A DNA stretch of 38,035 bases from Myxococcales bacterium. GTDB lineage: Bacteria > Myxococcota_A > Polyangia > Polyangiales > Polyangiaceae. Numbering within the stretch: the first letter of the stretch is position 1; every line of letters starts with the position of its first letter. Shown here in pieces: positions 1 to 38,035 of this stretch. Under the pieces are notes generated by a model, which was given only the letters and a program-made list of their open reading frames with translations, did no database searches and was not told the origin of the DNA. Where the stretch lies: positions 1 through 38,035 of the forward strand of contig JANXMC010000290.1 in assembly GCA_025354825.1 (NCBI GenBank), given 5' to 3'. A program made the translations under genes and the position numbers.

Positions 1-1359
1 CGTCATCGCGGCGACGCCGTCGATCATCCCCTCGTCCATACAAATGTCGATGACGTTGGCGCCGTTCTCGACCTGCTGGCGTGCGACGCTGACGGCCTCT
101 TCGTAGTTCCCCTCTTTAATCAGCTTGGCGAACTTGGGAGATCCGGCGACGTTCGTGCGCTCTCCGACCATCATGTACACGCCGATTTGCTGCGTGAACG
201 GCTGCGAGCCGGAAAGGCGCAAGGGCTTGGGGCCTGGGGCTGTGAGGTCGTCGGGGACGACGACGCTCACACTGTTTTTCGGGACTTCGCGCGGGTGGCG
301 GCCGTCGAGCGCCTTGGCGATGGCGGCGATGTGATCGGGCGTGTTTCCGCAGCAGCCGCCCGCGATGTTGATGAGGCCGCCTTGGGCAAACTCGCCGAGG
401 TAGCGCCCCATGTCGGCGGGCTCGAGATCGAACCCCGTGGGGGCGAGCGGGTTAGGCAAGCCGGCGTTGGGGTAGCACGAGATCGCGACGTTCGACTTCT
501 CCGCGAGCTCCGCCAAAAACGGATACATGAGATCCGGCCCGAGGGAGCAGTTGAGGCCGACCGACATCGGATTCACGTGCTTGACGGCATTCCACAACGC
601 TTCGCCCGTTTGTGCGGAGATCATCGTCTCGCCGCCACGACCGACGGCGGCGGAGATCATGATCGGAAGCCTGCGACCATCTTTGGCGTAGACCTCTTCG
701 ATTGCCACCCACGCCGCTTTTGCGTTGAGCGAATCGAAGATCGTCTCGACGAGAAGCACGTCGGAGCCGCCCGCGATGAGGGCCCGCACTTGCCGAACGT
801 AAGCGTCCTTCACCTGATCGAACGTGACGACGCGAAAGCCTGCGTCGTCCGCGTCGGGTGAATTGGACAGCGACACCGTGAGAGGGCCGATGGCGCCGGC
901 GACGAAGCGCGGCTTGCCGTCGACGTTGGCGACGCGATCGGCCCATTCGCGGCACTGCCGCGCCGACTGCTCGTTAATCTCCCAGGCGAGATCGTTGAGC
1001 ATCGGGTCGTCGATGATCTTTTGATAAAACGCAGGATCTTTCCGGCCGCCGTGCTCACGCGGATCGTCGACGAAGAACTCGCTCTGCCCGATGCTCGTCG
1101 CACTGAACGTGTTGGTTTCGATGATGTCGGCGCCCGCTTCGAGGAAGCGGCGATGGATGTCGCAAATCATCTTCGGCTGTGTGAGCGAGAAGAGATCGCC
1201 ATTGTTGAGCATGTCCTTCGTGGCGTTCGCGAAACGCTCGCCACGAATGTCGGCCTCCTTCATTCCGTAGGAACGGATCGTCGTCCCCATCGCGCCGTCG
1301 ATGATGGCGATGCGGTTTTGGAGAAGCTTCTCGAGCGGATGAAGGAGAGTCGAGGCCAT
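1..1359 (-). CDS. metH: Methionine synthase (cobalamin-dependent), N-terminal part, runs off the window
   Basis: The first 453 codons read on the minus strand from the ATG at 1359 and continue past position 1. The protein transfers a methyl group from 5-methyltetrahydrofolate to homocysteine through cobalamin in the cytoplasm. The homocysteine/zinc-binding barrel is visible: a start of the form IIDGAMGTTI, the first zinc Cys in GLNCSLGP and the Cys pair in GGCCGNTPDHI. It is followed by the beginning of the pterin-binding barrel (VGERTNVAGSPKF, ENGANVIDICMDEGM). The cobalamin and reactivation domains would lie outside the window. The gene starts 5 bases after the stop of the fused ArsR/methyltransferase gene, so the two are almost certainly co-transcribed, which fits control by S-adenosylhomocysteine. 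No frame break is seen. I am confident in the family and start; the complete length cannot be seen. Confidence 0.95.
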   Translation of the reverse strand, partial: MASTLLHPLEKLLQNRIAIIDGAMGTTIRSYGMKEADIRGERFANATKDMLNNGDLFSLTQPKMICDIHRRFLEAGADIIETNTFSATSIGQSEFFVDDPREHGGRKDPAFYQKIIDDPMLNDLAWEINEQSARQCREWADRVANVDGKPRFVAGAIGPLTVSLSNSPDADDAGFRVVTFDQVKDAYVRQVRALIAGGSDVLLVETIFDSLNAKAAWVAIEEVYAKDGRRLPIMISAAVGRGGETMISAQTGEALWNAVKHVNPMSVGLNCSLGPDLMYPFLAELAEKSNVAISCYPNAGLPNPLAPTGFDLEPADMGRYLGEFAQGGLINIAGGCCGNTPDHIAAIAKALDGRHPREVPKNSVSVVVPDDLTAPGPKPLRLSGSQPFTQQIGVYMMVGERTNVAGSPKFAKLIKEGNYEEAVSVARQQVENGANVIDICMDEGMIDGVAAMT

Positions 1360-1364
1360 GGGGA

Positions 1365-2318
1365 TCAACCTGATTTCGCGTTCTTGGACGGGCTTGATTT
1401 CGGCTTTTCGGCAGTTGCCAAAACGACTTGAAAATGAGGCTTCTTCGCTTCGCGGCAGGCGACGTCGGCGAAGGTGACCGTGAGGCCGGCGCGCGTGAGG
1501 AGACTGCGCAACGCCCGCGGCGTAAAGCCTGGGTGTCGCTCGCCGTAGCTGGCTGTGATCTCCCGCTGCTCGTGCTTGTCGAGAGTGAGGAGAACGATGC
1601 GGCCGCCTGGCCTCAACACGCGTGCGCACTCGAGGAGCGCCTGCTGCGGATGCTCGGCATAGGTGAGCGTGTGGAACACCAAGATGGCGTCGAACGTCGA
1701 AGGGCGAAATGGGAGGACGTGAACGTCGGCCACTTCCGCGCGGACGTGGGGCATCTTCGCGAACCGCTCGCGGGCCGCGTCGACCATGCGTACGCTCGTG
1801 TCGACACAGACGAGCGACGCGCAATAGGGGGCTATATACCCGGCGGCGGCGCCGTCGCCCGAGCCGACGTCGAGCACTTCGCCGAGCTTGAGAAACGCCG
1901 AGATGCCGACGCTGAGCGACTGCCACGTACGGCCGGGGGAGTAGTGGAGATCCATCTTCCCCGCGAACGATTCGGGGAGGCCGCCGCGCGTCTCGGCGTC
2001 GAGCTCTTCGAGCCGTTTGCGATCGCCCTCGAGCGTGGGGTCGCGCGACGTGGCCGCTTCGTCCAGCACCGACTTCGCCGTGGGCGGCAGAGTATCGACG
2101 GCGAGGGCGTAGAACGCGTGTTGCCCCTCACGGCGGTCGCGCACGAACCCACCTTCGCGAAGGCGCGCGAGGTGCGTCGAGACCCGCGACTGCGAAATTC
2201 CGGTGGCGCGGACGAGCTCGGTCACGCTCAGCTCGCGCTCGCGCAGGAGGGCGCAGAGCCGAATCCGGCTCTCGTCCCCAAGCAAGTTGAGGGTGCCTAC
2301 GCAGGTGGAGAGGTCCAT
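1365..2318 (-). CDS. ArsR-family regulator fused to a SAM-methyltransferase domain, SahR-like
   Basis: This 317-aa protein has an N-terminal ArsR winged helix (about residues 1-80; recognition region with GISQSRVSTHLARLREGGF). It is followed by a class I methyltransferase fold (about 130-300) with the SAM loop VLDVGSGDGAAAGY and the RVLRPGGRIVLLTL strand. The same architecture is described for SahR, an ArsR-type repressor of methionine-cycle genes that senses S-adenosylhomocysteine. In that family the methyltransferase domain acts as a ligand sensor. Position supports this role: metH starts 5 bases downstream on the same strand. Catalytic methylation cannot be excluded from sequence alone. 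The start is the ATG at 2318; the gene is divergent from the metallo-hydrolase gene at 2401, with 82 bases between them. Domain calls are clear; the SahR assignment is an inference from architecture and neighbourhood. Confidence 0.87.
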   Translation of the reverse strand: MDLSTCVGTLNLLGDESRIRLCALLRERELSVTELVRATGISQSRVSTHLARLREGGFVRDRREGQHAFYALAVDTLPPTAKSVLDEAATSRDPTLEGDRKRLEELDAETRGGLPESFAGKMDLHYSPGRTWQSLSVGISAFLKLGEVLDVGSGDGAAAGYIAPYCASLVCVDTSVRMVDAARERFAKMPHVRAEVADVHVLPFRPSTFDAILVFHTLTYAEHPQQALLECARVLRPGGRIVLLTLDKHEQREITASYGERHPGFTPRALRSLLTRAGLTVTFADVACREAKKPHFQVVLATAEKPKSSPSKNAKSG

Positions 2319-2320
2319 CG

Positions 2321-2352
2321 AGGTCGTATCCGTCTATCTCTATATCCGGATT
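2321..2352. promoter_or_regulatory. AT-rich candidate operator between sahR-like gene and metallo-hydrolase
   Basis: The 82-base divergent intergenic region contains an unusually AT-rich island for this genome. It has two direct copies of TATCCG (2327-2332 and 2343-2348) 16 bases apart; the second lies in the palindrome ATCCGGAT. The island starts right upstream of the regulator's ATG, where an autoregulatory site of an ArsR-type repressor would be expected. No exact match to a known motif is claimed. Confidence 0.3.
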
Positions 2353-2400
2353 CTTTCATGGGCGGCGCCCCTTCCGCTGTCAAGCGGGCGAGGCGTGCTT

Positions 2401-3552
2401 ATGCTTGTTTTCATGCTGAGCATTGGCGGAAAAGTCGCGGGATTACGCCTTGAACGGAGCCGCGCGTCGTCGCGTTTCGCCGACGGGGTGTTCCACAACA
2501 CCCGCGACGTCGCGCCCGGGCTGAAGCCGGGGACGACGTTCCCGACCATCGGCGAGTACTTCTGCGGCGGCCAGCGGCGCACGCCGGCGGCACCGTTGCC
2601 TACGGTGAACCCGCTCGCGGGCTGGTCGAAGCCGGTCCAGACGGGCCTTCGCGCAACGTGGCTCGGCCACTCGACGGTGCTTCTCGAGATCGACGGCGCG
2701 CGCGTGCTGACGGATCCAGTGTGGGGCGAGCGGGCGTCGCCCCTCACGTTCGCGGGGCCGAAGCGCTTTCAACCGGTGCCGATTCCTGTAACTGCGCTGC
2801 CGGATTTGGACGCCATCGTGATCTCCCACGACCACTACGATCACCTCGACTACCCAACGATTCTCGCGCTCGCTCCGCGCACGACGCCGTTCATCACGTC
2901 GCTCGGTGTGGGCGCGCACCTCGAGGCGTGGGGCGTCCCGCCCGAGCGAATCATCGAGCTCGATTGGTGGGAGGAGGTTCGCCTGCCGAACACCGATGTA
3001 ACGGTGACGGCGGCGCCGTCGCAGCACTTTTCGGGGCGCGGGATCGGCTCACGAAATGGGACGTTGTGGTCGTCCCTTGCGATTCGAGGGCCGCGCAATT
3101 CCGTCTTTTTCAGCGGAGATACGGGGCTCACACCCGAGTACGATGAGATTCAGGCGCGCCTGGGAAAGTTCGATTTGGTGATGCTCGAAGTGGGCGCCTA
3201 CCACCCGGCGTGGGGCGATATTCACTTGGGCCCCGAGAATGCTCTCGAAGCGTTCGCACGACTCGGTGGCGGCGCCCTTTTGCCCGTTCACTGGGGGACG
3301 TTCAACCTCGCGATTCACGCTTGGGACGATCCGGCGGAAACGCTCGTGCGCATGGCGCCGAGCAGAGGCGCTCGTCTCGTGATGCCGCGCATCGGCGAAG
3401 CGGTGGAGCCGTCGCGCGTCGAGCGCGTGGAGACGTGGTGGCGCGGTGTAGACGGAGCAGAGCCCGCCGCGAAGCCCGAAAAGACGGACGGCGCGACGCC
3501 GCCGGCCGAGGAAAAAGCGCTACGCGACGCGGTCGAATGGCCGATGGATTAG
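2401..3552 (+). CDS. MBL-fold metallo-hydrolase, NAPE-PLD-like
   Basis: This 383-aa protein of the metallo-beta-lactamase superfamily carries the di-zinc signature ISHDHYDHLD, a preceding HSTVLLEIDG / VLTDPVWGERASP segment, FFSGDTG and the late HWGTFNLAIHAW histidine motif. This set is typical of the N-acyl-phosphatidylethanolamine phospholipase D (NAPE-PLD)/UlaG-like branch. Bacterial members are usually annotated only as hydrolases, so the substrate is unknown; lipid phosphodiester cleavage is a family-based guess. The frame is open further upstream but overlaps the divergent regulator gene. I chose the ATG at 2401, preceded by AGG at 2391-2393; an ATG at 2413 is possible. The last ~35 residues are low-complexity (Pro/Lys/Glu/Ala) and probably disordered. 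No export signal is convincing. The stop is 10 bases before the oxygenase start, suggesting one operon. Confidence 0.85.
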   Translation: MLVFMLSIGGKVAGLRLERSRASSRFADGVFHNTRDVAPGLKPGTTFPTIGEYFCGGQRRTPAAPLPTVNPLAGWSKPVQTGLRATWLGHSTVLLEIDGARVLTDPVWGERASPLTFAGPKRFQPVPIPVTALPDLDAIVISHDHYDHLDYPTILALAPRTTPFITSLGVGAHLEAWGVPPERIIELDWWEEVRLPNTDVTVTAAPSQHFSGRGIGSRNGTLWSSLAIRGPRNSVFFSGDTGLTPEYDEIQARLGKFDLVMLEVGAYHPAWGDIHLGPENALEAFARLGGGALLPVHWGTFNLAIHAWDDPAETLVRMAPSRGARLVMPRIGEAVEPSRVERVETWWRGVDGAEPAAKPEKTDGATPPAEEKALRDAVEWPMD

Positions 3553-3562
3553 AGGAGCCGCG

Positions 3563-4342
3563 ATGAGCGCGGGCGCGACGAAGCAGGAGAGCGAGACGAC
3601 GGGCGTCGCCGTGGGGACGGGCGTCGTAGGGCCGTCGTGGTTCTTCGATCGCGCGCGCCTTCGCCGCCTCGCGCTGAGCGGGCAGGCGTCGTACAAATCG
3701 GCGCGCCCGTTCCCGCACACGGTGCTCGATCGGTTTCTGGGTGACGGCCTCGCGACCTCGCTCGCGGCGAGCTTCCCGGGGCCCGGTCACGCGGCCTGGG
3801 TGCGGCGCGACTACGCCGAGCAGGCGGCGCGCATGGGGCAGCTGCAACGCAAAGCCTTCGAAGGGGTCGACCCGTCGATTCGCCATCTGCTCGCGGAGAT
3901 GTCCGGCATGGCATTCATCGATTTCCTCGGCATGCTCACGGGCATCGAGGGGCTTATCGCCGATCCGCATTTTCGCGGAGGCGGCCCGTCTCTCACACTC
4001 CCCGGCGGGCACCTCGCGCTTCATGCCGACTTCAACCGCGATCGAAACCGCCACCTCGATCGCCGCCTCACCGTCATCTACTACTTGGGCGAAGGCTGGC
4101 AGCCCGAATGGGGCGGCGCCCTCGAGCTATGGAACGAAGAGAGAACTACGTGTGAGGCGAGCTATTTGCCAATCCTGGATCGCCTCCTCGTGATGGCCCA
4201 CGGCGATGCCTACTGGCACGGGCACCCGGCGCCCCTCGCCTGCCCCGAGGGGCGCTACCGAGCGTCCGTTTCGGCGTACTACTACACGGCGCGAGGCACG
4301 GAAGGCGACGAGGAAGCCCACGGCGCCATCTGGGCGTTGTAA
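3563..4342 (+). CDS. 2OG-Fe(II) oxygenase (prolyl-4-hydroxylase-like)
   Basis: A 259-aa cytoplasmic protein of the 2-oxoglutarate/Fe(II)-dependent dioxygenase superfamily, closest in motif layout to the prolyl hydroxylase (Tpa1/Ofd1-like) type. The iron ligands are visible as HADFN (His154, Asp156) and the distal His in AYWHGHP (about residue 219). A 2OG-binding Arg follows in the RYRASVSAYYYT strand (about 233). The start at 3563 has GAGGAG at 3552-3557. It follows the metallo-hydrolase by 10 bases and is probably co-translated with it. Likely chemistry is hydroxylation of a protein side chain or small substrate; the substrate cannot be read from the sequence. Its 3' end faces the SnoaL-like gene with 42 bases between the stops and no clear terminator hairpin. 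Confidence 0.87.
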   Translation: MSAGATKQESETTGVAVGTGVVGPSWFFDRARLRRLALSGQASYKSARPFPHTVLDRFLGDGLATSLAASFPGPGHAAWVRRDYAEQAARMGQLQRKAFEGVDPSIRHLLAEMSGMAFIDFLGMLTGIEGLIADPHFRGGGPSLTLPGGHLALHADFNRDRNRHLDRRLTVIYYLGEGWQPEWGGALELWNEERTTCEASYLPILDRLLVMAHGDAYWHGHPAPLACPEGRYRASVSAYYYTARGTEGDEEAHGAIWAL

Positions 4343-4384
4343 CGGACGCGCGAGGGAGCCCGGCGTGCACGGAGCTTGGAGTCG

Positions 4385-4756
4385 CTACGGGAGACCGGCG
4401 CCGACGAACGTGAGAAGCAGGCGAATGCGCCCGTCGTCGTCGCACTCGCCCGCGTCGAACGCGTCGCCGCCCGCCGCCGAGGGCCCTTCGACCGCGCCGG
4501 TATAGCGAAAGAGATTCCCCTGAACGTCGATGGCGCTCGAGAACACCGCGCGCCAGTGAGGTCGGCGCCGTTGGAAGTCGGCCATCATCGCGTCGAGCTC
4601 GGCGTGCCCGCGTATGCGCCGTCCAGCCGTGCACATCACAACGTCACCCGTGCACGACTTAGCGACGAGCTGCATGCGCACCGCGGCGTCGTGCTCGTTC
4701 CACGCTGCGACGTAGGCCTCGATATTGGCTTGAATGCGTGCAGGGATGGGAGACAC
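4385..4756 (-). CDS. Small NTF2/SnoaL-like fold protein
   Basis: This is a 123-aa protein if started at the GTG at 4756. It opens with a helix of the form IQANIEAYVAAWNEHD, followed by RIRGHAELDAMMADFQRRRPHW and a beta-rich end. This is the usual SnoaL/NTF2-like cone fold, whose members are small isomerases, hydrolases or binding proteins; no catalytic assignment is possible. The frame stays open upstream to 4903, but that longer version would overlap the divergent gene at 4835 and the extra residues are low quality, so the shorter start is preferred. No strong ribosome binding site is seen before the GTG. It is convergent with the oxygenase gene. Confidence 0.65.
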   Translation of the reverse strand: MSPIPARIQANIEAYVAAWNEHDAAVRMQLVAKSCTGDVVMCTAGRRIRGHAELDAMMADFQRRRPHWRAVFSSAIDVQGNLFRYTGAVEGPSAAGGDAFDAGECDDDGRIRLLLTFVGAGLP

Positions 4757-4834
4757 GACGGAAGTATCCCGCTCGCGAGAGCTTCGCGTCAACGGCGTGG
4801 AGGCGCCCCTTGCGACCGACGATAGAATGGGGGC

Positions 4835-5236
4835 GTGCGAGCACCCAAGACACCCGCCCGCGTATTCACCCCGGAGGAGATCCGCCGCGTGCTTCTCGAG
4901 CATCGTTACCTTTCGAACGCCGACGCGCTCTGCGCAAAGTGGGAGATCTCACGCGCGACGTTGCGTGCATGGAAGAAGGTCGGGCGTTTCGAATACCTCG
5001 CGGCAAACCTTCGCGAGCTCGTCATCGCGGCGCTCGCCACGAAGGAACGGGCGACCCTCGCGTCCCTCGCGGCGTGGGCCGACTACCAGAACCACTGCCC
5101 GTACACCGAGGCGGAAATTCGGGTGGTGGTAGACGGCCTCGTCGCCGATGGAATCGCGGCATGGGACGCCAACGACGAGAACGGCGTTCGCTACGCGCCG
5201 TCGAACGCGCGGCTCGCGGCGCGCTTCGTCTTCTGA
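4835..5236 (+). CDS. Small uncharacterised protein with HTH-like N-terminus
   Basis: A 133-aa protein from a GTG start at 4835, with a purine run (GGGGG) just upstream. Residues ~10-45 (FTPEEIRRVLLEHRYLSNAD, then a WEISRATLRAWKK segment) look like a homeodomain/transposase-like helix-turn-helix. The rest alternates helices and ends with a winged-helix-like segment around YTEAEIRVVVDGLVADGI. It could be a small DNA-binding regulator, but no named family is recognised. It is divergent from the SnoaL-like gene (78 bases) and lies 79 bases before the membrane protein gene on the same strand. Confidence 0.6.
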   Translation: MRAPKTPARVFTPEEIRRVLLEHRYLSNADALCAKWEISRATLRAWKKVGRFEYLAANLRELVIAALATKERATLASLAAWADYQNHCPYTEAEIRVVVDGLVADGIAAWDANDENGVRYAPSNARLAARFVF

Positions 5237-5315
5237 GGAGGCGGGCGGCGGCGCGCGGTAAGCTTCGACGCCACGCCCGCGTGGCTCGCCCGTCGCCGCG
5301 TGGTAACGTCCCCGC

Positions 5316-6497
5316 GTGACGTCGGAGCTTCTCGCCGCGGGCGTTTCGCCCTCTGAAGTGGCGTTAAAACCGGTCCGCGACGGGCTTCACCCCTTCGTCG
5401 AATTCCTTCTCGTCGGCGGCGCGACGCTCGTTCTCTTCCCCTTGGCGTGGGGCGTGAGGCACGCGTTCGGCCTCTCCGACGCCGAGTACGCCTTTGGCTT
5501 TCTCACGTTCTACGGCGCCTACGCGATCAACGATCCGCACTTCGCCGTGACGTACTTGCTCTTCTACAAAGACGTTCGCGCCCGCGCCTTTGGCCACGAT
5601 GGGGGCGGGCTCGCGCAGCGCATTCGTTATTGGGCCTCGGGCCTCGTCGTGCCGCTGGCCCTCGCGGCGTGGGCTATTTATGCACTCTACACACACTCCG
5701 GGCAGGCCCTCGGCGGGATGGTGCAGCTCATGTTCCTTCTCGTCGGGTGGCACTACGCGAAGCAAGGGTTCGGCGTTCTTGCGGTGCTGTCGGCGCGCCA
5801 CGGCGTGCCTCTCGGCGTGGCCGACCGCCGTGCGTTTCTAGCCCACGCCTTCGCGGGGTGGGCCTACGCGTGGGCGAGCCCGGCCATCGCCGCCGGGGAG
5901 TTCGAAGAGAAGGGCGTCGTGTACAGCGCGTTCGCCCACCCGCTGTGGCTCGAGCGAATGACGGCGGTGCTGCTCCTCGCGAGCTCTCTGTGGCTCGCCG
6001 CCGTCCTCGTGGCCAAATGGCGGCGTGAAGGCGCGCGCATCAAGCCCATCGCGGCACCCGTCGCAGGGTTTCTCATCACAGTCTGGTCGTGGACGATCTA
6101 TTCGAGCTTCGACCCGCTCCTTCGCTATGCCATCCCCGCCCTTCATTCGATTCAGTATCTCTATTTCGTTTGGCTCCTTCGCCACAACGAAGCGCGCGCA
6201 GACGAAGCCGCGCCCACCTTTGGTCGCCCTGCAGCGGTGCGCGTCGCGGCGCTTTTCGCCTCCGCCCTGGCGCTTGGGTTCGTCCTTTTCCACGCGGCGC
6301 CGGCGCTGCTCGACGGCGCGCTCGTGCCGCGGCCAAAACGCGGCGGCGTTTACGACGACTTGGGCCCGACTCCCTACTTTGCCGCGCTCTTCGTGTTCGT
6401 GAACATCCACCACTACGTGATGGACCACGTCATTTGGCGGCGCGAAAATCCCGATACGCGCTTCCTGCGCGCTTCGCCCCAGGCGCGAAACGAGTAA
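5316..6497 (+). CDS. Polytopic membrane protein with conserved-looking His motifs, function unknown
   Basis: A 393-aa integral membrane protein from a GTG at 5316, with about eight hydrophobic segments. Histidines recur at helix ends: DPHFAVTYLLFY, GWHYAKQGFG, HSIQYLYFVWLLRHNE and NIHHYVMDHVIWRRE. Paired or spaced membrane His residues of this kind occur in non-heme iron membrane enzymes such as Brp/Blh carotene dioxygenases and desaturase-like proteins. That resemblance is only in pattern, so metal binding is an inference. It is followed by a 109-aa gene after 10 bases and then by an acyltransferase gene after 8 bases. A three-gene operon for modification of a lipid or envelope glycan is plausible. 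The frame is intact. Confidence 0.75.
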   Translation: MTSELLAAGVSPSEVALKPVRDGLHPFVEFLLVGGATLVLFPLAWGVRHAFGLSDAEYAFGFLTFYGAYAINDPHFAVTYLLFYKDVRARAFGHDGGGLAQRIRYWASGLVVPLALAAWAIYALYTHSGQALGGMVQLMFLLVGWHYAKQGFGVLAVLSARHGVPLGVADRRAFLAHAFAGWAYAWASPAIAAGEFEEKGVVYSAFAHPLWLERMTAVLLLASSLWLAAVLVAKWRREGARIKPIAAPVAGFLITVWSWTIYSSFDPLLRYAIPALHSIQYLYFVWLLRHNEARADEAAPTFGRPAAVRVAALFASALALGFVLFHAAPALLDGALVPRPKRGGVYDDLGPTPYFAALFVFVNIHHYVMDHVIWRRENPDTRFLRASPQARNE

Positions 6498-6507
6498 AGA
6501 GAGCCCA

Positions 6508-6837
6508 ATGCACGCCGAACACCAGACCTTCCTCGACGCCCTCCACTCGAAAAACCGCATGGTTGTGCGTTTTTTCAACCGGAAAGAGAAGCGCGAGCTC
6601 GTCAAAACGGTGGCCCCGATGGACTTCGGCCCGCTCCGCGGCGCCCTCGACGCGCAACCGCGCTACCAATTTTGGGATCTCCTCGGAAAGCGAAAGCCGC
6701 TGAACATCGCTGTTCTCGCGGAGGACATACGCGAAATGAAGGTCGAAGAGGGCACGTTCGATCCGGCCGAAATCATCACGTGGACGTTCAAGCCCGGCGC
6801 GTGGGCCGTCGAGCGCGACTGGGGCTCGTTCAGCTGA
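6508..6837 (+). CDS. Conserved-type small hypothetical protein
   Basis: A 109-aa soluble, charged protein starting at ATG 6508, with a purine-rich AAAGAGAG upstream. It has no signal peptide or membrane segment. Tryptophan-rich C-terminal strands (ITWTFKPGAWAVERDWGSF) and a basic N-terminal half (FFNRKEKRELVKTVAPMDFG) suggest a small alpha/beta fold. No family is recognised. Spacing of 10 bases to the gene before and 8 bases to the one after places it inside an operon with the His-motif membrane protein and the acyltransferase. Confidence 0.65.
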   Translation: MHAEHQTFLDALHSKNRMVVRFFNRKEKRELVKTVAPMDFGPLRGALDAQPRYQFWDLLGKRKPLNIAVLAEDIREMKVEEGTFDPAEIITWTFKPGAWAVERDWGSFS

Positions 6838-6845
6838 GATTTGCA

Positions 6846-8753
6846 GTGCGTTCCGTCTCTGCATCGGCGCCGCGCCTGCGGCATCTTCCCGCTCTCGACG
6901 GCCTTCGTGCGCTCGCGCTCCTCGGCGTGCTGTTCTTTCACGCCAACGGCGCGCTCCCTGGCGGCTACCTCGGTGTCGACCTCTTCTTCGTTCTCTCGGG
7001 ATACCTGATCACGGCGCTCTTGCTCGCAGAGCATCGCGACACGGGGCGCATCGCCCTGGGCGACTTCTGGCGTCGGCGCGCGAGGCGGCTCTTTCCGGCG
7101 CTCCTTTCGATGATGCCGGCGATTGCCCTCTACGTGCTGCTCTTCGCAAAACCGAGTGAGCTCGCGAGCCTGCGCGCCGACGCGGTGTCGACGCTCTTTT
7201 ACGTCGCCAACTGGCGTTCGATCTTCTCACAAAAGAGCTACTGGGAGCTGTTCGCGGCCCCGTCGCCGCTCGAGCACACCTGGAGCCTCTCGATCGAAGA
7301 GCAGTTCTACGTGGTCTGGCCCCTCGTCGTTGCGTGGCTCCTCAAGCGGCGCGCGGCGCGCGCGGTGCTCGTCGTCTCACTCGTGCTCACCGCTCTCTCG
7401 ATGGTGGCGATGGCCGCCCTCTTCGACCCCGCGAACAGCTCGCGCGCCTATCTCGGGACCGACACGCGTGCCGCCAGTATTCTCGCGGGCGCGGCGCTCG
7501 CCGCCGTTCTTCCGACCACCACGCGCTTCGCCGCACGCACGATTCGAGCTCTCGATGGCATCGGCATCGTTGCGATCATCGGGCTTGCGATCGCGTGGTG
7601 TGGCCTCGACGGGCAAAGCGCGTTTCTCTACCGCGGCGGGTTCTGGCTCACCGAGCTTTGCGTGCTGGCGCTCGTCGTCTGCGCGGTGGCCGGGCGCGAG
7701 AGCCTCGTCGCGCGGGCGCTCTCCGTGAAGCCCCTGACGCTCCTCGGAACGATCAGCTACGGCGTCTACCTTTGGCATTGGCCGGTGAACGTCGTCCTCA
7801 CGGCCGATCGAATGCATGTGAGCGGCGCTCCGCTGCACGCTGTGAGGTTCGCCATCACATTTGCGATTGCGATCGTCTCCTATCGCTACTTGGAAAAGCC
7901 GATTCGTGCGCGCGGCGTCCCCTTCGGTCGCCCCATTTTCGTCGTGCCGGCCGCGGTCGCCCTTTCGCTGCTCTTGGTCGAGCGGGCGACCTATGCGCGG
8001 CGCCTCACGGCTCCCCCCACGCCCCTCGTTCAAACGGGCGGCCTGGCGCGCGACGCCGTCGGAATGGGCGCGACGGCGGCGGGAGACGGCGGTGTTCTCG
8101 AGACGCCGCCGGAGATCACGTACCGCGTTCTGCTGCTAGGCGACTCGACGGCGAACTCCCTAGGCTGGGGGCTGCGCGGCATGCGCGAGCCGGGCGTCGC
8201 GGTGGACCTTTTGGGGCAGGACGGCTGCACGATGCTCGGCGACATGTGCGGCGGCGAGGCGTGGCCTCAGAACGAAAAAGAGCTCACTCCCAACGCGACA
8301 CTGATCTTCTTCGGAGGCGCATTTCTCCACGGACTCAGCGCCGACGGCGGGTTTCGCAAATCGTGCCACCCGGCATGGGACGCGAAATTCGAAGCGACCC
8401 TCGCGCGACGGGTCGACGCCCTCGCGAAGGTCAGCGATCATGTCTGGCTCGTGACGCTCCCCTACCCGCTCGGCGCTTGGGAGAGCACGCAGTTTCGCAC
8501 CGAGGTCGACTGCATCAATGCGTCGCTACGGAGCGTCGCGAAGAAGGCGACGGGCCCCGATGGGCGCGCCGGTGATCGGGTGAAGGTGCTGGAGCTCGGC
8601 GAGCAGCTGTGCCCCCGCGGGGTCTGCACGCGGCACGTCAACGACGAGGCGGTGCGCCCCGACGGGCTTCACTTCTCGGTCGATGGCGCGGCGGATCTCT
8701 CGAAGTGGGTCCTGGAGGAAGTACGCAAGACGACCTCCGTTACTTCGAATTGA
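6846..8753 (+). CDS. OafA-type acyltransferase 3 with C-terminal SGNH domain
   Basis: A 635-aa protein from a GTG at 6846. The N-terminal two thirds form a ~10-helix acyltransferase-3 membrane domain, recognised by LPALDGLRALALLGVLFFHA, GGYLGVDLFFVLSGYLIT, FWRRRARRLFPA and WSLSIEEQFYVVWPL. After about residue 400 comes a periplasmic SGNH hydrolase-like domain with the nucleophile block LLLGDSTANS and the late DGLHFS block (Asp/His of the triad). This two-domain form is known from OafA/OatA-like enzymes that O-acetylate surface polysaccharides or peptidoglycan; the acceptor here is unknown. It lies 8 bases after the 109-aa gene, so it is probably in the same operon. Its 3' end overlaps the convergent photolyase gene by 14 bases. 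Confidence 0.9.
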   Translation: MRSVSASAPRLRHLPALDGLRALALLGVLFFHANGALPGGYLGVDLFFVLSGYLITALLLAEHRDTGRIALGDFWRRRARRLFPALLSMMPAIALYVLLFAKPSELASLRADAVSTLFYVANWRSIFSQKSYWELFAAPSPLEHTWSLSIEEQFYVVWPLVVAWLLKRRAARAVLVVSLVLTALSMVAMAALFDPANSSRAYLGTDTRAASILAGAALAAVLPTTTRFAARTIRALDGIGIVAIIGLAIAWCGLDGQSAFLYRGGFWLTELCVLALVVCAVAGRESLVARALSVKPLTLLGTISYGVYLWHWPVNVVLTADRMHVSGAPLHAVRFAITFAIAIVSYRYLEKPIRARGVPFGRPIFVVPAAVALSLLLVERATYARRLTAPPTPLVQTGGLARDAVGMGATAAGDGGVLETPPEITYRVLLLGDSTANSLGWGLRGMREPGVAVDLLGQDGCTMLGDMCGGEAWPQNEKELTPNATLIFFGGAFLHGLSADGGFRKSCHPAWDAKFEATLARRVDALAKVSDHVWLVTLPYPLGAWESTQFRTEVDCINASLRSVAKKATGPDGRAGDRVKVLELGEQLCPRGVCTRHVNDEAVRPDGLHFSVDGAADLSKWVLEEVRKTTSVTSN

Positions 8754-10377
8754 AGCTTAATGCAGCCTGCGCGGGTCGTGAGCTTCTCACAAGGCTCTCG
8801 GGTGTGAGGATCTCGGATGCGGCCAAGGCCGCGCGCACGCGTTCGACGGTGCGAACGTCTTCCGCTCGCTCGTGATCGGCACGCTTTCGAACCGACGCGA
8901 TGGGGCCGGCAGTCCTCGGGTTGCGCACGAAGCGTGCTTCGTGACGGGCGAGGAATGCCCAATAGAGGCGCGTGATGGGGCAGCTTTTTTTGGGGTCGAA
9001 CGCGCACGACGCGCAGTAATCGCTCATTCGATCGATGTACGCCGCCCCTGAAATATAGGGCTTCGTCGTCATCAGCGCGCCTACGGCGTAGCTCCCCATG
9101 GCGAGGACGTTCGGCTCGACGACCCAGTCGTAGGCGTCGACGTACGCGATCCAAAACCAGTCTGTCAGCTCGCGCGGCGACAGCTCGAGAAGCGTTGCGA
9201 TGTTGGAGAGAACCATGAGCCGCGTGATGTGGTGGCTCCACCCTTCGCGCCACACGTCGGCAACGACGTGATCGAGGCAGGCGAGGCCCGAAGGCGTTCC
9301 CCAATAGGCAGGCGGCAGCGGGTGCGACGCGCCGAGCACCGACGGATTTGCGCCGTGCTCGTTCGTGGGTGCGGCGCCATCGGGCAGAGCACGAAAGCCG
9401 TCGGTCGCCACGTGGACGTGACGCACGAATTCGCGCCATCCGAGCACCTGCCGAACGAACCCTTCGCGGCTCGCGAGAGGGACGGCGTCGTCGCTCGCGA
9501 TCTCCGTGACGACGCGCCTCGGAAGGAGGCGATGCAGATTGAGAAGCGGCGACAAACGCGTATGAAAGAGCCCGCTCGACCGCGTCGACATCGCGTCTTC
9601 GAAGGGGCCGAACGACGGCAAGCACGCGCGGCGCGCCCACTGCAACATCGCCTCGGCATCGTCCGCGGTCGCCGGAAGCGCCTCGGGATCGAGCGCACCT
9701 GGGTGGTGTGCAAATCGGGTTTCGACGAGATCGACGACCTCGCGCGTGACGCCATCGGGCACGAACCGCGGCGGCGTCGGTGCGGAAGGGTCGCCGCGCC
9801 ACGGTTTACGGTTGTCGGCGTCGAAGCTGTACTTGCCGCCTATGGGCTGGCCGCCGTCCATCAAGAGGCCCGTGCGGTCGCGGACATATTTGTAAAATAC
9901 ATCCATACGATAGGGCGCGCGCGCGCCCAGCGCCGCGACGAAGTCTTCCTGGGATGTGAGCCACCCTTCGTGCGGCACGACACGCACTGCGCCCGACGCG
10001 ACCAACGGGGCGAGCTCGATCCGAAGCTCGCGCTCGGCGCCCTCCATCATCGTGAGCGGGCCTGTTTCATGCGCGATACGCAAAAGCTCGGCGGCGTAGC
10101 CGTCGTCGCTCGTTCGGTACCGGACGGCGACACCGCGCGCTGCCTGCTCGAGGGCGAAGTGGCGCATGTTCGTGAGAACTAGCGCCAGCTTCTGCTTGTG
10201 ATACGGCCGCCGCGCCGCCTTCGCGGGCGACTCGATGAGAACGAGCCCCGCGTCGCGCGCGGACAGCTTCGCGAGCGGCCCGATCGCGTCCGTCAGCTGA
10301 TCGTAGGGCGCGTAGATCCACGTCCTCCCCGCGGGATCGACCGCGCGCGCTCTCAGCTCACGACGAAACAGGCTCAC
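8740..10377 (-). CDS. FeS-type cryptochrome/(6-4) photolyase (PhrB/CryB-like)
   Basis: A 545-aa protein of the bacterial iron-sulfur photolyase/cryptochrome family, which repairs UV (6-4) photoproducts or senses light using FAD. Typical blocks are DVFYKYVRDRTGLLMDGG, GGKYSFDADNRKPW, REFVRHVHV, WSHHITRLMVLSN and DWVVEPNVLAMG. The cluster Cys residues are Cys367, Cys455, Cys458 and Cys466. The 88-residue gap between the first two and the CxxC match PhrB, but the last spacing is shorter than usual. The frame is open to 10455, but the GTG at 10377 starts 10 bases after the stop of the NmrA-like gene and gives the normal N-terminus. The two genes form an operon. The C-terminal ~75 residues extend past the usual end. 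Confidence 0.93.
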   Translation of the reverse strand: MSLFRRELRARAVDPAGRTWIYAPYDQLTDAIGPLAKLSARDAGLVLIESPAKAARRPYHKQKLALVLTNMRHFALEQAARGVAVRYRTSDDGYAAELLRIAHETGPLTMMEGAERELRIELAPLVASGAVRVVPHEGWLTSQEDFVAALGARAPYRMDVFYKYVRDRTGLLMDGGQPIGGKYSFDADNRKPWRGDPSAPTPPRFVPDGVTREVVDLVETRFAHHPGALDPEALPATADDAEAMLQWARRACLPSFGPFEDAMSTRSSGLFHTRLSPLLNLHRLLPRRVVTEIASDDAVPLASREGFVRQVLGWREFVRHVHVATDGFRALPDGAAPTNEHGANPSVLGASHPLPPAYWGTPSGLACLDHVVADVWREGWSHHITRLMVLSNIATLLELSPRELTDWFWIAYVDAYDWVVEPNVLAMGSYAVGALMTTKPYISGAAYIDRMSDYCASCAFDPKKSCPITRLYWAFLARHEARFVRNPRTAGPIASVRKRADHERAEDVRTVERVRAALAASEILTPESLVRSSRPAQAALSFNSK

Positions 10378-10387
10378 GCCCGAAAGG

Positions 10388-11254
10388 TTAGCCTCGAAGC
10401 TTCGCGAGCACGTCGCGAAGGGGCGTCGTGCCGTGCACGGCTTTCCCTTTCCCATCGAACGCGAGAAGGCCTGCCACCCGCGCGCCCATCATTTCGCGAT
10501 AGAGCTCGGCGAACTCGGGCGACATTCCGAAGCTCGTAAAGGCGGGGACGAGCGCCTCGAGCGGAAACGCCACGGCGTTCACCGGGCGACCAAGAATCGT
10601 CGAGGCCTCGCGCGCGGCGTCGGCGTAGCTGTACTCGGCCGGGCCCGAGAGCTCGATGGTCTCGGTGCTCTTCGGTGCGCGCAGAAGCGCGTCCGCCGCG
10701 GCAACGCCGATGTCGTGGGTCGCCACCATAGGCATGAGCACCGTTTCGGCGCCGCCGAACACGGGGAGCACGCCGTCGGTGCTCATCGGGTGGGCGCTTT
10801 GAAGAAGGTTCTCCATGAAGAAGCCGGCGCGTAGGAACGTGAACGCCGTCGTTTTGAGGGCGCCGAACACGCGCTCGGCGTGGTGGGTCGTGACGATGGG
10901 GCCGGTGCCCTTAGGCTCTTGAGAGGCGATCGACGAGAGGAGCACCGCATGCTTCACGGGGTGGGCGGAAAGGGCCTGCACGTAGGCCTGGACGATGCGC
11001 TCTGCGCGGGGAAGAGGCTCGCGGCTCGCGCCGTCGGGCGGGATCAAAAGGTAGGCGCCCGCAGCTCCCGCGAGCGAGTCGCGAATGCTCGCCGCGTCGG
11101 TGACGTCGCCCACGAAAAGCTCGGCCCCCTTGGCGACGAGGTGCGCGACTTTGGCGGCGTCGCGCGCAACGACGCGAACCTTTTGCCCACGGGCGAGCAG
11201 CTCACTCGCGACGACCGAACCTGTATTTCCCGTAGCTCCGAAGATGGTGAACAT
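10388..11254 (-). CDS. NmrA-like NAD(P)-binding SDR family protein
   Basis: A 288-aa atypical short-chain dehydrogenase of the NmrA/QOR2-like group. It has an N-terminal nucleotide-binding GATGNTGSVVASELLARG motif, the VVARD strand that discriminates the cofactor, LLSSIASQEP in the active-site strand and FLRAGFFMENLL in the substrate half. Members are NAD(P)H-dependent reductases or redox sensors that act on quinones or unknown substrates. The start at ATG 11254 has an excellent AAAGGAGA site. The photolyase gene follows after 10 bases. It is divergent from a LysR regulator 87 bases away, the usual arrangement for a LysR-controlled oxidoreductase. A broken relative lies at 24827-25397. Confidence 0.9.
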   Translation of the reverse strand: MFTIFGATGNTGSVVASELLARGQKVRVVARDAAKVAHLVAKGAELFVGDVTDAASIRDSLAGAAGAYLLIPPDGASREPLPRAERIVQAYVQALSAHPVKHAVLLSSIASQEPKGTGPIVTTHHAERVFGALKTTAFTFLRAGFFMENLLQSAHPMSTDGVLPVFGGAETVLMPMVATHDIGVAAADALLRAPKSTETIELSGPAEYSYADAAREASTILGRPVNAVAFPLEALVPAFTSFGMSPEFAELYREMMGARVAGLLAFDGKGKAVHGTTPLRDVLAKLRG

Positions 11255-11267
11255 GGCGTGGTCTCCT

Positions 11268-11310
11268 TTGGATGAAGACCATGGTGAGGGCGATCGCGTG
11301 ATTCATCCAA
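11268..11310. promoter_or_regulatory. Divergent NmrA/LysR control region with perfect 9-bp inverted repeat
   Basis: TTGGATGAA at 11268-11276 and TTCATCCAA at 11302-11310 are exact inverted copies, 25 bases apart. They lie between the NmrA-like gene and the LysR gene. The left arm adjoins the ribosome binding site of the NmrA-like gene. A TATAAT hexamer at 11323-11328 could be the -10 box of the LysR gene, and ATAA-TCG-TTAT at 11324-11334 is a further small dyad. These are good candidates for the LysR protein's own binding sites; the assignment is by position. Confidence 0.5.
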
Positions 11311-11341
11311 TGGCGTCTTCGGTATAATCGTTATCCACGCC

Positions 11342-12289
11342 ATGGATAATGCGATCGACCTCTCGCTGCTGCAGCTCTTCGAGGTGCTCTACCGCGAGCG
11401 CCATCTCACGCGCGCGGCGCTGCTGGCGGGGAAGAGTCAGCCGGCGATGAGCCGCGCTCTCGCGCAGCTTCGCGAGATGTTCGGCGACGAGCTGTTCGTT
11501 CGCACCGCGCGAGGGATGATTCCAACTCCGCGGGCCGATCGGCTCGCGCCGGAGATCGCCGCCGTTCTCGCCCACGCCCACGCCCTCGTCACGCCCGTCG
11601 CCTTCGACCCCAGCCGCCTCGAGCGAACGTTCGTGATCGCCACGAGCGACCTCGTCGAACAGGAGCTCGTGTCCGGCGCTTTTCGCGAGACGAGCCAAAC
11701 GTCACCCCGCGTGAACATCATGGTGCGCCCCATCGCCGACGACATCGGCGACCTGCTCGCGAGCGGCCGGGTCGATCTCGTGATTGCACCGCGGTCGAAC
11801 ATTCCCCTGGGGCTCGTTTCGCAGTTCATTTTCGCAGACGACTTCATCTGCGCGGTGCGCGTAGGTCACCCACGCGTGAAGCGCACGTTGACGCTCAAGC
11901 TGTTCGCAGAGCTCGCCCATGTGCAAATTACGCCGCGCAGTCTGCCTGGTGGCCCCGTCGACGACGCGCTCGCCGCGCGCGGTCTGTCGCGGCGGGTTGC
12001 CGTGCGCACGCCGTCGTTCCTTACGGCACCGATGCTCGCGGCGTCGTCCGATCTGGTGCTCACGGGGCCGTCGCATTTGCTCGGACCGTTGGCCGTACCG
12101 TTTGGGCTGCGTTTGTTCCCGTTGCCGATCGCGGTGCCGGGGTTTCGCATCCACCATGCTTGGCACCCGCGCGCGCAAGACGACGAGGCGCACAAGTACT
12201 TCCGCAGTGTGATTGCGAATGTCGCAAAGGGGCGGAACGCGCTTCCTGCTCCGCAGCTCACAACCCCGCGGCGTCGAGGAGCGCGATGA
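11342..12289 (+). CDS. LysR-family transcriptional regulator
   Basis: A 315-aa LysR-type regulator. The N-terminal winged helix is clear (LSLLQLFEVLYRERHLTRAA, SQPAMSRALAQLREMFGDELFVRTARGMIPT, residues ~7-65). It is followed by a substrate-binding domain of the NodD/NahR-like type (EQELVSGAF, GRVDLVIAPRSNIPLGL, FADDFICAVRVGHPRVK). It is divergent from the NmrA-photolyase operon and probably controls it and itself. The effector is unknown. The start at ATG 11342 is supported by the conserved N-terminus. The last ~20 residues are basic and probably disordered. Confidence 0.92.
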   Translation: MDNAIDLSLLQLFEVLYRERHLTRAALLAGKSQPAMSRALAQLREMFGDELFVRTARGMIPTPRADRLAPEIAAVLAHAHALVTPVAFDPSRLERTFVIATSDLVEQELVSGAFRETSQTSPRVNIMVRPIADDIGDLLASGRVDLVIAPRSNIPLGLVSQFIFADDFICAVRVGHPRVKRTLTLKLFAELAHVQITPRSLPGGPVDDALAARGLSRRVAVRTPSFLTAPMLAASSDLVLTGPSHLLGPLAVPFGLRLFPLPIAVPGFRIHHAWHPRAQDDEAHKYFRSVIANVAKGRNALPAPQLTTPRRRGAR

Positions 12290-12445
12290 GCGACCTTGTT
12301 TTCTAGCCTTCCCATGATGTCTGCCTCCCCTGCTCGGGTGAACGTGACCCATACGTTGCGACTCCGAGGTCCCGCGGATAAGGCGAATGGGGGGTATGCG
12401 CAACCCGCTCGTACAAGAAGGTGCACTCAAGCGGCTTCGGCGGTC

Positions 12446-13111
12446 TTAGTAGGAGACCTTCGTGTAAAAACGCTCGCGGCCCTCGGGCGTGAAGTCGAAC
12501 ATCGTAAAGGTTGGATTGATCGAATCGAGACCGCGGTTGTCCTGCCCCGGATCGCTCGGCCCAGACGAAAGCTCGCTCGCCCAGAAGTGGCGGATGACGC
12601 CGTCTTTCTTGTGGAAGACGTTCATCATCGTCGTGTCGTTGCCGCTCTCGGGCCCTTTGCCATTGTAGTCGTCGTTGTACGTGTTGCCTGCGGTCGAGAG
12701 CACCCGGAGGCGGCTCCATCCGCGCGCTTTCGCGAATTCGGCGAGGCGGGTGGCGCTCGACTCGGCGACGACGACGAGGCTCATTCGCTGTCGAACGTGC
12801 TCGTGCACGCCGTTCAATGCGTCAAGGAGGCCGGTGCACATCGGGCACGGCGTCTCGCGCTCGGGGCCGAACATGTAGCTGTAGATTGCAAGTGTGTCTT
12901 TCCCCGGCTCGAACAGCTCGGACAGCGTTCGCTGGGTGACGACGCCGTCCACCGCGTGGTCGAAGACGTAGTCGTGGGCGAGCGCGGCGCCGGGAGGGAG
13001 AGCGCGGCGCGCGGCGGCTGCGGCCTCGGTGGCGCGCCGTTGTGCGATTTCGAGTTGCAAAAGGTTGTCGCGCGCGGCGCGGTACTCTGCCGATTCACCG
13101 GGGAAGGTCAG
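12446..13111 (-). CDS. DUF899 thioredoxin-like protein (non-canonical start likely)
   Basis: A ~221-aa DUF899-family protein, thioredoxin-like in fold. It carries ARRALPPGAALAHDYVF, LSELFEPGKDTLAIYSYMFG, the PCPMCTGLLDAL CxxC motif and the FHKKDGVIRHFWASEL end. Conserved family sequence (EYRAARDNLLQLE) lies upstream of the first usable start codon, TTG at 13060. The frame above that is open only to a TGA at 13131-13133 and offers no ATG or GTG. The best N-terminus is a CTG at 13111 (reading MTFPGESAEYRAARD), preceded by GGGAGG at a very short distance. The start is therefore uncertain (13111 or 13060). The gene follows the sulfatase stop by 24 bases on the same strand. The role is unknown; family members are assumed to be redox proteins. 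Confidence 0.82.
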   Translation of the reverse strand: MTFPGESAEYRAARDNLLQLEIAQRRATEAAAAARRALPPGAALAHDYVFDHAVDGVVTQRTLSELFEPGKDTLAIYSYMFGPERETPCPMCTGLLDALNGVHEHVRQRMSLVVVAESSATRLAEFAKARGWSRLRVLSTAGNTYNDDYNGKGPESGNDTTMMNVFHKKDGVIRHFWASELSSGPSDPGQDNRGLDSINPTFTMFDFTPEGRERFYTKVSY

Positions 13112-13135
13112 GGCCCTCCCGGAAGTCTCTCACAC

Positions 13136-15397
13136 CTACGGCGTGACGGAAAAGCACGGGTTCGCGGGCGCGTGAAGCACAGCGGATAGCGTTGCGGCGA
13201 CCGGTACGAGGCTCGGTGTGATGACGTAGCGATCGCCGCGCGTCTTCAAAAAGATCGACTCTTCGTACGCTGCGACGCGCGTCGCTTTGCGGTCGAGAGC
13301 GTAAAGCTCGCTCACGCTGTTGATGCCGTCGATGTACGCGCCGGGGCGCGGGATTGGGGCGAACCACGGGCTGGTGACTTCGCCGCCGAGCGTGTGCCAG
13401 CGCGCGGCTGCCGGCAGGGCGCGCAGCGCTTCGTGGGACCGCAAGAGCGCGAGGATGAGCGCGGGAATATCGTTTTGCGAGAGGGGCCCCGCGTCGATGG
13501 CCCGCTGCGCGTCGCGAAGCGCGCCGTTCAACGCCGCGCGGTCGTGGGCGCGCTCCAGAAGCGCTTTCGGAAAGACGACCACGAAGGGAACTTCGGCCTT
13601 CGCGTCGTCGGTCTCGGGAGCGTGGAGATCGGGCCCCCAGACGTAGGTCTCGCCCGTGGAGTGGTCTGCCGAAAGGACGACGATGGAGCGCTCGGCGAGG
13701 TGCAGCGCGTCGAGGCGCGCGAAGAAGCGCCCAATCGCCGCGTCGGTATAGGCGTGGGTGATCACGCGGGCGCGGTCGTCGCGAATGGCGTGGTTCACAG
13801 CGGTGGCGAGGGCCTTGTCGATACGAAGCGCGACGTCGGGCGGCAGATCGCCTGGAGCCGTGTAGGGCGAGTGGTTCGAGAGGGACATCATCGTGACGAA
13901 GCGCGGCGACGGCGCGCTCTCGAACGACTTTGCGATTCGGCTCGTCGCCTCTTCGAAGAGCGCGATGTCGGTCACCGCGCTCCACGCCCCCGTGGGGAGA
14001 TCGGCCGGCAGCTCGGCCTGGCTCACCAGATCGTCGTAGCCGTGGGCGCGGAAGAAGTCGCTCATGCCGTCGAAGGTGGCATCCGACCCGTAGACGAACG
14101 TTTGTTTGAAGCCGGCGTCGTGAAGAACGTCGGCCACGCAACGCATCGCGAACGGTTGGAGATCGCGGATGATGCTCAAATTGTAGGGGAGCGTGCCGAG
14201 GCCGCAGGTGAGCGCGCCGAGCCCTTGCGCCGTGCGGACGCCCGCCTGGTACATGCCGCGGCTGGCGAGAACGCCTTCTTCGCCGCGGTCGGCCGCTTCG
14301 TAGAGACCGTTGACGAAGGGGTCGATCTCGCGCGGCGCCTCGGCGTTCAACGCGTGGATGTCGTCGGCGCGAAAGCTCTCGAGGGCGAGCTGCCAGACGA
14401 TAACGTTCGCATCGTCGGCCGGGTAAACGAGGGGCGAGATGCGCTCGAAGGCGCGAACGAGCTCTTCGCCGCGTGGGTCGTGAATGGAAGGCTCGGACGC
14501 GCGATCGAGAGGGCGCGCGAACGGATGCGGGACGCACGGCTCGCCGGCCCGCGCGACGTGGTGCGGCGGCCACCCGAGGAGCCGTGCCCCTTCGTCGACA
14601 CGCGCTTCGGGGAGCTCGATGTCGAGAACGAGCTCACGCGGCGCCGAGCGCCCATGGTGAACGAGCAGATCGACCGTGCTCTCGGTGATCGCGCGGAACG
14701 GATCGCCCACGACCGAAGCGCCGTATGCGCTTTGCGGGGCCGACGTCGCGAAGACGAAGAGGCGCAACGCGAAGGCCGCGAGCGCGAAGGTGACGAGCGC
14801 GCCGAGCCGGTGCGGCCCCCACGCCACGAGGCCATCACGTGACTTTCGGAACAGCACGATCGCCAGGAGCGCCGCGGCCAGCGAGCCGAAAATCAGCGCG
14901 GGTATTCGGAACGCGTCGTACCGAACGAAGCCGAGCATTCCCTGAAGAAACGTGGAGCTCGAGGCCCCTTCGGCGAGGTCGAAAATCGTCGGGTAAGAGC
15001 CGCGCTCGTGTTTGAACTCTTGGGCCGTAACGCCAAAGAGCCAAAGGGCCAATGCGAACGGAATCGTGATGACCACGAGCCCAGCCCGCTGCGCGCGCGG
15101 CGTTCGTAGACGCGCCGAGATACGCGGCAGCACGAAGGCGAGCACCAGGAGCATCGGCGCGAGCGCGAGGAAGATGGCCGCGAGGTCGCGCAGCAGCCCC
15201 GCGACGGCCCATAGAACGAGCGAGATGAAGCTCCCCGGGACGCGCAATACGCCGGCCACGCGCGACGGCGCCCCCGCGATGACGAGGAGAAGGAGCGACG
15301 CTGCCGCGGACGACGCGCCACGACGCACGGCGCGGCGATAGATTCGCGTAGGCGAAGCGCCGGGCGCCGGAGGGGGTTGCGAGGGGGAGGACGACAC
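13136..15397 (-). CDS. LTA-synthase-like sulfatase/phosphoglycerol transferase membrane protein
   Basis: A 753-aa protein from a GTG at 15397. The N-terminal ~225 residues hold about five membrane helices; the rest is an extracytoplasmic alkaline-phosphatase/sulfatase fold. LtaS/MdoB-like blocks are visible: IVWQLALESF (Glu340 metal ligand), GVRTAQG with Thr389 as candidate nucleophile, SLSNHSPYTAPG and VVLSADHSTGE (metal-binding Asp-His). Family enzymes transfer phosphoglycerol or phosphoethanolamine headgroups onto envelope glycans or lipids. In a Gram-negative host, modification of a periplasmic glucan or lipid is more likely than lipoteichoic acid. The frame is open to 15508, but that would overlap the gene ending at 15451. 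The DUF899 gene follows closely. Confidence 0.83.
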   Translation of the reverse strand: MSSSPSQPPPAPGASPTRIYRRAVRRGASSAAASLLLLVIAGAPSRVAGVLRVPGSFISLVLWAVAGLLRDLAAIFLALAPMLLVLAFVLPRISARLRTPRAQRAGLVVITIPFALALWLFGVTAQEFKHERGSYPTIFDLAEGASSSTFLQGMLGFVRYDAFRIPALIFGSLAAALLAIVLFRKSRDGLVAWGPHRLGALVTFALAAFALRLFVFATSAPQSAYGASVVGDPFRAITESTVDLLVHHGRSAPRELVLDIELPEARVDEGARLLGWPPHHVARAGEPCVPHPFARPLDRASEPSIHDPRGEELVRAFERISPLVYPADDANVIVWQLALESFRADDIHALNAEAPREIDPFVNGLYEAADRGEEGVLASRGMYQAGVRTAQGLGALTCGLGTLPYNLSIIRDLQPFAMRCVADVLHDAGFKQTFVYGSDATFDGMSDFFRAHGYDDLVSQAELPADLPTGAWSAVTDIALFEEATSRIAKSFESAPSPRFVTMMSLSNHSPYTAPGDLPPDVALRIDKALATAVNHAIRDDRARVITHAYTDAAIGRFFARLDALHLAERSIVVLSADHSTGETYVWGPDLHAPETDDAKAEVPFVVVFPKALLERAHDRAALNGALRDAQRAIDAGPLSQNDIPALILALLRSHEALRALPAAARWHTLGGEVTSPWFAPIPRPGAYIDGINSVSELYALDRKATRVAAYEESIFLKTRGDRYVITPSLVPVAATLSAVLHAPANPCFSVTP

Positions 15398-15450
15398 GGT
15401 CGCCCGGAAGGTTGCCCATGCAGCCCGATTTAGCCAGCAGAAGCCCGCCG

Positions 15451-16089
15451 TCAGGCCGCCTTCGTTCGCCTCACGAGGCGCAGCTTCCCCTTCTCGCCGC
15501 CGCACCAAAAGTCACCGTCGGCCGTACGATCCATGCCGGAAATCATCGCGACGGGGACGTCGATCGTCGCCGTCACCTCGCCGTCGACTCCGAGGCGCCG
15601 AAGCTCCGGCGCTTTTCCGTCGCCCGCCGCGGCGTGCCACAGCTCGTTGCCCACGCACGATACGCCTGTGACGAAACGGTCGGAGGCCAGTGTCTTTACG
15701 ACCTCGCCGGTCTTCGCGCTGATCTTATGAATCTTCGAATCGCGGTATTGACCAACATACAAATAGCCGTCGGCCCAGGCCATTCCGCTGTCTTGCCCTT
15801 TGCCCGGCGCGGGAATGCGACGAACAACCACGCCGGTCTCGGGCTCGATGACGAGAATGTCGGGGTTCGCGAGTTGGTAGATGTGTTGACCGTCGAAGGC
15901 CGTTCCCCCTTGTGCCTTGGGGACGGGAACGCGGCGTACGACCTTTTCGGCCCTTGGGTCGAACGCGACGATTTCGTCGTTGCGCGCGAACCAGACGAGC
16001 TCGCCGTCGAAGGTGACGCCGTGAATCGAAGACCCGTCTAGGATCTCGTACTCGCGAACAATCTGGGCCGTATCGTGCTGGGTCGTCAT
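15451..16089 (-). CDS. Beta-propeller (YncE/Vgb/glutaminyl-cyclase-like) protein
   Basis: A 212-aa protein built of ~40-residue beta-propeller repeats, for example VTFDGELVWFARNDEIVAFD, then NPDILVIEPETGVVVRRIPAPG and SKIHKISAKTGEVVKTL. A CxGNELWHAAAGDG strand and a closing DFWCGGEKGKLRLVRR strand follow. No signal peptide is seen, so it is probably cytoplasmic. The start at ATG 16089 has GGAG about 11 bases upstream. Proteins of this type bind or sense ligands, or act as lyases or cyclotransferases; no catalytic residue can be pointed to. It is divergent from a TPR-containing regulator 74 bases away, which may control it. Confidence 0.75.
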   Translation of the reverse strand: MTTQHDTAQIVREYEILDGSSIHGVTFDGELVWFARNDEIVAFDPRAEKVVRRVPVPKAQGGTAFDGQHIYQLANPDILVIEPETGVVVRRIPAPGKGQDSGMAWADGYLYVGQYRDSKIHKISAKTGEVVKTLASDRFVTGVSCVGNELWHAAAGDGKAPELRRLGVDGEVTATIDVPVAMISGMDRTADGDFWCGGEKGKLRLVRRTKAA

Positions 16090-16163
16090 GGTGTGTGTCT
16101 CCGTTCGAACATGAGAAGAGCGTAGGTTCGACCCGGGCGCGTCGGGAGTAACATTCGTGACGC

Positions 16164-17387
16164 ATGGCTTGGCTCACCTCCTCACCGCAAACCGATGCAG
16201 CCGATGCGCTCGCGCGCGGCGCGCCGCTCGTGGCTCTTGGTCTCGTGGCACGCGACGCCAGTGCGTTGGGCCTCGCGATGCGCGGCGTCGCCTACGCACA
16301 AATGGGCGATTACGACGTTGCGCGCGACTGCCTCGAACGCGCGACCGCCGCCCTCGACGCGACGCCGCTCGTCCGTGCACGCGCGCGGGCGGCCCTGATC
16401 GAGCTCTCGCTTCACACGGGGGATCCGGCTCCCGCAGCGCGCGACGCGCGCGACGTCGCCGATACGTTGGCCGCGCTCGGCGATGCACGAAACGAAGCGA
16501 TGCAGCGCCTGGTCGTCGCGCGCGCCGAAGTGTTGATGGGCCGCCTCGACGAGGCACGACGGATCGTGACCGCGGTCCTCGAAGGCGACCTCGCGCCCGA
16601 CGTGCGGGCCGTCGCGTGGCTCGCGCGGGCCGAGGTAGCCATCCGTGCGATCGCGCCGACGGACGCCAAAAAAGCCCTCGCGGCGGCCCGCGATGCGCTC
16701 ACCCACGCCCCGAACGACGCGCTGCTTCGTGCGCTCGATGCGCTCGACGCCGAGCTCGCCCACCCCGTCGCGCGCCTCTGTCGCCACGGCGCGGTTGTGG
16801 CAGCATCGCTGTTCGACATCGAGGCTACGACCCAAGGCCCGTGGCTCTTCGTCGACGCCTGCCGCGGCACCCTCAGCGCGGGCCGCGTGAGCGTCCCCCT
16901 GGGAAAGCGCCCCGTGCTCCTCGCGCTTCTCATGGCGCTCGCTCGCGCGTACCCCGCGTCGGTTCCGCGCGATGCGCTCGCCTCGGCGGCGTTCGACACG
17001 CGCGTCGTGAATGCGTCGCACCGCGCGCGCCTCCGCGTCGAAATCGGCCGCCTTCGCAAGCTCATGGACGGTCTCGCGGCGTCGCCCAAGGCGACCACGG
17101 ACGGCTTCGCGCTCGTGTCATCCCGGGACGTCGCCGTCCTTCTCGCCGCTACCGACGACGGCGCCGCGCGCATCGCGATGCTCCTTGCCGACGGCGCATC
17201 GTGGTCGGCACAAAGCCTGTCCGAGCACGCCGGCGTTTCACTCCGCACGGCGCAGCGCGCGCTCGTCGCGCTGGTCGCGCGCGGCGGCGCGGTGCGGTCG
17301 GGGCCGGCCCGGGAGTCGAGGTATGCGCGCCCCGGGACACCTGTCGCGTCGCGGATGTTGCTCCTCGGTCTCGTGCCGACGCCGTAG
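16164..17387 (+). CDS. TPR-containing winged-helix transcriptional regulator-like protein
   Basis: A 407-aa soluble protein. Residues ~20-200 are helical TPR-like repeats (AYAQMGDYDVARDCLERATAAL, LMGRLDEARRIVTAVLEG). Around 235-300, a segment with LGKRPVLLALLMALAR and RLRVEIGRLRKLM resembles an OmpR/BTAD-type winged helix. The C-terminus has a second helix-turn-helix (SLSEHAGVSLRTAQRALVALVARGG). This suggests a DNA-binding regulator with a sensing helical domain, in the reverse of the usual BTAD order. It is divergent from the beta-propeller gene (74 bases); apart from a GTTCGAAC palindrome at 16103-16110, nothing notable lies between them. Immediately downstream lies a kinase relic on the other strand. 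Confidence 0.72.
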   Translation: MAWLTSSPQTDAADALARGAPLVALGLVARDASALGLAMRGVAYAQMGDYDVARDCLERATAALDATPLVRARARAALIELSLHTGDPAPAARDARDVADTLAALGDARNEAMQRLVVARAEVLMGRLDEARRIVTAVLEGDLAPDVRAVAWLARAEVAIRAIAPTDAKKALAAARDALTHAPNDALLRALDALDAELAHPVARLCRHGAVVAASLFDIEATTQGPWLFVDACRGTLSAGRVSVPLGKRPVLLALLMALARAYPASVPRDALASAAFDTRVVNASHRARLRVEIGRLRKLMDGLAASPKATTDGFALVSSRDVAVLLAATDDGAARIAMLLADGASWSAQSLSEHAGVSLRTAQRALVALVARGGAVRSGPARESRYARPGTPVASRMLLLGLVPTP

Positions 17388-17434
17388 ACCGCCTGAGCGC
17401 GACGATGACGTCGAGGTCGCGCTCGGAAGGCGCG

Positions 17435-17780
17435 TTAAACGCTCCGCGGAAGTGCGCACGTGAACGTCGTGCCGCGATCCCGCGTCGACGTGACGGCGAT
17501 CGTTACGCCGTGGGAGCGCGCTATCTCGGCGACGAGTGGGCGCCATCGTCAGCGCGAGAAAAATGGGGACCGCGATGTAGCTCTCGAGTTTGTACATCTT
17601 GGGGGTGTGATGCGTTACGTAGACCGGGTCGACGCTCGCGTGCTCGATGAGGATCGGGTTTTCCCGAGAGGCGCACCTCGTGGCAAAGGGTCGTCTCGAC
17701 GTCGAGGTGCCCGCCCACCGAGAGGCCGAGCTCACCGACATGCCTACCAGGTGACTCCGCTCCCCCCCGCGCGCCCAACC
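17435..17780 (-). pseudogene. Relic of a GAF-domain sensor histidine kinase
   Basis: Pieces of one kinase read on the minus strand in three frames. Upstream, a GAF start (GLSVGGHLDVETTLCHEVR) runs in the frame of 17521-17778. The GAF continues in another frame (PILIEHASVDPVYVTHHTPK, then MYKLESYIAVPIFL). Then, in the third frame, comes the C-terminal end of a HATPase domain (VAEIARSHGVTIAVTSTRD, RGTTFTCALPRSV), ending at a TAA at 17435-17437. The middle of the GAF, the DHp region and most of the HATPase are missing, and the N-terminus is absent. This is a frameshifted gene with a large internal deletion, not a functional protein. Confidence 0.8.
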
Positions 17781-17841
17781 TACGGCCGGTCCGCTTCGGG
17801 CGCGATGGCCGCCGCGCGAACGGTGTGTATGCTCACGTCGT

Positions 17842-18102
17842 ATGTCCCTTGGTGCTTACGATACGGTTCGGGTGACGAGCCTTCTCTTGAAGAACCGCTT
17901 CGTCGACGGAACGGCGGGCGTCGTGCGGCAGCCAGTCGTGGGCGACGTTGGCGCCGTGCTGCACGTGCTCGGCGGCGGATCGGTGGCTGTAGAGTGCATC
18001 GATTCCAACGGCTTCACGCTGTGGGTCGCAGACTTTTCGGAGGACGAGCTGGAGCTCGTCGAGACGGCGGAAGAGGGCGAGCTCGCGGCCGACGCCGACT
18101 GA
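17842..18102 (+). CDS. DUF4926-like small protein
   Basis: An 86-aa protein from ATG 17842. It contains YDTVRVTSLLL, VVGDVGAVLHVLGGGSVAVECID and a closing FSEDELELVE. This fits the small SH3-like beta-barrel of the DUF4926 family, whose members often sit beside toxin-, nuclease- or immunity-like small genes. It is followed after 10 bases by a truncated 49-aa ORF, suggesting that it was the first gene of a two-gene unit now broken by a rearrangement. It looks intact itself; function unknown. Confidence 0.72.
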   Translation: MSLGAYDTVRVTSLLLKNRFVDGTAGVVRQPVVGDVGAVLHVLGGGSVAVECIDSNGFTLWVADFSEDELELVETAEEGELAADAD

Positions 18103-18112
18103 GGGGCACGCG

Positions 18113-18262
18113 ATGAGCACGACAGGCGAAGCCGCCCCGTGTGACGGATCGGAGTCCGTGTTCGGCATTACCCACTACGATGCAAACGGCTACGAAGTGG
18201 CCGTTAGTTTGTACCGCTGCGACTGCGTGTACGAATGGAGGGCCGCCTTGGTCGACGAATAG
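18113..18262 (+). pseudogene. Truncated 49-aa ORF joined to antisense SDR sequence
   Basis: An ORF of 49 codons begins at ATG 18113, 10 bases after the DUF4926-like gene. Its first ~31 codons (through FGITHYDANGYEVAV) look like the start of a real small protein. From about 18200 onward the codons are simply the antisense of the SDR fragment, whose recognisable coding sequence begins there on the other strand. The likely reading is the 5' stump of a gene cut by the event that brought in the SDR piece. No family is recognised. It could still be translated, so the pseudogene label is an inference. Confidence 0.45.
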
Positions 18263-18495
18263 CCGGCCGAAAGCGCGAGGGGGACGAAGCCGAGCACTGA
18301 CGAAACGTTGATGACCGTCGCCGACGGCTGCTTCTTGAAGTGCTCGATGAGCGCCGACGTCATGCGAATCGGTCCGGCGAGATTGCTGGTGAGCGTCGAG
18401 ATCAACACGTCGTCGTCGACCGCGCCTCCCGCGTCGTCGATCGCCATGATTCCGGCGTTGTTGATGCGAACGTTGAGATTTGGATATTTCCGTTC
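18190..18495 (-). pseudogene. Internal fragment of a short-chain dehydrogenase (DltE-like SDR)
   Basis: About 100 residues of a classical SDR are readable on the minus strand. They include KYPNLNVRINNAGIM (the NNAG motif), LISTLTSNLAGPIRMTSALI, TVINVSSVLGFVPL with the active-site Ser region, and YSSTKAALHSYTQSQRYKL with the catalytic Tyr and Lys. The N-terminal cofactor-binding third is absent, with no homologous sequence before about 18495. The C-terminal ~70 residues are replaced by a stop at 18190-18192. The fragment therefore lacks NAD(P) binding and cannot be a working enzyme. It lies on the same strand just downstream of the VOC gene. Confidence 0.8.
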
Positions 18496-18510
18496 GCGTG
18501 AGCCTGGGCT

Positions 18511-18924
18511 TCAAGTCGTCGTCGCGTTTGCTCCACGCCGCCCTTGGGCAAACTCGACGGCGTAGCCGTCGGGGTCGAACGCCGTCATCGATCGCTCCCA
18601 CGGCTCTTCGTGGGGCGGCGTGTGAAACACCACCCCCTTGGCCTTCAGCTCTTCGTACAGGCCGTCGAGATCGTCGGTACTAAACTCGACGTGAATCGCC
18701 CGCTTCTGTTCGGGGGTGCTCTGCGCGACCCCCTCTTTGCTCGCCTCGGCATGGGACAAGAGGCCAATCGTCCCCGCGCCAACGCGAATCATCGCGAAGG
18801 CGGGGGGCGCGCTCACTTCGATTCGGAGCCCCAGCTTGCCGCCGTAGAAAGCCATCGATTGCTCGACGCTCTCGACGGTGAGCGTGAGCCCTTCGAAGCG
18901 CATTTCGGTTTTGGTCGTCGTCAT
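18511..18924 (-). CDS. VOC (glyoxalase/bleomycin-resistance) family protein
   Basis: A 137-aa single vicinal-oxygen-chelate fold protein. It opens with LTLTVESVEQSMAFYGGKLG and contains AMIRVGAGTIGLLSH. It closes with the second betaalphabetabetabeta module (HVEFSTDDLDGLYEELKAKG, MTAFDPDGYAVEFAQG; terminal Glu as likely metal ligand). Activity could be glyoxalase-like, dioxygenase-like or drug binding. ATG 18924 is preferred over the upstream ATG at 19005, because that would overlap the TldE gene; it then starts 10 bases after the TldE stop, as third gene of the TldD-TldE-VOC operon. Confidence 0.85.
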   Translation of the reverse strand: MTTTKTEMRFEGLTLTVESVEQSMAFYGGKLGLRIEVSAPPAFAMIRVGAGTIGLLSHAEASKEGVAQSTPEQKRAIHVEFSTDDLDGLYEELKAKGVVFHTPPHEEPWERSMTAFDPDGYAVEFAQGRRGANATTT

Positions 18925-18934
18925 GATTTCGCCG

Positions 18935-20287
18935 CTAAACCGCGTCGGAGATCGACGCGAGGTTGAAGTCGTTCGTGCGGATCGTAGGCACATGCCAATG
19001 GCCACCCTCGCCGGGCGTTCGCACAGTGGCGGCCGTCATGGCGTCGATGTTCTTCAACATGTTGGCGGGCGACTCGTTGAAGCGGAAGTTGTTCACCGGG
19101 CCGACGATGGCGCCGTTTTCCACGAGAAATACGCCGTCGCGGGTGAGCCCGGTGATGAGCATCGCGCGTGGATCGAGCCAGCGCGTATACCAAAAACGGG
19201 TGATGAGAAGCCCGCGCTTCACACCTGTGAGAAGGTCGGCCGGACTCTTCGCGTCGCCGCCGTGCAGGCGCAACGTGTCGTGAAAGCCCGTCGCAGCTTT
19301 CCCCTGCTTCGCCGCCCAATAGCGGCTGTAGCGAAGGTTTTTCAGTGTCCCCTGATCGATCCACGCGGTGGGCGCGAGCGGGACGCCGTCGTCGTCGAAC
19401 ACGGCGCCGGGCGCAAGCGGATCGGCCGGGTCGGACGTTAGCGTGATGGACTTGGGAAAGAGGGTCTCTCCCACGCGGGTGCCGCCGCCGGCCTTCGTAA
19501 AGTACGACCGCCCTTCGTCGGCTTTGCGCGCGTCGAGCGACCAGAAGAGCGACTGGAGAAGCTCGGAGACGGCCGCGGGTTCGAGAATGACCGTGTACTT
19601 CCCTGGCTCGAGCCGGCGGGGGCCTTTCGACGTTGCGCCCTTCTCGGCCGCCGTGCGACCGATCGCGCTGCCGACGATCTCGTCTGCCTTGTGAGATGCT
19701 GCGCCTCCCCACCCGGAGCCGGTGCCGTCTTTCGTGCGCGCGGTGGCGGTGAGCTCGGCGTAGGTTTCGCTTCGCTTCGCGCGCAGCCCCGCCGACGTGC
19801 CGCGCATATGAAGTGACGACCAGTGCTCGTAGAAGCCTGCGCCGTCGAGGGATCGCCCCTCCGCCGCGGCGACCGACCCCTCGATGGCAGTCAAACGGCC
19901 GGCGGCTCCAAACGCGTTGGTGGCGTCGTCGAACAGAACGGGCGCGGGGGCGTAGGTCTGCGGGCCCAGCACCGCCATCAACTCGGGATCTTCGGGGGCG
20001 AGGTGCGCCATCGCCGCCGTGCGCTCGACCAGCGCGCGCAGCGAGGCTGCGTCCGTCTGGTTCGTCGACGACTCGGCGCGCCGCTTTCCGAAGGCGAGCT
20101 CGAGGCGTATCTGCATGCTCTCCGTATCGCCCGACGACGTAATCTCATTGCGCGCATACCGCGTATTCGCCGAATGCCAACCGTGCACATGGGCGCTTGC
20201 TTCGGCGCCGTGAGCATATTTTTTCGAGAGATCGAGAAGCGTCTCGAGCGTCGACTCGACGTCACGCATTTGAAGAGTGGTGCTCAT
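18935..20287 (-). CDS. TldD/PmbA-family protein (TldE-like partner)
   Basis: A 450-aa member of the TldD/PmbA family without the HExxxH zinc motif, so it corresponds to the non-catalytic PmbA/TldE partner. Recognisable are RYARNEITSSGDTESMQI, AGLRAKRSETYAEL, RRLEPGKYTVILEPAAV and the C-terminal GLTRDGVFLVENGAIVGPVN. In E. coli the TldD/TldE heterodimer is a metalloprotease that processes small peptides (microcin B17 precursor, CcdA). The start codon overlaps the stop of the TldD gene in an ATGA (20284-20287), showing translational coupling. No signal peptide is visible at this start, in contrast to its partner. Confidence 0.88.
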   Translation of the reverse strand: MSTTLQMRDVESTLETLLDLSKKYAHGAEASAHVHGWHSANTRYARNEITSSGDTESMQIRLELAFGKRRAESSTNQTDAASLRALVERTAAMAHLAPEDPELMAVLGPQTYAPAPVLFDDATNAFGAAGRLTAIEGSVAAAEGRSLDGAGFYEHWSSLHMRGTSAGLRAKRSETYAELTATARTKDGTGSGWGGAASHKADEIVGSAIGRTAAEKGATSKGPRRLEPGKYTVILEPAAVSELLQSLFWSLDARKADEGRSYFTKAGGGTRVGETLFPKSITLTSDPADPLAPGAVFDDDGVPLAPTAWIDQGTLKNLRYSRYWAAKQGKAATGFHDTLRLHGGDAKSPADLLTGVKRGLLITRFWYTRWLDPRAMLITGLTRDGVFLVENGAIVGPVNNFRFNESPANMLKNIDAMTAATVRTPGEGGHWHVPTIRTNDFNLASISDAV

Positions 20288-21864
20288 GACTTGGACCCAC
20301 CGCGCGTATTGAGAATGTTTACCTGGGAAAAGCGAGCGGGCGGGCAGCCGTGGCTCACGGCATTCGTCTGCGACGGCTCGCCTTTGCCGTCGTGCAGCGA
20401 TCCGTGAAGCTCCCAACTTTTTTCGTCGCCCAACATGTCGCACGAGTTCCAAAATTCGACCGAGTTGGATTGGTAGGCCACGTCACGAAGCGGGCCTGTG
20501 ACCTTGCCCCCCTTGATCTCGTGAAATGTCTGACCACCGAATTGGAAGTTGTACCGTTGGTGGTCGATGGACCACGAGCCGTTCCCCGATACCAAAATAC
20601 CGTCGTCCGTCGCGGCGATGACTTCGGCCAGACCAACGCCCGCCTTCGCACCCGGCGCGAGGGAGACGTTGGGCATTCGTTGAAACGGGATCGACGCGTA
20701 GTCCTCGGCGTAGGACGTGCCTCGCGACGCCTTTTCGCCAATCCACCCCGCTTGATCGCGGGTCGTTTGATATCCGACGAAAAGGCCGTCTTTCACCAGA
20801 TCCCACTTCTGCGTCTTCACGCCGTCGTCGTCGTAGCCGCAAGTGGCGAGGCCACCGGGCACGGTTTTGTCGGCGTAGAGCGTAACGTGGGGCGCCGCGT
20901 ATTTGAGCTTGCCGAGCTTGTCGGGCGTCGCGAACGACGTCCCTGCGAAGTTCGCTTCATACCCTAGAGCGCGATCGAGCTCTGTCGGGTGCCCCACCGA
21001 TTCGTGGATCGTGAGCCAAAGGTTCGACGGCGTGAGAACGAGATTGCGCTTCCCCGGAACCACGGACGGCGCACGCAGCTTCGCAACGGCGTCTTCGGCG
21101 ATGCGCCGGGCGTCGGCGCGGAGCGGCGCGCTCGCGATGTATTCCCAACCGGTTTGGCGCGGTGGAAGCTCGCTCTCCCGGGTCACGAAATCGCCTGTCG
21201 CAGCGTCGCTCGCGGTGACCTGGTAGCCGGCTCCGAGGCGCACGATCGACTGCTCGATGAGCGAGCCTTCGGACGACGCGAACAGCTTCCATTCGCCGAG
21301 CGCCTCACACCACGCACTGCAGAACTTCACGCCGGCGACGGCCTTCGCCTCGGGCCAAATCGACAAGAGCATCGCGGCGCGATCGGCCAGGGGGACGGTG
21401 AACGGATCGACCTTCGTCGGCGTCGCCCACGACGCGCGGTAGGTCGGCACGGGCGCGAGCTCGACGGGGCGCTTTTGGAGCTTGGCGTTCGTGAGCGCAA
21501 TCTCGACGGCGCGCTGCGCGACCGCCTCTGCGACGGCGCCGTCGACCTTGGACGCGGCGGAGAAACCCCACGCGCCTTTTGCGACGACGCGCACGCCGAT
21601 GCCGTAGCTTTCACCCGACGCGACGGTGACGACGTGGTCTTCTCGGGTCGCAACATTTTCGTTTCGTCGCCGCACGAGGCGCGCGTCGGCGTAGCTCGCC
21701 CCCGCGCGCTTCGCCGCCACGAGGGCCCGCTCGAGAACTTCGGCGAGCGTGCGGTCGGCAATAGGGCCGCGCGCCGATTGCATCTGCTCGCGAGAGCCTG
21801 CGCAGGCCGACGCGAGGCCGGCCGCGGCGCTCGTTAGGAGGAAGTGACGTCTTGAAAAAGCCAT
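20284..21864 (-). CDS. TldD-like zinc metallopeptidase with Tat/lipoprotein-type signal
   Basis: A 526-aa TldD-family protease subunit. The zinc motif is clear as TIHESVGHPTELDRALGYEA (HESVGH at residues 287-292). A Cys near the C-terminus (SHGCPPARF) is in the right place for the third metal ligand. Unlike cytoplasmic E. coli TldD, it begins with a twin-arginine signal (SRRHFLLTSAAAGLASAC), with Cys21 possibly lipidated. This predicts Tat export and anchoring in the membrane. It is coupled to the TldE-like gene by a 4-base overlap. A perfect 8-bp inverted repeat directly abuts the ATG at 21864, and no Shine-Dalgarno sequence is seen. Confidence 0.9.
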   Translation of the reverse strand: MAFSRRHFLLTSAAAGLASACAGSREQMQSARGPIADRTLAEVLERALVAAKRAGASYADARLVRRRNENVATREDHVVTVASGESYGIGVRVVAKGAWGFSAASKVDGAVAEAVAQRAVEIALTNAKLQKRPVELAPVPTYRASWATPTKVDPFTVPLADRAAMLLSIWPEAKAVAGVKFCSAWCEALGEWKLFASSEGSLIEQSIVRLGAGYQVTASDAATGDFVTRESELPPRQTGWEYIASAPLRADARRIAEDAVAKLRAPSVVPGKRNLVLTPSNLWLTIHESVGHPTELDRALGYEANFAGTSFATPDKLGKLKYAAPHVTLYADKTVPGGLATCGYDDDGVKTQKWDLVKDGLFVGYQTTRDQAGWIGEKASRGTSYAEDYASIPFQRMPNVSLAPGAKAGVGLAEVIAATDDGILVSGNGSWSIDHQRYNFQFGGQTFHEIKGGKVTGPLRDVAYQSNSVEFWNSCDMLGDEKSWELHGSLHDGKGEPSQTNAVSHGCPPARFSQVNILNTRGGSKS

Positions 21865-21887
21865 GGCGATTCATACGACGAATCGCC
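21865..21887. promoter_or_regulatory. 8-bp inverted repeat abutting the TldD start codon
   Basis: GGCGATTC at 21865-21872 and GAATCGCC at 21880-21887 are exact inverted copies with a 7-base loop. On the minus-strand transcript this hairpin would end at the base before the ATG at 21864, exactly where a ribosome binding site should be. It could be an operator or a translational control hairpin. Confidence 0.45.
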
Positions 21888-21943
21888 CCCGTGCGGGCAG
21901 AGGCATTGTGTACGGCGGGGAACGCCGTCGGAGCGTCAGAGCC

Positions 21944-22687
21944 CTACGCCGCGCGCTCTTTGATCTGGTCCACGTCCTCTTCGACCCGCGCGATCGACTC
22001 CTTCATCACTTTCGCCGGAAGGGCCGAATAGGCGAGCGCACCGACGATGCCGCCGATTACCACGAACAGCCCCGCGGCGACCAGGGCGACGACGACCGAT
22101 GCGCCGAGCGCCAGGACGGCCGCAACTGCGAAGAGCGAGAGGCTCACGGTGACGGCGACGACGGCAATGACAAAGCCAAGGGCCGCATTTTTCGCCGCAC
22201 CGAGCTCCTGCTTTACTTCGTCCTTCGCAAGCTCCACCTCGATCCGAACGAGGTCGCCGGTGCTCTCGAGCGCCTGCTTGACGAGGGCCGCAACGCCCAG
22301 GCCGTCGAGCCCCGTTCGGCTCACTGTGATGGCGCGCTCTCCAGAGATACGTTGGGCGTGCGCCTGCGAGTTGGTGGACTCGGTACGCGCGTGCTCGTCG
22401 ATGATTCCGGCGCCGCCTTGGAAAACTCTCTCGATCCGCCGAATCATTCGCTCGAGCATGGCCCACTCCTCGAAAGGGACGTCGAGCTTCTCGAGCTCGT
22501 CATACACTTCTTGAACACGGCCCCGTGCCGGCGCCGCAATTTTGGTTGGATCGGCGACGCGCCCGGCCACGTCCCACAGTCTGTGAATCTCATTCTGAAT
22601 GCGTCGCGCTTCAGGAGAGGCGACCAGGTACGCATGACGCTCGAGGGCCGTCTTCGTCATCGCCGCGCGCACTTTGGCCACCTTCAC
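21944..22687 (-). CDS. Holin-X-like (phage holin family) membrane protein with helical N-terminal domain
   Basis: About 247 aa if started at the GTG at 22687. The N-terminal ~110 residues are helical and charged (ERHAYLVASPEARRIQNEIH, YDELEKLDVPFEEWAMLERM). The C-terminal half resembles the holin-X/DUF family: a juxtamembrane helix (LVKQALESTGDLVRIEVELA) followed by two long hydrophobic helices and a cytoplasmic tail (EDVDQIKERAA). Despite the family name these are ordinary bacterial membrane proteins, and no phage genes are nearby. The start is uncertain: the frame is open to 22831, inside the upstream VOC gene, and an ATG also exists near 22660. Confidence 0.7.
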   Translation of the reverse strand: MKVAKVRAAMTKTALERHAYLVASPEARRIQNEIHRLWDVAGRVADPTKIAAPARGRVQEVYDELEKLDVPFEEWAMLERMIRRIERVFQGGAGIIDEHARTESTNSQAHAQRISGERAITVSRTGLDGLGVAALVKQALESTGDLVRIEVELAKDEVKQELGAAKNAALGFVIAVVAVTVSLSLFAVAAVLALGASVVVALVAAGLFVVIGGIVGALAYSALPAKVMKESIARVEEDVDQIKERAA

Positions 22688-22727
22688 CGCCTTGCCGCGC
22701 AGCAGGAGGTCACTCAGCGAACCTACG

Positions 22728-23093
22728 TCACGCTTCGCCGTTGAAGCCGACGTGATTCCCTTCCGTGTCGCGGATGATCGCGATGAACCCCTCGGGGCCG
22801 ATGGCCATCTTCGGCAGCACGATCGACGCATTCGCTTCGTCGACGCGGGCGAGGATCGCGTCGAGCTGGTTGCCGGCGTTGAGATAAATCATGACCCCCT
22901 TGTCGCGGGGCCGCTTCGGATCTTCCGCGAGCGCTCCGCCGGCGCCGGGCTCTTCGTAGGGGAAAACGGCGTACGGCATGCCGTTGCCCATCGTCCCGCG
23001 GCGCAGCGTCGCGCCGAGGAGCGTCTCGTAGCAGCGGGCCGCGCGATCGAGATTCTCGACGGGGATTTCGAACCAGTTCAGAGCGTTTTTCAC
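22728..23093 (-). CDS. VOC family protein
   Basis: A 121-aa vicinal-oxygen-chelate protein. It begins NALNWFEIPVENLDRAARCY, has a mid-part with MPYAVFPYEEPGAGGALAE, and ends with IGPEGFIAIIRDTEGNHVGF. The sequence resembles small glyoxalase-like proteins (YP_-type PhnB/VOC relatives), activity unknown. The GTG at 23093, with GAGG in front, is chosen over the ATG at 23120. It is downstream of zwf on the same strand after 108 bases, and the holin-X-like gene follows. Confidence 0.88.
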   Translation of the reverse strand: MKNALNWFEIPVENLDRAARCYETLLGATLRRGTMGNGMPYAVFPYEEPGAGGALAEDPKRPRDKGVMIYLNAGNQLDAILARVDEANASIVLPKMAIGPEGFIAIIRDTEGNHVGFNGEA

Positions 23094-23180
23094 GATGCCA
23101 CCTCGGTCTGCACGACGCACACGCCCCTGCGCCGCGGAAGTGCGGCGCTCGGAGGCGCAGAGGCAGACTGACGGAGGTCG

Positions 23181-23200
23181 CTGTCAGGTGTATGTCAGGT
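23181..23200. repeat. Direct repeat with 11-base period, Pho-box-like
   Basis: TGTCAGGT occurs at 23182-23189 and again at 23193-23200; the phasing (CTGTCA, then ATGTCA 11 bases later) matches tandem sites of OmpR/PhoB-type regulators. It lies just past the zwf stop, upstream of the VOC gene but in the opposite orientation to it. Confidence 0.35.
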
Positions 23201-23201
23201 A

Positions 23202-24572
23202 TTATTTCTGCGGGTTCGCCCAGCCGCAGACGGGCGCGACGCGCGCCGCTTCGGCCGGCCCCCACGACCCTTCGTCGTACGCATAAACAGGCGTCTTCGC
23301 CTTGAGCGCGTCGTCGACGATGCGCCACGACTCTTCGACCGCATCGCGTCGCGCGTACATCGTCGCGTCCCCTTCGATGGCGTCGCCGAAGAGGCGCTCG
23401 TAGGGCTTGAGCGCCCCCGCCGCCGACGCGCGCAGAATGAGCTCGCTCGCGTTGCCCACCATGGGCTCGCCGGGCGTCTTCACGTTTGCGGCGAGGGCAA
23501 TCGCGTTGTCGGGGCCGAGGCGAAAACGGAGCGTGTTCTGCCCCGGCGCCTTCGCGTCTTCGAGCACCACGTGGCCTACGCCCTTCCACCGAACGATCGC
23601 GTCCGTCGCCGTCACCGCGAGGGATTTACCGGCGCGGATGAAGAAGGGAACGCCCTGCCAGCGCGGCGAATCGACCAAGAAGCGCGCGGCCGCGAACGTC
23701 TCCGTCGTCGAGTCGTCGGCGACGCCCTTCTCGTCGCGGTACCCCTTTACCTGCCCCCGAACGAGATCGTCCGTCGTGAGCTTTTTTACCTGCGCCAGGA
23801 GCTTCGTGCGCGCTTCGCGGAGGGCCGAGTAGCCGCGCTCACCGGGGAGATCCATCGCAATGCACGCGACCGTCGCGAGCAGGTGGTTCTGGACGACGTC
23901 GCGCACCGCGCCGACCTTGTCGTAAAACTCGGCGCGCCCTTTCACGCCGAACGTTTCTGCCATGGTGATTTCGACGCTCTCGATGTTGTCGCGATTCCAC
24001 GTTGTCTCGAAGAGCGGATTGGCGGCGCGGAAATACACGATATTTTCCACCTGCTCTTTGCCGAGATAGTGGTCAATCCGGTAAATGGCCTCTTCGGGGA
24101 ACGACTTGTAGAGCGCCTCGCTCAGCGCCTTGGCCGAAGCCGCGTCGTGGCCAAAGGGCTTTTCGAGAACCAGGCGCCCCCCTTCGGCGAGGCCCGCCTT
24201 TGCGAGATTTTCAGCGACTTTCTCAAAGAGGTCCGGCGGAAGGGCGACGTAGCTGAGGGGGCGCTTCGCACTGCCCACGGCCTTCTTGATGCCGTCGAAG
24301 GTTTTCGGATCGTCGTAATCGACGGCGACGTAGGAGAGCATCTCCGAGAGCTTGGCGAAGGCGGCTTCATCGAAGTTCTTGGTGTCTTCGAGGCTCTTCT
24401 TCGCTTTCGCGCGAATCGCTTCGGTGCCGATGTCTTTGCGGCCAATGGCAACGATAGGCATCGCGAGGCGCCCCGCCTTCACGAGGGCTTGGAGCGCGGG
24501 CCACGTCTGCTTGGTGGCGAGGTCGCCCGTGGCCCCGAAGAAGATGAATGCATCTGAGCGCGGTTGTTCCAT
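23202..24572 (-). CDS. zwf: Glucose-6-phosphate 1-dehydrogenase
   Basis: A 456-aa cytoplasmic enzyme oxidising glucose-6-phosphate to 6-phosphogluconolactone with NAD(P)+, the entry to the oxidative pentose phosphate pathway. The cofactor loop is FFGATGDLATKQTWPAL (near the N-terminus). EKPFG (137-141) and the active-site signature RIDHYLGKE (165-173) are intact. So is GVKGRAEFYDKVGAVRDVVQNH with the catalytic His. It is slightly shorter than the usual ~490 residues, mainly at loops and the C-terminus. ATG 24572 has GAGG upstream. No 6-phosphogluconolactonase or gnd is adjacent, so it is not in the usual pentose-phosphate operon. Confidence 0.95.
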   Translation of the reverse strand: MEQPRSDAFIFFGATGDLATKQTWPALQALVKAGRLAMPIVAIGRKDIGTEAIRAKAKKSLEDTKNFDEAAFAKLSEMLSYVAVDYDDPKTFDGIKKAVGSAKRPLSYVALPPDLFEKVAENLAKAGLAEGGRLVLEKPFGHDAASAKALSEALYKSFPEEAIYRIDHYLGKEQVENIVYFRAANPLFETTWNRDNIESVEITMAETFGVKGRAEFYDKVGAVRDVVQNHLLATVACIAMDLPGERGYSALREARTKLLAQVKKLTTDDLVRGQVKGYRDEKGVADDSTTETFAAARFLVDSPRWQGVPFFIRAGKSLAVTATDAIVRWKGVGHVVLEDAKAPGQNTLRFRLGPDNAIALAANVKTPGEPMVGNASELILRASAAGALKPYERLFGDAIEGDATMYARRDAVEESWRIVDDALKAKTPVYAYDEGSWGPAEAARVAPVCGWANPQK

Positions 24573-24785
24573 GCCTCGCAGGTTAGACAGATTCGCGGCG
24601 AGCGAAAATCCGTTCGAGTCGCCGCACGAGTCGACGCCTACCTGAAGAGTCCGAATCGCCCAGCGACGCCCCCGTTCCGCTGGGGCCGATGCGCGCGCCC
24701 ACGCGCGAGCCTCGCCCTACCGACCTGACGGCCTCAACCCACTTCGAGGAGAAGGCGCGCACGGTGACGCGTCGCCACACGCCCT

Positions 24786-24812
24786 CGCCCGCGCCCGCGC
24801 CCGCGCCCGCGC
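24786..24812. repeat. Short CGCCCG hexamer tandem repeat
   Basis: Four and a half copies of the hexamer CGCCCG lie in the non-coding stretch between the broken NmrA gene and zwf. It is probably slippage in GC-rich DNA; the rest of 24573-24826 shows nothing recognisable. Confidence 0.7.
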
Positions 24813-24826
24813 AGGCGTTGAGCGCG

Positions 24827-25397
24827 TCAGCCGAAGGCCGCGGCGTTGCGGCCCGCCCATTCGGCGAAGGTCGTCGGCGGCCGACCGAGCACCTTCGCCA
24901 CGGCGTCGGTTGCGCGCGCGGCGTGACCGTCGCGCACCGCCGCGAAGGACTCGGCGACGGCATTGGCCATGGGCGCGGGGACGCCGTTGCGGAGCAGCCC
25001 CTCCACGGCCGCAGTTGCGGGGACGTCGACGCAGCGAACGGGGCGCCCGAGCACGGTCGCGAGCGTATCGACCTGGTCGGCCGTCGTGAGGAGCTCGGCG
25101 CCCGTGACGTCGAGCGTCGCGCCGAGGAGCGCGTCGCCGTCGCCCGTAATCGCCTTCGCCGCGACCGCTGCAATGTCGTGCGGATCGACGGGGGCGAATT
25201 TGCCACTGCCCATAGGGTTGTAGACGACCCCCTCGGCCCTGATGGTCGCGCCCCACGCGCGGGTGTTCGTCATGAAGGCGCTCGCGCGAGGCGGCGATCG
25301 CGTCTTCGATCTCTTTATGCAACATGCCCACCTGCAACTGCGGTCGCGCGGCGAACATCGTTGAAAGGAAGACGACGCGGCGCTCGCTCCCCTGCAC
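24827..25397 (-). pseudogene. Broken NmrA-like NAD(P)-binding protein gene
   Basis: The C-terminal half of an NmrA-like protein reads on the minus strand from ATG 25273 to the stop at 24827, with MTNTRAWGATIRAEGVVYNP, then DPHDIAAVAAKAI and VLGRPPTTFAEWAGRNAAAF. The preceding core piece (RRVVFLSTMFAARPQLQVGM, LHKEIEDAIAAS) is in a different frame, from about 25397 to 25278. Around ten codons expected between them (the LRWTFLRPG-type strand) are missing. The entire N-terminal Rossmann motif (GATGxxG) is absent. So the gene is truncated at its 5' end and has an internal deletion/frameshift. A short protein from 25273 is still possible. Confidence 0.75.
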
Positions 25398-25480
25398 GAC
25401 CCGCGCCTCTTGGTGAGGCTCGCCGCGCGCGGCCTCGGCATCGCATTCGTACCCGCGCTCATCGCCGAAGCGAGGGTCGA
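25385..25480 (+). pseudogene. C-terminal fragment of a LysR-type regulator
   Basis: About 30 codons on the plus strand read DPRLLVRLAARGLGIAFVPA followed by LIAEARVD. This is the typical late part of a LysR substrate-binding domain (a GLGIAxxPxxL-type segment). No HTH or first effector subdomain is present upstream; the fragment begins where the broken NmrA gene ends. It is the plus-strand partner in a degenerate NmrA/LysR divergent pair. From 25480 to 25579 nothing recognisable is seen. Confidence 0.6.
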
Positions 25481-25579
25481 CGCTCGTCGTCGCGCGCGAC
25501 CGCGGCGGCCGCGTCCTAGGGCGCGCTCATCGCACGCCGCGTGGGTGGCCGTGCAGAGCTGGCCCATTCCCTCGCGAGC

Positions 25580-26587
25580 CTACTTCGAACAGCACCGAAA
25601 CCCGATGTCGCTCGCGACGCGGGTGCGGCCTGCGACGTCGAGATCGCCGTCGCCGGCGCAGCGTAGGCGCGTCTCTCCCACGGTCCGAAAGCCGCCTCCG
25701 CGAATGCGGCATACGTCGACGCCCGCTTCGACGCCGCCGCTCGAACCGCCGTTGGCGCCGCCGCCCGAGCCTCCGTCGGCGCCGGCATCGGGGCGGGCCC
25801 CCGTGCTGGTGAAGCAGGCGTCGGTCCACTCCCAAGCGTTGCCGCTGAGATCGTAGACGGGACCCCCATCAAGACGTTGGGCAATGCATCGCGGGTTGGA
25901 GGCGGTAATCGCTGTTTGGCAAAGACCGCCGCGTCCGCAGCCGCTCTCTTGGTTCTCGCCGCCGTTGCAATAGGCTGCGTGGTAGCCGTTGCCGTAGGGG
26001 AACTGCTGCGTGCCGTCTTCGGTGCACGCGCCGAACCACTGCGATGCGCTGGCCGTCGCGAAGTCGCCCGGCGCTTCGGCTCCCCCATCGATTTTGCCGC
26101 ACAGGCGCTGCCCCGCGCTCGTGCAGAACGCGAGGGCGTCGCACCAGTCGATGCAGACTTGCGGGTGCTCGGCGCAGGCCGCGCCGTTGCACGCTTGCAT
26201 CATACACACGGCATCGGGCTCGAACTTCGTATTGCCCGTGCAGAGCGGCGACTGCCCACGAACGGGCGGCGCGTTGGCGAGCCATTCTTGGTATTGCCGT
26301 TGTGTCACTTCAAAGGCCGAGATCGAATAGCCCCGCGCCACCGCGACGAGCGGAGGGGCCGAGGCCGCCGCGTCGAAGAGCGTCGGCGCGTTGGCTTCGG
26401 GCGCGGCGTCGAAGAGGGACGCGTCGCGGTCGCTGTCGCGGCTGGCGTCGGGTGCTGCGCCCATGCCTGCGTCGATGGCGAGGACGTAGTCGCCATCGAG
26501 ACCCGCGAGCGCAGTGCACCCCACCGCGGCGCTTGCGACGGCGACGACCGCAACCCCAGAAAGGCCGACGGCGGTGCGCGTCACCAT
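25580..26587 (-). CDS. SUMF1/formylglycine-generating-enzyme-domain lipoprotein
   Basis: A 335-aa exported lipoprotein. The N-terminal signal ends in ASAAVGC (lipobox Cys24), then an Asp/Ala-rich linker, then a SUMF1 (FGE-sulfatase) domain with ISAFEVTQRQYQEWLAN, WCDALAFCTSAGQRLCGK, LSGNAWEWTDAC, RIRGGGFR and a closing SDIGFRCC. Many Cys residues suggest disulfides. In myxobacteria such domains often occur beside Ser/Thr kinases as extracytoplasmic binding modules rather than true formylglycine generators. The C-terminal domain is interrupted by a Gly/Ser-rich insert (ADGGSGGGANGGSSGG). Its start overlaps the stop of the TPR/PEGA-like gene by 7 bases, so it is the third gene of the kinase operon. 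Confidence 0.88.
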   Translation of the reverse strand: MVTRTAVGLSGVAVVAVASAAVGCTALAGLDGDYVLAIDAGMGAAPDASRDSDRDASLFDAAPEANAPTLFDAAASAPPLVAVARGYSISAFEVTQRQYQEWLANAPPVRGQSPLCTGNTKFEPDAVCMMQACNGAACAEHPQVCIDWCDALAFCTSAGQRLCGKIDGGAEAPGDFATASASQWFGACTEDGTQQFPYGNGYHAAYCNGGENQESGCGRGGLCQTAITASNPRCIAQRLDGGPVYDLSGNAWEWTDACFTSTGARPDAGADGGSGGGANGGSSGGVEAGVDVCRIRGGGFRTVGETRLRCAGDGDLDVAGRTRVASDIGFRCCSK

Positions 26588-27621
26588 GTGCCGAAGACCA
26601 GCGCCGAGGCGTCAGCCGGCGAGGCGCGCAGCGCGAAGGAGACCGCGCCGCCCGCACCAACGACGGCACGATGCGACGGGCGCACGATGACGAGAACGAC
26701 GGTCGTCACCGCGGCGGCCGCCCCCACCGCGAACGCGACGGAGCTCACGGTTCCGAGGGTGCGTGCGCGGTCCACCTCGGCAAGCCCCTCGGCGTCGCAT
26801 CGGCGCCCGATACAGTGATCGTCGATCGCCTTCTTTTTCCCGAGAACCATCGCACCGGCGACGGCGCCGACCCCGAGGCCTGTGAGCGCCGTCGCCCCGG
26901 CGACGTACGCCCACGGCCTGCGCGACGACGGCGCTGCCGACGGGGTGATCGGCGCGGACGCAAGCGGCGCGACGGCGACGGGGGATGCGGTCGGGCTCGC
27001 GACGTTTGCGCTCACGGTCGCCGATGCCGTCGTGAACGTCACGGTGCGTCGCTCGCCGGCGGCGACGACGACGCGAACGCGTTGAGGGGCCGCCGCCCCG
27101 CTCGTGAGCTCGAAAACCGCTTCGCCCGGATCGAGGGGAAGCTCGCGCGCGAGCAGGTCGTCCTGAACGTCGTGCCCATTCACCTTGAGCAGTTGTTTCG
27201 CGCCACCGGGCGACGGCGCGGGGAGCGTCAACGTCACGAGGGCGAGCTTACGCGCGAGGGTGCGCTGTCGCGACGTCGCAATCCGCTGGCGCTCGTCGTT
27301 CGCCTCCGTGTGGACGGCATCGCCTTTCGCGTAGTCGCGCAAAAATGCGTCGTAATGGGTATATGCGCGAGACGCTTTTCCCCATTGGGCTTCGCATTCG
27401 GCCAGGGTGAAAAGCACGCCCAGTCGCGGGTCGCGATTCTGGCTCTCGTCGAGAAGCGGGCAGCCCGTGGCGAGGTCGCCCCGTAGCATCGCATCGCGCC
27501 CCCGAACGAAGAGATCCTCCGCACGGTCGTCGGCCTTTGCGCGCGCGGACGCCGTGGACAGCGCCGCGAACGCCAACGACGCGACGACTACGCGCCGAGC
27601 GCGGCGGCTAATCGCGCTCAT
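26581..27621 (-). CDS. TPR/PEGA-like secreted or membrane protein of the kinase operon
   Basis: A 346-aa protein with an N-terminal signal-like segment (RRVVVASLAFAALSTASARA). TPR-like helices follow (AEDLFVRGRDAMLRGDLATG, LFTLAECEAQWGKASRAYTH). A PEGA-like beta domain follows (KQLLKVNGHDVQDDLLAREL, ELTSGAAAPQRVRVVVAAGE), then a Pro/Ala/Ser linker and two hydrophobic helices near the C-terminus. This layout is common in myxobacterial proteins encoded with Ser/Thr kinases and is thought to be an envelope sensor or scaffold. ATG 27621 overlaps the kinase stop by 14 bases, and its end overlaps the SUMF1 gene. The frame extends to 27882 in antisense-quality sequence, which is rejected. Confidence 0.8.
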   Translation of the reverse strand: MSAISRRARRVVVASLAFAALSTASARAKADDRAEDLFVRGRDAMLRGDLATGCPLLDESQNRDPRLGVLFTLAECEAQWGKASRAYTHYDAFLRDYAKGDAVHTEANDERQRIATSRQRTLARKLALVTLTLPAPSPGGAKQLLKVNGHDVQDDLLARELPLDPGEAVFELTSGAAAPQRVRVVVAAGERRTVTFTTASATVSANVASPTASPVAVAPLASAPITPSAAPSSRRPWAYVAGATALTGLGVGAVAGAMVLGKKKAIDDHCIGRRCDAEGLAEVDRARTLGTVSSVAFAVGAAAAVTTVVLVIVRPSHRAVVGAGGAVSFALRASPADASALVFGTW

Positions 27622-28987
27622 ACAGTCGCACCGGCGTCGGCGCACGAGGGCGAGCGCGCGGCTTCGCGGGCGGACGCGAATCGACGCCAGCGCGCGCGGC
27701 GGCGGCCGGCATGACCGCAGCGGCCGTGGGAGCAGGCACGGGCGCGACCGACGACGCGGTCGGAGCCGTCGCCGCCGCCGTGCGTGGCGGGGGCGCCTCG
27801 TCTGCCGCGATCGTTGCGGACGGCGTCGATGCGGTCGCTGCGGCTGGGTGACGCGCCGACCGCGGCGAGACCATCGCCGCAATCCCGGCGATGGCGACGA
27901 GCGAGACGCCGAAGCTCACCGCAAAGCGCACGCGGCCGCGCGTTCGCGCCTGCGCGGGGGGCGGCGTCGTCGACAGCGTCATCGACGGAGGCGCATCGAG
28001 CCACGTGTCGGCCACCGCGGCGTTTCCCTGCTCGGCCGACGTCCCCGTCGCGTGGAGCTTCGCGCCCGAGTCGTTCACCCACGCAGCCACGTCGCCGCGG
28101 GACGCGAGCGTGCTCGAGGCTTCGATCGCATCCGCCATGGCGCTCGCCGATTCGTATCGCGCCTCGCGCTCCCTCGCGAGCGCTCGCATCACGACCTCGT
28201 CGACTGCAGGCGGCACCTCGGCGACGGCGCTTGGTTTCACGATGGGCCGCTCGAGCAGCGCGTACACCGTCTGCGCTTCGCTCTCGGCGTAGAAGAGGCG
28301 GCGACCGGTGAGTGCCTCCCAAAGGACGACGCCGGTGCTGAACGTGTCGGCCCGCGCGTCGACCTCGTCGCCCACGAGCTGCTCGGGCGCCATGTATGAA
28401 AGGTGGCCCTTAACCTCGCCGTTTCGGGTGCTGACCATGCGGCCGCGCGCTTTGGCGACGCCGAAGTCGCTGATGCGCGCGAGGCCGTCGCGCCCGATGA
28501 GGACGTTCGACGGCGCGACGTCGCGGTGCACGACGTGAAGCGCCTGGCCTTCGGCGTCTTTCGCAACGTGCGCCGCGTGAAGGCCGCGAAGCATGTCGCA
28601 AACGATACGTAGCGTGACGGGCAAGGGCGGCGCGCCGCCGGTGAGCAGCGCTTCGAACGTCGCGCCGTCGATGAGCTCCATCACGACCGCGTACTCGCCC
28701 GCCTCCTGCACCACGTCGAGCGTCGCGACGACGTTGGGGTGAGCAATGCACGACGCGATGCGCGCCTCGTCGAGGAACATCACGGCGTCGCTGCGTTGGC
28801 TCCAATGAGGGTGCAGCCGTTTGATGGCGACACCGCGCGTGAAGCCGAGGGGCCCGACGAGGCGGCCACGGTAGACCGTTGCGAGCCCCCCCGAGCCGAG
28901 GCGCTCGCCGAGCTCGTACCTGCCCGCCCATAGTATGGGCTCGCCTTGCGCGGCTACGCCCGGCGTCGTCGTCGGCGTCGTCGGCAT
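27608..28987 (-). CDS. Serine/threonine protein kinase, single-pass membrane
   Basis: A 459-aa Hanks-type kinase. The glycine loop LGSGGLATVYRG, the lysine in VAIKRLHPHW, the catalytic HRDVAPSNVLIG, DFGVAKA and the APEQLVGDEVDARADTFSTG segment are all present, so it should be active. After residue ~300 there is a disordered linker and one membrane helix (VSFGVSLVAIAGIAAMV). A Pro/Ala-rich outer tail ends in Arg/Pro repeats. It is the first gene of an operon with the TPR/PEGA-like and SUMF1 genes, with overlapping ends. It is divergent from the FHA sigma-54 activator gene, whose FHA domain is a natural reader of its phosphothreonine products. ATG 28987 is the best start; the frame is open to 29071. 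Confidence 0.9.
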   Translation of the reverse strand: MPTTPTTTPGVAAQGEPILWAGRYELGERLGSGGLATVYRGRLVGPLGFTRGVAIKRLHPHWSQRSDAVMFLDEARIASCIAHPNVVATLDVVQEAGEYAVVMELIDGATFEALLTGGAPPLPVTLRIVCDMLRGLHAAHVAKDAEGQALHVVHRDVAPSNVLIGRDGLARISDFGVAKARGRMVSTRNGEVKGHLSYMAPEQLVGDEVDARADTFSTGVVLWEALTGRRLFYAESEAQTVYALLERPIVKPSAVAEVPPAVDEVVMRALAREREARYESASAMADAIEASSTLASRGDVAAWVNDSGAKLHATGTSAEQGNAAVADTWLDAPPSMTLSTTPPPAQARTRGRVRFAVSFGVSLVAIAGIAAMVSPRSARHPAAATASTPSATIAADEAPPPRTAAATAPTASSVAPVPAPTAAAVMPAAAARAGVDSRPPAKPRARPRAPTPVRLYERD

Positions 28988-29052
28988 TCGTAATTTCGTA
29001 GCATGCGGTCCCCGTAGGAACAACGCACGGGCGCGCTCGCGCGCGGAGACCC

Positions 29053-29070
29053 TGGTACAGGTTTGTACCA
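29053..29070. promoter_or_regulatory. Perfect 7-bp inverted repeat between kinase and FHA-activator genes
   Basis: TGGTACA-GGTT-TGTACCA is an exact dyad in the 173-base divergent intergenic region. A further half-site GTACAAA lies at 29128-29134. It is a candidate binding site for the FHA sigma-54 activator or another local regulator. Confidence 0.45.
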
Positions 29071-29160
29071 CTCGAATACACCTTATTTTCCCCTGCGCGA
29101 CGCGTTGGCCCGCGCGACGGGCCCTACGTACAAACAGAGGCGCGGTGCTACGATCGCGCG

Positions 29161-30498
29161 GTGAATGCTAAAGGCGAGACGCGTGCGCGGCGTACACTGC
29201 TCTTCGTGCGCGGAGGCTCGCTGGTCGTGCCCGGCGGCGCGCGACTCGCGATAGGCGCCGATCCGGTCGTGATCGGTCGCGCACCTTCGTGCACCCTCGC
29301 CTTGAGCGACGTCGAAGTGAGCGCGCTTCACTGCGAGCTTCGCGCGACGCCCGACGGCGTTCGCCTTCGCGACCTCGGCAGCACCAACGGTACGATCATC
29401 GGCAACGTCGCCGTACGCGAGGCGTACCTCACCGGCGCGTGTGTGTTGGTTCTCGGGCGTACGTCCCTCGCGTTCGAGCCCGAGAGCAAAAAGGCGTTCA
29501 TCGATACCGGAACCGACGAGAGCTTCGGCAACTTGGTCGGCGCCTCGCCTGCGATGCGGCGCGTGTACCAGGCCATCGCGCGCGTCGGGCCGACGCCGCT
29601 CTCGGTTCTCGTCACGGGCGAGACCGGCACGGGAAAAGAGCTCGTCGCCCGCGCGCTTCACGGTGCGAGCGACCGCGCATCGGGGCCGTTCATCGTGGTC
29701 GACTGCGGCGCCATCCCGGCATCGCTCGCGGAGAGCGTTCTCTTCGGCCACACCCGCGGAAGCTTCACCGGCGCAACGGAAGAACGGCGCGGCGCCTTCG
29801 CCGAAGCCGACGGCGGAACAGTGTTCCTCGACGAGCTTGGCGAGCTTCCCGAGGAGGTACAGCCCAAGTTGCTACGGGTGCTCGCCGAAGGGTCTGTGCA
29901 GCCCGTCGGCAGCAACACGCGGCGCAAGGTCGATCTCCGCGTCGTCGCCGCCACGCGGCGCGATCTGCGCGAAGACGTGAACACCGAACGCTTTCGGTCG
30001 GACCTCTTTTTCCGGATCGCGCAGGTGCAGCTCGAGCTCCCTCCCCTTCGCGATCGGCGCAGCGACATTCCGCTTTTGCTGGCCCGCGTCTGCGAGCGTG
30101 CGGGGCGCGCGGTCGCCCTCGATCGCCTCGTCGATCTGTTCGCGTCGCGGTTCGATCGCTACGACTGGCCTGGCAACGTTCGCGAGCTGACGAACATGGC
30201 GAACGTCGTTCTCGCCCTCGACGACGGCCGAGGGGATGCCGGCGTCGACGTCGACATGCTCCTCCCCGGCGGCACGGCGAGCGGCCCGCGCGTGGTCGCG
30301 CCGCATCTCAAAGGCATGGGGTTCGTCGACGCGAAGCGTGCGTTCGAGGAGGAGTACTTCCGCACGCTCCGCGAGGAGACGCGCGGCAACATCTCCGCGC
30401 TCGCACGGCGCTGCGGCCTCGCGCGGCATCAAGTGCGCGAGCACCTACGCAAGCTCGGGCTCATGCCGAAGAGCGACGGCGCGGCCGACGACGACTGA
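29161..30498 (+). CDS. FHA-domain sigma-54-dependent transcriptional activator
   Basis: A 445-aa bacterial enhancer-binding protein. Its FHA domain covers ~residues 35-105 (VIGRAPSC, SALHCEL, LGSTNGTI), with the Arg, Ser, His and Asn that bind phosphothreonine. The AAA+ domain (~122-345) has Walker A GETGTGKE (153-160), the sigma-54 loop GSFTGA (200-205, a common variant of GAFTGA), Walker B GGTVFLDE (218-225) and YDWPGNVREL. A Fis-type helix-turn-helix ends the protein (SALARRCGLARHQVREHLRK). GTG 29161 is the start. No receiver domain is present, so activity is probably set by Ser/Thr phosphorylation, with the divergent kinase as obvious partner. The pectate lyase gene with a sigma-54 promoter lies downstream. 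Confidence 0.93.
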   Translation: MNAKGETRARRTLLFVRGGSLVVPGGARLAIGADPVVIGRAPSCTLALSDVEVSALHCELRATPDGVRLRDLGSTNGTIIGNVAVREAYLTGACVLVLGRTSLAFEPESKKAFIDTGTDESFGNLVGASPAMRRVYQAIARVGPTPLSVLVTGETGTGKELVARALHGASDRASGPFIVVDCGAIPASLAESVLFGHTRGSFTGATEERRGAFAEADGGTVFLDELGELPEEVQPKLLRVLAEGSVQPVGSNTRRKVDLRVVAATRRDLREDVNTERFRSDLFFRIAQVQLELPPLRDRRSDIPLLLARVCERAGRAVALDRLVDLFASRFDRYDWPGNVRELTNMANVVLALDDGRGDAGVDVDMLLPGGTASGPRVVAPHLKGMGFVDAKRAFEEEYFRTLREETRGNISALARRCGLARHQVREHLRKLGLMPKSDGAADDD

Positions 30499-30638
30499 GG
30501 CGCGCGGCTCGCTTCTTTCCTGCGCGGTACCGATCGGTGTCAGGGTTTTCGGCTCACGATCCATCGCCCGGGCCTCCCGAGAGCGCGCCTCAACTCGCGA
30601 TCGAGCCAAATTCAGCACACGCCGTGAAACGCGCCTCG

Positions 30639-30655
30639 TTGGCCCGCACCGTGCT
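30639..30655 (+). promoter_or_regulatory. Candidate sigma-54 promoter of the pectate lyase gene
   Basis: TTGGCCCG-CACC-GTGCT matches the sigma-54 consensus (TGGCACG-N4-TTGCW) with two mismatches. GG at 30641-30642 and GC at 30653-30654 are separated by the required 10 bases. Transcription would start about 30666, 33 bases before the ATG at 30699. The gene for a sigma-54 activator ends 140 bases upstream. Confidence 0.6.
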
Positions 30656-30698
30656 GTAGCGCCCCTCGCGACCACGAGTCGTCGCGCAAGGAGTGCTC

Positions 30699-32057
30699 AT
30701 GATCACGTCACGATCGATTCGAACCTTTTCCGTACTTCCGATTCTCTCCCTCGCCTCGCTCACCGCGATTGCGGCGCTCTCGAGCGCGTGCGGCGCGCCG
30801 ACGGACGCGGCGAGCGACAACGTCGATTCGGAAGACAACCTCCGAAGCGGTGTCGTCCGCGTCTACGCCGACGCGGCGTTCGGCGGCGACAAGCTCTCGC
30901 TGTCGGTAGGCGATCACGACCTCACAGGGACATCGTTCAACGATGTGGCGTCGTCCCTTCGCATCTTCGGCGACTACACCGTCGAAGCGTTCGCCGACGC
31001 AGGGTTCAAAGGGAAGAGCGTCACGCTGACGGCCGACACGGCATCCCTCGGCGCGATGGCGAAGACCATCTCGTCGATCCGCGTCCGTGCAGGCGCGACC
31101 TCGACGACGCCCACGCCCACGCCGACCAGCACATCGACAGGAACGCCGACCCCCACGCCGCCGCCCGCATCCGGCGCGCTCGTCGGTTGGGCGAGCGTGA
31201 CGGCGATGGGGCTCAAGGGGACAACGGGCGGCGCAGGCGGGACGACCTATTCCGTCTCGACGATCGCCGACTTCAACGCGCGCGCTGCAGGCGACGGCGC
31301 GGCGACTATCCAGATCGCGGCGCCCCTCAAGGGTGACGTTGCCATCGGTTCGAACAAGACGATCGTCGGCGTCGCCGGCGGCGCGATTCACGGTCACATC
31401 GACATGAAATCGTCGGTGAACGTCATCGTTCGCAACCTCAAGGTGGTTGGCTACAACTGCACCGACAACGCCGACTGCCAGAGCGGCGCCGATGCGATCA
31501 CCGTCACCAAGGGTGCTCACCACTTGTGGTTCGATCACTGCGACATTTCGGACGGCTCCGACGGCAACTTGGATATCACCCACGCGTCGGACTACGTGAC
31601 GATCTCGTGGACGAAGTTTTCCTATTCGGGCGCGCGATCGGGCGGCCACCAGTTCTCGAACTTGATTGGCCACACCGACGACAACCCCGAAGACGAAGGG
31701 CACCTCAAGGTGACGTTTCACCACGACTGGTGGGCCGACAACGTGGGCGAACGGATGCCGCGCATTCGCTACGGCCAGGTCCATTCGTTCAACAATCTCT
31801 TCACAGCCGTGGGGAACAATTACTGCATTCGCGCAGGCGTGCGTTCGAGCGTGCTCACCGAGAACGACACGTTCATCGGCGTCGACACGCCGTTCGATCT
31901 CGGTGGCGGCGAGGTTCTCTCGCGCGGGAACATCTTTACCAAGACCACGGGAAACACCCTTGGAACGGGCAAAGCCTTCACGCCGCCGTACAGCTATACG
32001 CTCGATGCGACGGCGGGTGTCGAAGCCGCCGTGCGTTCAGGCGCGGGTGTGAAATAG
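30699..32057 (+). CDS. Beta-gamma-crystallin / pectate lyase (PL1) fusion lipoprotein
   Basis: A 452-aa exported lipoprotein (signal with LSSAC lipobox). Residues ~50-135 form two Greek-key motifs of the beta-gamma-crystallin type (VRVYADAAFGGDKLSL, VEAFADAGFKGKSVTL). The first has the Ca-binding motif NDVASS. A Thr/Pro linker (TPTPTPTSTSTG) leads to a polysaccharide lyase family 1 beta-helix: VIVRNLKVVGYNC, HHLWFDHCDISDGSDGN, LDITHASDYVTISWTKFSY and GERMPRIRYGQVHSFNNLF with the catalytic Arg region. It should cleave pectate outside the cell with Ca. Start is ATG 30699 behind AAGGAG; a GTG at 30693 is less likely. A sigma-54 promoter lies upstream. Confidence 0.92.
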   Translation: MITSRSIRTFSVLPILSLASLTAIAALSSACGAPTDAASDNVDSEDNLRSGVVRVYADAAFGGDKLSLSVGDHDLTGTSFNDVASSLRIFGDYTVEAFADAGFKGKSVTLTADTASLGAMAKTISSIRVRAGATSTTPTPTPTSTSTGTPTPTPPPASGALVGWASVTAMGLKGTTGGAGGTTYSVSTIADFNARAAGDGAATIQIAAPLKGDVAIGSNKTIVGVAGGAIHGHIDMKSSVNVIVRNLKVVGYNCTDNADCQSGADAITVTKGAHHLWFDHCDISDGSDGNLDITHASDYVTISWTKFSYSGARSGGHQFSNLIGHTDDNPEDEGHLKVTFHHDWWADNVGERMPRIRYGQVHSFNNLFTAVGNNYCIRAGVRSSVLTENDTFIGVDTPFDLGGGEVLSRGNIFTKTTGNTLGTGKAFTPPYSYTLDATAGVEAAVRSGAGVK

Positions 32058-32139
32058 GAGACCCGCCGCACGGTTCTCCTATCGTACAGCGCCGAGCGAC
32101 GAGCTTCGTGCAACGGGCCGAACGTAGAGCGCGACCGAC

Positions 32140-32571
32140 TTAACCGGCACGCCGGGCCTTGAGTGCCGCGGCCTCTCGCACGCGGTCGACGAGATCGGCC
32201 GCTGTCGCGCCCCGCGCGCGGTCGTAGCTAAGTTGAAAAAGCCACAGGGCGTGGGCCACGTCCCGTGCGGCGCCCACTGCGAAAACGACGGCGCCTCGGC
32301 TCCACTCGAAGGGCGATCCTAGCCCTGACGCGATCACTGCCGTGGCAAGCGTTCGGGGGACCATCACGTGGGCCACGCCGTCGAGATGCAGATGGCCGAC
32401 CTCGTGCTCACCAACATAGAAGTCGGTGCCGTCGACGATCTGCTCGTTCCCCAAACGCCAATGCGTGCGCACGTGCACCCCCTCCCATGTGCCCATGGCG
32501 TCAGCGACGCGCTGCGCGTGGGTGGGAAGCGTGGGCGGCGGGGCGAATCGGCCTTTCTCCGAGAGCTTCAT
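32140..32571 (-). CDS. DUF5519 (luciferase-domain-like) protein
   Basis: A 143-aa protein from ATG 32571. It contains FAPPPTLPTHAQRVADAM, GTDFYVGEHEVGHLHLDGVAHV and a helical C-terminus (WLFQLSYDRARGATAADLV). This resembles the DUF5519 domain, found in luciferase-related and other small bacterial proteins; function is not known. The frame is open upstream to 32763, but that sequence lies inside the dienelactone hydrolase gene. It follows the hydrolase on the same strand after 43 bases and is convergent with the pectate lyase. Confidence 0.75.
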   Translation of the reverse strand: MKLSEKGRFAPPPTLPTHAQRVADAMGTWEGVHVRTHWRLGNEQIVDGTDFYVGEHEVGHLHLDGVAHVMVPRTLATAVIASGLGSPFEWSRGAVVFAVGAARDVAHALWLFQLSYDRARGATAADLVDRVREAAALKARRAG

Positions 32572-32614
32572 GGGGCTCAGTGTCCCCGACGGCGAGGACG
32601 CGTGCCAGGCGTTG

Positions 32615-33361
32615 TCACGCGCCTTTCTGAAATGCGTCGGCAAGGAACGCGACGAGCGTCTCCCAATGGCGCTCCGACGCCGCGGGGTCGTAGGTCGGTG
32701 TATCGCGAAATACCCAACCGTGGCGCGCTTGGTACGTCTCGATCCGGTGCTCGACCTTCGCATCCGAGAGCGCGATTTCGAGGCGTTCTCTCATATCGTC
32801 GGGGAACGTCGCGTCTTCGATCGCGCCGCCAACGTAAACCTTCGCGCGCATCCGAGGCGCAAGGAGATGCGGGCTCTCGGGCTGATCGGTCGCGAGGCGA
32901 CTGCCGTGGTACGAGGCCGCCGCGACGATGCTTTCGGGGTACGTCCCCGCCGCCGTGAGCGACATGAAGCCGCCGAAGCAGTAGCCCGTCGTCGCGATGC
33001 CGCCAGGCTGCACGTCGGCCCGCGCCGCGAGGAAATCGAGGAAAGCCCGCGTGTCGGACATGACGTTCGCGGGCGTGGCCAGCGAGAAGAACTTCTCGCG
33101 GAGCATCTTGAGCTTCCCCGGATCCGAAAAGAGTGTGTGAGCGTCCATCGGCTGGTACGCGCCCGATCGATAGAAGAGGTCGGGCAGGAGGACGACGTAG
33201 CCGTGGGTCGACAGCCGTTCGGCAAGCTCGACGACCGCGGGCCGAATCCCCACGCCGTCCATGAACACCAGCACGCCGGGGAGCTGCCCTTTCGCGCCTT
33301 CGGGTCGGAAGACGTAGCTTGGGCAAATACCGTCTCGCGTGGGAATCTCGATGATCGCCAT
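32615..33361 (-). CDS. Dienelactone hydrolase family protein
   Basis: A 248-aa alpha/beta hydrolase. The Cys nucleophile elbow is GYCFGGFMSL, the Asp lies in DATFPDDMRE and the His in ARHGWVFRD, the Cys-Asp-His triad of the dienelactone hydrolase family. It is cytoplasmic. The substrate is likely a lactone or ester from aromatic degradation or detoxification; no catabolic cluster is nearby, so the substrate is unknown. ATG 33361 is chosen, with an in-frame ATG at 33370 also possible. It is divergent from the small phosphatase gene (134 bases) and followed by the DUF5519 gene. Confidence 0.9.
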   Translation of the reverse strand: MAIIEIPTRDGICPSYVFRPEGAKGQLPGVLVFMDGVGIRPAVVELAERLSTHGYVVLLPDLFYRSGAYQPMDAHTLFSDPGKLKMLREKFFSLATPANVMSDTRAFLDFLAARADVQPGGIATTGYCFGGFMSLTAAGTYPESIVAAASYHGSRLATDQPESPHLLAPRMRAKVYVGGAIEDATFPDDMRERLEIALSDAKVEHRIETYQARHGWVFRDTPTYDPAASERHWETLVAFLADAFQKGA

Positions 33362-33495
33362 GGCGCGCATCTTACGCGAAGGGTGCGCTGTCACGCCGCG
33401 GATCGTCGTTGGCTCCCATGCCGAGGGCCCTCCGCAAGTCCCGCGCCTCACGAGGGCTGGCTGCGAAGGCCGCGCGCGCTACGCTCTGCCGCCTT

Positions 33496-33918
33496 ATGGA
33501 AATCTACGTCTATAGCCGCAGCGCCCTCGAAGCCGCGCGCCCCCACGAAGTCCCCCACATCATTATTTCGATCTCAAGTAGCCCGGACGATCTTGCGCGC
33601 ATTCGCGTGAACGATCAGTGCCGTGGGGTTCTTCGTCTTTCGTTCCCCGATGCGGACGCGCCGTCGGAGCTTCACGGCGAAGAGACGCTCTTCTCCAAGG
33701 CGAAGGCCGAGGAGATTTGGAAGCTCGTTCGCGCGCACCAGGGCTCTATCGAGCGGCTCATTGTCCATTGCGACGCGGGCCTTTCGCGCTCCCCTGGCGT
33801 CGCCGCCGCAATCTCGAAGGCGCTCACCGGCGACGACTCACAGTATTTCGGCGGGCGCTACCGGCCGAACATGCGTGTCTACCGCACGCTCCTCGAGGCC
33901 TATGACGACGAGGTGTGA
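33496..33918 (+). CDS. Small dual-specificity/tyrosine phosphatase-like protein
   Basis: A 140-aa protein with the Cys-based phosphatase loop HCDAGLSRS (Cys92, Arg98) after RLIVHC, so it fits the dual-specificity or protein-tyrosine phosphatase fold. The general-acid region is FPDADAPSE. Such small proteins dephosphorylate proteins or nucleotides and resemble some phage/bacterial DSPs. ATG 33496 is the first codon with a conserved N-terminus (MEIYVYSRSALEAA). A longer frame from 33409 is rejected as low quality. The ArsR gene follows after 75 bases. Confidence 0.85.
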   Translation: MEIYVYSRSALEAARPHEVPHIIISISSSPDDLARIRVNDQCRGVLRLSFPDADAPSELHGEETLFSKAKAEEIWKLVRAHQGSIERLIVHCDAGLSRSPGVAAAISKALTGDDSQYFGGRYRPNMRVYRTLLEAYDDEV

Positions 33919-33970
33919 GGCGCCACGCGCAACGCACGCCCCCGCGGGTTGCCGCAGCTTCTCGCAGGTC

Positions 33971-33986
33971 GTAACCTATCCGTTAC
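33971..33986. promoter_or_regulatory. ArsR operator candidate 1: GTAAC-N6-GTTAC
   Basis: An inverted repeat GTAAC (33971-33975), six bases, GTTAC (33982-33986), 7 bases before the ATG of the ArsR gene, fits autoregulation. The same motif with the same spacing recurs at 34754-34769. Confidence 0.6.
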
Positions 33987-33993
33987 CACGACC

Positions 33994-34317
33994 ATGCACG
34001 CCCTCGACGCACTCGGCAACTCGGTTCGGCGCGAGATCCTCGTCGGGCTTCGCGCTCACCCGGCCACCGTGGGGGAAATCGCGTCGCGCTTTTCGGTGAG
34101 CCGCCCCGCCATCTCGCGGCACCTCGCCACACTGCAGCAGGCCGGGCTCGTCACGGCGAAAGCGAGCGGTACGCACACCGTTTACGCGATTCGTATCGAG
34201 GGGCTCACGCCGGTGCGGTCGTATCTCGACGGCTTTTGGGACACGGCCCTCGAACGGCTCGAGCAGCTTGCGCGCAGCGAGGCGCACGGAGCGCGCGGAG
34301 CCAAGAGCCGCCCATGA
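33994..34317 (+). CDS. ArsR/SmtB-family transcriptional regulator
   Basis: A 107-aa winged-helix repressor with MHALDALGNSVRREILVGLR, the HTH VGEIASRFSVSRPAISRHLA and the wing LVTAKASGTHTVYAIRI. No metal-binding Cys/His cluster of classic ArsR or SmtB is seen, so it may respond to a non-metal signal. Such regulators are often paired with an SRPBCC (AHSA1) protein, and here that gene starts at 34314, overlapping the ArsR stop by 4 bases. It probably autoregulates through the site at 33971. The frame extends to 33949, but the ATG at 33994 gives the normal start. Confidence 0.9.
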   Translation: MHALDALGNSVRREILVGLRAHPATVGEIASRFSVSRPAISRHLATLQQAGLVTAKASGTHTVYAIRIEGLTPVRSYLDGFWDTALERLEQLARSEAHGARGAKSRP

Positions 34318-34757
34318 TCGAAAAGTCCGTCGTCCTCCCGTGCACCCTCGCGCGCGCCTTCGAGCTTTTTACAAGCCGCATCTCGCTTTGGTGGCCGCCC
34401 GAGCGGCGGCATACGGGCGACCCGTCGAGTGAGCTGTTCTTGCTCGCCTCGGGCCGCTTCTACGAGCGCGCGCGCGACGGGCGCGAGGTCGATCTCGGGC
34501 GCGTGCGCGCGTGGGAAGCGCCTAGGCGTCTGCTGCTCGACTTCTACCCCGGCACCGATGCCGAGCACCCGACCGAGGTCGAGGTTCACTTCGGCCTCGA
34601 GGAAGGCGATGCTCTACGAACCCGCGTGACGGTGCACCACCGCGCCACGGAGGCGAGCCGCGCGATCTTCGAGACGCGGGCGCCCCGCTTCGTCGCCTCC
34701 TGGGGCGTCGTCCTGCCCGCGCTTGAAAGGGCGGCGGCGACCCTTGCCGATTGGTAA
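34314..34757 (+). CDS. SRPBCC/AHSA1 (START-like) family protein
   Basis: A 147-aa protein with the AHSA1/SRPBCC fold: an N-terminal strand (IEKSVVLPCTLARAFELFTS), WWPPERRHTGD, then RVRAWEAPRRLLLDFYP, EVEVHFGLEEGDALRTRVTV and a C-terminal helix (ASWGVVLPALERAA). The cavity binds a hydrophobic ligand or a partner protein. It is coupled to the ArsR gene by an ATGA overlap, suggesting that it handles or reports the compound that the regulator senses. Its stop codon lies inside the left arm of the second ArsR operator-like dyad. Confidence 0.88.
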   Translation: MIEKSVVLPCTLARAFELFTSRISLWWPPERRHTGDPSSELFLLASGRFYERARDGREVDLGRVRAWEAPRRLLLDFYPGTDAEHPTEVEVHFGLEEGDALRTRVTVHHRATEASRAIFETRAPRFVASWGVVLPALERAAATLADW

Positions 34758-34774
34758 CATTCTTGTTACCAATC
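34749..34774. promoter_or_regulatory. ArsR operator candidate 2: perfect 11-bp inverted repeat
   Basis: GATTGGTAACA (34749-34759) and its exact inverse (34764-34774) flank a 4-base loop TTCT. The core is again GTAAC-N6-GTTAC, as at 33971. It covers the AHSA1 stop codon and lies upstream of the gene at 34821, so it most likely controls that gene as part of an ArsR mini-regulon. A terminator is less likely because no T-run follows. Confidence 0.65.
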
Positions 34775-34820
34775 CCGTCAGGGGCGAGTGGCGGCGCGCG
34801 ACTCTCAAAAGGAGCTACTC

Positions 34821-35312
34821 ATGGCGAAGGCAGCAACGGCGAAGGCCGCGACAGCGACGAAGACTCACGCGGCGAAGCCGGCAAGCAAGCCTGCGAAGGG
34901 GGCTGCCGCAGGTGAGGCCGGCACGCGAGAGAATCCGTGGACGCTAAAGACCCCGCCGGGCTCGAGCGAGTTCACGGCGTTTCGCGATGGGTCGCTCACG
35001 CCGCCCGCGCTGGTCGTGCAGGTCGGGAAGACCGAGCTCCGGTACGACCTTCGCTGCATCGCCGATTTGCACACCATGCTCAAGAACGCCGGCGATTGGA
35101 TGCCTCTCGGCAGCGCCGACGAGCAGAAGCCCGCGGCGGAGGGTACGATCGAAGCCTGGGGGCGCGCGGCATCGAACCCCATAGGCGGCTGGTACGGCCT
35201 AAAAAAGGGGCTTCGCGGCCGATTCGGAATGTACGTCCCGCCGGTCCTTGAGGCGCTCGGCCTCGCCGAGGTTGAGCACCTCGCGAAGAACAACCGCATG
35301 CGCGCGGTGTGA
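34821..35312 (+). CDS. Conserved-type protein of unknown function (DUF6855-like)
   Basis: A 163-aa protein. An Ala/Lys-rich disordered N-terminus (~35 residues) precedes a compact domain with NPWTLKTPPGSSEFTAFRDG, ELRYDLRCIADLHTMLKNAG, DWMPLGSADEQKPA, GWYGLKKGLRGRFGMYVPP and ALGLAEVEHLAKNNRMR. This is a family of small, well-conserved bacterial proteins, probably the one named DUF6855 (named from memory, not checked). The ribosome binding site AAAAGGAG is strong. Its position behind the second GTAAC-N6-GTTAC site suggests control by the ArsR protein. Function unknown. Confidence 0.75.
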   Translation: MAKAATAKAATATKTHAAKPASKPAKGAAAGEAGTRENPWTLKTPPGSSEFTAFRDGSLTPPALVVQVGKTELRYDLRCIADLHTMLKNAGDWMPLGSADEQKPAAEGTIEAWGRAASNPIGGWYGLKKGLRGRFGMYVPPVLEALGLAEVEHLAKNNRMRAV

Positions 35313-35322
35313 TTCACGCGCG

Positions 35323-35347
35323 CGTATTTTGGAATACGTACTGCGTA
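35323..35347. terminator. Overlapping hairpins in a convergent intergenic region
   Basis: CGTATT (35323-35328) pairs with AATACG (35333-35338) over a 4-base loop, and AATACG pairs again with a second CGTATT (35344-35349) over 5 bases. The adjacent TACGTAC repeats add more dyads. The region lies between the stops at 35312 and 35348. It could be a bidirectional terminator or a binding site; no T-run is present. Confidence 0.4.
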
Positions 35348-36169
35348 TTACGTACGAGCGGCCCGCTTCGCGCTCGTCTTCGGGTGGGGCTTTGGCTTAG
35401 ACGCGACCTCGGCGTAGCTCTTCGCCACGCGGTCTCCTATCTCCTCCCAATCGACGCTCTTCCCATCGATGCGAATGCCGAGCCATCCGCGCGGGCCGAT
35501 GTACGCGGGCGACGTGTACCGGCCGGGGAGCTTCTTCACCAGGCTCGCATTCGCCGTGCGGGCGCCGCGCACGCACGCGACGATGGCGCCGTCGCCATGA
35601 TGGTTGTCGAGGAAGTAAACGAACGCCTTCTTGCCAATGTGAAATGTCGCGTGGATCCCGTCCGCCTCGACGGTTGCATCGGAGAGCGCGAGGCAGATCT
35701 TGGTGAGCCGCGCGAGGCCGTCCCGTGCCGCCTTCGCGCTCGTCATCGGGCGCTTGGGCGGGGGCGGCGGCTTCTTCGCAACCGGATTGGCCCCCTCGCC
35801 GCGCGCGAGCTTGGGAGGCGCCACGGAGAGCCACCCGGCCTCGACGATCATCGCGAGCTCGATCCAGTCCGTCGACTCGTGATTGAGATTTATGCCAAGC
35901 CAGCCACGCACCCCCACGTAGGGCGGCACGAAGTAGACGGCCGGGGCGTGCGCGACGAGCTCGCGCTGCCGCTCGAAGGTGCACTTGCACCAGACCGCGA
36001 GGCGACCGTCGCCGTGATGGTTGTCGACGAAGTTGACGATCATTTTCCCGCGCACATGAAACGACGGCATGCCGTGGGAGAGCTTCTCCTCGACGCCCGC
36101 AAAGGCGTGGCAAACCTCGCGAACGCGGGCGAGAGCGGCGCCGGAAGGGGATTCGGATTTCTTCGCCAC
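35348..36169 (-). CDS. Tandem MmcQ/YjbR-domain protein
   Basis: A 273-aa cytoplasmic protein with two copies of the YjbR/MmcQ-like fold, joined by a Lys/Pro-rich linker. The copies match in order: KMIVNFVDNHHGDGRLAVWC against KAFVYFLDNHHGDGAIVACV, and YVGVRGWLGINLN against YIGPRGWLGIRID. YjbR-type proteins bind DNA or act as small regulatory proteins; the function is not settled. ATG 36169 is divergent from the efflux operon, with operator-like repeats in between. Its C-terminus (KPKPHPKTSAKRAART) is basic. Confidence 0.85.
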   Translation of the reverse strand: MAKKSESPSGAALARVREVCHAFAGVEEKLSHGMPSFHVRGKMIVNFVDNHHGDGRLAVWCKCTFERQRELVAHAPAVYFVPPYVGVRGWLGINLNHESTDWIELAMIVEAGWLSVAPPKLARGEGANPVAKKPPPPPKRPMTSAKAARDGLARLTKICLALSDATVEADGIHATFHIGKKAFVYFLDNHHGDGAIVACVRGARTANASLVKKLPGRYTSPAYIGPRGWLGIRIDGKSVDWEEIGDRVAKSYAEVASKPKPHPKTSAKRAART

Positions 36170-36186
36170 GGGGCAAGGGTAGCAAA

Positions 36187-36237
36187 GGAATTTCTCCCAA
36201 TGGGACTAGGAGAAATTCCCACTCCCTGAATTTCTCC
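36187..36237. promoter_or_regulatory. Triple 10-11 bp operator-like repeats before the efflux operon
   Basis: GGAATTTCTCC (36187-36197) and its exact inverse GGAGAAATTCC (36209-36219) are 11 bases apart. A third direct copy, GAATTTCTCC, lies at 36228-36237. They sit between the MmcQ/YjbR start (36169) and the TolC start (36303). This is typical placement for a repressor such as TetR/MarR acting on a divergent efflux promoter. Confidence 0.55.
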
Positions 36238-36302
36238 GCGCGTCCTGCGCGGCGTAACGCGGGCCGTCGCAATTGGCGCGCACCGTGCACTCGTTCGCCG
36301 CG

Positions 36303-37715
36303 ATGAATCCGCTCGCTAGCGCGTCCGTTTATGCGCTTACTCTTTTTCTCCTGGCGGCCGCGCCTCCCGCGCGAGCGGACGAAGCGGCCACGCTGCCCCA
36401 ATCACAGACTCCGCCACCGTCGATGTCTCTCACCGACGCCATCGCCTATGCGAGGGCGCATAAGCCCGCGCTCCGTGCCTCGCTCGCGCGCATCGAAGAG
36501 CAGCGCGCCCAGGCCGACGTCCCTCGCGCGCAGTGGTTGCCGACGGTGGGCGCGACGGCGCAGATTTTCGCGGCCACCGCGAACAACACGACGGGCACCT
36601 ACGTCGCGCCCGGATACCTTGATATTCCCCGTGTCGGCGGAACACGCAGCGTCGACTCGGGGGCGCTCAAACCCTATGCGGCGACCTTCGCGGGCATTGG
36701 CGCAACACAGGAAGTTTACGACTTTGGGCGCATCGCCGCCCAGGCCGCCGCGGCCGATGCGGCGGTCGACGTGGAACGGCAGCGCGCGCGCGCCGAGACG
36801 CTCGACGTCACGTTCGATGTCGAAGAGGCGTACTTCGCCGTCTTCGCCGCCAAGTCCGTCGCCCTCGCGTCCGAAGAGGCCTACGGGCGATCGCGCGCCC
36901 ATCGCGACCTCGCAAAGGGCGGCGTCGATGCCGGTATGCGCGCGCCTATCGAGCTCACCCGGGCCGAATCCGAATTAACGAATTTCGATATCGGGCGGCT
37001 CCGCGCCCGCGGCGGGATTGCCCTGGCCCAGAGCGTTCTCGCGGCCACGGTCGGCGTTCCCGGCGCCCTCCTCGACGCCGAGCCCGCTCCGCCTACGCCC
37101 GCCGAAATGCCAGCCCTGGGCGACGCCATCGAGAAGGCCGCCGCGCGCGATCCGCGCTTGCTGGCGGCGCTCGCGCAGCTCAAGGCCGACGAAGCGCGCA
37201 CGCGTGCCGTGGGCTCCGCGATTCGTCCGGACATCTCGCTCACGGGCACCTTCTCGGGCCGCGCAGGCGGCGCGCCGCCCTCAGGCAACGGAGCTACCGC
37301 GAACGCCGACGGGTGGCTCCCCAACGTCGCCAATTGGGATATCGGCCTCGTCGTCAGCATTCCCCTCTTCGACGGCGTGCTCCGCGCGCGCGACCACGCC
37401 GGAGCGGCGGCCGAGAACGTCCGTCGTGAAGAGATCGCCGATCTCCGCTTGCGAAATATCGCCGCGATTCGGCAAGCCTACGCCGCCGTCGCCGTCGCGC
37501 GGTCCGTGCTCCCGGGGCTCGAACGGGCCGTCGTCGCGGCGCGTGCGAACTATGCGCAAGCCGACGCTCGCTTCAAGGCGGGAATGGGGACGAGCATCGA
37601 GCTCGCCGACGCCGAGGCTCTGCGCACCCATGCTGAAATTCAGCTTGTTTTAGGTCAATTCGACGTCGCGCGAACACGCGCAGCGTTTGGTCGTTCCGTC
37701 GCCGAAGGGGCATAG
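36303..37715 (+). CDS. TolC-family outer membrane efflux protein
   Basis: A 470-aa outer membrane channel protein of the TolC/OprM family. It has a signal peptide (LTLFLLAAAPPARADE) and two OEP repeats: SLTDAIAYARAHKPALRASL, then YDFGRIAAQAAAADAAVDVE, and in the second half VSIPLFDGVLRARDHAGAAA and ARFKAGMGTSIELADAEALR. It exports substrate across the outer membrane with an RND or MacAB-type pump. The membrane-fusion gene starts 2 bases after its stop, so it is the first gene of the pump operon. ATG 36303 is chosen; a TTG at 36273 is less likely. Confidence 0.92.
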   Translation: MNPLASASVYALTLFLLAAAPPARADEAATLPQSQTPPPSMSLTDAIAYARAHKPALRASLARIEEQRAQADVPRAQWLPTVGATAQIFAATANNTTGTYVAPGYLDIPRVGGTRSVDSGALKPYAATFAGIGATQEVYDFGRIAAQAAAADAAVDVERQRARAETLDVTFDVEEAYFAVFAAKSVALASEEAYGRSRAHRDLAKGGVDAGMRAPIELTRAESELTNFDIGRLRARGGIALAQSVLAATVGVPGALLDAEPAPPTPAEMPALGDAIEKAAARDPRLLAALAQLKADEARTRAVGSAIRPDISLTGTFSGRAGGAPPSGNGATANADGWLPNVANWDIGLVVSIPLFDGVLRARDHAGAAAENVRREEIADLRLRNIAAIRQAYAAVAVARSVLPGLERAVVAARANYAQADARFKAGMGTSIELADAEALRTHAEIQLVLGQFDVARTRAAFGRSVAEGA

Positions 37716-37717
37716 CC

Positions 37718-38035
37718 GTGTCAGACGCAGACAGCCGCGAAACCGAGACACCGCGCACGGGCGCGCGGGTCCCTCTCATCATTGGAGGCGCGGCCCTCGC
37801 GATCCTTTTGGCGGGCGGCCTCATGGTCGCCCATGCGGAGTCGAAGACGAACAAGGCGGCTCTCGCTTCGGCGCCGAAGCCGGTCACTGTCATCGAAGCA
37901 AAGGCCACGACGTTCCGCTCGTCGCGAAACTATGTGGGAACCCTAGAGCCGTGGGTCGAGGCGAAGGTCGGCCCGCAGCTCGTGTCGGCGTACGTCGACA
38001 CGGTGCTCGTACGACCCGGGGCGGTCGTCAAAAAG
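37718..38035 (+). CDS. RND efflux periplasmic adaptor (membrane-fusion protein), 5' part
   Basis: The first 106 codons from a GTG at 37718 run to the window end. There is a hydrophilic start, one membrane helix (VPLIIGGAALAILLAGGLMV), and then the beta-barrel/lipoyl region (PKPVTVIEAKATTFRSSRNY, VGTLEPWVEAKVGPQLVSAY, VLVRPGAVVKK). This is the HlyD/AcrA-like adaptor that links inner-membrane pump and TolC. It starts 2 bases after the TolC stop. The inner-membrane pump should lie beyond the window. Confidence 0.9.
   Translation, partial: MSDADSRETETPRTGARVPLIIGGAALAILLAGGLMVAHAESKTNKAALASAPKPVTVIEAKATTFRSSRNYVGTLEPWVEAKVGPQLVSAYVDTVLVRPGAVVKK

What the first reader, a model, noticed from the sequence alone, without database searches (positions are those of the whole stretch)
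33971..34774. Two identical-architecture operators define an ArsR mini-regulon
GTAAC-N6-GTTAC occurs before the ArsR gene and again, within an 11-bp perfect dyad, after AHSA1 and before the unknown gene at 34821. This links the uncharacterised gene to the ArsR-AHSA1 pair.
Basis: partly seen in the sequence, partly recalled or inferred. Interest (0 to 1): 0.6.

Follow-up and report, generated by a model that had tools for sequence, protein, structure and literature searches.

The report
ArsR operators linking three co-regulated genes
Two copies of a rare DNA switch site tie an ArsR-type repressor and its partner gene to an uncharacterised gene next door; the arrangement recurs in distant soil bacteria, and comparing many relatives suggests that one amino acid in the repressor sets one letter of the DNA site.

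Summary
GTAAC-N6-GTTAC lies exactly at 33971-33986 (7 bp before the ArsR ATG) and 34754-34769 (inside an 11-bp perfect dyad, 34749-34774, before the gene at 34821). Only three exact copies exist in the 9-Mb genome; the third precedes another ArsR gene. The unknown gene is DUF6855 (PF21619). Of 103 DUF6855 loci, the 10 next to ArsR-AHSA1 (window included) carry the site upstream (9 exact, 1 with one mismatch); 93 without ArsR have no exact copy (Fisher 4e-12). The site follows the genes through collinear, divergent and DUF6855-first layouts in several phyla. In two relatives the second operator precedes a polyketide-cyclase-like gene instead. Sister ArsR genes carry GTAAG-N6-CTTAC, the type of site footprinted for M. 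tuberculosis Rv2034. Across 88 ArsRs with a detectable site, the helix residue equivalent to window residue 42 matches half-site base 5 without exception (Arg/Lys with C, Gln with G): strong comparative evidence that ArsR itself reads these sites. Best reading: an autoregulated ArsR repressor controls ArsR-AHSA1 through operator 1 and DUF6855 through operator 2. The mechanism is ordinary; the DUF6855 link and the one-residue code are new. Inducer and DUF6855 function remain unknown.

The parts
33971..33986 (.). Operator 1, GTAACCTATCCGTTAC, 7 bp upstream of the ArsR ATG
   Evidence: Exact match. The equivalent site abuts the ArsR start codon (0-1 nt) in L055, L068, L160, L166, L168 and L174
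33994..34317 (+). ArsR-family repressor, 107 aa, no cysteine; recognition helix SRPAISRHL with Arg42
   Evidence: PF01022 HTH_5 2e-12; NF033788 2.9e-18 and SdpR model 4.1e-18, the latter below its cut-off
34314..34757 (+). AHSA1/SRPBCC (COG3832-type) protein; start overlaps the ArsR stop (ATGA)
   Evidence: No Pfam hit for the window copy itself; its 61%-identical orthologue in L055 passes PF08327 AHSA1; PDB relatives TxnO9 6e-11 and CalC 1e-3
34749..34774 (.). 11-bp perfect dyad GATTGGTAACA-TTCT-TGTTACCAATC containing operator 2
34754..34769 (.). Operator 2, GTAACATTCTTGTTAC, 51 bp upstream of the DUF6855 ATG
   Evidence: Exact match; equivalents in L055, L068 (exact) and L160 (one mismatch), and in L168 and L174 before a second SRPBCC gene
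34744..34772 (+). Possible promoter TTGCCG-N17-TACCAA around operator 2
   Evidence: TTG at the same offset (10-11 nt before GTAAC) in 5 of 6 equivalent sites and TACCAA/T on the other side in 6 of 6; too weak for the consensus scan; inference
33949..33977 (+). Possible promoter TTGCCG-N17-TAACCT overlapping operator 1
   Evidence: Read from the sequence; inference only, the consensus scan found none
34821..35312 (+). DUF6855 protein, 163 aa, Lys/Ala-rich N-terminal tail; residues 76-163 modelled as a winged helix
   Evidence: PF21619 3.1e-67; AlphaFold2 129 residues at pLDDT 90 or more; VIA Z 8.6 to 2mh2, then several winged-helix regulators at 5-6.6

Best explanation
The two sites are operators of the ArsR protein encoded next to them. 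A dimer binds each 16-bp palindrome, the recognition helix of each subunit reading one GTAAC half-site. At operator 1 it covers the start of the arsR-AHSA1 transcript (negative autoregulation); at operator 2 it covers a separate promoter for DUF6855. An unknown signal, probably not a thiol-bound metal because the protein has no cysteine, releases the repressor so that AHSA1 and DUF6855 are made together. Shown here: positions, rarity, conservation through rearrangement, and residue-base covariation. Inferred: occupancy, repression rather than activation, promoter positions, the inducer.
For: Three exact sites in the genome, all at ArsR genes. Sites upstream of DUF6855: 10 of 10 ArsR-linked loci (9 exact, 1 with one mismatch) versus 0 exact in 93 unlinked loci, Fisher 4e-12. 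The site follows the genes: two sites in collinear loci (window, L055, L068; L160 with one mismatch in the second), a shared site or 17-bp-spaced tandem in divergent loci (L038/L085, L086, L105, L108, L115, L126), one site in front when DUF6855 comes first (L116). In ten genomes with the linked genes exact sites number 0-4. Residue 42 and half-site base 5 agree in 88 of 88 ArsRs with a site. Rv2034, an ArsR in an operon with an SRPBCC-type gene, is footprinted on CCGTAAGT-N4-ACTTACGG, the same geometry, and represses itself (PMC3338718).
Against: No binding or expression data. The contig-336 ArsR has the same helix type and the same site, so it could bind here too. Most DUF6855 genes are not linked to ArsR, so the link is optional. 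55 Arg/Lys and 27 Gln ArsRs showed no exact core site upstream. The covariation rests on six switches on the best tree, only two of them as independent pairs on well-supported branches.
Confidence: 0.88

Rival explanations
1. The sites belong to this ArsR group generally, and the paralogue on contig 336 (or both repressors together) controls the locus, so the mini-regulon has two regulators.
For: The contig-336 ArsR has Arg at the same helix position and the same GTAAC-N6-GTTAC upstream.
Against: The spacers differ, the two ArsRs are only about 39% identical, and the window ArsR is conserved next to the sites in other genomes, most of whose few exact sites lie at this locus.
Confidence: 0.25
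2. The 34749-34774 dyad is a transcription terminator or other RNA hairpin behind AHSA1, not an operator.
For: It overlaps the AHSA1 stop codon and is an inverted repeat with 11-bp arms.
Against: No T-run follows and no terminator-like site is found; relatives keep the GTAAC/GTTAC core but not always the outer arms; divergent loci keep the core where no gene ends.
Confidence: 0.03
3. DUF6855 is a bystander: it shares the operator by position but has no functional tie to ArsR-AHSA1.
For: 93 of 103 DUF6855 loci have no ArsR nearby and no exact site.
Against: Where linked, three different arrangements all place the site at the DUF6855 promoter side, and collinear loci have a dedicated second site.
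Confidence: 0.12
4. ArsR activates rather than represses at one or both sites.
For: Rv2034 is reported as an activator of phoP and dosR besides repressing itself (PMC3338718).
Against: Operator 2 would lie between the promoter elements and operator 1 over the start of the gene, positions typical of repression (promoter placement is inferred).
Confidence: 0.07

Closest known systems
ArsR-COG3832 (Aha1/START) two-gene module, Makarova et al. 2009 (PMC2701414)
   Same: Small ArsR gene directly before a COG3832 gene, several copies per genome; that ArsR subfamily lacks metal-site motifs. The authors favoured antibiotic resistance, with toxin-antitoxin as an option
   Different: They describe a strict pair; here a third gene (DUF6855 or a second SRPBCC) has its own copy of the operator
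Rv2034-Rv2035-Rv2036 of M. tuberculosis (PMC3338718)
   Same: ArsR in an operon with a polyketide_cyc2/SRPBCC-type gene, autorepression, palindrome with 5-bp half-sites and 6-bp centre at the start of the gene
   Different: Half-site GTAAG instead of GTAAC; DUF6855 is not part of the described operon; Rv2034 has a cysteine, C61
SdpR-type autorepressors (NCBIfam NF033789)
   Same: Window ArsR matches the model at 4.1e-18
   Different: 65 bits, below the 100-bit cut-off; the partner genes are AHSA1 and DUF6855, not SdpI
TxnO9 and CalC SRPBCC proteins (PDB 5z36, 1zxf)
   Same: Sequence relatives of the AHSA1-like protein
   Different: Distant; no biosynthetic cluster context was examined and the function cannot be transferred

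Membership tests
ArsR/SmtB family | ArsR-type winged helix | tested here: met
   PF01022 2e-12, NF033788 65.5 bits against cut-off 55
Cysteine-based metal sensors of the ArsR/SmtB family | Cysteine metal site | tested here: not met
   No cysteine in the translated protein; a member of the family, but not a cysteine-based metal sensor
ArsR-COG3832 module | ArsR gene adjacent to an AHSA1/SRPBCC gene | tested here: met
   ATGA overlap; orthologous neighbours pass PF08327; the window copy itself has no Pfam hit
ArsR-COG3832 module | Autoregulation by the ArsR | not testable with these tools
   Site position and covariation only
Rv2034-type operator | Palindrome of two 5-bp half-sites with 6-bp centre at the arsR start | tested here: met
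Rv2034-type operator | Half-site GTAAG | tested here: not met
   GTAAC here; GTAAG-type cores in sister ArsR loci
SdpR autorepressor (NF033789) | Score over curated cut-off | tested here: not met
   65.1 bits against 100
DUF6855 (PF21619) | Score over gathering cut-off | tested here: met
   224.9 bits against 27
Type II toxin-antitoxin system | Toxicity neutralised by a partner | not testable with these tools
   Only suggested for this gene pair in PMC2701414
Winged-helix DNA-binding proteins (for DUF6855) | Winged-helix fold | tested here: inconclusive
   VIA Z 8.6 over 64 residues to 2mh2, several winged-helix rows at 5-6.6; Foldseek E not significant

The most novel reading that the evidence does not exclude
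A single recognition-helix residue (position 42: Arg/Lys or Gln) sets the fifth base of the half-site (C or G) throughout the large ArsR subfamily that sits next to AHSA1/SRPBCC genes, giving two insulated operator classes; and DUF6855 is a winged-helix, probably DNA-binding protein expressed under this repressor as a second regulatory layer.
Probability: 0.4. Interest if true: 0.6.

Novelty: new variant of a known kind. Interest (0 to 1): 0.45.

Why it matters
ArsR-AHSA1 pairs are a common small regulator module in bacteria, yet few have a known operator, signal or target. This work gives the operator, predicts its class from one residue of the repressor, and uses it to assign an uncharacterised widespread family (DUF6855) and a second SRPBCC family to the regulon. 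The rule lets operators and extra targets be predicted in many genomes.

Tried and rejected
Terminator reading of the dyad: no T-run, none found by scan. Motif with one mismatch as a genome-wide search tool: not above the control. Solved homologue of DUF6855: none by sequence and no significant Foldseek match; the winged-helix reading rests on VIA-align, where a best Z of 7 to 8 is typical of models without a clear match. Unlinked DUF6855 loci: no TAAC- or TAAG-type dyad upstream, and only three have any 8-bp perfect dyad. L126 at first looked like an exception; it has the 17-bp tandem with one mismatch in each copy. Literature: no paper in the held library mentions DUF6855, and none was found that states the residue-base rule; subscription papers, including the NolR-DNA structure, were not available. 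NolR Gln56, a base-contacting residue cited in PMC8960804, lies at the start of the recognition helix, so it probably corresponds to window residue 37, not 42; this was not aligned.

Full report
Observation. Exact GTAAC-N6-GTTAC sites occur at 33971-33986 and 34754-34769 and nowhere else in the window, even with one mismatch; the shuffle mean is 0.19 and 2 of 100 shuffles reach two. The second site lies in an 11-bp perfect dyad, 34749-34774. In the whole genome there are three exact sites against one for the reversed control; the third lies upstream of another ArsR gene (L001). At one mismatch the motif is not enriched.

Genes. ArsR is 33994-34317 (PF01022), has no cysteine and overlaps the AHSA1-like gene 34314-34757. 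The window AHSA1 copy gives no Pfam hit, but its counterpart in L055 (61% identical) and five others pass PF08327, and its PDB relatives are TxnO9 and CalC. The gene at 34821-35312 is DUF6855 (PF21619, 3.1e-67), one copy in the genome.

Recurrence. A scan with the DUF6855 alignment A1 and whole-genome searches gave about 100 distinct DUF6855 loci. Those next to ArsR-AHSA1 come from Myxococcota, Eremiobacterota, Dormibacterota, Chloroflexi and Solirubrobacterales records. Three layouts occur. Collinear ArsR-AHSA1-DUF6855 with two sites: window, L055, L068, and L160, whose second site GTAACAAGAAGTTTAC has one mismatch. Divergent with one site (L038 = L085) or two sites spaced exactly 17 bp (L086, L105, L108; with one-mismatch copies in L115 and L126). 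DUF6855 first with one site in front (L116). Upstream of DUF6855 the site is present in 10 of 10 linked loci tested, the window included (9 exact), and exact in 0 of 93 unlinked loci, Fisher 4e-12. In ten such genomes exact sites number 0-4 each. Related loci are not fully independent, so the p-value is nominal.

Exchangeable second unit. In L168 and L174 the second exact site follows AHSA1 in the same way but precedes a Polyketide_cyc2-type SRPBCC gene (PF10604). In G147 a 17-bp tandem (second copy one mismatch) precedes an SRPBCC-like reading frame elsewhere in the genome. In G145 an exact site precedes a DoxX gene. These last two are single cases.

Promoter anatomy. Operator 1 abuts the ArsR start codon (0-1 nt in six relatives, 7 nt in the window), which suggests a leaderless transcript or a very short leader. 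Operator 2 lies between TTGNNN and TACCAA/T at 17-18 bp in five of six equivalents. This was noticed by eye and is too weak for the consensus scan.

Residue-base covariation. Sister ArsR-AHSA1 loci without GTAAC sites have tandem GTAAG/CTTAC-type sites with the same 17-bp period. Comparing the two groups, helix position 42 (SRPAxS-X-HL) is Arg/Lys in 21 of 21 GTAAC-type ArsRs and Gln in 13 of 13 GTAAG-type. The groups were set by their sites, but the column was picked from this comparison, so a further set was fetched: 80 ArsRs taken by protein score only gave Gln with TAAG-N6-CTTA in 29 and with TAAC in 0, Arg/Lys with TAAC-N6-GTTA in 18 and with TAAG in 0. Adding two other phyla gives 46 Arg/Lys-C and 42 Gln-G with no exception; 82 Arg/Lys/Gln ArsRs have no exact core upstream and say nothing. 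On a tree with the column masked, residue and site each change six times and always together, but only two independent pairs are on well-supported branches, so shared ancestry is not fully excluded.

Precedent. Rv2034 of M. tuberculosis represses itself, is in an operon with an SRPBCC-type gene, and protects CCGTAAGT-N4-ACTTACGG (PMC3338718): the same geometry with the G-type half-site. From my own memory its helix reads SRPAVSQHL (Gln), as the rule predicts; the sequence was not fetched, only the residue numbers A32, E35 and C61 given in the paper agree with it. The ArsR-COG3832 pair was described as a toxin-antitoxin-like or resistance module in 2009 (PMC2701414).

DUF6855. The AlphaFold2 model is confident for residues 31-163. 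Foldseek finds nothing significant. VIA-align ranks winged-helix proteins first for residues 76-163 (best Z 8.6, 64 residues, 1.8 A, 2mh2), at the edge of what unrelated models reach. With the Lys/Ala-rich tail (residues 1-32) this makes a DNA-binding role plausible but unproven.

Conclusion. The mechanism is a conventional ArsR repressor circuit; the additions are the DUF6855/SRPBCC second unit with its own operator and the one-residue operator code.

Noticed in passing
L165, L169, L170, L172, L173, L175-L180, L183, L184: Sister ArsR-AHSA1 loci carry tandem GTAAG/GTTAG-type palindromes with a 17-bp period instead of GTAAC sites.
   Followed up: yes
L168, L174 (second site after AHSA1): The second operator precedes a Polyketide_cyc2-type SRPBCC gene instead of DUF6855, as if the slot were exchangeable.
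   Followed up: partly
L154:2367-2991: An exact GTAAC-N6-GTTAC stands directly before a DoxX-family gene in the L068 genome (G145).
   Followed up: partly
window 34821-34916: The DUF6855 protein begins with a Lys/Ala-rich tail resembling linker-histone tails; a similar tail is visible in L160.
   Followed up: no
window 35351-36169 (-): Protein with two YjbR-domain stretches in tandem.
   Followed up: no
window 2088-2288 (-): A second ArsR-like stretch in the same contig, inside a 322-aa open frame.
   Followed up: no
window 30693-32057 (+): Secreted-looking protein whose C-terminal part reads like a pectate lyase; judged by eye only.
   Followed up: no
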